Below, in pieces: positions 1 through 64,000 of a stretch of DNA of 64,000 nucleotides. The notes below the pieces were generated by a model. The model ran no database searches and was not told the origin of the DNA. It saw nothing but the letters and a program-made list of their open reading frames with translations. This DNA comes from Candidatus Thiodiazotropha sp. (ex Codakia rugifera) (lineage in GTDB: Bacteria; Pseudomonadota; Gammaproteobacteria; Chromatiales; Chromatiaceae). Both the position numbers and the translations under genes were made by a program. The stretch lies in NCBI GenBank assembly GCA_025656675.1, contig JAHXHN010000002.1:351302-415301 (forward strand), written 5' to 3'. Position 1 is the first letter of the stretch. Every line of letters begins with the position of its first letter.

Positions 1-50
1 TGAGTGGCATGTCCGGCATGGGCGGCATGAGTGGGATGTCCGGAAAATAG
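1..50 (+). CDS. C-terminal end of a Gly/Met/Ser-rich protein (partial)
   Basis: Only the last 15 residues are inside the window. Read in the frame starting at base 3, they give SGMSGMGGMSGMSGK and then a TAG stop at 48-50. The tail repeats Ser-Gly-Met and Gly-Gly-Met units. Such low-complexity Met/Gly tails occur in secreted and in metal-binding proteins, but nothing here identifies the family. A terminator-like hairpin about 190 bases downstream fits the end of this transcript. Confidence 0.6.
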   Translation, partial: SGMSGMGGMSGMSGK

Positions 51-238
51 TGGCATTGACAGACTGATCAACTTTGCTGGCTATTGCCTATTCAGTGCAT
101 GAGTCATTAAGTCATTAGCCAGCTTGATTAAGACAACAGGGATGTTTTTATCTAGATGTAGAAAAAGGTTAGATGTATTTGTGTAGATAATAATAAGTGC
201 TGTAAAAAATGATGGCCATTGTCATGTATTGACACAAT

Positions 239-270
239 AAACCGATTCTTATTGATCGGTTTTTTTTTTC
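239..270 (+). terminator. Rho-independent terminator
   Basis: The arms AAACCGAT (239-246) and ATCGGTTT (255-262) pair across an 8-base loop and run into a stretch of T. It lies after the partial gene at the window start and before the convergent diguanylate cyclase gene. Confidence 0.8.
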
Positions 271-411
271 TTTTTTATTACTACTGACTATGAATAACCC
301 AAGTGCAATAATTACATTTGATAAGCAGTGCTACAGCATCATTTCTGTTTTGTTGAGTCGATCTAGTCTTGGGTATTATTTTATTTGATCATGACTGACT
401 GGATTAACGCT

Positions 412-1668
412 CTACGTAATCAGTTTCTCGTGCTCAGCAGTATAGTTGACACAGCAATTTCGTCCTCTAGCTTTTGCCTGATACAGTGCCCTGTCAGCTG
501 CCTGGTAAAGATCAGTAAAGGATATCTTTGTATCACCATGGAGAATATGGATACCGGCAGAAATAGTTAGTACACCTCGGCCATCATTGTGCGTGTGTTT
601 AATGTTTTTGGCTTCTACCTTTCTACGAATTTCATCAACAAGTAGGTTGGCATCATGATCATTATTTGTTACTAATAAGCCACAAAACTCTTCACCGCCA
701 AAACGAAAAGCCAGGTCTGAGCTTCGGCGCATGCAGTCCTTGAAAATATCAGTAACCTGGCACAGCACTATATCACCCTGTCCATGACCATAGTTGTCGT
801 TATATTCCTTAAAATGATCAAGGTCGAAAATAAAGAAGCAAAGATAGTGACCGTCACGTCTTGCACGGTTAAACTCTCTCAGAAAAGTCTGTTGTAGATG
901 TCGGCGATTGTACAGTCCTGTCAATGGGTCTGTTATAGACAACATCTCCATCTCTTTTGAAAGCATTTTTTGTTTCGTTAATAATCCTCTTAGCTTGTCG
1001 TAGACTTGATCATGACTCTTTTTGAAATAGAAAATAATGTAAGTCAGCAAGAGTGAAGCCAATGCGAAGCGTAGAAAACTTTTATCACTCCATGCGCCAT
1101 TCTGCCATTCACCTATACCCATAAATACAATCGGAAAAATAATAGAGTAAAAAACTGCGGTATGTATCAACCCGCTGTGTTGTCCTTTTGTTATTATGGC
1201 GAACAGCGGGAAAAAAAATGTCCAGATAAGTGTGAAATCCTGATTTTTTGTGATCAGAGTGAGCGGAACGAATAAAAAATAAAGGACAACGATGACAGTG
1301 TTATCCAAGCGTTGCAAATTCTTGTGGTGGTAGTAATCAAAAATCGCAGTTGTTGTCAGAATCAGTGCTATACCGTCAACCAGGGCCACCCAGTAGACAT
1401 CTGTGAGGATATTATAGATACAGAAAAACAACAGAAACAGCGAAGCGATAAACAGAGAATAATATGATAAGCGACTACGCAGATAATCGGGGCTCTCAAT
1501 ATTCAGCCCGTCTTTAATTGTTAAGTACTTAGAAATCATTAAGTTACTGTAATTATGATGTATTTCCTTTAGTTTTGTATCGGCAGTAACAGAAAAATCT
1601 TTTGTTTTTGAAGAATCCTGGCCGCATAAATAGACGATGAGCCCAAACTGCCTATTCAGAGTGAGCAT
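412..1668 (-). CDS. Membrane-anchored diguanylate cyclase (GGDEF)
   Basis: Makes cyclic di-GMP from two GTP at the inner membrane. The first ~45 residues are soluble. About six hydrophobic helices follow (residues ~68-215), then a short linker and a GGDEF domain. The active-site loop is GGEEF (324-328), a functional variant. RSSD (315-318), five residues upstream, matches the RxxD product-inhibition site, so feedback control is likely. The 418-residue length suits a sensor-cyclase. The helical N-terminal domain is not one I can name and may sense a membrane or redox signal. Start uncertain: there is no clear ribosome site at 1668, and the internal Met at residue 43 would still keep all helices. 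Confidence 0.9.
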   Translation of the reverse strand: MLTLNRQFGLIVYLCGQDSSKTKDFSVTADTKLKEIHHNYSNLMISKYLTIKDGLNIESPDYLRSRLSYYSLFIASLFLLFFCIYNILTDVYWVALVDGIALILTTTAIFDYYHHKNLQRLDNTVIVVLYFLFVPLTLITKNQDFTLIWTFFFPLFAIITKGQHSGLIHTAVFYSIIFPIVFMGIGEWQNGAWSDKSFLRFALASLLLTYIIFYFKKSHDQVYDKLRGLLTKQKMLSKEMEMLSITDPLTGLYNRRHLQQTFLREFNRARRDGHYLCFFIFDLDHFKEYNDNYGHGQGDIVLCQVTDIFKDCMRRSSDLAFRFGGEEFCGLLVTNNDHDANLLVDEIRRKVEAKNIKHTHNDGRGVLTISAGIHILHGDTKISFTDLYQAADRALYQAKARGRNCCVNYTAEHEKLIT

Positions 1669-2035
1669 TTAAAGGGGTTTTTGGTTCTTGAGCCGTTCGA
1701 CAAGGGACAGATAAGGGTGTGTTCGTGTTGGGGAAATAGCTTATACACCTACCTGGTCAAGACGTTTCATGATTTGTTGAGGCTTGGTCAGAACAAATTG
1801 ATGCTTGAAATGTTACAAGACACTGAACCGGTTAGTACTCGAATCAGTTTAGTCTGTATTTTCACATGGAAATATAAAGATGTAATAAGTTCACATATAT
1901 TTATTTGAATGACTGCCTGATTGTGATCAAATCCGGCTGATGTAACTATTTTTTAGCATGACGGTACTTGAGGTATTTAAAAGCAGGAGTACGAGCTCGT
2001 GCCGGATAAGTGTTTACTAGAGTTAACAATACGTT
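1669..2035. other. Divergent spacer, no gene seen
   Basis: This stretch separates the minus-strand cyclase from the plus-strand channel gene and probably holds both promoters. The 75-codon frame inside it has no ribosome site or recognisable protein character. Confidence 0.5.
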
Positions 2036-3211
2036 ATGGCAGATACAAAAACGGAAACTACAAATACTGAGCCCTCAGAACCTGTTGAATCAGCATTGAA
2101 TACGGGGATGGAGCGACTTGTTGAGAAGATCGAAGTTCCTGAGCAACTGGAGCCTGTTGTCGCAATGCTAGGGGACCAACCCTGGATAAAAGGGGTACTC
2201 GTTCTGATATTGTTCTTTGTTCTGGCAAAGGTGGTCGAGTGGATCATAATACCTTTGATCAGGCGCATAACAGCCCGTACATCTACACATGTGGATGACT
2301 TGATAGTTCATAATATTCGTAGTCCTCTGTTTTGGACATTGGCACTTGTCGGTGTCCTGGTTGCTGCAGCAGTGATAGGAATAAGTGAGGGTTACCGCTC
2401 AACCCTTGTTTCATTCGTAACTTCATTGCTCATATTCCTATGGATGCTGTTTGCTGTTCGTGTTTCAAAATTATTACTTTCTGTAACCAGTCGGCGGGCA
2501 AAGCTGAATGCACTTGTAAGGCCTCAGACACTACCCCTATTTACAAATCTTGCAGCGATCGCAATCATCGTCTTCGCAGTCTATTTCATATTTCAGTCGT
2601 GGCATGTTGATATGACGGCCTGGTTAGCATCGGCGGGTATCGCGGGAATAGCTATCGGCTTTGCGGCAAAGGATACGCTCGCTAATCTGTTTTCCGGTGT
2701 CTTCATTATGGCCGATTCCCCGTACAAGATCGGTGATTATGTTGTGCTTGATGATGGTGGTGGGTTACGTGGAAAAGTTACTCATATAGGTATACGCAGT
2801 ACCCGTTTACTCACTCGAGACGATGTGGAAGTGACTATTCCGAATTCCATAATGGGTAATTCAAAAGTTGTTAATGAATCTGGTGGTCCACATATAAAAT
2901 ACCGTATCAGGGTCGCTGTGGGTGTGGCCTATGGCTCTGATGTAGATCAGGTGCGTGAAGTGCTGATGTCTGTTGCTGATGAATCAGATGCTGTTTGTGA
3001 TGAACCGGAGCCACGCGTGCGTTTTCGTACATTTGGTGCATCTTCACTTGATTTTGAATTACTCTGCTGGGTTAATAATCCAGAGTTGCGCGGTCGAGTT
3101 ATTGATGCATTAAACACAGCTATCTATAAACAATTCCTGGTCGAAGGCATCGAGATTCCATTTTCTAAACAGGATCTTTATATAAAAGAGCTACCAGATG
3201 ATTCAGTATGA
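2036..3211 (+). CDS. MscS-family mechanosensitive channel
   Basis: Small-conductance mechanosensitive channel of the inner membrane that opens under tension to release solutes during osmotic downshock. After a charged N-terminal stretch there are about five hydrophobic segments. The last is the pore helix, rich in Ala and Gly (around ASAGIAGIAIGFAAKDTLAN). Next comes the conserved beta-domain entry FSGVFIMADSPYKIGDYV, then IRSTRLLTRDDVEVTIPNS and the mixed alpha/beta C-terminal domain. At 391 residues it is longer than E. coli MscS, with extra N-terminal helices. It appears to be a single-gene unit. Family is certain; the paralogue is not. Confidence 0.93.
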   Translation: MADTKTETTNTEPSEPVESALNTGMERLVEKIEVPEQLEPVVAMLGDQPWIKGVLVLILFFVLAKVVEWIIIPLIRRITARTSTHVDDLIVHNIRSPLFWTLALVGVLVAAAVIGISEGYRSTLVSFVTSLLIFLWMLFAVRVSKLLLSVTSRRAKLNALVRPQTLPLFTNLAAIAIIVFAVYFIFQSWHVDMTAWLASAGIAGIAIGFAAKDTLANLFSGVFIMADSPYKIGDYVVLDDGGGLRGKVTHIGIRSTRLLTRDDVEVTIPNSIMGNSKVVNESGGPHIKYRIRVAVGVAYGSDVDQVREVLMSVADESDAVCDEPEPRVRFRTFGASSLDFELLCWVNNPELRGRVIDALNTAIYKQFLVEGIEIPFSKQDLYIKELPDDSV

Positions 3212-3284
3212 ACTGATAAGATAGGGAATAGTGCAAATAGATTTGCATGAACAGTGCATGCACATATCTTTCCTTATTTCACCT

Positions 3285-3812
3285 CTATCTACACTCTCCG
3301 ATAGAACCTTTTGCACAGATCCTTCCATCAGTCCAAATGGCATTATCAAATTTGGCTTTTATGATAATCGCCCCCAGTAGATTCGCACCTCTCAGATTTG
3401 CGCCAGAAAGATCTGCATCGAATAGACTGGCACCGGCTAGATTGGCAAGCATAAGGTTAGCATTTTGAAGATTGACACCATGAAGATGGGCATGCTCCAG
3501 GTTGCTAAGCATAAGATTGGTATCCTTTAGATTGGCGAGTTGAAAGATAGATCTAGAGAAGTTGGCTCGTTCAAAATTGGATCGATCGAGACGTGCGGAA
3601 GCGAGTGATGATTCATGCATATCGATGCCGGGAGCATTCACATCGATTAGTATTGCCCATGAACACTGGGCCTCGGGTTCTAGTTTGCAGACAGTGTTAA
3701 CATACGCCGTCTCAGTTATGTTTTTGGTCCAGGCCAAGACGGGTGTGAGCCAAACGAATGAAATGATGAGTGTGAGTGTAAAATAAAAAAAGCTGTATCT
3801 TAGTGAGATCAT
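3285..3812 (-). CDS. Secreted pentapeptide-repeat protein
   Basis: A typical signal peptide (hydrophobic core to about residue 27, ending VLA-W) precedes a short N-terminal region. About twenty A(N/D)LXX pentapeptides follow (LASAR, LDRSN, FERAN, FSRSI ... LSGAN, LRGAN). Such repeats fold as a right-handed quadrilateral beta-helix. The C-terminus has two cysteines (GRICAKGSIGEC) that could form a disulfide in the periplasm. The role is unknown; export argues against the gyrase-protection function of cytoplasmic Qnr-type members. The gene converges on the MscS gene. Confidence 0.85.
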   Translation of the reverse strand: MISLRYSFFYFTLTLIISFVWLTPVLAWTKNITETAYVNTVCKLEPEAQCSWAILIDVNAPGIDMHESSLASARLDRSNFERANFSRSIFQLANLKDTNLMLSNLEHAHLHGVNLQNANLMLANLAGASLFDADLSGANLRGANLLGAIIIKAKFDNAIWTDGRICAKGSIGECR

Positions 3813-4019
3813 TTGACGCTCCCAGGAGTGTAAATAGATATCGCGTATCTACTGCCGGGTCGCGATAGAATAGACCTAGTAAGGTACCAGGATAATAGTA
3901 GCCTATACCTCAATTGTGAGCGTAAAATAAACAGATTCATTGACCTATAACAATTAGTATTTGCTTCTAAACATGTGAGTAAGAAAATTACATTACAAAG
4001 ATTCGATTAGGATGTCGAT

Positions 4020-5333
4020 TTGAGAGCTATAGAAATTACGTTTATTGGCTGGATGGTAATTGGTTGCAACGGCAGCAGTGGCCCAACATCTTCAGATCAA
4101 ACAATACAAGCATCGTCAAACTGGTCAAGAGATATACTTTCAACCAGTTTGTTGGTTGACCTCAATTCAATGTCGGTAACAGCAGATATTGTTTTGGCCG
4201 GTTCAATGGAAACGACAGGTGCGTCATTCGAAGTGGGTGACCTGATGATTACGGGTGTAACCTCTGGTAGTGACTCACTTGACTACCGCTTAGATGCAGG
4301 CAGGTTGGATGTCGGTGTTCCTATCTCAATCAGTCCAGTCCATCTAGTAATCGATTACTCATTTCGCCTCCATAACAGTTTTAACGGTGTACTCGAGAAC
4401 GGGCTGACTTTTGCGTGGCCCTATTTTTGCGGCAATATCTATCCATGTAAATCCAATCCAAAAGAGGGACAGTCATTCGAACTTACACTTAATGGCGTGC
4501 CTGTGGGCAAGGAGGCGGTCTATGCCGCATCTATACCAGCTGATGCTCCATCATATATGGTCGGATGGGCTATCGGAGAATATAGTTACTTGGATCTAGG
4601 TACTACGACTAGCGGTACATTGGTCGGTGTCTACTACAGGCTGGTTAATGAAGCTAATGCTATTGAAGGGACACAGCATCTTCGTGATGTAATGGATTGG
4701 TATGAGCGGACCTATGGCGAGTATATCTTTGGTGAAAAAGTCGCCAGTGTCTCCGTTGACTGGGGAATAGGGCAGTTTGGCGGTTTGGAACACCATCCGT
4801 TCTGGCATATCGCGAGGGAGTCTATGTCTGATCAGACTGGACATGCTCATGAAGCAGCCCATGGTTGGTTCGGGAATGGTGTTCGTATAGCGTGTTGGGA
4901 AGATTTTGTGCTATCCGAGGGAGTGGCCTCATATCTCGCTGCACGATCATTAACCGAGGTCGGGGGCGAAATTCTGGGTAATAAGATCTGGGCGTCATAT
5001 TCAAATCAGCTTAATCGTCTTCAAAGCAGTAGGGAAAATAAAATTGCCTGGCCAGATTCGTGTAACCAAGTGGATATCATTGAAGATGGTTTGTTTGGGT
5101 CGGCGCCTTATATGAAGGGGGCATTTTTCTTCCGTGATGTAGAGCGCGTAGTAGGCAAGGATAGGCTAGACAAGGCTCTCCGTGAATTCTATATGGCCTA
5201 CAAAGGAGAATATGCAGGCATGCAAGATCTACTTGACAACATTATGATCTATACAGGCTATGATCCGACTGACTGTGCTAATGCTTGGTTGCGCACAGCC
5301 TCACTGCCGGTTAATGGTATATGCAACTACTAG
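4020..5333 (+). CDS. M1-type zinc metallopeptidase-like lipoprotein
   Basis: Likely surface or periplasmic gluzincin. HEAAH (277-281) followed by Glu300 gives HExxH-X18-E, the zinc site of the M1 aminopeptidase family. The loop GGLEHH (254-259) stands where M1 enzymes carry GxMEN, so substrate handling may differ. The N-terminus is short and hydrophobic, ending at VIGC (Cys16), a plausible lipobox. The start is TTG: AGGA lies seven bases upstream, and the nearby ATG at 4012 runs at once into a stop. At 437 residues it is much shorter than a full aminopeptidase N and lacks the long C-terminal helical domain. Confidence 0.8.
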   Translation: MRAIEITFIGWMVIGCNGSSGPTSSDQTIQASSNWSRDILSTSLLVDLNSMSVTADIVLAGSMETTGASFEVGDLMITGVTSGSDSLDYRLDAGRLDVGVPISISPVHLVIDYSFRLHNSFNGVLENGLTFAWPYFCGNIYPCKSNPKEGQSFELTLNGVPVGKEAVYAASIPADAPSYMVGWAIGEYSYLDLGTTTSGTLVGVYYRLVNEANAIEGTQHLRDVMDWYERTYGEYIFGEKVASVSVDWGIGQFGGLEHHPFWHIARESMSDQTGHAHEAAHGWFGNGVRIACWEDFVLSEGVASYLAARSLTEVGGEILGNKIWASYSNQLNRLQSSRENKIAWPDSCNQVDIIEDGLFGSAPYMKGAFFFRDVERVVGKDRLDKALREFYMAYKGEYAGMQDLLDNIMIYTGYDPTDCANAWLRTASLPVNGICNY

Positions 5334-5517
5334 TAATTAAAATAATAACAAGTAATTGCTGATTTACACATCATATTGGCAGCTTAACTGTGTTTGTTTT
5401 CCTGTCACCGGTTGCCAGGCGATAACCCCATGTGCAGGAAGTTTGTCGTTAATGAAATATGAAGTACAGATCAGGGTCAGAAATAGGATACAAACATATC
5501 ATGAGATAATTCAAGAA

Positions 5518-5883
5518 TTATTTGGGTACAGTTGCAATGACTGTTTTACCACCAATCCCGTGAACCAAATCATTTGCTCTAATCATAATGCGCTTGATTG
5601 TGACTGGAATATTCAATACGGCGTTTCGAGTAAAAGGTTGTTCATTGACATGTGGGTGTAACAATGTTCGTTTACCTAGTGGCTTACCATCAAGATCGAG
5701 CACTTCCCAGGAATTTGCGTAGTGTTCCCAGCCAGTATCTGCATGATAAACAGTGGTATCAATTGAATATCTATTGTCGCCAAGCGGGCGTATATCCACT
5801 TTAAGCACATTAGCCTCACCAGCAAAAGTAGTGCCTGAAAGTAAGATTAGAATAGTGGTAAAAAGCCTAAGTAACATCAACAT
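5518..5883 (-). CDS. Small exported protein, unknown function
   Basis: 121 residues with a clear signal peptide (core LLRLFTTILILLSGTTFA). The mature part looks all-beta, with phrases such as TVYHADTGWEHYANSWEVLD and HPHVNEQPFTR, and a Gly-rich GIGGKT stretch near the end. The histidines may bind metal, but no motif proves it. It lies upstream of the phospholipase D gene on the same strand? No: transcription on the minus strand reaches the phospholipase (6002-7480) first and then this gene, with ~120 bases between, so co-transcription is possible. I do not recognise the family. Confidence 0.7.
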   Translation of the reverse strand: MLMLLRLFTTILILLSGTTFAGEANVLKVDIRPLGDNRYSIDTTVYHADTGWEHYANSWEVLDLDGKPLGKRTLLHPHVNEQPFTRNAVLNIPVTIKRIMIRANDLVHGIGGKTVIATVPK

Positions 5884-6001
5884 ATAATTTCAACTATAAG
5901 TTTATGCGCTATTGAATAAATATCCGGTATTTTGTTGGGGTAGTTCTGTATGCTGGATAAACTTGTACTATTATCCTGTCGTGAATTATGACAACTGTAC
6001 A

Positions 6002-7480
6002 TTATAGTATAGGTTCAAGCGGTAACATACCCCAGAATATGACCTTTAGCTTTTTAATAAATCCTACATTTTGCAGCTGTTCAGATTCATTCGCATTCCA
6101 GCTATTCCCGGGAGCCATATCCTGCTTAATGGCTTGTTCTACTAGGCGAGCAATTTCATCATCGTGAATCACTATACCGGCTTCAGTATTTAAGTTAGCT
6201 GAACGTGGGTCAAAGTTAAATGTACCAATAAATGCAGTATTACCGTCTATAACCAGTGATTTTGCATGGATAGCGAATATTGGGGCACTCTTTTCCATTG
6301 CTCGATAACGGTCGATGAGCGTCTTAGCTATTGCTGGATTGGGTTTGAATTCATAGATCTTCAAACCCAAATCAAGTAATTTTTGTTTTTGCTTATCGTA
6401 ACCGGAGTAGGCTTGAAGGTTATCAGTTGATGCAAGCGAGTTGGTTACAATAGAAATTTCTACACCCTTATCAAGTAATTCAGAAAAGAAATCAAAACCA
6501 CCTGCAGGCATGATAAGGTAGGGGCTCTCGATCAGGATACTATTTTTGGCTTTAGAAAGTAGATTGATTAGTGATGTGGTTGACAGGCCGCCACCATCAA
6601 GCTGCGTAATATTGTTATTCTTGCCCGGTAAATCATGAATATAATAAGCATCAACCCATTGAAGCTTGCTCAGTATGCCATCGATTCGTACGCTCATGTC
6701 TGAGATGGCTGCGCGTACCTCAGGTGCATAGTTATCTGTATCCAGAGCATAGTTATGCAGCCACTCTGTGTAGTTTGTTATGGCGGCAGGTGTAATGGAC
6801 ATCTGTTTTTCTATAAGCAATGATGCAAGCGTAACGGAGAGTGGACTATGCCAGAAGTTATTGAAACTTTTCTGTATCGTTGGTATTACATCCCCTGCAG
6901 CGATTACATCACGATCTCTGAAGTTGTAGGTATGATCATAATCAAAATACTCGTCAGCCATATTTCTTCCACCAGTAATGGCAACTGTCTGATCATAGAT
7001 AACTAATTTATCATGCATACGCTGATTGGCACTTCGAAAATCGGTAAGTAGATTCCAAAGCTGTTGTAAAAACCCAATCCCGACTGAATGTTTCGGATTA
7101 TAAATTTTAATATGGATGTTGGGATGTGCGCTCAGCAACAGTATAGTCTCGGGGTCAGCATCAATCATCAGGTCATCCACAATCACCCTAACCTTGACGC
7201 CACGCTCTGCAGCGGTTAATAAAGCTTCACTGGCAAGTGTGCCTATATTATCGGTACTCCATATAAAATATTGTACGTCTATGGATATTTTGGCTGACTC
7301 TACCAACCAGGCGCGTGCCAATAATGATTCTTCACCTTTTTCCAGTATATATATTGCACTCTTGCCAGGGTGTTGGCTTACTGATGCTTCAAGAGTCTTT
7401 AGTGTATATGCGCTTTGACAGTTAGGTGTGAATAAAAAAAATAACAATAGACAGCATGATTTTAATAACTGGTATTTCAT
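6002..7480 (-). CDS. Exported phospholipase D / cardiolipin synthase-like protein
   Basis: Phosphatidyltransferase or phosphodiesterase with two HKD half-sites. The first is H156-x-K-x4-D163 (HDKLVIYD), the second H405-x-K-x4-D412 (HAKSLVID). Each is followed by the expected Gly-rich or Asn segment (TGGRN, GTFNFDPRS). A signal peptide (residues 1-23) places it in the periplasm or tethers it to the membrane. Length (492) and layout resemble ClsC-type cardiolipin synthases and exported PLD-family lipases. A role in phospholipid remodelling is inferred. Confidence 0.88.
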   Translation of the reverse strand: MKYQLLKSCCLLLFFLFTPNCQSAYTLKTLEASVSQHPGKSAIYILEKGEESLLARAWLVESAKISIDVQYFIWSTDNIGTLASEALLTAAERGVKVRVIVDDLMIDADPETILLLSAHPNIHIKIYNPKHSVGIGFLQQLWNLLTDFRSANQRMHDKLVIYDQTVAITGGRNMADEYFDYDHTYNFRDRDVIAAGDVIPTIQKSFNNFWHSPLSVTLASLLIEKQMSITPAAITNYTEWLHNYALDTDNYAPEVRAAISDMSVRIDGILSKLQWVDAYYIHDLPGKNNNITQLDGGGLSTTSLINLLSKAKNSILIESPYLIMPAGGFDFFSELLDKGVEISIVTNSLASTDNLQAYSGYDKQKQKLLDLGLKIYEFKPNPAIAKTLIDRYRAMEKSAPIFAIHAKSLVIDGNTAFIGTFNFDPRSANLNTEAGIVIHDDEIARLVEQAIKQDMAPGNSWNANESEQLQNVGFIKKLKVIFWGMLPLEPIL

Positions 7481-8305
7481 GGGATTACATATGTAGATAT
7501 GATCGTGTATATTGCTTTTGTTGCTATGGGATCAACATGCACTGGCTAATGCCATTTTCAGATATACTCATGATAAAGATAAACCTCTGAATAAGCATTA
7601 ACTATTTTATGCCAGTATGGGAATATGTTTGACGCTGATATCTGATTGTCATTGTGTATTGTAGTTATGTAAGCATAAGCATACTGTACCCAGTATATGA
7701 CTTAAAAAAACACATAATGGTCACCTCAAATTAAATGGTTTGTGAGTTATGGCATTAACTGCGTTGGTAATATGAAAATATTATTGAAGTGTTAATAATA
7801 ACTTATTCAATATCACGATTGAGCTGCCGTCCATACTCCTGTTCATAAGTGGCAATTCGAGATAGTGAGTGAATTCCCTGAACAGACACTCTTGCGGTAA
7901 TACCAGGAACCTTAACCTCCAAAGCATTGCTGTAAAATCAGCACGTGCGCTGGACAGTTGCATATTTATAATATGGCTACCATGATCATCCATAGGTCCG
8001 ATAGTTTAAAATGGTCGATTTTGGTTCTGTTTCAAAAAGATTGCTGTGAACAGATCAAATACTAGCTGACATAAGTGAATCACTAACATCAATGCAGAGG
8101 CTCAAGTAAGGCTGATTTGGACTATATATCAAAATACTATTCGATATGCCTGTAGTTATTAATATTCTGTGGGCCCGATGGCGGCTTAGGTAACATGTGG
8201 TTATAAAAAATAGACATCCTGAAAACAGGGTATGGCAATGACATAGAAATGTCCTATTATCAATTATGTAAGATATAGCATCAAAACAGAAAAAGAGAAA
8301 CTCTC
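7481..8305. other. Gene-poor 0.8-kb spacer
   Basis: The spacer is A/T-rich between divergent transcription units. One 70-codon minus-strand frame (7781-7993) lacks a ribosome site and any recognisable feature. I see no RNA gene or strong hairpin. It may be regulatory or gene debris. Confidence 0.5.
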
Positions 8306-8689
8306 ATGAACCTTGAGCGGGTCATTTTTGGATTTTTCATTATCCTCTCTTTAACATTTAATTTTGTTTTTGTAATTGGTGATATTGACAATCCAATGCA
8401 CCACAGTGTCTGGATATTAACCATTGCAATCCTCGTAAATCTGATAGCCACAGGCCTGAAATTGGGAGATAGATCTCAAGTAGGCGCATTATTGCTGGCT
8501 GCCAGCCTGGTTGCAGACCTTTTGTTGATTACAGCACGCGTGGTTTGGGTCATCTATCAAAATGATACGCTACAAGGTCCGAGTGCAGAGTCGATTGTTA
8601 CCATAGTTTCACTCGCAGGAGGTGCCCTAATAGCTAATATTGTTTCTGTCATCATATTGATTGGTGACACGCTCATGTCTCGTCGCTAA
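8306..8689 (+). CDS. DUF6394-like four-helix membrane protein
   Basis: 127 residues, almost entirely hydrophobic, with four likely transmembrane helices (about 5-25, 35-52, 60-84, 98-122). It begins MNLERVIFGFFIILSLTFNF, as I recall for DUF6394 proteins; that assignment is from memory. The next gene, an RCK-regulated K+ channel, starts at or just after its stop, so the two are almost certainly co-translated. A role as partner or accessory subunit of the channel is inferred from this coupling. Confidence 0.75.
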   Translation: MNLERVIFGFFIILSLTFNFVFVIGDIDNPMHHSVWILTIAILVNLIATGLKLGDRSQVGALLLAASLVADLLLITARVVWVIYQNDTLQGPSAESIVTIVSLAGGALIANIVSVIILIGDTLMSRR

Positions 8690-10430
8690 GACCGCAACTG
8701 TGGCTGCAACATCAGAACTGGATCGGGTATCCATGCTGGTTCTTCGCTATATGCGAAGACCAATATTCGTGTTAATAATTGTCTACGCAATTGGTATAAC
8801 AGGAATGGCTCTGATACCTGGAACAGCTGCCGATGGTAGCCCAGAGTACATGAGTTTATTTCATGCTTTCTATTTTTTTACCTACACAGCTACCACAACC
8901 GGATTCGGAGAAATACCCAGCGAATTCACGGATCAACAGCGTCTGTGGGCAATATTATGCCTTTATATCGGTGTGATTGCCTGGTTATATGCCATAGGTT
9001 CAATTATACATCTTATCCAGAATATGCACTTTGTGCAGGCATTGAGCGAATATCGTTTCTCAAGGGTTGTGAATAGGATAACTGAACCATTTTTTATTAT
9101 TTGCGGCTTTGGGGATACCGGCAGCCTGTTAGCACGCGGGCTTAGCGATCATCGCTTTACAGCTGTTGTTATTGATCGTGATCCTGAAAGGATAAAAGCG
9201 TTATCTCTACGTGACTATAACGTTACCATGCCAGGGCTTTGTGGCGACCCAAGTGAGCCCAGGCATCTTGTCGATGCAGGATTGAAGCATCCACAGTGTA
9301 AAGCCGTAATCGCACTGACCAGTGATGAGGATGTGAATCTAAAAATAGCCGTCGTTTCCCGCTTCATTAATCCAAAAGTACAAGTTATCTGCCGATCAAC
9401 CTCTACCAAGCATAAGGAGCAGCTCGCGCCTTTGGATAATGTAAGGATTATCAATCCTTTTGAAATATTTGCACAGTTACTCAGTATGGCAATCATTACA
9501 CCTCGATTACATAATTTGAATAGCTGGCTGGTACGGGCAAAAGGTGTCCGTCTTGGTGTTCCATTAGATGTGCCCAGCAATAACTGGATACTCTGTGGTT
9601 ATGGTCGTATGGGGCAGTGGCTCCATAAATATATGAAACTTAACAGCATCAACCCACTCATCATTGATCCTGATATAGAGAGCTCCTCAGGGATCGACCG
9701 TTTTATTAAAGGTTATGCCGATCATGGTACGCTGAGTGATGCCGGGCTTGATACCGCGGCGGGCATTGTAGCTGGCACCGATAACGATTCCGATAATCTG
9801 AATATTCTAATGAGTGCACAGGTCTTGAATCCCAAAGCGTTCACAATCGTACGACAGAATCACCATGCTAACCAGTTGGCATTCGATGCTGCAAGCGTGG
9901 ACCTAATTTTACAATCAAGCCTTACCACGGGTCGACGCATCTTAAAATATCTTATTTCGCCTCATATACAGATTTTAATTGATTATCTGCGGGAACAAGG
10001 TGAACAACATACTGAAAAAATAGTTAATCGACTTAGTACATCGATTGGCGATCAAACACCTCACCTATGGTCTGTCACACTCGACAGTAAACATGCGAAG
10101 TCAGCTACCGAATTACTCAATGCAGGTCACATAATCAACATAGGAGACATTATTAGACATCCCTCCAGGCGTTGTGAATCACTCTCCTGTGTTCCGTTGG
10201 TCGTCCTCAGAACGAACAGACCGATCATGTTGCCTGAGAATGAAATACAGCTATTCAATAATGACAGTATCTTGTTTTGTGGAACAGAGCAAAGTGAACA
10301 GCTTTTGGCATCGACGCTCAATAATACTTACACACTTCACTACCTGTTAACGGGGAAGGAAGTTGCTAGGGGATTCATTTTTCAATGGCTGGGCCAACTG
10401 GCTGAGGATAAGAAATCAAGTACAGCCTAG
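8661..10430 (+). CDS. TrkA/RCK-domain potassium channel
   Basis: A two-helix K+ channel fused to a double RCK regulatory region. The first helix is PIFVLIIVYAIGITGMALI. The pore carries the filter TTGFGE (residues ~79-84, equivalent to TVGYG), followed by the second helix. Two NAD-binding Rossmann signatures follow (IICGFGDTG ~146-154 and ILCGYGRMG in the second half), each with a TrkA-C-like portion. RCK domains gate such channels in response to nucleotides or ions. The start is uncertain: TTG 8661 or GTG 8664 overlaps the upstream gene, while GTG 8700 and ATG 8733 also precede the first helix. Length from TTG is 589 residues. Confidence 0.9.
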   Translation: MVTRSCLVAKTATVAATSELDRVSMLVLRYMRRPIFVLIIVYAIGITGMALIPGTAADGSPEYMSLFHAFYFFTYTATTTGFGEIPSEFTDQQRLWAILCLYIGVIAWLYAIGSIIHLIQNMHFVQALSEYRFSRVVNRITEPFFIICGFGDTGSLLARGLSDHRFTAVVIDRDPERIKALSLRDYNVTMPGLCGDPSEPRHLVDAGLKHPQCKAVIALTSDEDVNLKIAVVSRFINPKVQVICRSTSTKHKEQLAPLDNVRIINPFEIFAQLLSMAIITPRLHNLNSWLVRAKGVRLGVPLDVPSNNWILCGYGRMGQWLHKYMKLNSINPLIIDPDIESSSGIDRFIKGYADHGTLSDAGLDTAAGIVAGTDNDSDNLNILMSAQVLNPKAFTIVRQNHHANQLAFDAASVDLILQSSLTTGRRILKYLISPHIQILIDYLREQGEQHTEKIVNRLSTSIGDQTPHLWSVTLDSKHAKSATELLNAGHIINIGDIIRHPSRRCESLSCVPLVVLRTNRPIMLPENEIQLFNNDSILFCGTEQSEQLLASTLNNTYTLHYLLTGKEVARGFIFQWLGQLAEDKKSSTA

Positions 10431-10471
10431 CTACCCATCCCTAAAAACCATGCATGTCATGTAAGCCCCAT

Positions 10472-11962
10472 TTAACGACTAAGCCATGGATTCGCTGCCT
10501 GGTGTATTTGACGGACTTTAAAACGACGCCCCTTGATATTACCTTCAGATAGTATCCGCATTGCCTTCTTACGAATACTGCGATCAATCGCGACGTAAGC
10601 AACACGGTCGAAGATGTCGATTTTTCCTACTTTTGCAGCTGGTATTGCATCATCGGCAGTGAGTGCCCCAAGTATATCGCCAGGACGAACTTTTTCTTTG
10701 CGTCCACCTTCGATACTGAAAGTTACCATAGGCGCAGAAAGTGTGAAACCATCTGGAAGGGCGAGACTGCGTGGTTGTTCCAGGTCTACCTTACGATCAA
10801 GGTATGTCTCAATGGCATTGACGCGATTAGCTTCGGATGCGATGAAAAGACTCAAAGACAATCCCTTACTACCAGCCCTGCCAGTGCGGCCGATCCGGTG
10901 TATATAAATCTCAGGATCACGTGGTAGTTGATAGTTGATAACAGCTTCCAGGTCCTTGATGTCAAGGCCGCGGGCGGCAACGTCGGTGGCCACGAGTACC
11001 GGTACACTGTGGTTGGTGAATCGTACCAGTACCAAGTCGCGCTCCTTCTGTTCCAGATCGCCATGCAGTGCGAGAGACTGAATTCCACGCTGTTGCAATT
11101 CATCAGCCAGCTCCTGGCACTGTAGTCTGGTTTGGCAGAAAATTATTGTAGATACCGGTTTATATTGTGCCAGCAGTGCTGCCAGGGTTTTACTGCGACG
11201 ACCTTTTTCAACCTCGTAGAAATGTTGTTTGATTTTGAGGCTGTTGTGATGTGTGTCAACTGTCACCTCTATGGGTTCGCGTTGGAAGGCTGAACTCATC
11301 TCACGGATGGTCTCCGGATAGGTGGCAGAAAACAGCAGGGTCTGTCGCTGTTGTGGGGTGGCAGAGAAGATGGTTGCGATATCATTGTAAAAGCCCATAT
11401 CGAGCATGCGGTCGGCCTCATCGAGTACCACTGTGCGAACATTTCCAAGAGAGAGCGTACTTTTTTGCAAATGCTTAAGGATACGTCCAGGTGTGCCAAC
11501 CACAATGTGTGCACCGTGCTCCAGTGAGCTGATCTGCGGTCCAAAGGGTGTGCCTCCACAGAGGGTTAAAATCTTCGTGTTGGCACTGCTTCTTGCAAGA
11601 CGACGCAACTCCTTCGCTACCTGGTCAGCCAGCTCCCTAGTGGGGCAGAGTACCAGTGCTTGTACTGCAAAGGATGTTTGCTCAAGGAGACTCAGCAGGC
11701 CGAGGCCGAAAGCAACGGTCTTACCGCTGCCGGTTTTGGCCCGGGCGATAAGGTCCCGGCCGGCCAGCACATGAGGCAAACCCTCTACCTGGATGGGTGT
11801 CATCTGCAGATAGCCGAGGGTTTCTAGATTGGCCAATAAGGCAGGGTTGAGTTTTAAGTGTGAGAATTGGGTTGTCACGGGATATTTTTCTAGCTGGTGG
11901 TATAGGCCGAGTAGGATCGGGGAGCGTGCCATGATAGCAGCTTCGGTTTGCCTGTTATGCAA
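10472..11962 (-). CDS. dbpA: ATP-dependent RNA helicase DbpA
   Basis: DEAD-box helicase of 50S ribosome assembly. Motifs in order: Q motif (MTPIQ), AKTGSGKT (~75-82), PTRELA, GTPGR, LDEADRMLDMGF, SAT, and the C-terminal ATDVAARGLDI and HRIGRTGRAG. The last ~75 residues (KVGKIDIFDRVAYVAI ... GRRFKVRQ) form the DbpA-specific RNA-binding domain that recognises 23S rRNA hairpin 92. At 496 residues it has ~30 extra N-terminal residues relative to E. coli DbpA; the Met at position 11 is an alternative start. It converges on the K+ channel gene. Confidence 0.93.
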   Translation of the reverse strand: MHNRQTEAAIMARSPILLGLYHQLEKYPVTTQFSHLKLNPALLANLETLGYLQMTPIQVEGLPHVLAGRDLIARAKTGSGKTVAFGLGLLSLLEQTSFAVQALVLCPTRELADQVAKELRRLARSSANTKILTLCGGTPFGPQISSLEHGAHIVVGTPGRILKHLQKSTLSLGNVRTVVLDEADRMLDMGFYNDIATIFSATPQQRQTLLFSATYPETIREMSSAFQREPIEVTVDTHHNSLKIKQHFYEVEKGRRSKTLAALLAQYKPVSTIIFCQTRLQCQELADELQQRGIQSLALHGDLEQKERDLVLVRFTNHSVPVLVATDVAARGLDIKDLEAVINYQLPRDPEIYIHRIGRTGRAGSKGLSLSLFIASEANRVNAIETYLDRKVDLEQPRSLALPDGFTLSAPMVTFSIEGGRKEKVRPGDILGALTADDAIPAAKVGKIDIFDRVAYVAIDRSIRKKAMRILSEGNIKGRRFKVRQIHQAANPWLSR

Positions 11963-12014
11963 TCACTGCAATTAATCTGAATATTCCCCATGTAGCGAAT
12001 GCCTCTACTATCGA

Positions 12015-12803
12015 TTACAAGCTTTCGATGTAGTGCAGAAGACGCCCCCAGCCTATCTGCAGACGTGCTTCAAGTGCATTGAGATTGCTTAAAAGGGCGT
12101 CATCACCGAATAGCCTGATACCCATATAGATCAGACCAAGGACAATAATCACAGTGATCAGACTGCGTATCTTACGACCAAGATTCTGTAATAACCGATG
12201 TCCAAACGTGGACTTCGAATGAGGGACGTTGGTCCCTCGATGATTTCTTAGAACCACTTCATCAATAAGACGCTCACCAAGCTTGCTTAACACTTCAGCT
12301 GGTGATTGGTCTGCGCTGATATTTTTAGGCAGGTCTTCCTTAATCGACGGGCACAGGACACCAAGATGGTCTGCAAGGTTAGCAACCTCGTTACTCCAGT
12401 GTCGGTCAGTGAGTGTAGCGGCCTGTTGGCGTGACAGCTGTTCAATGCTGTGTGGTAACGTTTCAGGCCCCGGCATATCGGCACCACCCACTAGGATGGG
12501 TATCACATGCTTTTTCTGGACAAAGGCTGCTTCTATCTCGGTTCTTACCCAGTCTGTGGGTTCGAACAGTCTTGATCGATAGCCCTGTTCAGAATCGGCT
12601 GACCAGTGGCGACCGATCACTACCAGCAGGATATCACAGGCTGCAACAGCACGCTGTAGAACGTCAGTGAAATCACTGCCCAATGGGATTTCGATATCAC
12701 GAAATACACGGTCAGGTCCCAGTATTTGGCTTAAGTCATCTGCCAGACGACCGGCAAACCCTTGGCTGTCATCACGACGATAGCTGACGAAAATACCCGC
12801 CAT
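12015..12803 (-). CDS. TIR-domain protein with C-terminal membrane helix
   Basis: The N-terminal TIR domain (~1-150) starts with the typical FVSYRRDD strand. It keeps an acidic loop (FRDIEIPLG) whose Glu is the candidate NADase residue, then ILLVVIGRHW. A linker leads to one membrane helix (LITVIIVLGLIYMGIRLF, ~215-232), leaving a short C-terminal tail outside. Bacterial TIR domains act as NAD+-cleaving effectors or signalling scaffolds in antiphage defence; here the partner is missing. The start has GGGAG eight bases upstream. It is a monocistronic gene. Confidence 0.87.
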   Translation of the reverse strand: MAGIFVSYRRDDSQGFAGRLADDLSQILGPDRVFRDIEIPLGSDFTDVLQRAVAACDILLVVIGRHWSADSEQGYRSRLFEPTDWVRTEIEAAFVQKKHVIPILVGGADMPGPETLPHSIEQLSRQQAATLTDRHWSNEVANLADHLGVLCPSIKEDLPKNISADQSPAEVLSKLGERLIDEVVLRNHRGTNVPHSKSTFGHRLLQNLGRKIRSLITVIIVLGLIYMGIRLFGDDALLSNLNALEARLQIGWGRLLHYIESL

Positions 12804-13546
12804 CGAAGAAACTCCCGAGTAGAGTGTGGTGTGTATTGCCTACAATACAGTATATTGTTCCTAACCTGATCATAAAGGTTATCGTATAGTAAACGATGAT
12901 TGATAGTGCATGAGCCCGATAATCACCCGCTCTTTGAGTAGAATTGCGGTTTCAAGCGTGCTTCCCTAACCACTGTAAAATATCCCAGTTGTCTGTGTGC
13001 TGGTGACCAGTCATCAGTGATTATTCTGAGTCAATGACCTGGTCGCTCAGTGATTTGGATACCAATGCTTAAGTGTGCAGTTTGTGTTGTTCACGGAAAT
13101 TGCAATAAGAAGGGTGTGTCCTCTTTTCTCTATTGACAAGTGGCTTGATTTTACTGTGTTAGAATGATTCAAGCCGTCACCATGAAATCGTTAATTTGGC
13201 GATAATAATTAACACTCAATATACTTAAGGTTATTAAGGTTATCTGTCGCTGTCAGTAAATACGTATGTCGAGTAATCATTAAGGTGAGGTAGGCAAAGA
13301 TCTCAATAACAGACAGGTATCTGGTAGAATGCAACGTTGATCGGAGTTGGTATAACTTTCCGGTGGAAATCGGTCATTTTCACCCCATCAAACATTGTGT
13401 TCAATATCAGCAGGAAGTCTATTTGTGCAGTAGTATGAGGCGCACAATTATTGTATCAAGTCAGTGATGCACCCTGTTCTATGCATCAATAGGTTGGGAA
13501 TTATCCATTCTGGATTAGTACTTCGAGGGTAGATTTCAATAAAAAA
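12804..13546. other. Divergent 0.74-kb spacer
   Basis: It separates the TIR gene from the REC-GGDEF gene. The sequence is A/T-rich with no convincing frame. A loose inverted repeat (GACCAGTCAT near 13006 and ATGACCTGGTC near 13035) has a one-base bulge. It is probably a long regulatory region. Confidence 0.45.
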
Positions 13547-14527
13547 ATGCTGAATCATAGCCACGCACATGCCAAAAGCCGATCCGCCGGTTCAATACGG
13601 AAAGGCGCAGAATTATTGATCGTTGATGAGTGTTCCGAAAACATACAGATTTTGCGGGATGTGCTCAAACAGGATTATTACATATCAAGTGCCTCAACTA
13701 CGGAAGAGATTCTGGATATGATCAACCAGGGTCAGAAGCCCGATCTGGTACTGCTTGACCTTTTTATGCAGTCTGGAGAGGGATTCAGGATCTGCAGTCT
13801 CCTCAAAGATAATCTCAAGACTTCGAATATACCGGTTATCATTATGGCTGCACGAAATGATCCCGATGATCAAATTCAAGGCCTGTCATTGGGTGCGGAT
13901 GATTTCATTATCAAGCCCTTCCATATACCGCTCTTAAAAGCCCGCATCAACAACCATCTCAATCTCAAATCAAAGGCGGATTTGTTGGAGCACTTGGCCC
14001 ATATCGATGGTTTGACGCATATTCCTAATCGGCGTCGTTTTGATACCGTTCTCAAGCAGGAGTGGCGTCGCGCTATTCGTGCCGGGACATCGCTCGCCAT
14101 TCTGATGGCTGATCTGGATGACTTCAAAGAGTACAACGATCTACATGGACATGGAAATGGCGATGATTATCTTAGAGTTGTTGCCGATTGCCTGTCGAAT
14201 GAGCTGCAGCGTCCCGGGGATCTTGTAGCTCGCTATGGTGGCGAGGAATTTGTGGTATTGCTACCCGACTGCGGTTTAAAAAATGCAGTTACTATCGCTG
14301 AGCGTATGCGAATAGCAGTGGAATCACTGCCGGTGGAGCACCTTATCTCATCAGATTCAAAACCGGCAACAGTCAGTGTGGGATGCGCTGCAGAGCGGCC
14401 TGATTTAACACGCCATGCTACACAGCTGATAGAGCGGGCAGACCAAAATCTCTATAAAGCCAAATCCCTTGGTAAAAACCGAGTCTGGGGTAGACTTGAG
14501 GATGAGGATACAAACAAGTATGAATAG
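13547..14527 (+). CDS. Response regulator diguanylate cyclase (REC-GGDEF)
   Basis: A PleD/WspR-like output protein. The receiver domain (~20-140) has the acidic pair D27/E28, phosphoacceptor D71 (LVLLDLFM) and K123 (FIIKPF). The GGDEF domain (~155-315) carries GGEEF at 231-235 and a product-inhibition RxxD (RPGD, 222-225). Phosphorylation by an unlinked histidine kinase should switch on c-di-GMP synthesis. The stop codon overlaps the hemerythrin start, so the two are translated together, suggesting that oxygen or redox sensing feeds into this cyclase. Soluble and cytoplasmic. Confidence 0.94.
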   Translation: MLNHSHAHAKSRSAGSIRKGAELLIVDECSENIQILRDVLKQDYYISSASTTEEILDMINQGQKPDLVLLDLFMQSGEGFRICSLLKDNLKTSNIPVIIMAARNDPDDQIQGLSLGADDFIIKPFHIPLLKARINNHLNLKSKADLLEHLAHIDGLTHIPNRRRFDTVLKQEWRRAIRAGTSLAILMADLDDFKEYNDLHGHGNGDDYLRVVADCLSNELQRPGDLVARYGGEEFVVLLPDCGLKNAVTIAERMRIAVESLPVEHLISSDSKPATVSVGCAAERPDLTRHATQLIERADQNLYKAKSLGKNRVWGRLEDEDTNKYE

Positions 14528-14927
14528 CAAGTTGGTTGGCTGGTCGGATATTTATGAATTAGGTATCGAAGAGGTTGATCTACAGCATCACTATTTTCTG
14601 AACCTGATTATTAGATTGGAAAAAGAGCTGGCAAACACAGATGATCATGCCTACAAACAGGCCCTATTCACAGAGCTAGGCTTGTACACCCACTTCCACT
14701 TCATCAGTGAAGAAAATCTCATGTATCGTGAGAAATATCCGGAGTTGGTTAAACATAAAGAGCATCATGAGTCCTTGATCGATGGATTAAACCGTAGCAA
14801 GTTACGGTTTGAGAAAGAACAGATTGAGGCAGTGGAGGTTGTCGAGTTTCTCCAACATTGGTTCATACGGCATACAATGGGGGAGGATCGTAAGTTTGCG
14901 GAGTTTCTTGAGAGTGCCAAGGCCTAG
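14520..14927 (+). CDS. Bacteriohemerythrin
   Basis: Diiron O2-binding four-helix protein. Ligand motifs are all present: H in DLQHHYF, H/E in HFHFISEENL, two H in HKEHHESL, and HWFIRHTMGED with the closing Asp. The start chosen is ATG 14520, with AGGAT about ten bases upstream; it overlaps the previous stop by eight bases and gives 135 residues, the usual size. An earlier start at 14469 would add 17 residues from inside the upstream gene. It probably stores, delivers or senses oxygen for the coupled cyclase. Confidence 0.92.
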   Translation: MNSKLVGWSDIYELGIEEVDLQHHYFLNLIIRLEKELANTDDHAYKQALFTELGLYTHFHFISEENLMYREKYPELVKHKEHHESLIDGLNRSKLRFEKEQIEAVEVVEFLQHWFIRHTMGEDRKFAEFLESAKA

Positions 14928-15008
14928 GGACTAAGGATAGTAATTGACAGCAATCTTCAAAACAAGATAACCACTCCAGCCGTCGTCCTATTCGGGCTGT
15001 CTGTGTGT

Positions 15009-15941
15009 CTACAGATTGTCAGGATCCGGTACGCTGTAGTGTTTGAAGTAGATATCGTCACCACTCGGAAAGTCATTATCGAGTAGTATGACATGCACTT
15101 CGGCAGGTGTGCCGTCAAAAGAAATGCCTTTCCAAATGGTTAATCCCTCCACCTCTTCGCCAGAACCCGGATCGATCTGGATGGCGGCTGAACCTCTAAA
15201 AGCGCCATTCAGAGCACTGTAGCAGCGAATATCAAATGTGTGGTCAGAAGCCAGCAACAGATGACCATTGTTTGAGAACACGCCGCCTTGAACCCGCTTG
15301 ATACCACGCTTTAGCTTGAGTGTCTTCCTGTGTTTGAAATCGTCAGCAGGATCGTAAGCAAAGATCTCTTTGATGGGTGCCCCGTCGGCACTCCCGAATT
15401 TCGAACTGTAGAGGAGTCCATTCCATGGGTTGACTGCACACCATGGGAATGAGCTACCCTGGGGTGATGAACCACCGGACGAACTCTTCAGCGTGTCTGA
15501 CCCGGAATCCTGGAAGTCAGTGCTGACCCACATAATCCTGGCAGGCTGTTCCAGCGCAGCATAGATGCGACCCTTATAGTGATCGATGCCTCCAAGATGA
15601 TCGCTGCCGATGAAATCGACCCCAAAATAGTCAACCTGTTGCATGCCTGGTGTGAACTTATAGATGCGCCGTTTTGCATTGCCGATGATTGGGTCTTTGT
15701 TGCTCGATATGTACCAGTGCTGTCCATCATGTGTGACACCCTGACACTCCTCCGTCCAGTCATGGTTGGCGTGTTCACTCTCACTTGTCTTCTGCCACTG
15801 AGCCACCTGAGGCGATTGCATAGCCCTCAGAATAGCCTTCAGGCTCGAGGGACTGCTGTGGAATCCTCCACGAATTCGCGGATAGTCAGGACCGTTCTCT
15901 CCTAACTGAGCAAAAGCGGCTTTCAGACTCAGAGAGGGCAC
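15009..15941 (-). CDS. Predicted beta-propeller-like protein, last gene of a four-gene operon
   Basis: 310 residues without a signal peptide. It is rich in short beta-strand phrases with Gly/Trp/Asp turns (GVTHDGQHWYISSN, GGIDHYKGRIYAAL, GGVFSNNGHLLLASD, VEGLTIW), as expected for a propeller or a related strand-repeat fold. I cannot name a family. Translation starts at a GTG sharing its G with the TAG stop of the gene before it (TAGTG), which indicates translational coupling. It may bind or display something for the operon's metalloprotease; that is inference. Confidence 0.72.
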   Translation of the reverse strand: MPSLSLKAAFAQLGENGPDYPRIRGGFHSSPSSLKAILRAMQSPQVAQWQKTSESEHANHDWTEECQGVTHDGQHWYISSNKDPIIGNAKRRIYKFTPGMQQVDYFGVDFIGSDHLGGIDHYKGRIYAALEQPARIMWVSTDFQDSGSDTLKSSSGGSSPQGSSFPWCAVNPWNGLLYSSKFGSADGAPIKEIFAYDPADDFKHRKTLKLKRGIKRVQGGVFSNNGHLLLASDHTFDIRCYSALNGAFRGSAAIQIDPGSGEEVEGLTIWKGISFDGTPAEVHVILLDNDFPSGDDIYFKHYSVPDPDNL

Positions 15942-16957
15942 TAACGTCTAGGTTCCGGGATCTGCTTGACCGATACAAATGGTTCGCTGAGGGAGTCGAT
16001 AAGTCGCAGTCTACCCTCCAGATACTCTCCCCCGACTATCGCCGGGGCGCTGCCGGGGGTTGCTAATGACTGCATTCTGAAAATCGTTGTACCCTGTTCA
16101 CGTCTGGTACTGCCGGTCATGATGGGGCGACCGCTACGAGTCACAAGTCTGAGCAGCGTTTCTCCACCTGCCAGTTGCGATCCTGCCACGAGATAGTAGC
16201 GGGTAGACCAGAGTCCCGTCTCCTCAGTATCGCGGGTTGCCACAATGCCGACGATGCTTCCAGTGCTCTGCTGATCACCTGATTCAATGAAAGATTCCGA
16301 CAGTTCTGTCGGTAGAAACATGAGTGTTCTCTTTCCGCAGCGAATTGTGCGGGCGAGGGAGGACAGGGCGCCATACCGGCCGATATCGCCGATGAGATCC
16401 CTCTCAAGTTGGGTGATCTGAGCCGTTGAGGCCTTTCGCTGGGTCAGCGGTTGCGCGCGACTGCGATCCAGCAGCAAGAAGGGCTCAATCTCAAGCTGCA
16501 GCGACCGGTCAAGGAAGGCGGCTGGGGCTGGCTCTGCAAGTGTGGCCCCTGCTGCTTTGGCGTGAGTCGATCCATGCAGCCGAACAAGTTCACTTGCACC
16601 GGAAACGGCTGCCTTCCGTACAACCGAACTCCGGCTCTTCTGGCGTTTGGATAGAACGTCCCATGCCTCAGGCGAACCGAGTCGGCCAAGTTCCAGCGCT
16701 GCAGCGGTCCTCGCACGCTTAGGTGCTGATCCGTTATCAATAATGGCAGCTAGATCGGAGAGCTTGTCCTTCAGGGCATACCGCTTACGTCGAAGCAGTG
16801 CCACCGCGATGACTGGATGCAGTTTCTCATACTCCCCCGCAGCGGCTGCGAGCAGTGTCTTTCGATCGAACGCTTTGGGGTCCAGGTCAATGAAGTCGCT
16901 ATTTTGTTTCATCCTGCTCATTGCCATTCTCGTTAACAATTGTCTCTGCTCATACAA
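15941..16957 (-). CDS. HEAT-like repeat protein, third gene of operon
   Basis: 338 residues. The N-terminal third has helical repeats typical of HEAT/armadillo scaffolds (RARTAAALELGRLGSPEAWDVL then SVVRKAAVSGASELVRL). The remainder is a mixed, strand-rich region with no recognised motif. The listed start overlaps the metzincin gene by 25 bases. The Met codons at 16927 and 16921 lie just after the upstream stop, and 16921 has GAGA six bases before it, so the real start may be 16921. No signal peptide or membrane segment. A chaperone or adaptor role is possible but unproven. Confidence 0.72.
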   Translation of the reverse strand: MYEQRQLLTRMAMSRMKQNSDFIDLDPKAFDRKTLLAAAAGEYEKLHPVIAVALLRRKRYALKDKLSDLAAIIDNGSAPKRARTAAALELGRLGSPEAWDVLSKRQKSRSSVVRKAAVSGASELVRLHGSTHAKAAGATLAEPAPAAFLDRSLQLEIEPFLLLDRSRAQPLTQRKASTAQITQLERDLIGDIGRYGALSSLARTIRCGKRTLMFLPTELSESFIESGDQQSTGSIVGIVATRDTEETGLWSTRYYLVAGSQLAGGETLLRLVTRSGRPIMTGSTRREQGTTIFRMQSLATPGSAPAIVGGEYLEGRLRLIDSLSEPFVSVKQIPEPRR

Positions 16958-17655
16958 TGCCCCTTCACGTCATTTCCCTGACCGTTCGAGAGTTGTATTG
17001 AGTTACGGGTCGAGTTTGCCTGTCCGCTCTGACACATCAGGTTATTCTGCTGGTTATTGCGGTGCTGCAAGGTAAGGTAGTGTCCCAACTCATGTGATGT
17101 CGTACGGGCTGTCTGTTCGCTGCCCCAAAGACCGGTTGTTGATCCGCTCATTCCCTTGTCATCCTTGTCATCGGGACAGGGACCGTCGACAGCTGAACGG
17201 CCAAGCAGAATTCCAGTGCCACTGGGGATATTCATGTCATGCACTACGAACAAGTCGATGCCGTTGTTGTCAACTGACCAATTCTCCGTCAGCTCTTCCA
17301 GTTGATCGCGGTTTGTAGGTGCGTCCAGGCCGTCTGCCTGCGCAACAGAAATGGCGTGATGTTGTATACGTCCTACACCCACACCGACCTGATTGTAGAT
17401 ATTACGCATCTTGAAGATCGTATAATCGACTTCAATGTCATCGGCATCGACAAAGTTGTCGACCCCGACCGCAATGACGTTGACGTGGAAGTGTTCACCC
17501 TGGAGAAGGCCCAGTTGGCGTCTGAGTGAGACTTTAACCTCTGCCCCTGTAGGATCCGGTGGCAGGACGCCACGAAAGAAGCCGAACAGGTCGCCGAGGA
17601 CAGACAGATTGCCGCCAATGCCAATACAGGTAGCAAGCGTGCGAACCGATGCCAT
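16933..17655 (-). CDS. Metzincin-type zinc metalloprotease, second gene of operon
   Basis: The zinc site HELGHYLTLQH (188-198) matches HExxHxxxxxH. The usual Gly after the second His is replaced (Thr195). NLM (205-207) followed by C-Q-S is the Met-turn, similar to the pappalysin/archaelysin type. Four cysteines lie near the C-terminus and in DGPCPDD. No cleavable signal peptide is obvious, although residues 8-33 are moderately hydrophobic. It starts eight bases after the repeat-protein gene and is surely co-transcribed. It may process the repeat protein or an external host/prey target; both are inference. Confidence 0.82.
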   Translation of the reverse strand: MASVRTLATCIGIGGNLSVLGDLFGFFRGVLPPDPTGAEVKVSLRRQLGLLQGEHFHVNVIAVGVDNFVDADDIEVDYTIFKMRNIYNQVGVGVGRIQHHAISVAQADGLDAPTNRDQLEELTENWSVDNNGIDLFVVHDMNIPSGTGILLGRSAVDGPCPDDKDDKGMSGSTTGLWGSEQTARTTSHELGHYLTLQHRNNQQNNLMCQSGQANSTRNSIQLSNGQGNDVKGHCMSRDNC

Positions 17656-17663
17656 GATAAAGC

Positions 17664-18821
17664 CTATTGCAAGGCGATAAGCATCGGTATCAATCCTTGG
17701 CCAGTATCGAGGCGGCCCAGGGATTTACCGATAACTGCACCGAATGCACGGGAGGGGTCTGTTGCTTTCATGGCGTGTCCTTTCATTGAGGAGGTAGTCA
17801 ATATGTCACCCAGGGTGATCGCTTCTCTCGAAGCATCGGCAAATGCATAGACCTTGCCGACCAGGGCCACCGGTTTACGACCCGCAGTTACCCGGCGTTT
17901 GTCCAGGGTAACGCCCGGAAAATAGCCTCCGGCTCCGGAAATGACGCCGGCGACACGGCGATCATAGACCGATTTGCAGGGGTGCAGCTTACCGTCCTCT
18001 CCAATCACCATGATCATTCCCGGTATAACGTCATCCGGTGTAGAAATGTCGAACTCCTCCGCGCAATCGGCACCTACCAGTTCAATATCACCGCTTTGGC
18101 CATCGAGCCGGATGGTGTCGACACCCGCATCGTTACGGACCCTGATGTCACCCTCGTTGCCATCTGCACCCAGGTACAATGCCGCATACTGCGATGAAAA
18201 ATTCAACACACGCCGGCCGGCTGAGTCCATTACTTCAAGGTCTCCTCCGTTCCCGTTTGTGCCAAGACGAAGTCTGCTCGATGCACCATCGAAGTTGAAC
18301 ACCACCCGATTTTCAGCATCCCGGACCTGGATATCCCCCTCGTTATCCGTGGTGCCGATATGGAGTGCCGCGTGCTTGGTATCAAAATTGAATGCGAAAC
18401 GTCCATTGTTGTCTGTCAGGCGCATCTGGGCCGGATTCCCTCCTGTTCCCAGAGTAACCTGGGCAAGGTGCCCGTTTACGTTGAGAATATTGCGACCTTC
18501 ACTGTCACGTATAAAGAGGTCACCCTCGTTACCCTCAGCACCCAGATAACAGGTGGCGTAGTGCCCACTGACAATGAATACATCACGACCTTCATTGTCC
18601 TGGACCGCAATATCGCCTTCATTTCCCACGGTACCAAGGCGTATCTTCGCTGCATTCCCGTTCAAATGTATTGCAGGCCGATCTGCAGAGTCCTGAACAT
18701 AGAGATCTCCATCTTTGCCGCCACCGCCAAATGTAGTATCTGCAGTCTGATTATCCAGCTGAATTGTTACGTCGCTGTCACTGCTAAGAAGCTCGACGGG
18801 CTCCGAGAATTGCTGAGCCAT
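17664..18821 (-). CDS. 31-residue-repeat fibre-like protein, first gene of operon
   Basis: 385 residues: a short N-terminus, seven gapless 31-residue repeats (30-246), then a ~140-residue C-terminal domain. The repeats share xLGxxGNEGDIxVxDxxGR and a hydrophobic second half ending in A/L. The C-terminal part (RRVAGVISGAGG, KPVALVGKVYAFAD, GDILTTSSMKGHAMKA, AFGAVIGKSLG, GLIPMLIALQ) recalls the closing domain of bacterial fibre or tail-spike-like proteins. No signal peptide. A strong ribosome site (AAGGGGGG, six bases before ATG) suggests high expression. It may be a trimeric beta-helical fibre. Confidence 0.82.
   Translation of the reverse strand: MAQQFSEPVELLSSDSDVTIQLDNQTADTTFGGGGKDGDLYVQDSADRPAIHLNGNAAKIRLGTVGNEGDIAVQDNEGRDVFIVSGHYATCYLGAEGNEGDLFIRDSEGRNILNVNGHLAQVTLGTGGNPAQMRLTDNNGRFAFNFDTKHAALHIGTTDNEGDIQVRDAENRVVFNFDGASSRLRLGTNGNGGDLEVMDSAGRRVLNFSSQYAALYLGADGNEGDIRVRNDAGVDTIRLDGQSGDIELVGADCAEEFDISTPDDVIPGMIMVIGEDGKLHPCKSVYDRRVAGVISGAGGYFPGVTLDKRRVTAGRKPVALVGKVYAFADASREAITLGDILTTSSMKGHAMKATDPSRAFGAVIGKSLGRLDTGQGLIPMLIALQ
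18084..18734 (-). repeat. Seven tandem 93-bp coding repeats
   Basis: Residues 30-246 of the fibre-like protein divide into seven consecutive units of exactly 31 residues (first residues 30, 61, 92, 123, 154, 185, 216). The period is kept without gaps although the DNA has diverged, so the unit length is under structural constraint. Confidence 0.85.
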
Positions 18822-19024
18822 GCTTAACCCCCCTTAGTTAGAAATCCCAAAAAGATGACAACGTTTAAGGCTGAGTATAGGAATTAAAAGAAGTATAGAC
18901 GCTATTTTCATCGCTAGATAATGGCTGGTCTGTGGGTACAGAGAGGCAGTTTTGATTGGGTATCCTGATTATTTCGAATAAGAGATAGAATAAGTGCTTG
19001 TTCATCAATCCAGTGTCTCACACG

Positions 19025-19429
19025 ATGAAAAACAGTATAGATGTATCCGCTACCTTCAGTTTCAAGGGGGAAGTTCACGCTCCTTCGGCAACCATTGATC
19101 TCGATGACTGCATGGCTACGAGCGGGGCGCTTCCCTCGATTCATACCTTGTTAGCCAAGCTTAATAATATCGATACCTACTCCTACCAATTTGAAGTCAT
19201 GGCGTTGTCAGAGATCCACTACCGCAATGCAAGGGGTCTGGCAAAGCAGTATCTCAAGGATGGATTGTTCAATACCGCCGGGTTTGAAGTGGCATGGCAG
19301 GAAGATCAGATCACACGATTACTTCAGCCCATCGCAAGCAATATCCTGGGAATAGAGGACCTCAATGACCACACTGATCTCAAGGCAGCTTTACTGCAAG
19401 CCTATAAACTGGGTAGTGATGCGCCATGA
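19025..19429 (+). CDS. Hypothetical protein divergent from the fibre operon
   Basis: 134 residues from ATG 19025; a TTG at 18998 would add nine. The first ~30 residues look like strands (DVSATFSFKGEVHAPSATIDLDD); the rest is helical and charged. No cysteine cluster, membrane helix or signal peptide. I do not recognise it. Its divergent position, ~200 bases from the fibre gene start, suggests shared regulation. The opening phrase ATFSFKGEVHAPSATIDLD might be a targeting or display element, but this is speculation. Confidence 0.6.
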   Translation: MKNSIDVSATFSFKGEVHAPSATIDLDDCMATSGALPSIHTLLAKLNNIDTYSYQFEVMALSEIHYRNARGLAKQYLKDGLFNTAGFEVAWQEDQITRLLQPIASNILGIEDLNDHTDLKAALLQAYKLGSDAP

Positions 19430-20003
19430 GAAATGAACAAGTTAGATTCGCCTGGCTGACAAATATGAAATTGAGTGGGTATTATGGTAGTCAATAATTG
19501 GGGTGTACAGGCTATTAAGTAGTCACTTTCCTGCATTGAACCGCAAGGCGCTGTTGTAGTTATAACCAAAGGATGTGCGAATAAAACTACAAGTCAGTCC
19601 TGTATGGGATTTTCCATCATTGGCATAGTTGACTGGGTACAGTGATCCATCCGTACACTTCACTATCCACCAGTTCTTATCCAGATACCCCTATGCTGAG
19701 ATAGTCTTACATTGCGGTTTATGCTTCTATTTGGAATTGATTCGGCTGAACAGTGACAATCGATCCTCATCGGAAAGTGCTGCAAGTGGGCCTTTTATTG
19801 AGTTTTTTTCTGTATGTGCCGTTTCAGTCAGTTAGTAGGAAGAGTAACAGGGTGGCTTTGTTGATCATCATTGATATCTCCCAATTGACTGTGAGTTCTC
19901 AATCTTAGTACAGCGATATCTTAGGGATGTTGTGGTTCGCGGTGCGGCAAGGCCGCACCCTACATTGACTTGACCAGCGTATAAGATGTTGTCACATGCA
20001 TCA
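19430..20003. other. Spacer with a REP-like palindrome
   Basis: No credible gene was found; the 68-codon frame at 19629-19835 lacks support. The notable element is the GGTGCGGC palindrome at 19941-19959. Genes on both sides converge here. Confidence 0.5.
19941..19959. repeat. REP-like palindrome, GGTGCGGC family
   Basis: GGTGCGGC, a three-base loop (aag), then GCCGCACC, followed by CTACATTGA. The same arms recur at 26185-26202, and a shortened form at 25221-25239, each next to GTAGG or CTAC. Confidence 0.8.
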
Positions 20004-21326
20004 TCAAATAACGGGACTGTTCGGTTCACAATCCCCACCTGGATTTTTCAGATGCTCACAATGATGGGCATAGAACCACTTCAAGGCTAAGGGTGACAAA
20101 AGTGTGGTCAAGGTGATGACGATGACCATGCCTGCATAGACTTCGACGTTGAATATACCGGTTGAACGACCCAGTTCAGCAAAGATTAAACCGACTTCGC
20201 CTCGCGGCACCATCGCAAGTCCAATAGCGACACGTTGCAGGAAATGGGCCTGTATCAGCATGGCGCCGGCGAATTTTGCCAGTACCGCCACAAAGAAGAA
20301 ACTGAGGGCAAAGGTCCATATGAAGGGTGAGGACCAATCAATTTCTCTGAGACTAAGAGAGAGCCCCACAGTGACAAAGAAAATCGGACTGAAGATGTAG
20401 ACGATGGGATTCATTTGAACCTCGATGCGTCCAGCAAATTTTTTGTCACTATGCAGTGCTACACCGAAGGGTAGAAAAAACCGTCTTGATAGCGCCAGAC
20501 CAGCGGCAAAACCGCCCAATAATTCCGGCGCGCCAACCACATGGGCTAACCAGGCAAAAAAGAGCACCAGGGATATGATCATAATTGGAATCAGTCCCGG
20601 GGTACTGGAATAGTCATCGAAGCGCCTGATCAGTACGGAGATGAGCTTCGCAGCGACCGGTGCAAGGATGAAGAAAAGCAGTATGAAGGTCATCACTTTG
20701 CTGATATTCATGACACTCACACCGCCACTGAGCGAAAATTCATAGAGAATGGCCAGCAACACGACGCCCATCACATCATCGATGACTGCAGCTCCCAGCA
20801 CGATCTCTCCCTCCTTTTCGTGCTGACGATTCAAGTCACTGAGAACCCTGATCGTAATGCCGATACTGGTGGCAGTGAGTGTGCCGCCAATAAATAGGGA
20901 AACCAACCCGGAGAGACCAAACACCCAATACCCAAGTGCGAAACCACTGACCAAGGGCATCAGGAAACCACCCAGCGCGACGATTAAGGATTGCCTGCCG
21001 GCATTGATCAGACGACGTATATCCGTCTCGATCCCGACTTTGAACAACAGTAGGATGATACCCACCTCGGCCAACAATTGGATGGTTTTGGTCGGTTCAA
21101 TCCAGCCCAGCAAACTTGGGCCAAGCAGTACGCCGGCCCCCAGTTCGCCAATGACAGTAGGCATCTGAAACCGCGCCGCAAGCTCGGCAAGCAGTCGTGA
21201 AATAATTAAAATGAGGAGAAGATGAAAGAAAAATGTATGAGTATCCACAACTGCCAGACCTCTCTTTCGTAGAGAAATCAGACCCTTGTCGTGACAGACG
21301 TGCGGATCGTCATGCCCTACATACAC
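20004..21326 (-). CDS. CPA2-family monovalent cation/proton antiporter
   Basis: Inner-membrane exchanger of the Na_H_Exchanger/KefB-like group with about twelve hydrophobic helices. Family signatures include ELGAGVLLGPSLLG, LLFKVGIETD, GGTLTATSIGIT and the ion-binding acidic pair in AAVIDDVMGVVLL, then MVPRGEVGLIFAELG. Probable role: Na+ or K+ exchange for H+ in pH and salt homeostasis. The listed GTG start gives 440 residues, but homology seems to begin near residue 28; a GTG at 21248 preceded by AGAGAGG is a good alternative. No RCK domain is attached. Confidence 0.9.
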   Translation of the reverse strand: MYVGHDDPHVCHDKGLISLRKRGLAVVDTHTFFFHLLLILIISRLLAELAARFQMPTVIGELGAGVLLGPSLLGWIEPTKTIQLLAEVGIILLLFKVGIETDIRRLINAGRQSLIVALGGFLMPLVSGFALGYWVFGLSGLVSLFIGGTLTATSIGITIRVLSDLNRQHEKEGEIVLGAAVIDDVMGVVLLAILYEFSLSGGVSVMNISKVMTFILLFFILAPVAAKLISVLIRRFDDYSSTPGLIPIMIISLVLFFAWLAHVVGAPELLGGFAAGLALSRRFFLPFGVALHSDKKFAGRIEVQMNPIVYIFSPIFFVTVGLSLSLREIDWSSPFIWTFALSFFFVAVLAKFAGAMLIQAHFLQRVAIGLAMVPRGEVGLIFAELGRSTGIFNVEVYAGMVIVITLTTLLSPLALKWFYAHHCEHLKNPGGDCEPNSPVI

Positions 21327-21538
21327 CGCTAATGCAATGATATGTCAAAAAGCATGGAAAAGATTTGACCCCGGACAGCGTCTTGTTCGATTTTTCTTCA
21401 GGCTTAATGCCTACCAATGAGCAGTCATCTATTCAGAGAGAGATGTACACAGTGCGTAGAATTTTAATTCACTATCATGACTGTTGTTAACCGATTGGAA
21501 AACGACATTGTGTGTAAACTGTCCACACCCAGTGCTGA

Positions 21539-21895
21539 CTAGGCTTCAGTATCGGATGGCAGTGGTTTGGGTAATCCGGCGATTTTGGCTAGTTGCTTAT
21601 CAGGCCCATGAGGAAACAACTGGTAAAGGTGCTTGTCAATCGACCTTCTGTCTTCAATCGGGTCCTGACCAAAGTCCATAGCCACCATGCTGATAATTTC
21701 GCGTGTGGAAGGTGTGTTCTGCTTCTCTAGGTAGAAGTTCCTCGCTTTGCGTACAAGAAGAGTGCGCTCAGCAGTCATTTCAAGACCTTCAGTGCTAGCC
21801 AGTTCAGCAGCCACCTCCTCATCCCAGTCTTCAAGGTTTGTTAGAAAGCCCTCCTCATCGAGAGGGATGGTCTTGCCTTTGACGGTTATAGACAT
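21539..21895 (-). CDS. DsrC/TusE-family protein lacking the conserved cysteines
   Basis: 118 residues from an ATG with a strong AGAGGAG ribosome site (the longer reading adds 20 unrelated residues). The fold signature is clear: MSITVKGKTIPLDEEGFL, NLEDWDEEVA, then LYQLFPHGPDKQLAKIAGLPKP. DsrC carries sulfur as a trisulfide on two cysteines in a C-terminal arm, usually ACxxxGLPKPTGC(V/I). Here the first is Ala and the tail is LPSDTEA, and the protein has no Cys at all. It cannot act as a sulfur carrier, so it may be a regulatory or decoy paralogue. It stands alone, far from any dsr operon in this window. Confidence 0.88.
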   Translation of the reverse strand: MSITVKGKTIPLDEEGFLTNLEDWDEEVAAELASTEGLEMTAERTLLVRKARNFYLEKQNTPSTREIISMVAMDFGQDPIEDRRSIDKHLYQLFPHGPDKQLAKIAGLPKPLPSDTEA

Positions 21896-22246
21896 TGTTA
21901 CTCCTCTTATGCACATTTTCGAAACTGAGTACTTTGACAGTATAGTACTCATCATTGGAGTCTGAACTAATTTTACTCATACTGATAAATTCTGTCGGGT
22001 TATTCCATGCCTATGGTGCGGTTGTGTGACACACAACGACTGTAGAGACGCATAGGGCGTGGCCCACTTTTGTGGGGAATCTATTTTTTCATGTAAGAAA
22101 GTAAACTACCGGTATGAGTAATCAGAGGAGTACGAGGTCAGCAGGGTAATCTGAGTATAAAATTTATCGGTATACGATGTGATTGTTCTCTTTATACACA
22201 TCAGGCCAAGCAGTTTTTTTAGTTTTTCATTGCACGCAGATTCGTA

Positions 22247-22783
22247 TTATACCCACTCGCTTGAAGTGTTGAGCTTAGCTTCGAATGAATGTTTGAACGC
22301 CATAATAATTTCTCTTTGAAATGAGTTCGCCTGACTATCGAAATTTGCAATATGTGACATAAGCTCCAGTGCTGAGGAGACTTGCTCTAAACTGAATTCA
22401 TTAATGCTTGGTTGAAGCAGTTTATCCATTTTAGTAATGGCCTGAACATCGTCTTTTATTAAGAAAAAGGAGGAGGCAAGAAGCGCGGAGGCTTTATCAT
22501 CATTAAGATGGAATACTTCCTGAAACTTATGCTTGATTTCCTGTTTCTGGCCAGTGCTTATTTCTCCTTCACTCTTGGCCAGTGCAACCATGATCAATGC
22601 GGTTACCTCCATCGGTGTTTTCAGTGAGTAGATTGGATTGGCATGGTATTTCTTCGCCCACTCTCTACGTCTCTTCCAGGCAAATGGATTCAGCCAACCG
22701 ATATCAATACCGTTATCGGAAAGTCTGTTAACAAGAATTAAGATAGTCACTACTACACCAAGAGCACCTAATACAATATGCAT
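22247..22783 (-). CDS. TerB-like protein with N-terminal membrane helix
   Basis: 178 residues from ATG 22783, preceded by AAAGGGAA; the longer reading adds 45 residues of poor quality. One helix (IVLGALGVVVTILILVNRL) anchors it. A WLNPFAWKRRREWAKKYH linker leads to a TerB-like acidic helical domain (MEVTALIMVALAKSEGEIS ... FKHSFEA). TerB domains occur in tellurite-resistance and in stress or envelope proteins and may bind metal. The family match is by motif and helix pattern, so moderately sure. No neighbours in the same direction. Confidence 0.75.
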   Translation of the reverse strand: MHIVLGALGVVVTILILVNRLSDNGIDIGWLNPFAWKRRREWAKKYHANPIYSLKTPMEVTALIMVALAKSEGEISTGQKQEIKHKFQEVFHLNDDKASALLASSFFLIKDDVQAITKMDKLLQPSINEFSLEQVSSALELMSHIANFDSQANSFQREIIMAFKHSFEAKLNTSSEWV

Positions 22784-23142
22784 TTGAATTCCCTTTGAAA
22801 AATATACGGCCTGTAAATCACCTACCGGCATACACAAATAGGCTGTCTGCGGTACGTTCAAATGAAGGGAATAGAGTGCCAAGCAGAATCGAGAGTGAGG
22901 ATAAGAGCATCCTGCCAAGATAGCGATAATTCCTTTCTGTGATTAGCCTAGCAAAAAAATATTGTTAGAGGCCAATAATTTCTTGAAGCCAGGAATTAAA
23001 ATCTAGGGTTGTATAATAGCGGTGGGTATCCACCTGCCCGTTAAACCTCTATTCTACATTCTGAATGCCGCTACTTGAGTTATAATTTATGGGTGCCTAT
23101 ATCGTCCGCTGTTTTAAAAATCCAACGTAGATTGAGGTCTAT

Positions 23143-24216
23143 ATGCAAGCACTCCTGAATCGTTGTTGGACCCTGCTATTCGGTTATGACGTATTTGTGT
23201 CATACCGTCGCAACGACTGTGCGACTTATGTAGATGCTCTCGTTAACGAACTACAACACAGGGGTTTGATCTGTTTTGTTGACCGAGAGGAAACTGTTGG
23301 GGGCGTTAAGCTGACGCCGGCACTGACTAAAGCGCTGCGTCGCAGCCGTACCCTTATCGCTGTTTTGACTCCCGGCGTATTGAAGTCCGACTGGGTGAAA
23401 CAGGAAGTATCAACATTCCTGCGCAAGCCAAACCGGTTAGTGCCAATTAATGTTGGCGGATTTTTGACCAGTGAGCTGATCCAGGATACACCTTTCGCCC
23501 CATTGCGGGATATCTCCTGGATAGATGAGCGGCCTGACGCTGTTAGTTCGGGACAGCCAAATCCCTCAATCATCACCGAGATCACCAAGAGTCATCGATG
23601 GCTCAGAGTGCGTACTTATGCACGTACTTTGATGAGTGTGATCTTATTCGCCCTTTTGATAGGCGGATGGAGTGTGGGACAGTTTTTCATGGAGGAACAA
23701 CGCCAGGCGGAAGTCGCCTATCAGGATATTTCGGACAGTCTTGGACGGCTCACCACGCTTATGCGTTTTATTGACACTGTTTCAACAGACTATAAGCCAC
23801 CTGAAATTGTACCAGGGGAAGGGCAGTTGGATTTGGCCAATACACGGCTTCCAGGTCCATTGGTGGGGTTTGACCCGATCAGCCCACCAGGGGATACCCG
23901 TCCAGTTGCGCGTATTATCACAGAAGGCACTGCAGGTATTGTGTCGGAACTGGATCGGATTTGGCGACAAGACCTGGTGCTCATCGATAGTGAGCTTCCG
24001 GAATTGGTCAAAGCCCTGGTTGAAGACACCTTTATGAATGCGCTGCAGGAAGCTGAAGATAAACTAATGCGCTATCAACATATCGAAGACTCGAGTCGCC
24101 AGCCATTTTACCTCATTGGTAATCCAGGTGTGACGGACAAAGCTGCATTCAGCGATTTCGAAACTAAGGCGGCCAAGCTCAGCACTAAATTATTATCGCT
24201 CAATTCAAAGCCATGA
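23143..24216 (+). CDS. TIR-domain membrane protein
   Basis: The TIR domain (~14-150) has YDVFVSYRRND, the acidic loop FVDREETVGG with the candidate NADase Glu, and LIAVLTPGVLKSDWV. One membrane helix follows (TLMSVILFALLIGGWSVGQFF, ~163-183), then a ~170-residue C-terminal domain likely in the periplasm, with helices and a Pro/Gly-rich segment. Compared with the TIR protein at 12 kb it keeps a large outer domain, which might sense a ligand and pass the signal to the inner TIR. GAGG lies five bases upstream of the ATG. 357 residues. Confidence 0.87.
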   Translation: MQALLNRCWTLLFGYDVFVSYRRNDCATYVDALVNELQHRGLICFVDREETVGGVKLTPALTKALRRSRTLIAVLTPGVLKSDWVKQEVSTFLRKPNRLVPINVGGFLTSELIQDTPFAPLRDISWIDERPDAVSSGQPNPSIITEITKSHRWLRVRTYARTLMSVILFALLIGGWSVGQFFMEEQRQAEVAYQDISDSLGRLTTLMRFIDTVSTDYKPPEIVPGEGQLDLANTRLPGPLVGFDPISPPGDTRPVARIITEGTAGIVSELDRIWRQDLVLIDSELPELVKALVEDTFMNALQEAEDKLMRYQHIEDSSRQPFYLIGNPGVTDKAAFSDFETKAAKLSTKLLSLNSKP

Positions 24217-24359
24217 AGCCTTTTTGAGGCTGCCACTGGATTTATGCTGTATGACTGATGTTTCCGAATTCCCTCTTGGCATGAAGGGTGTGGTCCTGGC
24301 GCATGTGACGGACGGAATGTGAACAACAGGGCATCCCAATAATTCCGGTACTCTTATGT

Positions 24360-24779
24360 TTAACTGTCTTCGACGGGTTGATCTTCACAGCGAAGCATCG
24401 GTAATACAGCGCCTACGGGATAGTAAGTCCCATACTCGACCAGAAACTTACTCTGTATGTTATAGGCTTCACGTTCCGCCTCGATGCTTTGCTCGCAATT
24501 CTCGAGCAATGCACCTTCCTTGTCCTGGAGCCAGTGCACCAATTCGTGAACAGCAACGGAGGTATGGAAAATATTGTTGTCTAGGTCCATGCGGTCATCG
24601 AGATAGACGATGTCCCCTGATCCGGGATACCAACCGAGAACTTTACAGGAACGACCTTCACAAGCGCGCTCTTCCAGCCAGCTATGCTCCACCATACGCA
24701 TTTCGGGACAAGCATCATCAACCTGTTGGTAATCAGAGAGTGTAAACACCCAGGATAATAAAATGGCACATAATTCCAT
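24360..24779 (-). CDS. Exported HExxH metalloprotein (zincin-like)
   Basis: 139 residues from ATG 24779 with GAGG six bases before; earlier in-frame Met codons lack a site. A short signal-like segment is followed by a cysteine-containing domain. HELVH (78-82) is a zinc-site motif, and E100/E102/E104 downstream could give the third ligand. Five cysteines in the mature part suggest disulfides and a periplasmic location. It resembles small proteins annotated DUF6647, from memory. The inverted repeat just upstream of its ribosome site may control it. Confidence 0.7.
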   Translation of the reverse strand: MELCAILLSWVFTLSDYQQVDDACPEMRMVEHSWLEERACEGRSCKVLGWYPGSGDIVYLDDRMDLDNNIFHTSVAVHELVHWLQDKEGALLENCEQSIEAEREAYNIQSKFLVEYGTYYPVGAVLPMLRCEDQPVEDS

Positions 24780-24792
24780 TGGAAACCTCAAG

Positions 24793-24836
24793 AATAAGGT
24801 CGTCAAAGACGACATGGTTACTACGACGACCTTATT
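24793..24836 (-). promoter_or_regulatory. Inverted repeat with alternative arms in the 5' leader
   Basis: AATAAGGTCGTC (24793-24804) and GACGACCTTATT (24825-24836) are perfect 12-base arms. A second GACGAC (24808-24813) can pair with the same GTCGTC, making a smaller competing hairpin. It lies 13-57 bases upstream of the HExxH gene start, so either an operator or a switchable mRNA leader is possible. Confidence 0.55.
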
Positions 24837-24851
24837 GTGAGTGGTTTCCAT

Positions 24852-25270
24852 GCCGCTTCGAGCAGGTCATCCTGGATCAGATTGCCAATTGCCTGGGTTT
24901 CATACAACGGCTTGTTTTACAGGGTTACCCTGTATGCATGCCCACCCGCATGGTGACAACCGATTTCAGCTATATCCTGCATAAATCGTACCTTTATGCC
25001 TTGAGAATCATCAATTATCAGAAAATCAAGGAGTTAATCAGGTAGCCTAATGCGGTCTACATCAACCTTACGGTTGAAGTGAGGGGGGATGTCAAAAAAA
25101 TGGCGATAATCCGCCTAAATAGTTACGCTGTCATACGGTTTTTTTTTCAGTGAAACGCTCTTTTGTCGGAAACCGATTTCAAATGATGGGCGTCCTCATT
25201 TTCGACTCTCGAGAGAGAGTAGGGTGCGTGCCGCACCCTCTTGGCTGTTATTCCCGTCAATCTACTGTTA
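24852..25270. other. Spacer with small hairpins and a REP-like element
   Basis: There is no convincing gene. It holds a short hairpin (TCAACC at 25062-25067, GGTTGA at 25072-25077) and the palindrome at 25221-25239. Frames here lack ribosome sites. Confidence 0.45.
25221..25239. repeat. REP-like palindrome, short GGGTGCG form
   Basis: AGGGTGCG, loop tgc, then CGCACCCT, directly after GAGT. A related form of the palindromes at 19941 and 26185. It lies just after the DUF2799 gene and could act as its terminator hairpin. Confidence 0.7.
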
Positions 25271-25885
25271 TCAATGGTACCGCGCCTCAACCTGCTCTAA
25301 ATAGTCACGGTCCTCCTGTACCTGATCTTCCAGCATAAGCAACTCGGACTCTGCATCTTCCAGTTCGGCGTTGAGGTCTTTGATCTCTTCCAAAAGTACC
25401 TTACGCTTTTTACGACTGATACCGTCGCTGACGAGCTTGGCTTCTGCATCCTCAATCTGCTCATTCAGTGTTACCACCATTTTCTGATAGCGTTTCAGCG
25501 TACGTTCACTGGCTCGCAATTGGGAGAGGGCATCATGGACCTCAACACCCTGCAACCAGGCAAGCTTGAAATCTTCGGCCAAAGGCGGTTTGCAAACTGT
25601 ATTGAGCTTTTGCCCGGATTTACCCAATTCAAAACCATTGCTTGGGGTACAGTATTCATGCAGGCCTGCCAGACGACCCTGTTCGTAGCGTTCCATGTCT
25701 GGTGAGATACCATAATCGGAACAGGCTTTTCGATGATTACCCAGATAGGAAAGCGCCCGCCCTTTTGCTCCATCCTCATACCCAATGGCCCGCCAATCGG
25801 CAATTTGGCACTCCTCTTTGTCCATGGAGGCACAACCCGATAATAAGAAAATCAATGCAGTGAAAACCAAATAACGAATCATCAT
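25271..25885 (-). CDS. DUF2799-family lipoprotein
   Basis: 204 residues. The lipobox is LLSGC (Cys18) after a short signal. The domain (WRAIGYEDGAKGR, HRKACSDYGISPDMERYEQGR, LHEYCTPSNGFELGKSG) is typical of DUF2799 proteins of proteobacteria. The C-terminal ~90 residues are a charged coiled coil (LKRYQKMVVTLNEQIEDAEAK onwards). Probably an outer-membrane-anchored periplasmic protein; function not known for the family. A/T-rich spacers on both sides suggest a single-gene transcript. Confidence 0.82.
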   Translation of the reverse strand: MMIRYLVFTALIFLLSGCASMDKEECQIADWRAIGYEDGAKGRALSYLGNHRKACSDYGISPDMERYEQGRLAGLHEYCTPSNGFELGKSGQKLNTVCKPPLAEDFKLAWLQGVEVHDALSQLRASERTLKRYQKMVVTLNEQIEDAEAKLVSDGISRKKRKVLLEEIKDLNAELEDAESELLMLEDQVQEDRDYLEQVEARYH

Positions 25886-26298
25886 GAATTCCAGAATCTC
25901 TAAATAAATAATCTAAATATTTAATCGAATGGAGTTGCTTTATCTCTGTGTGTATTGATTATTATATCGGGAAATTATTAGAGTGGTAGATCGTTTCAAA
26001 CCGTGTTTGTTTATCCACTATAAAAGGCTAGTCCCATTGAAATGAAATCCGGAATAGCTGACTTAAATAGATTCAATTGATGGGTATCATCGTGTGTCGG
26101 CCCATGTAACGGAAGACGTGTTTGACCGAATAGGCATGGTAAAACCGTTGGCAAAAAAGAAGCATTTTGTGATTAAGCATGTAGGGTGCGGCCTGCCGCA
26201 CCTTGAACCAGTTTTACCAATGGTGAGTGATGCCGTTTATGTTGAGATGTGGAACCTGGTTGGCTGAACGATCAATGAAGCACAATGACAGAGACGGA
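25886..26298. other. Spacer with a REP-like palindrome
   Basis: No gene seen. It contains the palindrome at 26185-26202 and presumably the promoter of the DUF2799 gene. Confidence 0.5.
26185..26202. repeat. REP-like palindrome, GGTGCGGC family
   Basis: GGTGCGGC, loop ct, GCCGCACC, preceded by GTAG. Same arms as at 19941-19959. Confidence 0.8.
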
Positions 26299-26508
26299 TC
26301 ATGCAGTCACATCGATATTGCCACCTACAGGTCCGGCATTTTTAGGTTTCGGAGCACTCTGCTCGATTGAGGAAATGAGTTGTGCTGCCATCTGCTTCTG
26401 CATATCCATCGCCTTTTTTTGCATCGCCACACTACTCACGGTGGTTGCCTGAGAGGCGGTGTTTGTGATCATGCTGATGGGTGCAGCGCTAATGCCGGAA
26501 ACAGCCAT
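26299..26508 (-). CDS. YjfB-like putative motility protein
   Basis: 69 residues: MAVSGISAAPISMITNTASQ, then an Ala/Gln-rich helix (AMQKKAMDMQKQMAAQLISS) and a loose polar tail. This matches the short YjfB family (putative motility protein), known by pattern from flagellated bacteria. No flagellar genes lie in the window, so a link to motility here is only by family. A TAGGT site lies seven bases upstream of the ATG. Confidence 0.75.
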   Translation of the reverse strand: MAVSGISAAPISMITNTASQATTVSSVAMQKKAMDMQKQMAAQLISSIEQSAPKPKNAGPVGGNIDVTA

Positions 26509-26745
26509 AATAATTACCTACATAAAAAGGATTCTAATACCACTAGCGTCCAGGTAAGCGGTATCTTTATGGTATGTCAGAGATGAAGTGCTCTTTCAGG
26601 AGTTTTATGACTAATCCACTGGACTCCCATGGTAATTGCACCCGGAAATGGTAGCATATATTTTCTTTTCCAAACGTGTAGGGGATTGTTCTGCAGCACC
26701 TTTTCCCCGTCCCGCAAATGAATAGCATCCTCGTTTGCCTGGCTG

Positions 26746-27321
26746 TTAAGGAGACGCACGAGCTGTCGGTCGACGACTGGTCGCTGCAGCTGTTGCCGTG
26801 CTGATTTGTGGACTGGTTAAAAGCGGGTTGGCGCGAATGATTCCAGGTGTCATAAGATTACTTGTAGCGGCTAAACGTTCGCTTGCGGACATACTGGTAC
26901 TGGTTATATGAGTGAGTCCCAGAATATGGCCCAGTTCATGGGCCAGCGCCAGAGGCTTGTAGCTCTGGCTGATACCACGGTGAGGTTGTAGTGTGAATCG
27001 GCCTCCTATGGTAGCCATACCGGCCGAGATGCTATCGGCAACTTGATTGACCAGACCAACTGTAATACGACCTGCTGGAGCAACTTGTGACTGCAGAAAG
27101 AAAAAACCGGCATTGTTGATCACAGCCGAACTATTCGTTCCAGGCATCTGGACGGACTGTGAGGAGGTATGCGTCACAACGAATCGTATATTGGCCTGTT
27201 GCCATACCCGATTGGTCTGGTTGATCAGACTGGTCAAATTGCTTTGATTCCAGCCGGAAGCCACTGTACCGGTTGTTGCTTCAATGGTAATGAATACTAC
27301 ATTCAGGTTGACCGTAGCCAT
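26746..27321 (-). CDS. Metzincin-type metalloprotease, short
   Basis: 191 residues from ATG 27321, chosen because AGGAGG sits seven bases before it. HELGHILGLTH (128-138) is an exact HExxHxxGxxH zinc site, and NLM (155-157) forms the Met-turn, so this is a metzincin of the archaelysin/matrixin type. No signal peptide: it begins MATVNLNVVFITI. The tail is Ala/Ser/Thr/Arg-rich and probably flexible. Together with the metzincin at 17 kb it makes two unsecreted-looking metzincins in the window. Self or foreign target unknown. Confidence 0.85.
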   Translation of the reverse strand: MATVNLNVVFITIEATTGTVASGWNQSNLTSLINQTNRVWQQANIRFVVTHTSSQSVQMPGTNSSAVINNAGFFFLQSQVAPAGRITVGLVNQVADSISAGMATIGGRFTLQPHRGISQSYKPLALAHELGHILGLTHITSTSMSASERLAATSNLMTPGIIRANPLLTSPQISTATAAATSRRPTARASP

Positions 27322-27501
27322 ATCAATACCTCCTTTCACCCATGAGGAATAACGCAAAAGCTAATTGCTTATATCCACTTTAACCCTAGTATCAATAGCT
27401 AAACAATTACACTTTGTAAGACCCTTGAAAATATCCTTCAATAGATGAGAGACTCACGCTCAATGTTCATTGATCCCGCTTTTTCTTCTTTGCCTAAACA
27501 G

Positions 27502-27960
27502 TTACTGCTTGGGTGGTAAGGCGGGTGGCGTCTCGTACTTGTACACACCCTGGTCCGTCATGTGGCCACGCATATCAATGACGATATTGGTTTTGTGGCG
27601 TTTACCCTCACGGGCGCGAACCGCATCGAAAAAGGTCTTGCGCATTTTACCGCCACCTTCTGTATCCTGATCGATACTGAATACAATATGCAGCGGTTCC
27701 CCCGGTTTTCCCAGAGGATGGGCGAGGGCATGCACCCGTTCGTTGTGAATGGTATAGACGAGGATCTCCATCTTGTTATGCAGATATGGAATGCGAATGG
27801 AGAAGCCGGAACCCAAAGCGATATAGGCAATTACCAGGAAAATAATCGTACCCAGTATGTAGCCGGCGAAACGGCGTCCTGCAGAGATGATTATTAACGT
27901 ACCCCAGATGGCGAGGATGAAGAGAAGCAGGTATTTGGCGGTCAGTGGATCAGAAAACAT
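27502..27960 (-). CDS. Membrane protein, third gene of the ExbBD-like operon
   Basis: 152 residues with two helices (KYLLLFILAIWGTLIIISAG and FAGYILGTIIFLVIAYIALGS) and a C-terminal soluble domain with strands (MEILVYTIHN, PLHIVFSIDQD, KTNIVIDMRG) ending Pro-rich. No family recognised. Its start lies four bases after the stop of the ExbD-like gene, so it should be part of the same complex or transcript. The outer domain could interact with the beta-sandwich of its neighbour. Confidence 0.72.
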   Translation of the reverse strand: MFSDPLTAKYLLLFILAIWGTLIIISAGRRFAGYILGTIIFLVIAYIALGSGFSIRIPYLHNKMEILVYTIHNERVHALAHPLGKPGEPLHIVFSIDQDTEGGGKMRKTFFDAVRAREGKRHKTNIVIDMRGHMTDQGVYKYETPPALPPKQ

Positions 27961-27964
27961 GCCG

Positions 27965-28573
27965 TCACTTTTCCAATCTTCTCAAAGTGGCGTGGAAGAT
28001 TTCGAACGGTTCGAAGGATTTACTCTCCTCTATCAGCTGTTTATCTTTCATCTCAAAAGAGATCACACCTTTCTCTTGCCCGGGATATTCCAAAGTCAGT
28101 TTATCCTCGTAGATCACGTGCATGAGGCGTCCTTCCCGGTGTCGAATAGAGATGTGGACATCCACCGGGGTGTTGCCCAGGCCGTTTTCGCTGTAGTAGA
28201 CAATGGAGAAGCGATAGCGCCCATCCGGAATGCCGCGGGAGAAGATGAATTCGTAGTTGAGCCCGGAGAAGTCCACATCGCGACCCAGGTCGTCACGTAC
28301 CAGGTTGAATATCTCACCATAGGGTGTGGCATAACCGACATTTTCGTTTTGCGGTGCACTGGCCCACAGGTCGATATCGGCGGGGTTTTCCGGGTCCCAG
28401 GTGATCTCGGCAATCATGTCGCCGGCGGCTTTCTCGATATCGGTCTGCATGCTCGCCTGTTTGACTTTGATCAGGGGAATCAGCAGTACGACTAAAGTGA
28501 GCATCAACAATGCGAGTAGCATCAGCAGGTCACGAAAAACAATGGACATGCTGTCTTCGCGTGGTCGGCTCAT
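27965..28573 (-). CDS. ExbD-like protein with beta-sandwich periplasmic domain
   Basis: 202 residues. The N-terminus has one helix, FRDLLMLLALLMLTLVVLLI, with an Asp at its start, the layout of ExbD/TolR/MotB, where that Asp carries protons. The periplasmic part is not the ExbD fold but begins DPENPADIDLWASAPQNENV, which resembles a Ca2+-type beta-sandwich. An ATG with AGGAAGAG upstream starts it, three bases after the ExbB-like stop. A proton-driven machine coupling the membrane to an extracytoplasmic ligand is the likely role. Confidence 0.78.
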   Translation of the reverse strand: MSRPREDSMSIVFRDLLMLLALLMLTLVVLLIPLIKVKQASMQTDIEKAAGDMIAEITWDPENPADIDLWASAPQNENVGYATPYGEIFNLVRDDLGRDVDFSGLNYEFIFSRGIPDGRYRFSIVYYSENGLGNTPVDVHISIRHREGRLMHVIYEDKLTLEYPGQEKGVISFEMKDKQLIEESKSFEPFEIFHATLRRLEK

Positions 28574-28576
28574 GAC

Positions 28577-29056
28577 CTACTCTTCCTCAGATACAGGCTC
28601 GTTTGATCGGGTGGGGCCGTAGAGCATATCCCGGATCTTGTTCATTGCTTCCATGATCATGGCAGCCGACAAACCGATCATGGTGGTATCGACGGCAAAG
28701 GCAACGGATTTCAGAAACTGTCCGATCTCGGCGGAGAGGGTGGAGGCATCCTGCAGGTCACTCACATCGATGCCGGCCAAAGCTATGGAGAAGCCCAGTA
28801 CCGTACCCAGCATACCCAGGCCGGTAGTCAGCCAGGACCAGAAGTGAACATCGGTCATTCGTCCGCTGAAGGCAAAGACTTCCACCAACAAGACGATGGT
28901 TAGGATGATGCCGAAAAACCAGAGGGTTAAGGTAGTACCGAGTATTCGGTCCAGGTATCCCAGGCTGTAGAGTGTGAAAATCAATGCACCCAGTGAGAGA
29001 AGTGTGGCAAGCTCGAACAGTCTTGTCCAGGGTGCCGCAGGTTGTTGATCGTCCAT
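28577..29056 (-). CDS. ExbB/MotA-like membrane protein, first gene of operon
   Basis: 159 residues with about four helices. The pair TTGLGMLGTVLGFSIAL and VAFAVDTTMIGLSAAMIMEA matches the two core helices of ExbB/TolQ/MotA proton channels. It lacks the large cytoplasmic loop of MotA, and no plug or long tail is visible. Encoded just before an ExbD-like protein, it probably forms the stator-type channel. The third gene is a two-helix protein. I do not know a named system with this exact trio; it differs from Zorya by size and partners. Confidence 0.78.
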   Translation of the reverse strand: MDDQQPAAPWTRLFELATLLSLGALIFTLYSLGYLDRILGTTLTLWFFGIILTIVLLVEVFAFSGRMTDVHFWSWLTTGLGMLGTVLGFSIALAGIDVSDLQDASTLSAEIGQFLKSVAFAVDTTMIGLSAAMIMEAMNKIRDMLYGPTRSNEPVSEEE

Positions 29057-29635
29057 CGTGGTGACTGCCTACCAATAAAACCCATATCGCACGTGGAACG
29101 TGATCTTATCCGAGCCTCGTGCAGCTTTTTTGCTCGTACCGCGTTATTTTGCCAGTTGCCTACCCAACAAGAAATACCCAAAACGAGGCAGTTGAAATAA
29201 TCCGGGTGAACCCAGTGATTCTGGGGATCAGAATAAACAGACGCTGACCCAGTTACAGCATCACTGGAAGTGGGTGCCTATGGTAATGCTATGGTCTGAG
29301 AGTTATTTCGGCCTTCCCGTCAGTGAATACGGCAAGTACAGACTTGATCCCTAAGCTATATTTCTAGATTTTGATGTCTGGAGCCTGATAGCTATCAGTG
29401 GGAGTGAAATAAGTAAAGGTAATTATTACCTAAACAAGCGTCACTGATGCTGACTATAGTGAATGCAAAGTAGTCCGGATATTACTGAATATGCATTGCT
29501 GTGGGAATCGTGAAATGAGATTCGAAACAATTCATCATAACCACTACTAAGCATCGCCATATATTGAAGCAAGGACAAATGCTGGTTTGTCATACGCAAA
29601 AGCAGAACCAGATTTAACATAAAGGAGATCAGAAT
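29057..29635. other. 0.58-kb spacer with repeat fragments
   Basis: No credible gene. It includes AAGTACAGACTTGATCCC (29334-29351), one copy of a motif that recurs at 36704 and 47979. The region carries the promoters of two divergent units. Confidence 0.5.
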
Positions 29636-29992
29636 ATGACCTCAATGAAGCGAGTTACTTTTTTAACCGCCGTGTTGGCAGTCACGACTTATATATCAAG
29701 CGAAACAGCACTGGCAGCCTGTAACGCAACAGTAAACGGGCGCCCGATGAGCCAACAGGAATGTGCTCAGTCCATACAGGTTTACGGTCAGGTCATACCA
29801 GGTGACTATCTGGTGGACGGCTATGGAAACTGGGTCAACGCCAACAATCCCATGCACCGTGGTAACACATACAGAGATGCACGGAGCTACCGTGGCGGTT
29901 CCTGGGGCGGTCAATCCTACGTCAGTCCTCACAGTGTCTACGACTCGAGTGGCGGCTGTGAAGGCGGTGGTTGCGTCAATATCATCGATTAA
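29636..29992 (+). CDS. Small secreted Gly/Ser/Tyr-rich protein
   Basis: 118 residues with AAGGAGA before the ATG and a signal peptide ending ALA-A. The mature part has Cys near the start (AACNATVNG), then Gly/Tyr/Asn-rich low-complexity sequence and a C-terminal CEGGGCVNIID. Such proteins are often exported and structural; no family recognised. A palindrome follows just after the stop. It stands alone. Confidence 0.68.
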   Translation: MTSMKRVTFLTAVLAVTTYISSETALAACNATVNGRPMSQQECAQSIQVYGQVIPGDYLVDGYGNWVNANNPMHRGNTYRDARSYRGGSWGGQSYVSPHSVYDSSGGCEGGGCVNIID

Positions 29993-30537
29993 GCAACAGC
30001 CTTATGGGTGTCTCTGACTTGGACAGGATGCCGGACGGGACACCCATCATTTACCGCTACTTAACTTACTAAGAACAGGCCTGCCCCAATAACCGTCACA
30101 TAGGCTATAGGTGTATACCCCATCTGGGTGTAAGTCAGTGGTTGCTGATATTGCAATCAATCAATGTGTTCATTTGAAATGCCTGATCAGCGTAGGCTGA
30201 GGCTTGGCTGGGTATGCGGTTTTCCTATTTGACTATGAAACTGCAACATCATCGTACTTTTTACATATATCCCTTCAATCGACACTGATACCGACTGCCT
30301 TCGCATGTTTATAAGTCCGCACTTTGTCGGACTCATCAGCAACATATTCTGATTCGGCGTCTATGTTAGTCTGTTGACTTTATGTTAACTTTTCTACGCC
30401 ATGATGATGCTCGCATTGAAGGCCCCTTTATACCGAATGCGACAATTTGGGAAGGCGGCATGGTAAACAGTCCGAACCCATCACTGAATGAGTGGTTAGG
30501 ATTCTGAGTTGTATTTGAAAAAATAGGGCAGTTGTAG
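29993..30537. other. Spacer with palindrome and repeat copy
   Basis: Holds the inverted repeat at 30004-30047 and, near 30279-30372, one copy of a ~90-bp dispersed repeat (the part reading GGACTCATCAGCAACATA). No gene found. Confidence 0.5.
30004..30047. repeat. Palindrome, GACACCCA family
   Basis: ATGGGTGTC (30004-30012) and GACACCCAT (30039-30047) pair perfectly over a 26-base loop, 12 bases after a stop codon. A member of the TGGGTGTC palindrome group. Confidence 0.7.
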
Positions 30538-32064
30538 ATGAATGATAAACATGATTTAGGCATCATCCTGGCAGGACACTTTCCCATCATCACCATGCGG
30601 TCTCATGAGGAGTTAAGGGCTTTGGGACTGTTAAGGGATATTGCAGTGCAACAAGGCCGCCCTCTGATGATGTGGTCAGTAACTGATGGAATCCGCAGAG
30701 ATAAATCTTCACCCAGCAGCACTTCCATCAATTGGGAGGAAGTGACCTATGACGGGCAGGAAACCGCCAGGAAAGAGGAGACGAGCAATCCAGAAGTGAT
30801 GCTGGAAAAGATACTGCGTGAGAAAAATAAACCGATTGTCGTGCTGTTGGATTTTCACCCGTACCTGAACAATCCTAAAGTGATTAGACGGCTTAAGGAG
30901 ATCTCTATCGGTCATCCTCAGAATGGTATATCAATGGTTCTTTTAAGCCACGCCCTTGATCTGCCAGCAGAACTGCAACGGTTGAGTGCCGGCTTTGAAA
31001 TGTCGCTACCGGATACGGAACAGATCAAGCGGATAATTCAGGAGGAGATACGGATTTGGTCACTGCGCAACGATAATAAGCCATTTCGTGGCAACAAGAG
31101 TGCGTATCAGAAATTAGCACGCGTTTTGACCGGTCTGACGATCAGTGACGTGAGACGCCTGGCACGGAATGCGATCTATGACGACGGGGCCATTACCAGC
31201 AGCGATATTCCGAGGGTGATGGAGGTGAAATACCAACTGATCGGTCAGGATGGCCTTCTCTCTTTTGAGTACGAGACAGTTTGTTTTGAAGAGGTGGGGG
31301 GATTCTCGCGATTAAAAGGATGGCTTGATCTGCGTAAGTCGGCCTTTCTTGCGGGTACCGACAGTCCCTTGGACACACCGAAAGGTATGTTGCTGCTGGG
31401 TGTCCAGGGTGGTGGAAAGAGCCTGGCTGCAAAGGCGGTGGCAGGCAGCTGGGGATTACCCCTGCTGAGGCTTGATTTCGGTGCACTTTACAATAAATAT
31501 ATCGGTGAGACGGAAAAAAACATTCGTCAATCCCTACAGGCAGCCGAAGCCATGTCGCCCTGTATCTTATGGATTGATGAGATTGAAAAAGGTATTTCAA
31601 CAACGGACAGTGATGAGGGTACATCACGACGGGTTCTCGGCACTATATTGACCTGGATGGCGGAACACGGCAAATCTATTTTTATTGTGGCCACTGCAAA
31701 CGATGTACAGCTGTTGCCGCCGGAACTGATTCGAAAAGGGCGACTGGATGAGATCTTTTTCATCGACTTACCAAGAGAGAGGGCACGTCATAAAATCCTG
31801 CAAATCCACCTGGAAAAAAGGGAAGTGAAGCTCTCCCAAAACGATCTCAAGGAACTGGCTGTAGCCAGCGAGGGTTTTTCCGGCGCAGAATTGGAGCAGG
31901 TGGTGGTTTCGTCACTATACGCTGCTCATGGGGCGCAAATTCCGGTGACGGCTCTGATCTTAAAGTCTGAATTGGACCGTACTCAACCCCTCTCAGTGGT
32001 CATGGCGGAAAAGATTGCGGACTTACGTCATTGGGCTGCTGGTCGTACCGTACCGGCAGACTGA
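30538..32064 (+). CDS. Ycf46-like AAA ATPase
   Basis: 508 residues. The N-terminal ~220 residues (TMRSHEELRALGLLRDIA, VVLLDFHPYL, VLLSHALDLP) are typical of the Ycf46 family. The AAA core has Walker A GVQGGGKS (~288-295), Walker B ILWIDEIE (343-350, Asp347/Glu348), a sensor-1 ATAND and the arginine-finger region IRKGRLDE. Walker A has GG rather than TG, as the family often does. Its substrate is unknown; Ycf46 relatives in cyanobacteria have been linked to CO2 response. It is monocistronic and cytosolic. Confidence 0.85.
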   Translation: MNDKHDLGIILAGHFPIITMRSHEELRALGLLRDIAVQQGRPLMMWSVTDGIRRDKSSPSSTSINWEEVTYDGQETARKEETSNPEVMLEKILREKNKPIVVLLDFHPYLNNPKVIRRLKEISIGHPQNGISMVLLSHALDLPAELQRLSAGFEMSLPDTEQIKRIIQEEIRIWSLRNDNKPFRGNKSAYQKLARVLTGLTISDVRRLARNAIYDDGAITSSDIPRVMEVKYQLIGQDGLLSFEYETVCFEEVGGFSRLKGWLDLRKSAFLAGTDSPLDTPKGMLLLGVQGGGKSLAAKAVAGSWGLPLLRLDFGALYNKYIGETEKNIRQSLQAAEAMSPCILWIDEIEKGISTTDSDEGTSRRVLGTILTWMAEHGKSIFIVATANDVQLLPPELIRKGRLDEIFFIDLPRERARHKILQIHLEKREVKLSQNDLKELAVASEGFSGAELEQVVVSSLYAAHGAQIPVTALILKSELDRTQPLSVVMAEKIADLRHWAAGRTVPAD

Positions 32065-32637
32065 TCAATCTAGCGCACCGGATAATCTGTCCACACTTGC
32101 ATCGCTTTACGGCTTGCCATTTTCATCGACTGCCAGGTTAAGGCAATCATCCAAATATTGCATTAAACAATAGCTCCATATTGTACATGCTATGAGTGGG
32201 TGCCCTGTTACTTTTTAAGGCCCATCGCCTAGAGCTGCTTTGTTTCAAAACAGTTACAGGCCGGAAAACAAATGAAACGCTTTCCTCTCCTGGCGAAATC
32301 ATTCTGATACCTGTCTGCTGCATACTGTTACCAGGTTGTAATTTCACCCTTAGGAGGAAGCTTTCTGGATGTCTGGTGTTGCAGCATTAACAGGATTGGC
32401 TACATGTAATGGTTTGGTCAATGTTACATACGCCATCGCTAACGGATGCTGCGAGTGACCTTCAGTGCAGACTCAATGCTGCAACAATTGTCACTAGCCA
32501 GTGAGGACGTTCGCCAAATATATAATTCTTAGGCCTGAGGAAAATCCACCCGTTACATTGCATCTGCTTCTATCATGCGAGTGCACTGACAATCCCTGGC
32601 TTTATTTGATTTACCCTACTTATCTTTGGAGATAGAA
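32065..32637. other. Spacer before the small membrane peptide
   Basis: I see no supported coding frame. It probably contains the promoter of the 45-residue peptide gene. Confidence 0.4.
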
Positions 32638-32775
32638 ATGGAGATACAACAGACACAGTCACTGACAAATATCCTATCTATGATTTTCACTTTTACAGGC
32701 ATACTGTTTTTACTTGGTACGATCGTGGTTAGTGTGTTCTGGTCTACCAGTTACTTGTTTAGCTGGTTATTTTAG
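32638..32775 (+). CDS. 45-residue single-helix membrane peptide
   Basis: A short frame with GGAG six bases before its ATG: MEIQQTQSLTNILSMIFTF, a hydrophobic helix (ILFLLGTIVVSVFW), then STSYLFSWLF and stop. A likely small inner-membrane protein in the style of stress-induced peptides or accessory subunits. It is followed by a large hairpin, so it has its own transcript. No family recognised. Confidence 0.55.
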   Translation: MEIQQTQSLTNILSMIFTFTGILFLLGTIVVSVFWSTSYLFSWLF

Positions 32776-32791
32776 TCAAACTGCTATTCAG

Positions 32792-32844
32792 CACTGCTGT
32801 CCCATAAATTGCCTCAGGAAGAGGGCGTTTGCGGGACAGCAGTG
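32792..32844. terminator. Long hairpin after the small peptide gene
   Basis: CACTGCTGTCCC (32792-32803) and GGGACAGCAGTG (32833-32844) are perfect 12-base arms with a 29-base loop. A modest T/A run follows. Terminator or RNA-stability hairpin. Confidence 0.55.
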
Positions 32845-33116
32845 ATTATTCATTTTAATGCATGAGCACAGACGTATCCTCTAGAGGATCTGTAATTTTC
32901 CCTATCACAAAGCCGGGTCCCCATTCAGATGACGGGTGCATAAGGGGGGGGTCCTGGTAAAAGACCTCTGGTAAAAAGACGGAAACCTAAAGACAATGCG
33001 AGTGTCTTATTTTTTGTTCTTTTCTGACGATAAATTCGTGATATTTTCGTGACAGGCGGGTGAACTTTATTATCCATATTTAACACTCACCTAATGGATA
33101 TTTAGAGGATAGCTCG

Positions 33117-34328
33117 ATGAAATTGACTATGTGGAGTGGCCTGCTGGCATTGATGATATTGTTGTCCGGTTGCGCCAATTCGGTGACTGAAAAGACAGAA
33201 TTGTCCGAAGAGATGCTGCAGGGATTGTCGGTTGCTACTTTTGCCGGTGGCTGCTTCTGGTGCGTCGAATCCGGATTCGAAATGCTGCCGGGTGTTAAAG
33301 AGGCTGTTTCCGGCTACAGCGGCGGTACGGACAGATTCCCGACCTACAGGCGAGTCACAAGAGGAGGAACGGGGCATACTGAGGCTGTACAGGTCTATTA
33401 TGATCCCAAGATCATCAGCTATTCGGGCTTGATTCAGGGCCTGTGGCGGATGATGGATCCCACCGATTCCCAGGGCCAGTTCTACGACCGTGGTACACAA
33501 TACAGGCCGGCCATCTTTTACCGCAATGCCGAACAGAAGAGGATAGCGGAACGTTCCCGCGATGAATTGGCGGCTTCGGGACGCTACGAAAATCCTGTAA
33601 CGATTGAGATTGTTCCGTTTACTAAATTCTACAAGGCAGAAACGTATCACCAGGATTACTACAAGAAAAATCCGGTCCGGTATAACTTCTATACCTTCAA
33701 CTCCGGTCGTTATCAGTTCGTTGATGAGAATTGGGGAGAGGAGCGATTTGTGGATTACACCCAATACCGCGACGATCCTGTTGAGGAGACCGAACCCGGT
33801 GAGAAGCGTGTTGACTATAGCAGACCATCTGAGGCGGTTATAAAGGATAAACTGACCCCACTACAATACCGGGTGACTCAGGAGGACGGTACTGAGACGC
33901 CTTTCGAAAACGCCTACTGGGATGAGAAGCGGGAAGGGATCTACGTCGACGTGGTGACGGGTGAGCCTCTGTTCTCATCCACCCACAAGTACAGATCGGG
34001 TACCGGTTGGCCCAGTTTCACACAACCCATTGAACCGGAGGTTGTGACGGAGAGGCAGGAGCGGAAGCTGTTCGGTGTTCGAACCGAGATCCGCAGCCGT
34101 GTCGGCGACTCCCATCTCGGTCATCTTTTTGACGATGGTCCAGCACCGACTGGTCTGCGTTATTGCATGAACTCTGCAGCATTACGGTTTGTGCCCAAGG
34201 CACAAATGGAATCGGAGGGCTACTCGGAATACCTGGGTTTCTTTTCCGCTAATATGGCTGAGCGTACTTTTTCCCAGGCAGAAGCCGTAGCAAAGAGGGA
34301 TCAAGATACCCACTCAAGCGTTTTTTAA
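33117..34328 (+). CDS. msrAB: Bifunctional peptide methionine sulfoxide reductase MsrA/MsrB, lipoprotein
   Basis: Reduces both S- and R-methionine sulfoxide in proteins. The lipobox LLSGC (Cys19) places it in the envelope. The MsrA part (~38-215) has catalytic GGCFWC (Cys46, Cys49). The MsrB part (~240-375) has the [16 protein letters not shown] signature and catalytic Cys350 (RYCMNSA). The zinc-binding CxxC pairs of some MsrBs are absent. 403 residues, usual size for an MsrAB fusion. A glutaredoxin-type gene follows and may supply or receive electrons. AGAGGA lies before the ATG. Confidence 0.93.
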
Positions 34329-34353
34329 TAAGGAAATCATTGGAGTGGGTATC
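34305..34353. repeat. Palindrome across the msrAB stop codon
   Basis: GATACCCACTC (34305-34315) and GAGTGGGTATC (34343-34353) pair perfectly over a 27-base loop that contains the TAA stop. Related to the GACACCCA family. It may be a terminator hairpin without a strong T-tract. Confidence 0.6.
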
Positions 34354-34424
34354 CGGTTTCCTCTGCGACTTATTTCTTGCGAGGTGGATTCGCGCAATAG
34401 TGACAGCCAACGACGAGGTTAAAT

Positions 34425-35036
34425 ATGGAACCGGTGCGTATTACTCTCTATCGCTGGGCGGGACGCTGGGGGCCGTTCAAAGTTAATATTCCCTGTGGTG
34501 AATGTTCACTGACCAAAGATGTTCTGGGGGACACGTTTCTCCATGAACTGGAAGGTATTCCAGTCGAGCTGGAGATTCTTGACTGGCTGACCTGGTGGTG
34601 GCGCCCATTGAAGCGTGGCGGCTGGCATGCGCCGATCGTCATGGTGGAAGATCGCGTGATCAGTCAGGGGCATGCCCTGAATCGTGGCATTCTGACTCAG
34701 GCGGTTATCGAAGCATCGGTCAAGAAACATACTATCAACGGCAACCACCTGTTCGGCAAGGAGACCTGTCCCCACTGCAAACGCGCCAAAGGGTACCTGG
34801 AGGATGCGGGGATCTCCTATACCTATCACAATGTCGTTTCCAGTCCTCGGGCACTCTACGAGATGCTTGGTCGGGTCAAACCGCTGATAGGCCCGAAAGC
34901 CCCGGTCACCGTTCCGCAGATCTGGCTCGATGGCAACTATATCGGCGGTGCTGACCAACTGGAACAACATGTCCACAAGCCTGTGGAACCGAATCCGGAA
35001 CGAGGCCAGTGCTCACTTTCCCCACCTCGTAGTTAG
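34425..35036 (+). CDS. Two-domain glutaredoxin-like protein
   Basis: 203 residues. The N-terminal half has CGEC (Cys24, Cys27) in a thioredoxin-like setting, followed by GWHAPIVMVEDRVISQG. The C-terminal half is glutaredoxin with CPHC (115-118), TVPQIWLDGNYIGGADQL and a TVP cis-Pro. It is probably a disulfide exchanger in the cytoplasm (no signal peptide). Placed 97 bases after msrAB, it is a plausible partner in repair of oxidised thiols. The double domain is unusual but both parts are clear. Confidence 0.85.
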   Translation: MEPVRITLYRWAGRWGPFKVNIPCGECSLTKDVLGDTFLHELEGIPVELEILDWLTWWWRPLKRGGWHAPIVMVEDRVISQGHALNRGILTQAVIEASVKKHTINGNHLFGKETCPHCKRAKGYLEDAGISYTYHNVVSSPRALYEMLGRVKPLIGPKAPVTVPQIWLDGNYIGGADQLEQHVHKPVEPNPERGQCSLSPPRS

Positions 35037-35387
35037 GATGTAAAAAAATGGGTCAAGACAAGTTATGGGTTGGCAAATGGGGCGCGTCTGCCTGTAATTC
35101 AAAACCAGACTCCCATCCATATATTTCTAGTTAAGTCCTTCAGTTTTATCTGTTTTCAAATGTATTCATTTCAAATGGCGTATTTACAGGATGTTCATCC
35201 TCACTGTGATTGTTTCGTTAGATGAATGAGATGTGCATGTGATCCCCATCCCCCATTATTGACTACACATTATTTAGATCAATGGCGAAGTAACGAATAG
35301 TGTCATGCATTGAAACAGGGCATATTGGATTCGTGTTAACAGGCCCTAGGTAATACGGAGACGCCGATCTAGCCAAAGGAGACGCAC
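35037..35387. other. Spacer before the ECF sigma gene
   Basis: There is no gene. It likely contains the sigma factor promoter; no clear self-type ECF box was identified. Confidence 0.45.
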
Positions 35388-35975
35388 ATGTCCACTGGGA
35401 ACCAAAAAAATACAGAAGAAAAAAGCGTCAGGAACCAGGAGCTGGAAACCCTATTGTCTGCCTGTGCCCTGAATGATCAAAAGGCATTTGCTCGACTCTA
35501 CCAAATGACGTCTGCCAATCTGTATGGTTTGATACTGCGTCTCTTGAGCAGAGAAGCTTGTGCAGAGGAGTGTTTGCAGGAGGCGTTTATCAAAATCTGG
35601 AACAATGCGGCACACTATCGGCCCTACAGGGCGGCACCGTTGACCTGGATGATGGCCATAGCCCGCAATCAGGCGTTGGATCATCTGCGCAAGCAACGCC
35701 GGGAGTTGATGGAAACCGATGGTTATGTATTTTCAGATACAGCAGACAATGATCCCTTACCCCTGGAGAACCTGATTCAGAGTGATGAGGGCCAGCAGCT
35801 TAAACAATGTCTGGATCTTCTGAAAGACAAACAGCGGCATACGATAGCACTGGCCTATTACAAGGGGCTGTCTCACAACGAGTTGGCGATACAGACGAAT
35901 ACGCCGTTGGGAACCGTCAAGACAAGGATTCGTCATGGCCTGGCACAATTGAGGCTATGTATGGAGTCATGTTGA
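35388..35975 (+). CDS. ECF-type RNA polymerase sigma factor
   Basis: 195 residues. Region 2 (FARLYQMTSANLYGLILRLL ... EECLQEAFIKIWNNA, TWMMAIARNQALDHLR) and region 4 (DKQRHTIALAYYKGLSHNELAI, PLGTVKTRIRHGL) are both complete. It resembles the RpoE/SigK-like group that responds to oxidative or envelope stress. The closest genes are MsrAB, glutaredoxin and a Sel1-type exported protein, so a regulon of oxidative repair is plausible. No anti-sigma gene (RskA/ChrR type) follows. AGGAGA precedes the ATG. Confidence 0.92.
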   Translation: MSTGNQKNTEEKSVRNQELETLLSACALNDQKAFARLYQMTSANLYGLILRLLSREACAEECLQEAFIKIWNNAAHYRPYRAAPLTWMMAIARNQALDHLRKQRRELMETDGYVFSDTADNDPLPLENLIQSDEGQQLKQCLDLLKDKQRHTIALAYYKGLSHNELAIQTNTPLGTVKTRIRHGLAQLRLCMESC

Positions 35976-36042
35976 GACCCACAACAATCAGTTGAATGTC
36001 TCTCGGTAGCAGCGATGCTGACCTTTAAGATCCCTAGATAGT

Positions 36043-36070
36043 GGGGTCCGAGTAATTTTACTCTGACCCC
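36043..36070. repeat. GGGGTC palindrome
   Basis: GGGGTC with bulge and AGTAA (36043-36055) pairs with TTACT and GACCCC (36058-36070). A recognisable repeat type in gammaproteobacteria, sitting where an anti-sigma gene might be expected. Confidence 0.65.
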
Positions 36071-36203
36071 GATGTTGAGCTATGCTGGCGGCCGTTTAAC
36101 CAGCCAAGGTCCGTCTATCGATAACAGGGAAGTCTCTTTATCGACTGGTGGCAAAAAGCTGGAGATCTGTAACTTCCATTTCGGTGTTATCAGGATAAGC
36201 GTC

Positions 36204-36587
36204 ATGATATTCAGATCAATACTCCTCCTAATTGCATTATTAATGCCGGTCTCTTCCGTCGTGGCTGGATTTGAAGCGGGTGAGGTTGCCAATCGCGCGG
36301 GTGACCGAGATACCGCCTTTGCCGAGTATCAGGCGGCAGCGATGGCCGGTGACACTCGTGCCTATGGAAAGCTTGGCAGTATGTATCTCTACGGCCTTGG
36401 CACCAAGAGGGATTACGGTATGGCCTATGTCTGGTTTGGTTTGAGCAAGGAGAACGGCGACAAATATGGCGAGCGCTTCCAACAGACGGCTGCGTCGGTG
36501 ATGACTGCTGCGGAGGTTCATCAGGCAGAGAGGTTGCTGAATGACTACCGCAAGCAGTTCACAGGCCCGGAGGTTCAGGCCAGGTAA
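36204..36587 (+). CDS. Exported Sel1-repeat-like protein
   Basis: 127 residues from ATG 36204, with AGGA upstream; the earlier Met at 36072 adds a non-native leader. A signal peptide (MIFRSILLLIALLMPVSSVVA) precedes a Sel1/TPR-like helical repeat (AFAEYQAAAMAGDTRAYGKLGSMYLYGLGTKRDYGMAYVWFGL), only 1.5-2 repeats long. Probably a periplasmic adaptor. It may be co-transcribed with the sigma factor but is separated by a palindrome. Confidence 0.72.
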   Translation: MIFRSILLLIALLMPVSSVVAGFEAGEVANRAGDRDTAFAEYQAAAMAGDTRAYGKLGSMYLYGLGTKRDYGMAYVWFGLSKENGDKYGERFQQTAASVMTAAEVHQAERLLNDYRKQFTGPEVQAR

Positions 36588-37103
36588 GTGCTATTGGGCT
36601 AGGCTTCATATCCTGACTATTGAATAATTCTCAATGGATAGAGGTCTGACCATTTTAATCTATATACTTCAAATGTCGGGTGTACCCGTTTGTATATATT
36701 ACTAAGTACAGACTTGACCCTTTTTAATCCTACTTTTTAACTTTTATTCGAACTTATTAAAATTGTTAGTGATTTTAGGTGGCACTTCTTAGGTGGATGT
36801 CCGGCTAAGATCCTCCGGCTAAGACCGTTTATCTGACGGCGAAGAGGCGGGCAGTTGACGGCAAACTACCGCTAGACTTGGACAAAAAGGGCGTTTATTC
36901 TGCTTATTACTCGATGCCGCTGCTGCGTTTGGAGTCGATCAGGTCCTGCAGTACGCACCAATTCGCCACGGTGGTCACGAGGCGGGCGAGTTCTTTTTCG
37001 TTCCGAATCTTATTGCATCATGAGGGTAGTAGCGCGAGCGGTGTAATCAAGCACGGTGCTGAGAACTCGATCCTTCGAAATCTTGAGCCGAGGGAGGAGA
37101 GTA
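36588..37103. other. 0.5-kb spacer before the autotransporter
   Basis: Contains AAGTACAGACTTGACCC (36704-36720), a dispersed motif. The frame at 36878 is not convincing. Probably the promoter of the autotransporter gene. Confidence 0.45.
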
Positions 37104-39416
37104 ATGAATAAGAGTGAGCGGTACATGCCGCATTCATCAGCCGATATCATTCAGTGTATCGACCGCAAAAAAAATATAATTGCCGTTGAGCAAACCGAAA
37201 CTTGCGTGCGACGAAATTGGTCTTACCGACTGTTTGCTTTCGCAACGAGTCTGTTGTTGCTAATCCCGTTTGCCGCGCACGCGTTTATTCTCGACATCAC
37301 TCCGGCAAGCGTAACAGTCAATGAAGGGGACGGCATCATCCCCGGCTCTGTCCGCCTTACTCGGGAATCTAGTGACCCGCAGGATGCCTGCACAGTCGCC
37401 GGTTTCATCAGCCTTGGCGGTACCGCGACTTTTAACGCCGACTACGACTTAGGAGGTGACACGCTTGATTTTCAAGTCGATTTACTCCCGGGTTCGTCAT
37501 TCGCAGAGGATGCAGGAGGCGTTAGCATACTCGATGATGCCATTCATGAACCGGATGAGACTATCACCATCACAATCAATGACGCGACGATTTCCACAGC
37601 CGATTGCGGGGGGGTGATCAATAACATTGCGAATACAATTATTACGATCCAGGATAACGACACAACAACCTTGAACGCTGTCGATGATACCGCGAGCACT
37701 TCCGCAAACATACCGGTGACGATAAATGTCTTGGCCAACGACACTGGGACCGGTATAGACGTCAGCTCGTTAGGGATTGCTTCCAATGGAACGGTAGTTG
37801 ACAATGGCGATGGAACGTTGACGTACACGCCGAACACCGACTTCACCGGTGATGACAGTTTCACCTACACGATTACGGATCTGCTGTCCGCACCGGATAC
37901 GGCCACAGTCACCGTCACCGTCACCGAAGCAGCGCCTGTAACCAATGCAGCAGATGATACTGCCACCACAGATATGGATCATGCTGTGAGCATCGACGTG
38001 CTCGCCAACGATACAGGATCGGGGATAAGCGTCAGTTCCGTCGGAAGTCCGCCCAATGGTACGGCCGTAAACAATGGTAACGGTACGATCACATATATAC
38101 CCAACACTGTATTCGAGGGTACGGATTCGTTCACTTACACAATCATCGACGCCATAGGGGCTACGGATACCGCTACTGTAACAGTGAGCGTCGGGGGCAC
38201 TAACTTCGGTGATCTCCTAAGTCTCACCAAAAACCAGCAGTCGGTAGCCGATGGCCTGGATGCACTCTGTTCAACGACGCAGAGTGGAGAGCTTCAGGCG
38301 CAATGCAATACCATCGCTTCCTTATCCACGGATCTGCAGGCGTTAGTGTTTAGCGAGATTGCCCCCAACGACCTGGCCGCGCAAGGGAGCGGTTCCGTTG
38401 AGATCGCTACAACACAGATCACAAACATTCGTATGCGTTTAGCCGCTCTGCGTAACGGTGCGACCGGACTTGCGATGAGTGGCCTCACACTTGGGGTCAG
38501 GGGTCAGTCGATACCGATGGGCACTCTCACCGATGCCGTAATCAACGAGCGGCGAGGCGGTGGTGCAAGTGCAGATGAGACTGGACGTTTTGGCGTGTTC
38601 GTAAACGGTCGAATCAATTTTGGTGACAAAGACGCTACAGCGAACGAGTCAGGGTTCGATTTCGATACCCAGGGGATCACCATCGGAGTCGATTATCGGT
38701 TAAACGATCGACTGATCTTGGGCGGTGCCTTGGGCTTTGCCTCTACCGACTCGGATTTTGACAATTCCGGTGGCGAGCTCGACAACGAAGCAAGAACTGT
38801 ATCTTTCTATGGCAACTACAATCCGTCGGAGCGTACGTATGTCGACTGGATCGCGACGGTCGGTCGGCATGACTTCGAGGCCGTAAGAAACCTGTTGGTA
38901 TTGTCCACTCGGACCGAAGGTGATACCGACGGCGACGAGATCGCGCTTAGCCTAAGTGGTGGCACGAACTTCAGCCGAGGCTCCCTGTTGTTGAATGCCT
39001 ACGGACGCCTCGAGTATATCGAGGTCGACATCGATGGCTATCAGGAATCAGGTGGTGGTGGCCTGGCCTTGCTGTTCGAGGATCAGACGGTGGAGTCGCT
39101 TACGACCGCGCTGGGTGCTCGTCTTTCCAATGCGTACAGCATGTCATGGGGTGTGTTGACGCCCAGTGTTTATCTGGAGTGGGAGCACGAGTTCGAAGAC
39201 GATGAGCGGCTGATCACCGCTGCGTTTGCGGAGGATCCGACGGCGACGTTCTCGGTGGTGACGGATAGAGCAGATGAAGACTACTTCAACTACGGATTTG
39301 GTCTGGCGGCCATGCTGCCGCGCGGCAAGTCATTCTTCCTCAACTACGAGTCCGTAACAGGACGGGATGGGATTGACAACACGACGATCGACCTGGGTCT
39401 TCGGTTTGAGTTTTAG
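37104..39416 (+). CDS. Autotransporter with Calx-beta and Ig-like repeats
   Basis: 770 residues from ATG 37104, which has a strong GGGAGGAGAG site; the upstream Met at 37056 does not. An extended signal peptide (~1-60) is followed by a Calx-beta-like domain (SVTVNEGDG ... DNDTTT), then two near-identical Ig-like repeats (NVLANDTGTGIDVSSLG, VLANDTGSGISVSSVG, each ending DSFTYTI). A helical linker leads to a C-terminal autotransporter beta-barrel (GRFGVFVNGRINFGDK to LGLRFEF, with the terminal Phe). It is probably a surface adhesin. Confidence 0.87.
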   Translation: MNKSERYMPHSSADIIQCIDRKKNIIAVEQTETCVRRNWSYRLFAFATSLLLLIPFAAHAFILDITPASVTVNEGDGIIPGSVRLTRESSDPQDACTVAGFISLGGTATFNADYDLGGDTLDFQVDLLPGSSFAEDAGGVSILDDAIHEPDETITITINDATISTADCGGVINNIANTIITIQDNDTTTLNAVDDTASTSANIPVTINVLANDTGTGIDVSSLGIASNGTVVDNGDGTLTYTPNTDFTGDDSFTYTITDLLSAPDTATVTVTVTEAAPVTNAADDTATTDMDHAVSIDVLANDTGSGISVSSVGSPPNGTAVNNGNGTITYIPNTVFEGTDSFTYTIIDAIGATDTATVTVSVGGTNFGDLLSLTKNQQSVADGLDALCSTTQSGELQAQCNTIASLSTDLQALVFSEIAPNDLAAQGSGSVEIATTQITNIRMRLAALRNGATGLAMSGLTLGVRGQSIPMGTLTDAVINERRGGGASADETGRFGVFVNGRINFGDKDATANESGFDFDTQGITIGVDYRLNDRLILGGALGFASTDSDFDNSGGELDNEARTVSFYGNYNPSERTYVDWIATVGRHDFEAVRNLLVLSTRTEGDTDGDEIALSLSGGTNFSRGSLLLNAYGRLEYIEVDIDGYQESGGGGLALLFEDQTVESLTTALGARLSNAYSMSWGVLTPSVYLEWEHEFEDDERLITAAFAEDPTATFSVVTDRADEDYFNYGFGLAAMLPRGKSFFLNYESVTGRDGIDNTTIDLGLRFEF

Positions 39417-39892
39417 TATAGGACACTACACTAGAACTCAATCGTAGCTAGGCTGGACGCTTTGCGCCCTGGAAGATGCTCTCAGGGGGCGAGTGACCAT
39501 CTATTGCATGGACAGACTCGGCTACTGCGGGATGCTATGAAGCGCTACCCCTTTTTTGGGGATGAGGTTTACTTCTGGCTTTGAAAGGCGTGATCTCAGG
39601 AATGCTAACCGGGAATACTGCTAACCTGCTAACCAGACACCCATTCTAATTTCGAATTATTTTGGGTGGGTGTCTGGTTAAGTTCTCTCTGCGTAATACC
39701 CAAAACTAACAGCAATTGACATAAGGTAAGGCAGATTTGGCATTATTTTGTTAAGTAATGAAAGGGTCTGTACAAAAATGGGAAATAGGATTCTCGATAT
39801 GCCTATTCTGATAAAGAAACAAAAGGTGTAACTCTCAATGAAACAACTTGGAGAGATACTTGCCTAAGGTCACCTCAAGCGGAGAAGTCATT
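39417..39892. other. Spacer with palindrome
   Basis: No gene. It contains the strong palindrome at 39631-39679 and the promoter of the hemerythrin gene. Confidence 0.5.
39631..39679. repeat. Palindrome, GACACCCA family, best copy
   Basis: AACCAGACACCCA (39631-39643) pairs perfectly with TGGGTGTCTGGTT (39667-39679). The loop includes a further short AATTTCGAATT symmetry. The longest member of the family. Confidence 0.75.
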
Positions 39893-40294
39893 GTGAAAGA
39901 TCTGGTTTGGAGCAATACACTAAGTGTCGAGGTCGATGAGATCGATGAAGACCATCGCAGGTTAGTGGATCTATTTAATATTCTCAATCATGCTGTAGCA
40001 GATGGAGAATCAGCGGACTATCAAGAGGCGGTATTGGAAGAGCTGATAAGTTGTACCGTTTGGCACTTCAAGCATGAAGAACGGTTGATGCTGAAGTATG
40101 CCTATGAGGAATTCACAGCGCACAAGACGGAGCACCAGGACTTAATCGAAAGCGCCCAAGCGCTGCAGCAGCAGTTCCTGCAGGCGGACAAACGGATCAC
40201 GAGTGAAGATATCGAGTTTCTGGAGCATTGGCTAACCGAACATATTCTCGTTACCGATATGAAGTTGGGCGCTTATCTTATAGAAGTGATGTAG
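39893..40294 (+). CDS. Bacteriohemerythrin, second copy
   Basis: 133 residues from GTG 39893, chosen for GGAG eight bases before; the TTG at 39848 would add 15. Ligands: DEDHRRL, HFKHEERLML, HKTEHQDL, HWLTEHILVTDMKL. Stand-alone, unlike the one linked to the cyclase at 14.5 kb. It binds O2 at a diiron site, for supply, storage or sensing at low oxygen. Confidence 0.9.
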   Translation: MKDLVWSNTLSVEVDEIDEDHRRLVDLFNILNHAVADGESADYQEAVLEELISCTVWHFKHEERLMLKYAYEEFTAHKTEHQDLIESAQALQQQFLQADKRITSEDIEFLEHWLTEHILVTDMKLGAYLIEVM

Positions 40295-40447
40295 GCATCC
40301 TTTACAAGAGCATTTGAGTCTTATCACATATTGGGAGTTTTTACTGAAATTACTTCTTTGGATCGGCTTTGGTTTATTGAATTAATCCACTCAATGCCTG
40401 ACTTGGGAGAGTACCCAGCTGCAAAATAGTCTGCCGGGATTGAATCA

Positions 40448-40486
40448 GACACCCACTAAAATTTCAAATAGATTTGGGTGGATGTC
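40448..40486. repeat. Palindrome, GACACCCA family
   Basis: GACACCCA (40448-40455) pairs, with one mismatch, with TGGATGTC (40479-40486). A ~90-bp dispersed repeat tail continues to ~40530. Confidence 0.6.
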
Positions 40487-40555
40487 CACACTATTTATAT
40501 GTCCGTATTTGGTCGATCTCATCAGTAACATAATTGGATTGGATGTCCCGGTAAA

Positions 40556-40577
40556 TAGGGTGGATATCTCCACCCTA
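40556..40577. repeat. REP-like palindrome TAGGGTGGA
   Basis: TAGGGTGGA, loop TATC, then TCCACCCTA (40556-40577). A variant of the GTAGGGTGC palindromes at 19.9, 25.2 and 26.2 kb. Confidence 0.65.
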
Positions 40578-40619
40578 CCTTATGTAGCTATTTGCAACCT
40601 TGTCCTGCAGAATCTTATT

Positions 40620-41126
40620 TCACGAATCGATTGATGGATCGAGAGAGATATAGCCGATCCCAAGCGCTGCTCCAAGCCCGGTGTTTACACCCAAAGCGAT
40701 CGGCTGCAGACTGACGTTCTTGTGACCGCCACCGACTAGTACTGCGACATTAGCACCGACAGCAAGTGTTGCTGAAGCTTGTGCGCCTACATATCGACCT
40801 GTAAGGCTGTGTGCACTGGGATCTACATCACTGGTGCCGCCAATCACTAAAAAAGCCATGTTTTCTGTCTGTCGCCAGTTCAGATCGAGTCCAAAGCCGA
40901 TACCAGCTCTTCCTTTATAGCTCTCTTGGCCATGGTTGTGATTAAAAATACAATCGACACCAACTGAATGGTGTATGACGTAGTAGCTATGCGTACCCGG
41001 GATGGATTTGCACGTAAGTACGCCAAGCTCGATACCACCGCCTGCCATTGCTGGTAGTGGTGCAAAAAGAGTCATGCTGATTACAGCGCCCGTTAAAGTG
41101 CTTCGAAAATAATTTTTCATAGTCAT
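40620..41126 (-). CDS. DUF992-family exported protein
   Basis: 168 residues with a signal peptide (residues ~3-28, ending AMA). The mature part starts GGIELGVLTCKSIPG and carries DCIFNHNHGQESYKGRAGIGFGLDL and LTGRYVGAQASATLAVGANVAVLVGGG, the pattern of DUF992 proteins known mainly from alphaproteobacteria. Two cysteines (CKS, VDC) may form a disulfide. Function unknown. Strong GGAGAG ribosome site. It stands alone. Confidence 0.8.
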   Translation of the reverse strand: MTMKNYFRSTLTGAVISMTLFAPLPAMAGGGIELGVLTCKSIPGTHSYYVIHHSVGVDCIFNHNHGQESYKGRAGIGFGLDLNWRQTENMAFLVIGGTSDVDPSAHSLTGRYVGAQASATLAVGANVAVLVGGGHKNVSLQPIALGVNTGLGAALGIGYISLDPSIDS

Positions 41127-41742
41127 GATTCACTCTCCATCATTAATTCAATGAGGTTAAGTTATTTTGTTCACCGCATACAAAAGCAGGGTGAATATAT
41201 AGGAAGTACTGCTTCTATGGATTCTCTCGTGTAAGAGTGAGCAGTACACTTTGGGCTGCGGTTTTGTATGAAACTAAGCCTAACGAGTAGGGAATAAGTT
41301 GGCTTTTTGATTCCAGCCACAACGTTTAACTTTATATACGTTCAGAACAGTAAAATAGTTTCTTTCGATAGCGGTGAAAGTGATCTGTGACAGATGGTAT
41401 TTCGTGAATTATCGGTGGGTGTCCATACTAGTGTTTCCTAAAAATACATCCAAATAAGTATGACTAAGCAGGTTTCTAATACTTGTTAAAAAAAGAATGG
41501 GTGACAATCCTGTGGCTTGTTAGGATTGATGTATGCAGAAACGGTCTTGAGTGATAGTAGATATCATCCAAGTTATGTGCAAAATCAAGTGCAGGGGTGC
41601 TCAAAGAGATATGTTGCTGTGAAGCAAATCAAGAGACATTTTCATGGCGTGACTTGCGAGAACCCCTTGATCCTTTCGCTTTTGTGATTTATTAAGTGAA
41701 TATTTATTATAAACACGTCCAATTAAATGGGGGTGTACATGT
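41127..41742. other. 0.6-kb spacer
   Basis: No gene or palindrome of note except a partial TGGGTGTCC motif near 41414. Probably regulatory plus repeat debris. Confidence 0.4.
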
Positions 41743-42531
41743 TTATCCCTGTCTGTGCCAGCGTGGTTTGAATGTGAAACCCAATAAACCGATCAGGCCA
41801 CTCGTAAATAACCAAAGTGCGGCAGGAATAGGAACAGCAGAAATATTAGACATGGTTGCAGTACCCATATACCGAATACCACCATCTAACAAGTTTGAAG
41901 GGCTCCCTCCAAAGTTGTCGTAATAATTTTCATGGACACCTTGAAAGAATGAATAGGTTTGTCCCATACCCATGTTAAGAGAATCGACTAACGACTGTGG
42001 AGTAATATCAGATTCTGTGTAAGGAGCATCATCCCAGAACAAATCAATTATGGTGTCTCGATCTAAGTCGGCCAGATAACGGGTGGATGAGTCGTAATAA
42101 TAAAAACCGCTATTGTTATTAAAACTTTGTATTACACTGGCGGAATTAGATGATTGGTTGTAAGAGGATTCGCTGAAAAATGCTCCTGTACTGCCAGTGT
42201 CGGGATTGCCATGGTAATCAAGTACCGGCATCACTGCATTTATCTCCGTATCGAAAGGAGTCGGTCCGAATGCAACTGGTTCAAGAGATGAATAGACACT
42301 GGTGATACCCAGTCCACTCATATTATTTACTTCGCCTGGTGAATAGTTGTCTGAGTCAAGACTAAGGCGAAGAGTAAATTGTTGTCCGGTGAAACTGGTG
42401 TCGGTTACCCATGCACCGCCACTGGATGTGTGACGTGAGGTTGCATCGACCAGAAAATCTACATTGACGATTGCTGCCTGAGTGTTCTGTGATAGTGCGA
42501 TGAGTAGGATGGTTGTAACTGTTCTCCACAT
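41743..42531 (-). CDS. Secreted protein with VPLPA-CTERM-type sorting tail
   Basis: 262 residues. A signal peptide ends near NTQA-A. The C-terminus is AVPIPAALWLFTSGLIGLLGF followed by basic residues, the VPxPA sorting signal plus helix used by exosortase in Gram-negative bacteria (PEP-CTERM relatives). The rest is Ser/Asn/Tyr-rich with beta character and may carry sugar. Likely a surface or matrix protein. No exosortase gene is in the window. Confidence 0.82.
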   Translation of the reverse strand: MWRTVTTILLIALSQNTQAAIVNVDFLVDATSRHTSSGGAWVTDTSFTGQQFTLRLSLDSDNYSPGEVNNMSGLGITSVYSSLEPVAFGPTPFDTEINAVMPVLDYHGNPDTGSTGAFFSESSYNQSSNSASVIQSFNNNSGFYYYDSSTRYLADLDRDTIIDLFWDDAPYTESDITPQSLVDSLNMGMGQTYSFFQGVHENYYDNFGGSPSNLLDGGIRYMGTATMSNISAVPIPAALWLFTSGLIGLLGFTFKPRWHRQG

Positions 42532-42938
42532 GATCGAAATCCCTTCTTAATTGTTATTTCCTGTTCTTTAGCGAAACAAAGAATTACCATACATTCTATC
42601 TGTGTATAGTATGACAATCAAGACTTTATGCATTAGTGTCCGTTCAGAAAGGCCAAATTGCGGAAGGTCTGCTATTTTTGTAGACGTCGGATAAACATGT
42701 TCCGTTAAATTTCTGCTGCACCTTGTTGTGCTGGAGGCTCATCACGCCAAGTTGCAGTGCGTATCCATATTCCACTCTAGTCAACACTGATACTGACTAC
42801 CTACAAATATAATAGGCATTCATTGAGTTGGTCTCGTCAGCAACATAATTAGCATGGGTGTTTATGTTACCTTTGATGTCTTGTTTATAGTGTTTATTTG
42901 CTTATATCTTGATAATCAATTAAATATATTCGACTGGG
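42532..42938. other. Spacer with dispersed repeat copy
   Basis: Contains a ~90-bp repeat copy near 42781-42872 (CACTGATACTGACTACC ... CGTCAGCAACATAATT). No gene. Confidence 0.45.
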
Positions 42939-43244
42939 TTACCGATCATTGTCACTAGAACACTGCCAGCCCCATGATTCTAATGTGTTAATAAACTCAA
43001 CAGCTTTTCGCGCGCAATAATTATCTTCATTTTCTGCTTTCCATAATGTACGTGGCATTACGTTTTCTTTTGGCTTGGTATAGTAGACTTTGCAGGGCAA
43101 TCTGGCGGGTTCATTTGGATAGAAGATAACGACGTTCCTTGTTAGTTCCGCATAGTGACAAGTCCATGAATTCGCAAAGATCTCAGATGGCATCATAAGG
43201 ATGGTTAGAAGTAACACCCAAGATTTGTAATTCAGATGCTTCAT
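42939..43244 (-). CDS. Small exported Cys-containing protein
   Basis: 101 residues from ATG 43244 (GGAGA seven to eight bases upstream); the longer reading is less likely. A signal peptide ends near IFA-N. The mature domain has four cysteines (WTCHYAELTR, RLPCKVYY, NYCARKAVEF, GWQCSS), likely two disulfides. I do not recognise a named family, but the Cys pattern looks conserved by design. Periplasmic. Confidence 0.65.
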   Translation of the reverse strand: MKHLNYKSWVLLLTILMMPSEIFANSWTCHYAELTRNVVIFYPNEPARLPCKVYYTKPKENVMPRTLWKAENEDNYCARKAVEFINTLESWGWQCSSDNDR

Positions 43245-44012
43245 GACATCTCTCCAGATACATTCAAACATAGACCATATTCTTAGCATATTAGTGTCTG
43301 AGCGTATTTGCGTAATCGAGTGAAGGTTGACGCCCAACAGAGCAACAGCGATGCGGCCTACTGTATTGTTATTCCGATTGGGTTGGTGTTGTCAACTGTG
43401 TTTTATTATTTCGCATGGGGTCTCCCTCCAAATTAATTTTATAAGCGATGTGTACATGGTGACCCAGAATGGTATTAGCCTGTGATGGATCATCGCTTAT
43501 GTGATGCCATTAATCCTATGGTTATCATGCCGGTATTCGAAAACCTCCAATAGATCATGGTGCTGTTCGGCAATAAGTTTGGCCAGGTCCCAATCATTCA
43601 GGACCAGGACATCAATCTTAGCTAATAGGACCGGTAATTTAGTATAACTAAAAACCGATCTATAAACCGGGCACCCATTCAAATTTCGATTTATTGTGGG
43701 TGGGTGTCATATTAGACTATTCTGCATCGAGTGTGTGGTGAGATGAGATGCCTCGGATCAAGGCGAAAAAGCACGTAACAGCCACCTATTGAGAATCTTT
43801 TCAACCCAGAGCCGGGGCATTTCAGCCGCCATACGCCGATTCATGAATTGATCGGAGGTTTCTTAAATACGTTGGGCGTGAAAGACGGTTGAATAGAGCA
43901 ACAGTTCAGAAGTAATCTTGATTATGTTCCATTCAAGTACTTCACCCCCTGGTCTGCAACAGACTGATATTTATCACAGATCCCTTTTACACGGATACAA
44001 GGAATACAGGTA
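43245..44012. other. Spacer with palindrome at 43670
   Basis: No convincing gene. GGCACCCA (43670-43677) pairs with TGGGTGTC (43701-43708), allowing one wobble, a member of the GACACCCA family. Confidence 0.5.
43670..43708. repeat. Palindrome, GACACCCA family
   Basis: Arms GGCACCCA and TGGGTGTC with an A/T-rich centre (AAATTTCGATTT), like the copies at 39631 and 40448. Confidence 0.6.
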
Positions 44013-44990
44013 ATGAAAGAGATAAAAAGCAGCACAGGTAGCGTGAAAGGACAATGCGGCGCAGCGGTTGTGAAAAAGCTGTCGGGATTAGCGGTCTCTG
44101 TCTTGGTTTTGATGTGGTTCAGTAGTGCAGTGCAGGCAGACACAGAATGGCCCAGGGTAGCCCTTTCCAAAGATGGCACGCCGATCTCGTACGAGATTTA
44201 CGGCAGTGGCCGAACAACGCTTGTGTTCGTCCATGGGTGGAGTTGCGATGCCAGATACTGGCGCATGCAACGGCCTGTGTTCTCCAATAAATATCGGGTT
44301 GTCACCCTGGATCTTGCTGGCCATGGCCATTCGGGTTTGAGCCGATCACGTTATACGATGAGAGCGTTTGGAGAAGATGTACAGGCAGTGGTAGAGGCGA
44401 CAGAGAGTGAACAGGTCATTCTCATCGGGCACTCCATGGGCGGGGCGGTCATCGCTGAGGCGGCCCGTCTTATGCCGAAGCGAGTCAAAGGGCTGATCGG
44501 CGTCGATACGCTTGGAAATATCGAATACCCCATGACCGCCGAGGCGTACGAGCAAATGGCTGCACCCTTGAAAGCGGACTTCAAAAACGGCAGTCGTCAG
44601 TTCGTAAAACCGATGATTTTACCGGGTACCGATCCAACACTCGCAGCGTGGATTCTCTCGGACATGGCTTCTGCGCCAAGTTCTGTCGCTCTAAGCGCCA
44701 TGGAAGAGATGATGTCCCAGTACATCACCGGAGAGGCGGCCAGGATATTTAAGGAGATCCGTGTTCCCGTTATCTCCGTGAATGCGGATTTATGGCCCAT
44801 CGACCATGAGGCCAACCGGCGGCACATGCCTTCTTACGATGCCATCATTTTAAAAGGCGCGGACCATTTTCTGATGATGAACCGTCCCCTCGAGTTCAAC
44901 TGGGCCTTGGAGCAGGCAATTCAGACACTTCTCGCGACGGTAGTGCCTCACCCTGAAAAAGTCACATCCAGTGAGTTGTCGAGTGATTAA
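44013..44990 (+). CDS. Exported alpha/beta hydrolase
   Basis: 325 residues. An N-terminal basic stretch and helix (LSGLAVSVLVLMWFSSAVQA) form a signal peptide. The hydrolase has the oxyanion HGWSCDARYW, nucleophile elbow GHSMGG, and closing GADHFLM with the catalytic His. Asp is probably in VISVNADLWP. Substrate unknown; esterase or lipase-like. Periplasmic. AGGAAT and a nearby AGGT precede the ATG. No operon partners. Confidence 0.85.
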   Translation: MKEIKSSTGSVKGQCGAAVVKKLSGLAVSVLVLMWFSSAVQADTEWPRVALSKDGTPISYEIYGSGRTTLVFVHGWSCDARYWRMQRPVFSNKYRVVTLDLAGHGHSGLSRSRYTMRAFGEDVQAVVEATESEQVILIGHSMGGAVIAEAARLMPKRVKGLIGVDTLGNIEYPMTAEAYEQMAAPLKADFKNGSRQFVKPMILPGTDPTLAAWILSDMASAPSSVALSAMEEMMSQYITGEAARIFKEIRVPVISVNADLWPIDHEANRRHMPSYDAIILKGADHFLMMNRPLEFNWALEQAIQTLLATVVPHPEKVTSSELSSD

Positions 44991-45302
44991 TTGAGCAACG
45001 GAGGAGCACTAAAGGGGGTGGTGATAATTGAAGATTAAAAGGATCATCACTTGTCACTGACCCCTTAAGACTTCTGAAAGGTGAATAAATTGAGTGCTAT
45101 TGGATGGAGAGGATGTCACTTTTGACACCACCCAGGTTCATCATTATCTAAACGGGTGTCTTATTGACCCGGTCCAGTTATCTTTCCCTAAATCGCACAG
45201 AGGTAAGACTGCCTGTCACTTTGATTTAACGTGACAATATGTGTGTGTCATGTGATAATGCGGGGTTGAATCCCGTTTAGTGCCTTTATCCCAGGAGAAC
45301 AT
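44991..45302. other. Spacer with weak palindrome
   Basis: GACACC (45124-45129) and GGTGTC (45155-45160) may be a weak copy of the GACACCCA family. No gene. Confidence 0.4.
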
Positions 45303-45905
45303 GTGACTGAAACCGAAGCAGAGCTACAACTCAGAGTCTGGAAAGAACTCGCGATAAGCAAGCAGATGTTAATGATGGCGGCGACTGATGCCCTGAAGCT
45401 CGACAAAGATTGCGCCCCGGAAGAGCTCAAACTCGCACTCGAAGCAACTATCAAGCACGCTACCAAAGCCGAACTCGAGGTGAGTCATGCCCAGGAACAG
45501 GCCAAGCTTGCTGTCTCTGAGGTGGAACAGCATTTGGCAGAGAGCCAAAAATCCCTGAAAGCCGTTGAAGCCGCCCTCGCTGAGGCGCAAGCGAATGTGC
45601 AGCAACTTCAGCAGCAGCTCATCACCGACCGCACCAACCATGGACAGCAGCTGAAAAAACTCAAGGAGCAACTGGCAGAGAAGGAGCGCGCAATCAAGGC
45701 CATCAGCACAACCCTGTCTGACACGCCAGAAAACGTTCTGAAGAAGCTAAAGGGACTGAAAAAACAGAAGATGGACGAGTCTGTGGCCCGCAAAAAGGCG
45801 GAAGAAACCCTTGCCGCCTTACGCAAGGAAAAGCAGAAACTTGAGCAGAGCTTGAAGGAACTGCAGGCAGCACAGGAAGAGCCTGAGGAAGAGATTGCCG
45901 CCTAG
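45303..45905 (+). CDS. Coiled-coil protein, unknown function
   Basis: 200 residues beginning with GTG 45303, preceded by AGGAGAACAT. Long heptad-rich helix (~70-195), with Lys/Glu/Gln-rich repeats and an acidic tail (EEPEEEIAA). A basic N-terminal stretch precedes it. No enzyme motif; cytoplasmic. It may be a scaffold. A strong terminator follows. Confidence 0.72.
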   Translation: MTETEAELQLRVWKELAISKQMLMMAATDALKLDKDCAPEELKLALEATIKHATKAELEVSHAQEQAKLAVSEVEQHLAESQKSLKAVEAALAEAQANVQQLQQQLITDRTNHGQQLKKLKEQLAEKERAIKAISTTLSDTPENVLKKLKGLKKQKMDESVARKKAEETLAALRKEKQKLEQSLKELQAAQEEPEEEIAA

Positions 45906-45958
45906 AGAGTAGCAATCCAGGGTGTAGCACACGCTCTGTGCATAACGCGCTATGATGG

Positions 45959-45995
45959 AAAAGGGGGATGGAGTGATCCATCCCCCTTTTCTTTT
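45959..45995 (+). terminator. Rho-independent terminator
   Basis: AAAAGGGGGATGGA (45959-45972), loop gtga, TCCATCCCCCTTTT (45977-45990), then CTTTT. It ends the coiled-coil gene transcript. Confidence 0.88.
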
Positions 45996-46012
45996 AGACC
46001 CGTAAATTGGTT

Positions 46013-46032
46013 AAAGGGTACTGACTCCTTTT
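46013..46032. repeat. RAYT-linked 20-mer (one mismatch), left of the RluA gene
   Basis: AAAGGGTACTGACTCCTTTT, differing by one base from the common AAAGGGTACTGACCCCTTTT. With the inverted copy at 46990 it brackets the pseudouridine synthase gene. Confidence 0.75.
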
Positions 46033-46063
46033 CCCCTAATAGTCAAAAAATTTAGGCCTCTAA

Positions 46064-46954
46064 ATGGCAATTTCCGAGCACCCTTCAAAGCTGAGTTTAC
46101 CGCAGACTAATCCCGGCGTTGCCACAGTGCTGGAATACCTGATCATTAAATTTCCACATATTGATGCTCAGATTTGGCGGCAGCGCATCGCCGATGGCAA
46201 GGTACACTGCCACGACGGCTCACTGATAACGACACATTCGCTCTTTCAACCACAGCAACGGGTTTACTATTACAGGGAAGTCGAAAGCGAGCCCAGCATC
46301 CCCTTTAAGGAAACGATTGTATTTCAGGATCAGCATATTTTAGTGGCCTATAAACCCCCTTTTCTTGCAGTAATCCCCGGTGGAATTTTTGTGGATGAAT
46401 GCTTGCAAAATCGCTTACGACGCAGCACGGGCATTGAGGCCTTACAAGCACTACACCGCTTGGATAGAGTTACAGCAGGCTTGGTTATATTCTCGGTTAA
46501 TCCGGACACCCGTCATCAATACCATCAATTATTTAAAACACGACAAATACACAAAACATATCAGGCAATTGCCAAAATTAGTGACGGTGAGAACCTTTTA
46601 GGTCAGGAGTGGGATATTAAAAATCGTATCGTGCAATCCGAACCACGCTTTCGCATGCGTGTGACCGAGGGAGAAGCCAATAGCCACTCTGTGATTCGAT
46701 GCATACAACAATCTGCTCAGGAGGCGTTATTTGAACTAAACCCAGTTACAGGTAAAACCCATCAATTACGCGTTCACATGCAGGCACTGGGCTGGCCCAT
46801 ACTGAATGACAAATACTACCCGCATTTACAGCCGCTATCAGCGGATAACTATTCAGCACCATTGCAGTTACTGGCAAAAAGGATTCAGTTCATTGATCCA
46901 GTGACTCAGCTTCCAAGGGCCTTTAGTTATAACGGTAACTTATCACTGAAATGA
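46064..46954 (+). CDS. RluA-family pseudouridine synthase
   Basis: 296 residues. Catalytic motif LHRLDRVTAGLVIF carries the Asp; KTYQAI and GKTHQLRVHM are family signatures. It converts U to pseudouridine in rRNA or tRNA, exact site unknown. The N-terminus (IDAQIWRQRIADGKVHCHDG) looks like a weak S4-like entry. No good ribosome site before the ATG. The gene lies between two inverted copies of the RAYT-linked 20-mer, so it may have been carried in as cargo. Confidence 0.87.
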   Translation: MAISEHPSKLSLPQTNPGVATVLEYLIIKFPHIDAQIWRQRIADGKVHCHDGSLITTHSLFQPQQRVYYYREVESEPSIPFKETIVFQDQHILVAYKPPFLAVIPGGIFVDECLQNRLRRSTGIEALQALHRLDRVTAGLVIFSVNPDTRHQYHQLFKTRQIHKTYQAIAKISDGENLLGQEWDIKNRIVQSEPRFRMRVTEGEANSHSVIRCIQQSAQEALFELNPVTGKTHQLRVHMQALGWPILNDKYYPHLQPLSADNYSAPLQLLAKRIQFIDPVTQLPRAFSYNGNLSLK

Positions 46955-46989
46955 GGTGAAACAGCCAACGGCGGACAACCATTGCGGGA

Positions 46990-47789
46990 AAAAGGGGTCA
47001 GTACCCTTTTTCTCTTACTGTTTTTTCTTTCTTCCCTTTGGGCGTCCTCTTCTGGCCTGACCAACTTTACACTTCAGCTGCTTTTCAATCTGCACACAAA
47101 AGCGAGTGTTACCTAGGGGAGTACCCGTTTGAACGGTCGCTCGGATAGCGTGGACCTGATCTGCCTCTAGCACATTACGGAACAATTCACGATAGGTAAA
47201 CTGCCTGCACAGGAGATCTTGAGCTAGTTGTCGATACAAGGCATGAGGAGTAGTCAGTTTATCAGTGTATTGGGTCGCATTACCCCGATAACTGGACCAA
47301 CGATAATCAATGGGTTTTTGTACCATGCCCGCCCGAACCGGATTGAGTTCGATGTAACGCATACAAGTCAACAGATATGCATCACTATCGATCACACAGC
47401 CCTTGTGGCGTCCTTCCCACAAGGTACCGGATTTTCCGTAGGTATGATTAATATAGGGAACGTATTGACGGCCTACGAACTGTATAGTTTTGCTGATAGC
47501 CTCCGGGGATTCCGGCGTCAGAAGCAAATGGACATGGTTGGTCATTAAGCAATAGGCATGGATGGTACAACCGTGTTTGTCCGCACCCTCTTTTAACCAG
47601 GCTAAATAGGCCTGATAATCATCGGATTCAAAGAATACCGGTTGGCGGCTATTACCACGTTGGATCACATGAGCCGGAATGCCCGGCAAATAAAAACGGG
47701 GTTTTCTTGGCATTTGAACGTCCTTGTTCAGATAGCTGATGAAGTATGATTGTACTGAATAAGACGGTTAAAGGGTACTGACCCCTTTT
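46990..47789. mobile_element. REP-associated transposase element with inverted ends
   Basis: An 800-bp unit: AAAAGGGGTCAGTACCCTTT at the left end and its exact reverse complement at 47770-47789. Inside is one gene for a Y1_Tnp (RAYT) transposase. The left end starts 20-25 bases after the transposase stop, and the right end is ~57 bases upstream of its start. Confidence 0.8.
47015..47713 (-). CDS. REP-associated tyrosine transposase (RAYT/TnpREP)
   Basis: 232 residues, single-stranded DNA nuclease of the HUH/Y1 type. Starts MPRKPRFYLPGIPAHVIQRG; HUH motif in MTNHVHLLLTP; the Tyr region near QFVGRQYVPYINHTYG with GTLWEGRH and YIELNPVRAGMV, all typical of the family. A basic tail (GRPKGRKKKQ) may bind DNA. 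RAYTs process REP palindromes; here the flanking 20-mer is the likely substrate. Frame intact, so probably active. Confidence 0.9.
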   Translation of the reverse strand: MPRKPRFYLPGIPAHVIQRGNSRQPVFFESDDYQAYLAWLKEGADKHGCTIHAYCLMTNHVHLLLTPESPEAISKTIQFVGRQYVPYINHTYGKSGTLWEGRHKGCVIDSDAYLLTCMRYIELNPVRAGMVQKPIDYRWSSYRGNATQYTDKLTTPHALYRQLAQDLLCRQFTYRELFRNVLEADQVHAIRATVQTGTPLGNTRFCVQIEKQLKCKVGQARRGRPKGRKKKQ

Positions 47790-48023
47790 CTGTTGTCGCA
47801 ACAGCCCAATCTTATACAAAGGAGATTTCGCAGGAAGATTTTGAGGACACCCACCAAATGCTGCCTGATAATCACATTCAATAGGATTAGTTAATATTTG
47901 AGTGATCTATACCAACACTAAACGATGGTGTCAGCGAATAATGCCCATCCAAGCAGGTTTCCCGATAGTAAATACTATAAGTACAGACTTGACCCCCATA
48001 CCTTTGTACTGAATAAGTCGGTT

Positions 48024-48043
48024 AAAGGGTACTGACCCCTTTT
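48024..48043. repeat. RAYT-linked 20-mer with longer right-end tail
   Basis: AAAGGGTACTGACCCCTTTT, preceded by TGTACTGAATAAGTCGG (right-end type). It lies 13 bases after the PLP gene stop. The repeat extends left to ~47987 and matches 49521-49575. Confidence 0.8.
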
Positions 48044-48055
48044 CACGCAAGATTT

Positions 48056-49108
48056 TTATTTTTTAATATGTCCACTTTTAAAGCTGGGCAAACTATAGGC
48101 TTTCTCAATTACTTCTGGCGATTCATTGCAACCACTAAACTGCAAAACAACTTTTTTTCCTTTTAATTTTTCTTTTAACTTAATTGCAGCAACTATAGTT
48201 GATCCACCTGCACCCTCAACGAGATTTTGAGTGTAGTAACCAGCCATAGAAATCCCTTGATAGATTTCCTCCTCGCTAAGAAGAATAAAACCTTCCAGAT
48301 TATCCTTATAAATTTCAAATGGGGATTCATATCCAACTCCTGTCGCAAAACCTCCTGCAAATGTTGTATTTTCAGCAGATGTAATAACACCTGATTTCCA
48401 TGACAAATATGCAGCAGGAGAACTTTCAGCTTGAACAGCATAAATTTTAATATTTGGATTTATTGCTTTTAAAACAGTAACTGCTGCCGCTGCTTCACTT
48501 CCTGCTCCTATTGGTACAATTAAACTATCAATTTCTGGTAGTGATTCAATAATTTCTAGAAACTCAGTCCCAACTCCATTTATGAGATGAGGCTCATTTG
48601 CTGGATGCACATAAAAAAGGCTTTTTTCTTTGTCTATTTGTTCAACAATCTTTGAAGCTTCTTCAAAAGTTTTACCTGCTTCAATTAGTTCAGCGCCTGT
48701 ACCAAGAATTTTTCTATTTTTGGATTCATTATTATTTTCAGGAACTACTATCGTTGCATTAATCCCGAACAATGATGCGGAAGTAGCAACCGATAGACCA
48801 TGGTTACCGGTAGAAAAAGTGATGACACCTTCAGTGCCAGTACTTTTAAGGTGATGCATTAAATTAACACCCCCTCTTATTTTAAAGGTTCCGGTAGGGT
48901 TATGGTTTTCGTGCTTCACATAAATATCAGCTTCGAGCAAAGATGATAGCCCTTCATACCGTGCTAATTGTGTTGGAATTAAGTGATTGTACACTGCTTT
49001 TTTGGCTTTTATGACCTCAGCAAGACTAACTGGATATTCCTTTTTTCCTTTCATATCTTTATTTTTCTTAATAAATCTAACGCCTACATAACCGGCAAAA
49101 TGGTGCAT
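48056..49108 (-). CDS. PLP-dependent threonine/serine dehydratase-like enzyme
   Basis: 350 residues of fold-type II PLP enzyme. Lysine in TGTFKIRGGVN binds PLP; STGNHGLSVATSA and PIGAGSEAAAA are phosphate-binding loops. Most like threonine dehydratase (IlvA/TdcB catalytic domain) or serine racemase; no ACT domain. The gene is visibly A/T-rich versus its neighbours and uses Lys/Ile/Asn codons heavily, a sign of transfer. It is bracketed by inverted copies of the 20-mer (48024 and 49281). The start may be at an internal Met (residue 19). Confidence 0.87.
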   Translation of the reverse strand: MHHFAGYVGVRFIKKNKDMKGKKEYPVSLAEVIKAKKAVYNHLIPTQLARYEGLSSLLEADIYVKHENHNPTGTFKIRGGVNLMHHLKSTGTEGVITFSTGNHGLSVATSASLFGINATIVVPENNNESKNRKILGTGAELIEAGKTFEEASKIVEQIDKEKSLFYVHPANEPHLINGVGTEFLEIIESLPEIDSLIVPIGAGSEAAAAVTVLKAINPNIKIYAVQAESSPAAYLSWKSGVITSAENTTFAGGFATGVGYESPFEIYKDNLEGFILLSEEEIYQGISMAGYYTQNLVEGAGGSTIVAAIKLKEKLKGKKVVLQFSGCNESPEVIEKAYSLPSFKSGHIKK

Positions 49109-49280
49109 GGACTGATTTTTAGGCCGTGCGTCCTTTTTGTCGGGTTGATGTGATTGTTAGGGTATTTCATTTTGGTACGACCATTACCTTTACTTCTAGT
49201 TTGCCTTCTTTTCTGGATAGATCATCTTCTAGACCAGATGGATTTCTTATGTGCATTTCTGGATCATATACAAAAGAGCA

Positions 49281-49575
49281 AAAAGGGGTCAGTACCCTTT
49301 TTCTCTTACTGTTTTTTCTTTCTTCCCTTTGGGCGTCCTCTTCTGGCCTGACCGACTTTACTTTAGCTGCTTTTCAATCTGCACACAAAAGCGAGTATTA
49401 TCTAGGGGAGTACCAGTTTGAACGGTCGCACGGATAGTGTGGACCAGATCTGCCACCAGCGATATACGAGGAGCAATATGCCTCTAACTAAATAGTCCGT
49501 TTTATTGGGGGAACGTCAACCTGACCCCCATACCTTTATACTGAATAAGTCGGTTAAAGGGTACTGACCCCTTTT
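49281..49575. mobile_element. Internally deleted copy of the RAYT element
   Basis: Left end AAAAGGGGTCAGTACCCTTT (49281-49300) and right end (49556-49575) are as in the full element, but only ~170 bases of the transposase 3' part remain. The right-end 35 bases (TACTGAATAAGTCGG then the 20-mer) match 47745-47789 with one change. A non-autonomous derivative. Confidence 0.8.
49300..49454 (-). pseudogene. Truncated RAYT transposase remnant
   Basis: Matches the last ~155 bases of the transposase gene at 47015, with several substitutions and a two-base deletion near 49372 that shifts the frame. Not functional. Confidence 0.8.
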
Positions 49576-49643
49576 CTCCCTTTTCTCTTAACAGTTATAT
49601 TAACGAGAGCCCCTGTCTCGCTATACATTTTTAGGCTTGTTCA

Positions 49644-49937
49644 CTATAAGACACTGTTTAGGAAGAATTGTTCTGTTTTCACAATATGTCGGGCTGGATT
49701 TGGCTGCATTTTACGGCGTTCCTCTGACTCGTGAAACGCCGCATCTAGTTTATCCCAATTTTCTTTTCCTTCATATTTTAGTATCCAATAAAATAGATTA
49801 TTCTCTTCATTTGTCCAAGCGCCTAAGATTTCAAAACCAAGCCTTAATCTCAATGGTTTAATTTTTTCTTGCCATTCTGAAACCCAATCCTTTAAGTAAC
49901 CACGGTTGATAGTGTAAATACGCATTTGAATTGCCAT
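49644..49937 (-). CDS. NIPSNAP-family protein
   Basis: 97 residues: MRIYTINRGYLKDWVSEWQEKI and LGAWTNEENNLFYWILKYEGKENWDKLDAAF fit the NIPSNAP ferredoxin-like dimer fold seen in small bacterial proteins. No catalytic residues known. Low-GC, like the PLP gene nearby. It lies between 20-mer copies at 49556 and 50214. May act as a ligand-binding or monooxygenase-like domain. Confidence 0.82.
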   Translation of the reverse strand: MAIQMRIYTINRGYLKDWVSEWQEKIKPLRLRLGFEILGAWTNEENNLFYWILKYEGKENWDKLDAAFHESEERRKMQPNPARHIVKTEQFFLNSVL

Positions 49938-50332
49938 TACTTATCTCCTGAAAAAAGGTTAGGAAAGCAATTATGTAAGTCTAACGTCTGAATTGTGGGG
50001 CCGAGCAGAAGCAGAGGTACCACACAAATGACTGGTTATGTTTCATAGCAAAAAGGCCGCAAAATACATCAAGCGACAGCCTTGAATTCTCATTTAAATC
50101 CAAGACAAACTCTGATCAATAACCTTTCTCAACTCTTCGCGATGAGTAGAAAACTGCCATACGTTGGATGGCTAATGATACCGTTTTTAAATCGGCATAA
50201 AAAATTACCGGTTAAAGGGTACTGACCCCTTTTCTCCTGACCCCTTTTCTCTAAAGGGTACTGACCCCTTTTCTCTCTTATGACTTGTTAGAACTTAATA
50301 CCACCTAAATAGCAAGCCAGTTGACCACATAT
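49938..50332. other. Repeat-rich spacer
   Basis: Contains two full 20-mers (50214-50233 and 50253-50272) and a partial unit between. No gene. Confidence 0.6.
50214..50272. repeat. Two copies of the RAYT-linked 20-mer and a partial one
   Basis: AAAGGGTACTGACCCCTTTT at 50214-50233 and 50253-50272; between them CTGACCCCTTTTCTC. All in the same direction. Confidence 0.8.
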
Positions 50333-51019
50333 TTAGATGGCGACCAGCTCGGCGACTTTTTCAGCGACAATACTCATTGAGTCTTCTTCAGTGTCTAGGC
50401 CGCTTCGGGAAGCGAGCAATGGGCTGACATTACGAAGAGCTTCGTACGTAGTGTTATGAACGATGGGAACGAGCTTATTACCTGCCAGAAGTGTCGAAAG
50501 CTCTTTGTCGGCGACGCCCTCTTTTGGAAGGCGAGTCAATAGCGCAGGGGTTACCAGTACAAGTCCGATTCGAGAATTCGCTAAGCCCTTATCGATGGCG
50601 CGCATCATAGGTACGCCGAGGCCAAGATCCTTTTCGCTGAACCAAACTTTAACACCGGCAGTCTCGAGTAAATCGTGTAGCTCTTTGGCAGGCCCTTGCC
50701 TGTCGTCCCAAGCGTGGCAGAGGAAAACGTCGCGAAGGTTAGGTTGCTCTGCTGCTCGTGTCTCAACGGTTTCCCGGATTGGCGTGAGTGACTGTACTTG
50801 AGTAGGCGTGTACGATACAGACGAACCCGCTTTCGACCAGCGTGGCTTTGCACTGCGGCTGGACCCACCGGCACTGCTCCAAGACGGGGAGTAAGACGAA
50901 GGCGAGTATGAGCTATAGCCGCCACCCCCATAACGACCATAGCGCCCGCCACATGCAGGGCAATTTGCTCTGCCGCTTGCTGTGCGGTGTCCCCTTGATG
51001 GTGCTGTGCATCTAGCCAT
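50333..51019 (-). CDS. TIR-domain protein with Cys and Gly/Ser-rich N-terminus
   Basis: 228 residues. N-terminus MARCTAPSRGHRTASGRANCPACGGRYG has CPAC, a possible part of a small zinc ribbon, then a Gly/Tyr/Ser-rich linker and a TIR domain (~95-228): RDVFLCHAWDDRQGPAKELH, acidic loop VWFSEKDLGLG with candidate Glu, and VLVTPALL. It resembles defence or effector TIRs with a short sensor. The next gene on this strand, AlbA_2, starts upstream with ~100 bases between. Third TIR in the window. Confidence 0.83.
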   Translation of the reverse strand: MARCTAPSRGHRTASGRANCPACGGRYGRYGGGGYSSYSPSSYSPSWSSAGGSSRSAKPRWSKAGSSVSYTPTQVQSLTPIRETVETRAAEQPNLRDVFLCHAWDDRQGPAKELHDLLETAGVKVWFSEKDLGLGVPMMRAIDKGLANSRIGLVLVTPALLTRLPKEGVADKELSTLLAGNKLVPIVHNTTYEALRNVSPLLASRSGLDTEEDSMSIVAEKVAELVAI

Positions 51020-51118
51020 GTACCTTACCTCTCTATTTGAATGAGTAGTTCTAACGCCTGTATTCAGGGGCCGAGGCGAAGCCGAGGTCCCAGCCCGAAA
51101 GGCGACTGGAATTTTTTG

Positions 51119-52507
51119 TTAGCCTTGAGTTGGTTTTCGCCATGCTGATGCGCTCCCCTTTTTGCCGGGTACTTGTTCTAGCAGACCACGATCACGCAAT
51201 CGGTAGAACACCTCCTTCATAGTGTTTTCCGACTTGATTGCTGTCAGTTCACGGGCAGTTGAATTGGTGATTTGCTCGTGTGAGCCTAGGTACTCCATAA
51301 CCAACTGCTCAGGGGAACCTAAGCTTTCGTGTCGAAGAACAACAAGTACAGAGTTCTCACCTTCTTGAATTACAGGCTCTTTCAAGCGCAATTTTTCCAT
51401 CGACTCGAAAGCTGTATTGAGGCCTTCTCCTACATCCTTATTCGGTGCGTTAGGAAACTTATTTGCGATCCTTACCAATGCGGGGTTGCGTGCAAACTGT
51501 TCAGTGAGAATGTTCCCATGGGTTATGTGGCCAGCTAGCTTTCCGGGACTTTGAATCTCCAGTCGGTTGTCGTAGATTCTAATCTGGCAATCAGCCGCAA
51601 TGCTGTAATCTCTATGGAGAACGGCATTTGTAATAATTTCGTGCAAGGCCTCTTCCGGGTATATGACTTTCTCAAGCCCATGTGGCCCAAGCTTTTCAAT
51701 TTCTTCGATAATCTCTTTAACTTTATCTACTGCGGCGTAGATCAGTTCGACAACCGGTCCCTCAATTGTCAATGGATCAAAGACGAGTGCATCCCTTTCT
51801 CCTTCTTCTTTCGTTTTATATCGAAAGATCTTAATCGCAGACCGCTTGGGCAATATCGCCTGAGGCTCATCAGCTAGTAACATTATTCCCGCTACTGTTG
51901 GGCGGTTTTCTCGTAATAGGCGTTGCTTTCTAACCCATGCTTCTGGTTCTGCTGTTGGAACAACATGAATAAGAAAATCGATCACCGTTTCTGAGTTGGT
52001 TATGAAATCCTCTTCGGCATCGGTGAGCTCATTTTCAAAGGAGACTATACCTTTGTTGTACTTCAAGGCTTGAATCGCATCATCGTCTTTGACCGGAAGC
52101 TTCTGAGCACCCTTTCTAAGGTATGCCGTTCCGTTGGAGGAGGTAATGATTTCACGGGTTTTGAAGACTGTTACCGCCAACACTAAACCAATATTGTCTA
52201 AGCTTGATAAAAAAGTGGCCTCGTAGTGGTTACCAAGAGGTGATAGTTCATGGATGGTTTGAATTAAGGCATTGGCCGCTTCTTGGTTTTGAAAACCCCT
52301 CCATTCCCTTTCTTCGCCATTTGGCCCCATCTTGTCATCTATGCCGATAAATATCTCTCCACCACTAGCGTTGGCGAAGGCGGATACTGTTTTCGAAGCA
52401 GACTGAGGTGATACTTCAATTGCTTTGAAGTCAAGGAAGTGGCTTTCATCGGTACCTAATAGTCGGACCACTTCATCCTGAGACTGTTCTTTTACTGTGA
52501 TATCCAC
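51119..52507 (-). CDS. AlbA_2/HATPase regulator (RecG-like, Schlafen-type)
   Basis: 462 residues. The AlbA_2 domain at the N-terminus (ESHFLDFKAIEVSPQSASKTVSAFANASGGEIFIGIDD) is related to Schlafen nucleic-acid domains. A HATPase_c_4-type segment (ALHEIITNAVLHRDYS, IQSPGKL) follows, with a winged-helix C-terminus (STARELTAIKSENTMKEVFYRLRDRGLL). Such proteins are annotated as ATP-binding transcriptional regulators and are frequent in defence islands. Here it precedes the TIR gene in transcription order, so the pair may form a defence unit. Confidence 0.87.
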   Translation of the reverse strand: MDITVKEQSQDEVVRLLGTDESHFLDFKAIEVSPQSASKTVSAFANASGGEIFIGIDDKMGPNGEEREWRGFQNQEAANALIQTIHELSPLGNHYEATFLSSLDNIGLVLAVTVFKTREIITSSNGTAYLRKGAQKLPVKDDDAIQALKYNKGIVSFENELTDAEEDFITNSETVIDFLIHVVPTAEPEAWVRKQRLLRENRPTVAGIMLLADEPQAILPKRSAIKIFRYKTKEEGERDALVFDPLTIEGPVVELIYAAVDKVKEIIEEIEKLGPHGLEKVIYPEEALHEIITNAVLHRDYSIAADCQIRIYDNRLEIQSPGKLAGHITHGNILTEQFARNPALVRIANKFPNAPNKDVGEGLNTAFESMEKLRLKEPVIQEGENSVLVVLRHESLGSPEQLVMEYLGSHEQITNSTARELTAIKSENTMKEVFYRLRDRGLLEQVPGKKGSASAWRKPTQG

Positions 52508-52730
52508 GGGTTCTCCATTTTGTAGACTAACTACAATTCCACCCCAAAACAGTCCTGTTGTAACAGGTCAATCCTGTACAGTAAAATTCCAATCAAAACG
52601 TAACTAATAGATAAACCAGTCAATACAAGGTAAATAGGGTTAATTAACAAAAAAGAAAAACCAGGCAATGGCGCAAAGCGCCAAAGCCCACCCGCAACAG
52701 CAGGTTCAGAGGAGAGGAGGTAAAACCCTT

Positions 52731-52922
52731 TTAAGTCTGTCGAAGCGCCTGTCTTGCCAAGCGTCCCATCTGCAAAGTTAAATTCTCTTTCCATTGATCC
52801 AACGTCCTGGTAATCAACTGCGTCCGTCCACAAACCGGACACTCGAACCGCGACTGTTCCGTCCGTCCTTCTTTCCGGGTCTCAACTTCGGCCATCAACG
52901 AAGAACAGTGTGAACAATGCAT
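52731..52922 (-). CDS. Small zinc-ribbon protein
   Basis: 63 residues with GGAGG six bases before its ATG. CSHC (residues 3-6) and CPVC (28-31) form a treble-clef-type zinc ribbon, with a Lys/Arg-rich C-terminal helix. Probably binds nucleic acid or protein; not identified. It lies just downstream of nrdB but with a large hairpin between. Confidence 0.75.
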   Translation of the reverse strand: MHCSHCSSLMAEVETRKEGRTEQSRFECPVCGRTQLITRTLDQWKENLTLQMGRLARQALRQT

Positions 52923-52948
52923 GTGTACCCTCCGGGTAATTTTGAATG

Positions 52949-53060
52949 ATGAATTTTGAGTTTTGAATTGTGGGTGTTCGCTGTGCTCACGTCTTCATTT
53001 CCAAATAAGCGCGAGCAATGCGAACACGTTAATTCATAATTCAACATTCAAAATTCATTA
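52949..53060. repeat. Long imperfect hairpin between nrdB and the zinc-ribbon gene
   Basis: GTGTTCGC (52974-52981) pairs with GCGAACAC (53020-53027), and TGCTC with GAGCA inside. Outer A/T-rich arms (TGAATTTTGAGTTTTGAATT and AATTCATAATTCAACATTCA) also pair loosely. About 110 bases overall. MITE-like or a decay/termination structure. Confidence 0.6.
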
Positions 53061-53087
53061 AAAAAAAGTTCAATCGGCTATTGCCGA

Positions 53088-54248
53088 TCAATCCCACTTC
53101 AATGCGCCACCGGTTTGATACTCGGTTACGCGTGTCTCAAAGAAATTCTTCTCCTTGCGCAGATTGGCCTGCTCATCCAACCAGGGCAAAGTCGCTTCCG
53201 CACCTGGGAAGGGCTCATCGATGCCCAACTGCCGTGCACGACGGTTGGCGGTGAAGCGGAACTGGCCGATGTGATCCTCTTTGGAGTAACCCAGTATCGG
53301 ATCGCGCAGGATGTAACCGGCATAGCCAACCTCGGCGGCTTCGGCCTCGTCCCACATGTCACGCAACGCCTTTTTATCCAGGGTGATGTTCTCTTCCAGG
53401 ATGATCTGCTTGACGACCCGGATACCGAATGAGGCGTGCAGCACTTCATCACGCATGATGTATTGCAACTGCTCGGCGGTACCCTTCATCAGGCCGCGAC
53501 GCTGCAGGGCGAAGATCGGGCTGAAGCCGTTGTAGAACCAGCAGCCCTCGAAGATGGCGGCGAAGAAAATGTAGGCCATGACGAAGTTCTGCAGCTCGTC
53601 CGGGTCACGCAGGTCGATGTCGGCGCGCAGGATGGAGGAGAGGCGGCGGTTGGTGATCTGGATCTTTTTGTTGATCTCAGGCACCACCCGGTAGCGGTTG
53701 TAGATCTCGCCCTGGTCGAGACCGATGGTCTCGATGCAGTGCTGGTAGGTCCAGGTATGCAGGGACTCTTCATAGACCTGGCGGGCCTGGTAAATCTGCA
53801 GCTCGGGGGCGCTCATCTTCTCCATCACCGCCAGGCCGATGTTGCGCATCGCCAGGATGTCGGAGGTGGTGAGGTAGGAGAGCACGTTCTCATACACATG
53901 ACGCTCTTCGAGGGTCAGTTTGCGCTGGTAGTCGTGGACGTCCTGGGCCATGTTGATGTCCAGCGGCGTCCAGTGGTTCTTGTTGCCGTTGAGGAAGTAC
54001 TCCCAGGCCCAGGGGTACTTGAAGGGCGCCAACTGGTTGATGTCGGTCATGCCGTTGATGACCCGCTTGTCATCCGGATTGACCGGCTTCATATCCACCG
54101 GTGGCGTCTCGACGGCCGGTTCAGTCTGCAGGGCCTTGGCGGCCTCTTCAACCACATGGGGATGGGCGGGTTGCTTCTCGGCAGCGGTTGGCGCAGGGGG
54201 GGTCTCTATCGGCACCGGTTTGGCGAGTGGATCGTCCCAGTTCAACAT
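53088..54248 (-). CDS. nrdB: Class Ia ribonucleotide reductase, beta subunit
   Basis: Diiron-tyrosyl radical subunit of NrdAB. Ligands as in E. coli: D130 (LTTSD), E161 and H164 (ESLHTWTY), E234 (EGCW), E268 and H271 (RDEVLH). The radical Tyr is Y168, four after the His, as in the standard motif. An N-terminal Pro/Ala-rich extension (~60 residues) is variable. 386 residues, C-terminus TGGALKWD for binding to NrdA. GAGAGGGG site. Begins 55 bases after nrdA ends, so an nrdAB operon. Confidence 0.96.
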   Translation of the reverse strand: MLNWDDPLAKPVPIETPPAPTAAEKQPAHPHVVEEAAKALQTEPAVETPPVDMKPVNPDDKRVINGMTDINQLAPFKYPWAWEYFLNGNKNHWTPLDINMAQDVHDYQRKLTLEERHVYENVLSYLTTSDILAMRNIGLAVMEKMSAPELQIYQARQVYEESLHTWTYQHCIETIGLDQGEIYNRYRVVPEINKKIQITNRRLSSILRADIDLRDPDELQNFVMAYIFFAAIFEGCWFYNGFSPIFALQRRGLMKGTAEQLQYIMRDEVLHASFGIRVVKQIILEENITLDKKALRDMWDEAEAAEVGYAGYILRDPILGYSKEDHIGQFRFTANRRARQLGIDEPFPGAEATLPWLDEQANLRKEKNFFETRVTEYQTGGALKWD

Positions 54249-54303
54249 TGTCTATTCCCCTCTCTGATTCTTTTCTCTTGGGTGTTGTTCATCACGGTTC
54301 TGC

Positions 54304-57222
54304 CTATTGGCACGCTTCGCAGTCCGGATCGAGGATCGAGCAGGCCTTTGGCGCTTCGCTGCCGCTGGCACCGATCAGGTCGACACTGCTGCCGCTGCCG
54401 CCCTGCTGGACCGAGGTCTTCTCCGCACCGGTGGCGCCGATTGAGCGCAGGTAGTAGGTGGTCTTCAATCCACGCACCCAGGCCAGTTTGTAGAGGTTGT
54501 CGAGCATCTTGCCGGAGGGCTCGGCCATGTAGAGGTTGAGGGACTGGCCCTGGTCGATCCACTTCTGGCGACGTGAACCGGCCTCCACCAGCCAGCGGGC
54601 GTCGATCTCGAAGGCGGTGGCGTAGACCGCCTTGATCTCTTCGGGGATGCGGTCGATGGGCTGCAGGGAGCCGTCATAGTATTTGAGGTCGTTGATCATC
54701 ACGTCATCCCAAAGGCCGAGCTGTTTCAGGTCGTGAACCATGTAGGGATTGACCACCGTGAACTCACCGGAGAGGTTCGATTTGACGAACAGATTCTGGT
54801 AGGTGGGTTCGATGGACTGGCTGACACCGCAGATGTTGGAGATGGTCGCGGTGGGGGCGATCGCCATGGTGTTGGAGTTGCGCATCCCCTGGGTCTTGAT
54901 CTTGTCGCGCAGGGCGTCCCAGTCGAGGGTCTGGCTCTCGTCCACCTGCAGGTAGTCGCCACGCTCCGCCTTGAGCAGCTTGAGCGAGTCGATGGGCAGT
55001 ATGCCCTGGCTCCATAGGGAGCCTTCATAGGTGGAGTAGCGGCCACGCTCAGCAGCGAGGTCGGAAGAGGCCTGGATGGCGAAGTAACTGACCGCCTCCA
55101 TGGAGCGGTCGGCGAAGCTGAGGGCTTCATCGGAGGTATAGGGCAGACGCTGTTTGTAGAGGGCGTCCTGGAAACCCATGATGCCGAGTCCCACCGGGCG
55201 GTGACGCAGGTTGGAGTGGCGCGCCTGGGGGACGCTGTAGAAGTTGTAGTCGATGACATTGTCGAGCATGCGCATCGCCGTGGTCACGGTCTTCTGCAGC
55301 TTCTCCATATCGAGACCCTGTTCGCTGACATGGGCGGTCAGGTTGACCGAGCCCAGGTTGCAGACCGCGATCTCCTGATCGTTGGTGTGCAGGGTGATTT
55401 CGGTACAGAGATTGGAGCTGTGTACCACGCCCATGTGCTGGTTGGTGTAGCGTAGGTTGCAGGGATCCTTGAAGGTGATCCAGGGGTGTCCGGTTTCGAA
55501 CAGCAGGCCGAGCATCTTGCGCCACAGATCGTTTGCCTTGACCTTCTTCACCACATCCATCTCGCCGCGCTCCGCCCGCTCTTCATAGGCGACGTAGGCC
55601 TTTTCAAAGGCCTTGCCGGTCAGGTCGTGCAGGTCAGGGGTCTCGTTGGGGGAGAACAGGGTCCACGCTTTGTCTTCGGCGACCCGCTGCATGAACAGAT
55701 CGGGGATCCAGTTGGCGGTGTTCATGTCATGGGTACGACGGCGCTCGTCACCGGTGTTTTTGCGCAGCTCGATAAACTCCTCGATGTCGACATGCCAGGT
55801 CTCCAGGTAGGCGCAGACCGCGCCCTTGCGCTTGCCGCCCTGGTTGACGGCCACCGCGGTGTCGTTGGCCACCTTGAGGAAGGGGACCACACCCTGGGAC
55901 TTGCCATTGGTACCCTTGATGTGAGCGCCAAGACCGCGTACCTGGGTCCAGTCATTGCCCAGACCGCCGGCAAACTTGGAGAGTAGGGCGTTATCCTTGA
56001 TGCTGCTGTAGATGCCGTCCAGATCGTCGGCAACGGTGGTCAGGTAGCAGCTGGAGAGCTGTGGCCGCAGGGTGCCGGCGTTGAACAGGGTCGGTGTCGA
56101 ACTCATGAAATCGAAGGAGGAGAGCAGGTTATAGAACTCGATTGCCCGCGCTTCCCGGTCGATCTCGTTGATCGCCAGTCCCATTGAGACCCGCATGAAG
56201 AAGGCCTGGGGCAGCTCGAAACGAATACCGCTCTCGCTGTGGATGAAGTAACGGTCATAGAGGGTCTGCAGACCCAGATAGGTAAATTGCAGATCCCGTT
56301 CCGGTTTCATTGCCGCAATCAGTCGATCCAGATCGTACTGACCAAGACGACCGTCGAGCAGTTCCAGCTCCTCGGCCTGCTGAATGTAACGTTTGAAGTA
56401 ACTGCAATAGCACTCAGCCATCTCTGCCTGGGTATTCACCCGGGTGCCGATGTTGAGAAAATCGAGGGCTTCACGACGCAGGATATCGAGCAGCAGCCGG
56501 GCCGCGACCTGGGAGTAGTTGGGCTCCTGGTCGATCAGGGTACGGGCGCTCATTACCAGGGTCTGGGAGACATCACTCTCTTTCACGCCGTCGAACAGGT
56601 TACGACAGGCATCCTGCAGGATGTGTGTGGGATCGACTTCCGCCAGACCGTTGCACGCTTCGTTGACCAGTGCCTGCAGGCGTTCGATGTCGAGGGGGCG
56701 GAGGGTGCCGTCAACCAGGGTGACGTTGACCCGATGCTCCTCGGGAATACCTTCGATCTCAGCGCGCTTGGCGGCCTCTTCAGCCCGTTTCTGGGCCTGG
56801 CTTTCACGATAGAGCACATAGGCGCGGGCGGCCTTGTGCTCACCGGAGCGCATCAGCGACAGTTCAACCTGGTCCTGAATATCCTCGATATGGACAGTGC
56901 CGTTATCGGGCATGCGTCGGGTCAGGGCACTGACCACCTGGTCAGTGAGTACCTTGACGGTGTCGTGGATGCGACCGGATGCGGCTGCATTGCCCCCTTC
57001 GACGGCAAGAAAGGCCTTGGTCACAGCGACGGTGATCTTGCTCGGGTCGAAGTGGGTGACTTTGCCGTTGCGGCGGATGACCTGGATACCACTCGTGCCG
57101 GCCGGCTGGGCCGGCTGTGCGGATTCCTGCATCACGGGTGGCTGGGTAACTGCAATGGAAGCGTCGCCGTTGGCTGCTTGTGTGGCCATCTCTTCTCCTG
57201 AATATGTTCGCTTAGTAGCCAT
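54304..57222 (-). CDS. nrdA: Class Ia ribonucleotide reductase, alpha subunit
   Basis: Reduces NDPs to dNDPs for DNA synthesis. An ATP-cone allosteric domain at the N-terminus (GIQVIRRNGKVTHFDPSK, residues ~45-140) is followed by a second, poorer cone-like domain, as in the longer Pseudomonas-type NrdA. Active-site residues: LSSCYL (first thiol), SNLCTEI (catalytic N/C/E) and AVCNLGSVN, with a redox tail CEACQ. 972 residues. Start uncertain: ATG 57222 has GGAG five bases before, and ATG 57189 has AGGAG. Regulated probably by NrdR and DnaA (see sites). Confidence 0.96.
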   Translation of the reverse strand: MATKRTYSGEEMATQAANGDASIAVTQPPVMQESAQPAQPAGTSGIQVIRRNGKVTHFDPSKITVAVTKAFLAVEGGNAAASGRIHDTVKVLTDQVVSALTRRMPDNGTVHIEDIQDQVELSLMRSGEHKAARAYVLYRESQAQKRAEEAAKRAEIEGIPEEHRVNVTLVDGTLRPLDIERLQALVNEACNGLAEVDPTHILQDACRNLFDGVKESDVSQTLVMSARTLIDQEPNYSQVAARLLLDILRREALDFLNIGTRVNTQAEMAECYCSYFKRYIQQAEELELLDGRLGQYDLDRLIAAMKPERDLQFTYLGLQTLYDRYFIHSESGIRFELPQAFFMRVSMGLAINEIDREARAIEFYNLLSSFDFMSSTPTLFNAGTLRPQLSSCYLTTVADDLDGIYSSIKDNALLSKFAGGLGNDWTQVRGLGAHIKGTNGKSQGVVPFLKVANDTAVAVNQGGKRKGAVCAYLETWHVDIEEFIELRKNTGDERRRTHDMNTANWIPDLFMQRVAEDKAWTLFSPNETPDLHDLTGKAFEKAYVAYEERAERGEMDVVKKVKANDLWRKMLGLLFETGHPWITFKDPCNLRYTNQHMGVVHSSNLCTEITLHTNDQEIAVCNLGSVNLTAHVSEQGLDMEKLQKTVTTAMRMLDNVIDYNFYSVPQARHSNLRHRPVGLGIMGFQDALYKQRLPYTSDEALSFADRSMEAVSYFAIQASSDLAAERGRYSTYEGSLWSQGILPIDSLKLLKAERGDYLQVDESQTLDWDALRDKIKTQGMRNSNTMAIAPTATISNICGVSQSIEPTYQNLFVKSNLSGEFTVVNPYMVHDLKQLGLWDDVMINDLKYYDGSLQPIDRIPEEIKAVYATAFEIDARWLVEAGSRRQKWIDQGQSLNLYMAEPSGKMLDNLYKLAWVRGLKTTYYLRSIGATGAEKTSVQQGGSGSSVDLIGASGSEAPKACSILDPDCEACQ

Positions 57223-57434
57223 CGCTGCTCCGGGACTGTATATAGGCTGCCCAGGCTTTCGAATGTCTAGTGGTGGTCTCTATATTTTGGTGACAGGACT
57301 GCCGGCTGTTGCGTGTCGTTGCTAACCCTGTCTTAAAGCGGTTTCGCGGTATGGATGCCGTTGCCCTCGAAACCATTTTTCATCCGTTGGCCGATTATAT
57401 TTCCGGCCTTTCGGGCTGGTTGTTGAGATGAGGA

Positions 57435-57462
57435 GTAATATCCGGTTTTCACAACCAGTAAA
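57435..57462 (-). promoter_or_regulatory. Possible nrdA promoter
   Basis: On the minus strand, TTTACT (57457-57462) and TATTAC (57435-57440) are separated by 16 bases. Weak sigma-70 match, directly beside the first NrdR-like box. Confidence 0.4.
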
Positions 57463-57477
57463 CACAATATATATCCA
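57462..57477. promoter_or_regulatory. NrdR-like box 1
   Basis: ACACAATATATATCCA: left half fits the NrdR consensus (ACACWATATATWGTGT) fully; the right half is poor. Thirty-two bases from box 2, three helical turns, as usual for paired NrdR sites. Confidence 0.6.
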
Positions 57478-57493
57478 ATTTCGCCGATGTCAA

Positions 57494-57509
57494 CCACAAG
57501 ATATTGTGT
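57494..57509. promoter_or_regulatory. NrdR-like box 2
   Basis: CCACAAGATATTGTGT: matches 14 of 16 positions of the NrdR consensus and is nearly palindromic. Confidence 0.7.
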
Positions 57510-57516
57510 ATGAAAC

Positions 57517-57525
57517 TGTGGAAAA
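57517..57525 (-). promoter_or_regulatory. DnaA-like box (TTTTCCACA)
   Basis: TTTTCCACA on the minus strand, one mismatch from the strong DnaA box. It lies 32 bases from the next one. Confidence 0.6.
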
Positions 57526-57548
57526 GGGTGGCTTGTCTGTGTGTCAAC

Positions 57549-57557
57549 TGTGGATAA
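57549..57557 (-). promoter_or_regulatory. DnaA box (TTATCCACA)
   Basis: A perfect strong DnaA box on the minus strand upstream of nrdA. E. coli nrdAB is DnaA-controlled through similar sites. Confidence 0.7.
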
Positions 57558-58140
57558 GTTATGGATTGTTGGGTGCTTTACCCGGCAAATCATTGGCTTA
57601 CATCGCTGGGCAATTTTTTCCTTCAATGGGGGATTGGAAGCTGGTTTTCCGGCAATAAAAAAATAGGCTGTTTGAGATCTTCCACCAGTCCGGGAATCTA
57701 ATTCTTTTTCTGCCCTGATCATGATAACCGCTACTCCTTTTGCCTGGCGCTAAGGCAGCGTCTCTGTCTGGTCACAACAAATCACGGATACGACTTAAAC
57801 TTTCAGCAGCTTACGGTGGGGCAGGACCCCACTCTACGATCCATTTCGAGGGGCAAGGTGGGTTCTGCACCATACTTCTTTTGATGAATGAGACAAAGAC
57901 TATCATGACGCCGGTTAATGATCCTGACCAACCCGCATGGGGTATCGATATCAGCCTTGAATTGTCCTGCTAGTTCAGCTGCTTGGGATTGGAAAAAGGG
58001 TTGGCAACCACACCCATAATGCGTATTGTGTGGCACTGGTGAAAACCCCGAATCCCAAGGAAGTCACTCTTCACCTGCTTCGCAAGCTGGGGCTGTTGAG
58101 TGGTCACTATTTACAATTGAACTGATGAGGAGTTGTTTCG
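57558..58140. other. Spacer upstream of nrdA and before the CBS gene
   Basis: No gene supported. It contains a GTGGGG palindrome at 57816-57832 and the promoter of the CBS-domain gene. Confidence 0.5.
57816..57832. repeat. GTGGGG palindrome
   Basis: GTGGGG, loop cagga, CCCCAC, followed by TCTAC. Similar to other REP-like units of this genome. Confidence 0.55.
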
Positions 58141-58599
58141 ATGCTGGTAAGCGAAATAATGTCAAGATCACCTAAAACGGTGGCTCCGGATGCCAAGCTT
58201 CTGGAGGTAGTCTCTCTGATGTGCCTGTTTCGTTACAGCGGCCTTCCGGTTGAGGAAGACGGCAAGTTGGCAGGGATTATCGCGGAGAAGGATGTATTAC
58301 ATCGGATGTTTCCCTCCCTGGAAGACATCATGGATGGCATGTCTGCACCCGACTACGACAGTATGATGTCGCAGTATAAAGATGTGGTGAACCTCAAAGT
58401 CTCGGATGTGATGACCACCAGTGTGATTTCGGTCAACCCCGATATGCATGTATTGCGTGCAGCCACTATCATGGTGCGGCATAAATTCCGTCGCATTCCG
58501 GTTACCGATGCCGGCCGCCTGGTGGGCATGCTCAGTCTGGGGGATATCCACAAGGCGATCTTCCAGGCCAATCTTGCAGATAATTTGTGCAAGCCTTGA
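58141..58599 (+). CDS. Two-CBS-domain protein
   Basis: 152 residues: CBS1 (VSEIMSRSPKTVAPDAKLLE ... GIIAEKDVLHRMFP) and CBS2 (KVSDVMTTSVISVNPDMHVL ... RLVGMLSLGDIHKAIF). Such pairs bind adenine nucleotides and regulate partners. No attached enzyme domain. GAGGAG eight bases before the ATG. Cytoplasmic. A shared terminator follows. Confidence 0.9.
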   Translation: MLVSEIMSRSPKTVAPDAKLLEVVSLMCLFRYSGLPVEEDGKLAGIIAEKDVLHRMFPSLEDIMDGMSAPDYDSMMSQYKDVVNLKVSDVMTTSVISVNPDMHVLRAATIMVRHKFRRIPVTDAGRLVGMLSLGDIHKAIFQANLADNLCKP

Positions 58600-58657
58600 A
58601 GGATTAGAGATCGAGTCTCATCCAATCGGTCGGAAACCGGTTTGATCGAGTCAGCAT

Positions 58658-58694
58658 AAAAAAAACCCCGAGCCGCAAGGCGTCGGGGTTTTTT
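58658..58694. terminator. Bidirectional terminator
   Basis: AAAAAACCCCGA and TCGGGGTTTTTT pair round an 11-base loop, with an A-run on one side and a T-run on the other. It serves the converging CBS and DUF302 genes. Confidence 0.88.
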
Positions 58695-58709
58695 ACTGTC
58701 GGTTACAGA

Positions 58710-59219
58710 TCAGAATTCGCCTGTGGCTCCAGCGACCATCACATCGAGCATGGCCTGGTTGACCCGAATGGCAATCTCGGTGAGCTCAGGTGGCAACAGC
58801 TCGCTGTTGATCAGCATATCCAGATTCAGCATCATCAGCCAGAGCTTGCCATTCTTGTCCTCCACCATCGCAATACGACAGGGCATATAGGCGGCATAGA
58901 TCGGATCGTGCATGATCATCTTGCGCGCATCTTCCGGATTACAGAACTGGAAGATGTCGAGATAGGGTGTCTTGAGTCCTCGCGCCTCCAGCTCCTTTGA
59001 AACCTGCTGTCTGGCGACATACTTTAAATTGATTTCAGCAGCGCGGGACATCAAAGCCTGTACGGCGTCATCTTTCGTGACCCCGTCTTTGACGCTCATT
59101 TGCACCACGGTCTGATTGATATCGGTAATATTGATTTCAGGCTGGTCTGACGCCAGGGTCGGGGCAGCCAGGGTTAGACTTAGCACAAATACACATGCCA
59201 GTGCTTTAATCGATTTCAT
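58710..59219 (-). CDS. DUF302-family exported protein
   Basis: 169 residues with a signal peptide (ending TLA-S). The core has FQFCNPEDARKMIMHDPIYAAYMPCRIAMVEDKNGKLWLMM, the characteristic DUF302 block with a Cys and MPCRI. Two cysteines. Members occur with cytochromes and sulfur metabolism. Function unknown. ~50 bases before it (upstream) ends the diheme cytochrome gene, so co-transcription is likely. Confidence 0.85.
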   Translation of the reverse strand: MKSIKALACVFVLSLTLAAPTLASDQPEINITDINQTVVQMSVKDGVTKDDAVQALMSRAAEINLKYVARQQVSKELEARGLKTPYLDIFQFCNPEDARKMIMHDPIYAAYMPCRIAMVEDKNGKLWLMMLNLDMLINSELLPPELTEIAIRVNQAMLDVMVAGATGEF

Positions 59220-59271
59220 TATCTTCTCCCGAGAATTGTTCGGTTCGTAAATTTATTATCAGTGAGTCCGT

Positions 59272-59883
59272 TTACTTTTTATTGCTGGGCGCCAGTGACG
59301 ATATATAAGCGAGCAGCGCTTCTATATCCTGGTCATTCAGCTCATCGAATGTTTCATCTTCCGGATCGTCATCGTGGACCCGTTTGTCCCATTGGAACAT
59401 CTTGATCTGGCGGAACAGGTAGCGTGGGTATTGCAGTGCCAGTGCCGGTATACCCTTGCGTGATTTTCCCATACCGTTTTTACGATGGCAGCTCTTGCAG
59501 TCGCCGTTATAGAGTTCTGATCCCCGCTCAATATTACCTGGCCATGTTGGAATCCTGTTCAGTATCGGGTTGATCTTTTCAAGATTGACGCTTTCGTAGT
59601 AGGCGGCAATATCATCGATATCCTCTTCACTGATGGAATGGAGTGACGAGGTGATCACCATGCGCGGGTTGATGCGTTCCTCTTTGATATAAGCCTCGAT
59701 CTGTTTGACCATATAGCCGGCGGGTGTACCGGCGAGTCGCGGTGATGCGGGGCCCGGCGTACCCTGGCCGTAATGGCCGTGGCAAAGTGCACAGCTTCTT
59801 GCCTGCTTCTTGCCATTTTCCAAGTCAACTGCCTGTGTGACTATCGGGAAGGTGAGTAAAAGGGTTATCAATAGCCTTTTCAT
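59272..59883 (-). CDS. Diheme c-type cytochrome (c4-like)
   Basis: 203 residues, signal peptide (MKRLLITLLLTFPIVTQA). Heme sites CALCH (31-35) and CKSCH (129-133), each in a cytochrome-c-like half, so a c4-type two-domain carrier in the periplasm. Met ligands possible (YMVKQ, MGKS). Upstream of the DUF302 gene by ~50 bases; likely same operon. May carry electrons between sulfide oxidation and the terminal oxidase. Confidence 0.88.
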   Translation of the reverse strand: MKRLLITLLLTFPIVTQAVDLENGKKQARSCALCHGHYGQGTPGPASPRLAGTPAGYMVKQIEAYIKEERINPRMVITSSLHSISEEDIDDIAAYYESVNLEKINPILNRIPTWPGNIERGSELYNGDCKSCHRKNGMGKSRKGIPALALQYPRYLFRQIKMFQWDKRVHDDDPEDETFDELNDQDIEALLAYISSLAPSNKK

Positions 59884-60494
59884 ATTATTTTGGCTCCAGG
59901 TTTCTGTAGGGTCGTTATGAAAGCTTTCAACATGTTTTGGCGGTCGACACCATCACATGCGGCAAGAGGTTTGATTCCAAATAAAACCGATCGGCTGGAA
60001 TGAACGATTTGGGAATTAAAGAATTAAAGCTCTCCTTCGGTTGGGGGCGCATGTTCCATTGTTTTAATTGGTTGTTTGCGCGTGAATCCCCTGTGGCTTG
60101 TTGTTTTTTTATCCGCAGGCATTTTCACAAAACAGACCCGATCTTTCAATGTTCATTTCGTCACCAGATGTGGGGTAATTAAAGAACCGCCGCAGACAGA
60201 GGGGAGGTTGAAATTGAACTATAAAAAACTGAAAAAAAAGCCGGAGGGTTATGTGCTTTTCAGTCAGGATGGTTTGGCGGTAATCCTGTTTAATGAGTGA
60301 AATAAAGCTGTTTTTTTATTGTGCCTGAGCACTTGCCTCGCTATATTGATTGTTACGGAACTTTAAAAAAGCCTGGATCCTGAATTCAGGATAAAACGAC
60401 AACAATTGAACATATCAACCCGGATAGCCATATCCGCCAATCCTTTCAATTTGCGAGGGCGTTGTATATGTCAATTAACACCATGGGAGTCTCA
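59884..60494. other. Divergent cytochrome spacer
   Basis: About 0.6 kb between two divergent cytochrome genes. Frames at 60000 and 60076 are weak and without ribosome sites. Probably regulatory. Confidence 0.5.
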
Positions 60495-61271
60495 ATGAGA
60501 AAGTCTATCTGGGCAATATCCTTTTTTAGCTTGATGGTGGCGGGTCAATGCATTGCTGAACCGTCGGGAGCGGCAATGCGCGAATATGAACAGGCGATGG
60601 AGATGACGCCTGATCTGGAAAACGGCAAAAAGGTCTACAGAATCTGTGCTGTTTGCCATACACCCGAGGGATGGGGTCTGGAGAGCGGCGCCTATCCTCA
60701 GGTTGCCGGGCAACTGGCAACGGTGATTATTAAACAGCTGGCCGATATACGTGCAAGGAATAGAGATAATCCCACCATGGTACCCTTTACCTCGCCACAA
60801 CTGCTTGGTGGTGCCCAGGAGATCGCCGATGTGGCGGCCTATATCGCCCAGTTGCCGATGAGTCCTCATAACGGGATGGGACCCGGCATCGATCTGGCAT
60901 TGGGTGAGCAGCTCTACGAAGATAACTGTACCGAGTGTCACGGCGAGATGGGTGAGGGTATTCTGGATGACCATATTCCTGCAATTTATGGTCAGCACTA
61001 TCGCTATCTTTTGCGCCAGTTTGAGTGGATCAAGATGAAACGACGTAGAAATGCCGATCAGAAAATGGTCAAACAGATCCATCGTTTTACCCATCGCGAC
61101 ATTCGTGCGGTACTTGACTATGTGTCGCGGATCAAACCACCAAAGGAGAAACTGGCAACAGAGGGCTGGTACAATCCTGATTTTCCCAATTTTGCGCGGC
61201 CATCAACGATGCATTCCGGTGCCGGGTATATGATCGATCAACGGCCAACCAGACCCAGTCGCCCAAGATAA
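60495..61271 (+). CDS. Diheme c-type cytochrome, larger
   Basis: 258 residues from ATG 60495 (GGGAG five bases upstream, direct start of signal peptide MRKSIWAISFFSLMVAGQCIA); upstream starts at 60462 and 60468 are possible. Heme sites CAVCH (51-55) and CTECH (145-149). A C-terminal extension of ~50 residues is Pro/Arg-rich (RPTRPSRPR). Periplasmic electron carrier, similar in plan to the convergent fcc genes' partners. Terminator follows. Confidence 0.88.
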   Translation: MRKSIWAISFFSLMVAGQCIAEPSGAAMREYEQAMEMTPDLENGKKVYRICAVCHTPEGWGLESGAYPQVAGQLATVIIKQLADIRARNRDNPTMVPFTSPQLLGGAQEIADVAAYIAQLPMSPHNGMGPGIDLALGEQLYEDNCTECHGEMGEGILDDHIPAIYGQHYRYLLRQFEWIKMKRRRNADQKMVKQIHRFTHRDIRAVLDYVSRIKPPKEKLATEGWYNPDFPNFARPSTMHSGAGYMIDQRPTRPSRPR

Positions 61272-61285
61272 AATATAGATGGCAT

Positions 61286-61317
61286 AAAAAAAGCGGGGCA
61301 TTGCCCCGCTTTTTTTT
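61286..61317. terminator. Bidirectional terminator
   Basis: GCGGGGC (61293-61299) and GCCCCGC (61303-61309), with A-run before and T-run after. Between the cytochrome and fccB. Confidence 0.9.
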
Positions 61318-61343
61318 AGGCCAATCCCTGGCCGGCAGTTGAT

Positions 61344-62642
61344 TTACATGAAAATATCGTTGGTGATATTGGTAAACCAGCTGTGAGCGTACTTGACTTC
61401 GCGAGCACGCATTTCCGCTGTTGCATCGGTGGGTGTCAGACCGCCAGATATCTTGGTGATCTTGGATCCATCCTGAGCCAGCTGATAGACAGCTGCCACC
61501 GAGATACCCCAATCCTTGCCGACAATGGAGTAGCAGGTGTTGACGTAGGCTGGCGTACCAGGCTCCTGACCGTTCAACAGGGCAGCCACGCTAGCTGCGC
61601 AGACCTTTGCTTCAGAGTTAGCCGCATAACCGGATTTCGGCATACCTTTGGCAATCGAAGCGTCACCAATCACATGAATGTTCTTGTGCATGGTGGATTC
61701 GAAGGTGTGCAGGTTAATGGGGCACCAGCCGCTGTCATTGGTCAGACCGGCAGCAAAAGCGATCTTACCCGCATTCTGATTCGGAATGACATTCAACACA
61801 TCAGCCTTCACCGTGTCATCAAAACCGGTCGTGACACTTCTTGAACCAGCATCAACCTTAACCACGGCATTATCGTTGGAACCCTGAGCACTGCCACGCC
61901 ACTCGATCATGGAGTTGTCGGTCTCGTAGCCATACAGCGCTTTCCAACCTTGGGTAAAGAGACCCATTTTAGAGAATTTAGGCTTCGGATCGAGAATCAG
62001 GATCTTTGATTTGGGCTTGTGCTGTTTCAGATAGTGAGCAATCTGAGAGGCACGCTCATAGGGTCCTGGAGGACAGCGGAAAGGATTGCCGGGTGGTGCG
62101 ATTACCACAGTGCCGCCATCCTTCATTGCTTCAAGCTGCTTGCGCAGGGTGACAGTTTGAGAGCCGGCTTTCCAGGCGTGAGGAATATCCTCGGCAACCT
62201 TGGCGTCGTAACCATCGATGCTGTCCCACTTGAAGTCGATACCGGGTGCAACAATACAACGGTCATAAGGGAAGCTTTCGCCACCTGCGGTCTTCACCAT
62301 CTTACCTTTGGCATCGATTTCGGTGACGACGTCATGGACTACCTTGACGCCATGTGAACCGAGTCCGCTATAACCGAACTTAATTGAGTCGATACTGCGG
62401 CCGCCACCCAACACTTCGTTGGACATGTAGCAGGTGTAGTAGTGCTTGTTGGCCTCGATCAGGGTGACCTCAATGGTCGGATCGGCCATACGCAGATATT
62501 TCGCTGCAGTAGCACCACCGGTACCACCACCGACGACGACAACCTTTTTGGATGCGCCAAGGGCGATATAAGGTGTGCCCATCATGCCGATGGCTGTTGC
62601 TGCACCTGCGCCTTTAACAAAACCTCTTCGGGTAATTTTCAT
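61344..62642 (-). CDS. fccB: Flavocytochrome c sulfide dehydrogenase, flavoprotein subunit
   Basis: Oxidises sulfide to sulfur in the periplasm. A Tat signal ([19 protein letters not shown]) starts the chosen Met 62642, with GAGGGG upstream; the longer frame is not native. FAD-binding [20 protein letters not shown] is attached at Cys71 ([10 protein letters not shown]), equivalent to the A. vinosum site. Redox disulfide Cys190 (FRCPPGP) and Cys370 (NTCYSIVG). 432 residues. Starts 16 bases after fccA ends. Confidence 0.95.
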
Positions 62643-62658
62643 GTTTCTCATTCCCCTC

Positions 62659-63276
62659 TTATTGCTTGCCTTGGGCGTAGAAGTTGAGCAGTGCGTCAAA
62701 TCCGGCATCGCCCTCTTTCTTAATCAGCTGATTAACTTTTTTCTTCATCTTTTTGGTCATCTCACGATCACCTGCCTTGTAGTCGGCCATGGTGTAATGA
62801 AGATAGGGTGTCAGCTGTCCCATCAGAATGCCAGAATCGTCTTCGGCAGAAGTGCCGTTTTCGGCATGGCATTTTTCGCAATATTTGTCATGCAGTTTAG
62901 CGCCTTTCTTTGCCTTGTCAGCATCGAATGACTGCTTGGCCATGACAAACGGCTGTTTGCTGAACAACTCGCCCATTGCCTTGATCTCGTCATCGGAATA
63001 ACCTTCGGCGATGCGTTGCATGATGGTTGATTTGATTGAACCGTCTTTGAAGCCCGCCATCACCTCTTCGAAATATACAGCGGAAATACCGCCGATACTG
63101 GGTGTTGCCGGTCCTGCGCTTGCGCCGTTAGTACCATGGCAGCCAGCACAGGTATTTGCCAGCATGCCGGCGCTTGCGCCGGTCATCAGGGGCTTTTTGT
63201 CAGCCGCGAAGGCCGCGGACGATGCACTGAGAACCAGTGCGCCTATCAGGGCTTTCTTTAGATTTTTGTACGCCAT
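62659..63276 (-). CDS. fccA: Flavocytochrome c sulfide dehydrogenase, diheme cytochrome subunit
   Basis: 205 residues, signal peptide ending AFA-A. Hemes at CAGCH (43-47) and CEKCH (133-137). Accepts electrons from FccB and passes them to a soluble carrier. A very strong AAAGGAGG site. First gene of fccAB. The upstream ankyrin gene on the same strand ends ~190 bases before it. Confidence 0.94.
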
Positions 63277-63467
63277 GTTACCTCCTTTGGAATTAAAACA
63301 GGCTTACATTGTAAGAACAGGGTACAAAGTGCACCCTGTCACTTGAGCGGAGCAGCTTAATTTAGGACTGCTCCTGTTGCAGTAAGCTCAGACGGTGATC
63401 CTGTATGCCACAAGCGTGACATCAATCCAGGCAGCTATGCTGTTCACCATCTGGGCAATGCTCTGTA

Positions 63468-64000
63468 TTACAGAAGACTCAACAGCTTGCTATGCTTTTT
63501 CTTTTTAGCAATGTCCGCAGCTGTGTGGCCTTCTTTATCTTTATGCGTTTTATCAGCACCATGTTGAAGCAGTAGCTTCACCATTTGCTCTGATCCTTTG
63601 CGGGCAGCCTCCATCAGTGGGGTGATACCATCCACATCCGCCAGATTTACATCCGCACCCGCTGTTATCAAAATCTGCGCCGTATCAGCTCTATCCTGAC
63701 CAGCCACCCATATCAAGGCGGTTGCACCATCGCTGTCTTGGGCGTTGACATCGGCGTAGTGATCCAGCAAGGCTTTGACGACATCGTTATGTCCACTGTC
63801 TGCGGCCAATATCAAGGCGGTGGAGCCGTTCTTATCCCGGCTTGCGCTGTCCGCACCATGCTTCAACAGCATGACGCTGGTGGCGGCATACCCTTTTTCT
63901 GCGGCCATCATCAACGCGTTTCTGCCATATTTATCCGATGCCTTCGGATCAGCGCCCTTGTATAGCAGCTGTTCTACCATATCGGTGATGCCATAGCGGG
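63468..64000 (-). CDS. Ankyrin-repeat protein (5' end outside window)
   Basis: At least five ankyrin repeats (TALILAADSGHNDVVKALLDH, TALIWVAGQDRADTAQILIT and so on), running into the window edge with the frame open (…RYGITD before Met). Ends in a basic tail (IAKKKKHSKLLSLL). The true start is beyond the window. Probably a protein-binding scaffold. In same direction as fccAB, so a sulfur-related role is possible but unproven. Confidence 0.85.
   Translation of the reverse strand, partial: RYGITDMVEQLLYKGADPKASDKYGRNALMMAAEKGYAATSVMLLKHGADSASRDKNGSTALILAADSGHNDVVKALLDHYADVNAQDSDGATALIWVAGQDRADTAQILITAGADVNLADVDGITPLMEAARKGSEQMVKLLLQHGADKTHKDKEGHTAADIAKKKKHSKLLSLL

What the first reader, a model, noticed from the sequence alone, without database searches (positions are those of the whole stretch)
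46013..50272. Cargo genes each bracketed by copies of a RAYT-linked 20-mer
The perfect 20-mer AAAGGGTACTGACCCCTTTT (or its reverse complement) occurs at 46990, 47770, 48024, 49281, 49556, 50214 and 50253, and with one mismatch at 46013. Inverted copies bracket the transposase and, separately, the RluA gene and the A/T-rich PLP gene; same-direction copies bracket the NIPSNAP gene. RAYTs normally move short REP palindromes, not genes. This layout suggests that the element can pick up or help assemble cassettes.
Basis: partly seen in the sequence, partly recalled or inferred. Interest (0 to 1): 0.78.

Follow-up and report, generated by a model that had tools for sequence, protein, structure and literature searches.

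The report
Transposon ends scattered among integron cassettes
The repeated 20-letter sequence is the end of a small jumping gene that has landed several times in a patch of genes, several of which look like integron cassettes, so the repeats seem to bracket genes without having collected them; this is largely ordinary, though the repeats often sit where gene order has been reshuffled.

Summary
In detail: seven perfect copies and one single-mismatch copy at the stated places, none expected by chance. The 20-mer is the terminal inverted repeat of an 800-bp element (46990-47789) coding a Y1/HUH transposase. It carries GGGGTCAG, fitting the published GGGGWSAS motif of TIRYTs, RAYT relatives with terminal repeats. 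49281-49575 is an internally deleted copy; 46013, 48024, 50214 and 50253 are lone ends. Only the transposase lies between a matched pair of ends; rluA and PLP lie between outward-facing ends of neighbours. PLP, NIPSNAP, TIR-domain and AlbA genes form a row with three predicted attC sites, two strong and one weak, in a genome of the genus Ca. Thiodiazotropha that codes an integron integrase elsewhere. Integron recombination therefore explains the cassettes better than capture by the transposase. The place beside nrdB varies across the genus. Repeats lie within 15 nt of 10 of 102 synteny breakpoints there, against 1.4 expected, so they may serve as recombination joints. A class-wide link to integrons was not shown (2 of 69 homologue loci; control). 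New member of known kinds; modest interest.

The parts
46990..47789 (-). Complete 800-bp TIRYT-type element: perfect 20-bp inverted ends and one transposase gene
   Evidence: same anatomy with identical 20-mers in G300, another family of the class
47015..47713 (-). Y1/HUH transposase (HVH at residues 60-62; Y120 in RYIELNPVRAGMV; the role of these residues is recalled)
   Evidence: Pfam Y1_Tnp 1.9e-12; NCBIfam REP_Tyr_transpos 66.3 bits, E 2.7e-18, below the cut-off of 80; conserved residues
46990..47009 (-). Terminal repeat, 3'-of-transposase end
47770..47789 (+). Terminal repeat, 5'-of-transposase end
46013..46032 (+). Lone 5'-type end, one mismatch; hybrid junction with left flank as in G004 and right flank as in G001
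46064..46954 (+). RluA-family pseudouridine synthase gene; only G001 of 21 other genus genomes has a close copy (95%)
47987..48044 (+). Lone 5'-type end (20-mer at 48024-48043) sharing 58 nt (97%) with the end of the deleted copy at 49519-49576
48056..49054 (-). PLP-dependent enzyme gene (threonine/serine-dehydratase-like, below every NCBIfam cut-off shown), probably an integron cassette; its own downstream attC not found; a 20-mer lies 12 nt past the stop codon
   Evidence: start moved from 49108 because the predicted attC ends at 49075
49075..49162 (-). Predicted attC site before PLP (weakest of the three; not a model seed)
   Evidence: R1 19.9 bits, E 0.087 in 133 kb and 0.21 in 326 kb; one-base bulge in the inner stem seen by eye
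49281..49575 (-). Internally deleted element (295 bp)
49644..49937 (-). NIPSNAP-family gene, probable cassette
   Evidence: Pfam 1.2e-7; follows the attC at 49979-50041
49979..50041 (-). Predicted attC site
   Evidence: 52.5 bits, E 5.9e-9; a seed of the model
50214..50233 (+). Lone 5'-type end
50253..50272 (+). Second lone copy, in tandem
50333..51019 (-). TIR-domain gene (Toll/interleukin receptor domain), probable cassette
   Evidence: Pfam TIR_2 3.4e-14
51049..51124 (-). Predicted attC site
   Evidence: 59.1 bits, E 1.7e-10; a seed of the model
51119..52507 (-). AlbA_2/HATPase_c_4 gene, first probable cassette of the row
52525..52531 (-). GTTAGTC where synteny with G001 stops (break inside GTTA); possible cassette entry point

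Best explanation
The region between nrdB and the coiled-coil gene at 45303 is a variable site. Integron gene cassettes (AlbA, TIR-domain, NIPSNAP, PLP) entered it as a cluster of attC sites without its own integrase; this entry is inferred, perhaps by the integrase coded elsewhere in the genome. A small TIRYT-type element, a RAYT relative that here behaves as a low-copy insertion sequence, landed there several times. It left one complete copy, one deleted copy and several lone ends. The bracketing of genes by 20-mers follows from several insertions in a small space. Recombination or slippage between repeat copies then probably deleted or rearranged neighbouring DNA; the junction at 46013 is the clearest case (inferred).
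For: Element: inverted 20-mers round the transposase here, in G001 and in distant G300. Of 66 class-level homologue loci examined, 48 have inverted ends, 41 of them with GGGTC; 0 with shuffled flanks. Copies lie at unrelated flanks in one genome. Polarity puts rluA and PLP outside the ends. Cassettes: three predicted attC in the window, five unseeded attC hits (E 0.0003-0.29) beside the intact integrase on C15, paired-column support. Nearness: with the 33 attC hits, 3 of 7 20-mer contigs of this genome have one within 1 kb, 1.1% of the genome being that close (P 4e-5); 4 of 7 with three more sites found only in fetched loci. Joints: 46013 joins a G004-like left flank to a G001-like right flank; 10 of 102 breakpoints within 15 nt of a repeat, null mean 1.4, maximum 9 in 5000 shifts.
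Against: The PLP cassette lacks its own attC, and the third attC is weak on the model that was not trained on it. No exact empty site without the element was found. No attI was sought, and no integrase lies in the window. In seven relatives only 1 of 15 20-mer clusters is within 1 kb of an attC hit (the scans scored only 150 candidates per genome). Breakpoints are not independent, the test was devised after seeing cases, and some may only mark insertions. The 20-mer's hairpin is not clearly better than shuffles (z -0.8 to -1.6).
Confidence: 0.83

Rival explanations
1. The element captures genes: two copies act together as a composite unit and carry the gene between them.
For: Genes are bracketed. 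In G002 and G007 a gene block (reductase-like by eye) with repeats at its edges has swapped order with its neighbour block. Repeats are enriched at breakpoints.
Against: The ends round rluA and PLP face away from the gene. In the loci fetched I saw no second site with the same gene and two ends. G001 has rluA with an element on one side only. G010 and G016 have the same gene block with no repeat copy found in those loci.
Confidence: 0.07
2. Pure insertion: the repeats are passive marks of transposition into a tolerant region and have no part in rearrangement.
For: The site differs in content also at loci with no 20-mer, such as L067 and L073. Only 7 of 21 other genus genomes hold copies with at most 1 mismatch.
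Against: 46013 joins flanks that in two relatives belong to different copies; breakpoint enrichment.
Confidence: 0.35
3. The element targets attC sites, like the IS1111-attC group (that group is recalled).
For: 3 or 4 of 7 20-mer contigs in this genome have a copy close to attC; two homologues in other genera sit among attC sites.
Against: No 20-mer of this genome lies inside a predicted attC; the nearest gap, on C19, is 84 nt, and 119 nt in the window. Only 1 of 15 clusters in relatives and 2 of 69 homologue loci are near one.
Confidence: 0.05

Closest known systems
TIRtron/TIRYT (Di Nocera et al. 2013, PMC3733652, passages; probably TnpAREP subclass 2.1 in PMC6006769, section 20)
   Same: Y1/HUH transposase flanked by terminal inverted repeats with GGGGWSAS (GGGGTCAG here); repeat copies also single, paired or clustered in the genome
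   Different: Here several copies or fragments of the transposase element lie in one genome, partly among integron cassettes; no C-terminal HTH domain detected by Pfam
RAYT/REPtron with REPINs
   Same: Related transposase (NF047646, below cut-off); short inverted repeat pairs of 57-72 bp in G013 and G048
   Different: No GTAG/GTGG foot seen in the 20-mer or its flanks; 16 copies, not hundreds; element multi-copy, while REPtrons are said not to move as a unit (PMC6006769, passages)
CALIN (cluster of attC sites lacking an integrase)
   Same: Row of genes with attC sites between them, integrase elsewhere in the genome
   Different: Only three predicted attC sites, interrupted by transposable elements
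ISHahl1 (IS200/IS605) beside a CALIN in Halorhodospira halochloris (PMC7923331, passages read)
   Same: HUH transposon next to an attC cluster in a gammaproteobacterium; the authors discuss whether it could mobilise it
   Different: IS605-group element with tnpB and hairpin ends, lying directly downstream of the CALIN

Membership tests
TIRYT/TIRtron | Y1 transposase with HUH and catalytic tyrosine | tested here: met
TIRYT/TIRtron | Flanking terminal inverted repeats instead of GTAG REPs | tested here: met
   48 of 66 homologue loci
TIRYT/TIRtron | GGGGWSAS motif in the repeat | tested here: met
   motif; the 7 perfect 20-mers carry GGGGTCAG, the 46013 copy does not; the motif alone is common (21 in the window, 12.35 expected); 29 of 66 homologue loci
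TnpAREP subclass 2.1 | C-terminal HTH-like domain | tested here: inconclusive
Canonical RAYT (NF047646) | Curated model cut-off of 80 bits | tested here: not met
   66.3 bits
Canonical RAYT/REP | GT[AG]G tetranucleotide at the foot of the hairpin | tested here: not met
   repeat and both flanks read by eye
Canonical RAYT/REP | Palindrome that folds as single strand | tested here: inconclusive
   6-bp stem, -3.5 to -4.3 kcal/mol, z -0.8 to -1.6 against shuffles
Integron cassette cluster (CALIN) | attC sites with R''/R' boxes and paired inner boxes | tested here: met
   two strong sites (both model seeds), one weak unseeded site
Integron cassette cluster (CALIN) | No integrase next to the sites | tested here: met
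   no hit within the window; one hit over the cut-off, on C15
Integron cassette cluster (CALIN) | attC recombined by the integrase | not testable with these tools
   needs an assay

The most novel reading that the evidence does not exclude
TIRYT elements remodel arrays of modular genes: their end repeats seed recombination joints that delete, fuse and reorder integron cassettes and other small modules, adding an integrase-independent way to shuffle cassettes.
Probability: 0.18. Interest if true: 0.6.

Novelty: new member of a known kind. Interest (0 to 1): 0.34.

Why it matters
It shows how a layout that looks like gene capture can arise from two independent systems meeting in one spot. If the joint role holds, it would give little-studied TIRYTs a measurable effect on genome order, and could explain lost attC sites inside cassette clusters. 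The host belongs to a group of clam symbionts (inferred from the named record behind its genus mate G001), in which gene content next to nrdB varies from species to species.

Tried and rejected
Rejected: capture by composite ends (ends round rluA and PLP face the wrong way). attC targeting (no 20-mer inside a predicted attC). A fixed orientation of element to cassettes: same strand in the window, C7, C19, G001 and L132, opposite in L128. Class-wide enrichment near integrons: the 69 best-scoring of 118 homologue places outside this genome were examined; 2 have attC hits at E below 0.01 (L128, L132; 29 loci, where L118, L112 and L117 have weak hits at E 0.13-0.59; 40 loci, none up to E 2). In 20 control stretches, 388 kb, there is one hit, at E 2. 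I claim no difference; the attC model was trained on this genome and may miss others.

Led nowhere: first hand-made attC scanners found few sites or nearly as many in random sequence. Search for an intact copy of the interrupted small gene between NIPSNAP and the third attC: a 37-residue piece resembles the ends of longer plasmid proteins; the other side turned out to hold a small repeat, so no empty site could be shown. PLP: 0 of 368 other class genomes at E 1e-70, only one of them (G009) from the genus, and no hit in the fetched loci. NIPSNAP in viral contigs: none. Transposase in PDB and PHROGs: none.

Dropped before counting: matches under 150 bp or 78% identity, loci without any repeat copy (9 of 16), and 4 element-to-element matches; before that last drop the count was 14 of 108 against 1.5. 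L074, L076 and the genus genomes with no or short nrdB contigs were not used there. In one search, 3 of 69 loci too near a contig end. In one search, three attC sites (C7 2025, C19 5284 and 6151) were added, which searched only fetched loci; one search repeats the count without them (3 of 7 contigs within 1 kb, 4 of 7 within 2 kb).

Full report
What is there. Sixteen copies with up to two mismatches lie in the genome, on seven contigs. Exact copies occur in 9 of 369 class genomes, this one included, and copies with up to one mismatch in 7 of 21 other genus genomes. The closest named relatives of the transposase are in Candidatus Thiodiazotropha and a symbiont of the clam Ctena, with a more distant one in Ca. 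Tenderia.

The element. Inverted 20-mers enclose a Y1/HUH transposase in an 800-bp unit (46990-47789). The transposase matches Pfam Y1_Tnp and NCBI's REP-associated tyrosine transposase model at 66.3 bits, below its cut-off of 80. Relatives at E up to 1e-60 are in 90 of 369 class genomes, this one included. The same unit with identical 20-mers is in G300, another family of the class. Of 66 homologue loci examined, 48 carry inverted ends, 41 of these with GGGTC and 29 with the published GGGGWSAS motif of TIRYTs; shuffled flanks gave 0. Passages of PMC3733652 and section 20 of PMC6006769 describe this kind. So the element is best called a TIRYT-type element.

Copies and polarity. 49281-49575 keeps both ends and about 180 bp of the 3' side, repeat included. 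46013, 48024 and 50214 are lone 5'-type ends, and 50253 is a further lone copy in tandem. Because ends have polarity, rluA and PLP lie outside elements, between outward-facing ends; NIPSNAP lies between the outer side of 49556 and the inner side of the lone end 50214. The bracketing therefore needs no capture.

The cargo. Reading the minus strand, AlbA_2, attC, TIR-domain gene, attC, NIPSNAP, attC, PLP follow one another. Two attC sites were among ten hand-picked seeds; the third, 49075-49162, was found by the model at 19.9 bits (E 0.087 in 133 kb; 0.21 in 326 kb). The same model found five unseeded sites (E 0.0003 to 0.29) beside the intact integrase on contig C15. Shuffling the 3' letters of paired columns reached the observed covariation in 1 of 500 trials, on an alignment fitted to that structure. 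GC of the genes differs widely. Synteny with G001 stops within GTTA at 52525-52531, the kind of point where integrases join cassettes (recalled). RluA has no attC hit beside it; G001 alone of 21 other genus genomes has a close copy.

Comparison with relatives. The interval next to nrdB differs in content between species. G001 has rluA with a complete element 5' of it; here rluA has a lone end 5' and the complete element 3'. The left flank of the 46013 copy matches G004 and its right flank matches G001, as expected if two direct repeats recombined and lost what lay between. In G002 and G007, blocks with repeats at their edges stand in opposite orders. Across the site, 10 of 102 breakpoints lie within 15 nt of a repeat against 1.4 expected. 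The breakpoints are not independent, repeat copies were allowed up to three mismatches to two variants, and the test was devised after seeing cases.

Link to integrons. With the 33 attC hits of the genome scan, 3 of 7 20-mer contigs have one within 1 kb, which covers 1.1% of the genome, and 4 of 7 within 2 kb; with three more sites found in fetched loci it is 4 of 7 within 1 kb. In seven relatives it is 1 of 15 clusters. Among homologues in the class it is 2 of 69 loci, L128 and L132, against one weak hit (E 2) in 388 kb of control DNA. The link is strong in this genome and unproven in general.

Literature. I saw listings only for these searches: RAYT or REP with integron or attC (20 of 48, 12 of 17 and 9 of 9 papers listed), TIRYT (2 of 2) and tyrosine transposases with integron cassette arrays (10 of 19). 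By title and abstract start none of those listed describes TIRYTs inside cassette arrays; the library holds open-licence papers only. An IS200/IS605 element next to a CALIN is published (PMC7923331, passages). PMC8266576 compares REP recognition with attC recognition but reports no such element in the passages seen. IS1111 elements that insert in attC are recalled.

Verdict. Two known kinds of mobile DNA overlap. A role of the repeats as joints is possible and testable.

Noticed in passing
G000 contig C15:4701-5639; C9, C6:176299-177203, C2:626245-626891, C5:31745-32016: One integron integrase over the cut-off with predicted attC sites to its left, and several weaker or interrupted integrase-like pieces, some near attC hits.
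   Followed up: partly
L063 and L069 (G002, G007), beside nrdB: A variant repeat (TAAAGGGGTCAGAGCCCTTT), a diverged transposase in L063, and a gene block, reductase-like by eye, that changed order between species.
   Followed up: partly
L100-L102: Viral contigs from metagenomes carry the 20-mer; L100 shows phage structural genes by eye.
   Followed up: no
L136 (P. aeruginosa NZ_CP116719.1): Three places related to the transposase (best 44% identity) lie among small genes, several annotated as toxin or nuclease domains; no attC hit there.
   Followed up: no
L012 1801-2371 (G000 C19): Two 3'-type ends in a row, one apparently inside another copy's transposase gene.
   Followed up: no
window 49589-49634; L088 2623-2668; L093 12944-12989; L089 2510-2553: Another short dispersed repeat of about 46 nt, 87-93% identical.
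   Followed up: no
G358:C1:48569-90560: Five transposase homologues with the same score and E-value within 42 kb of a 1.5-Mb genome.
   Followed up: no
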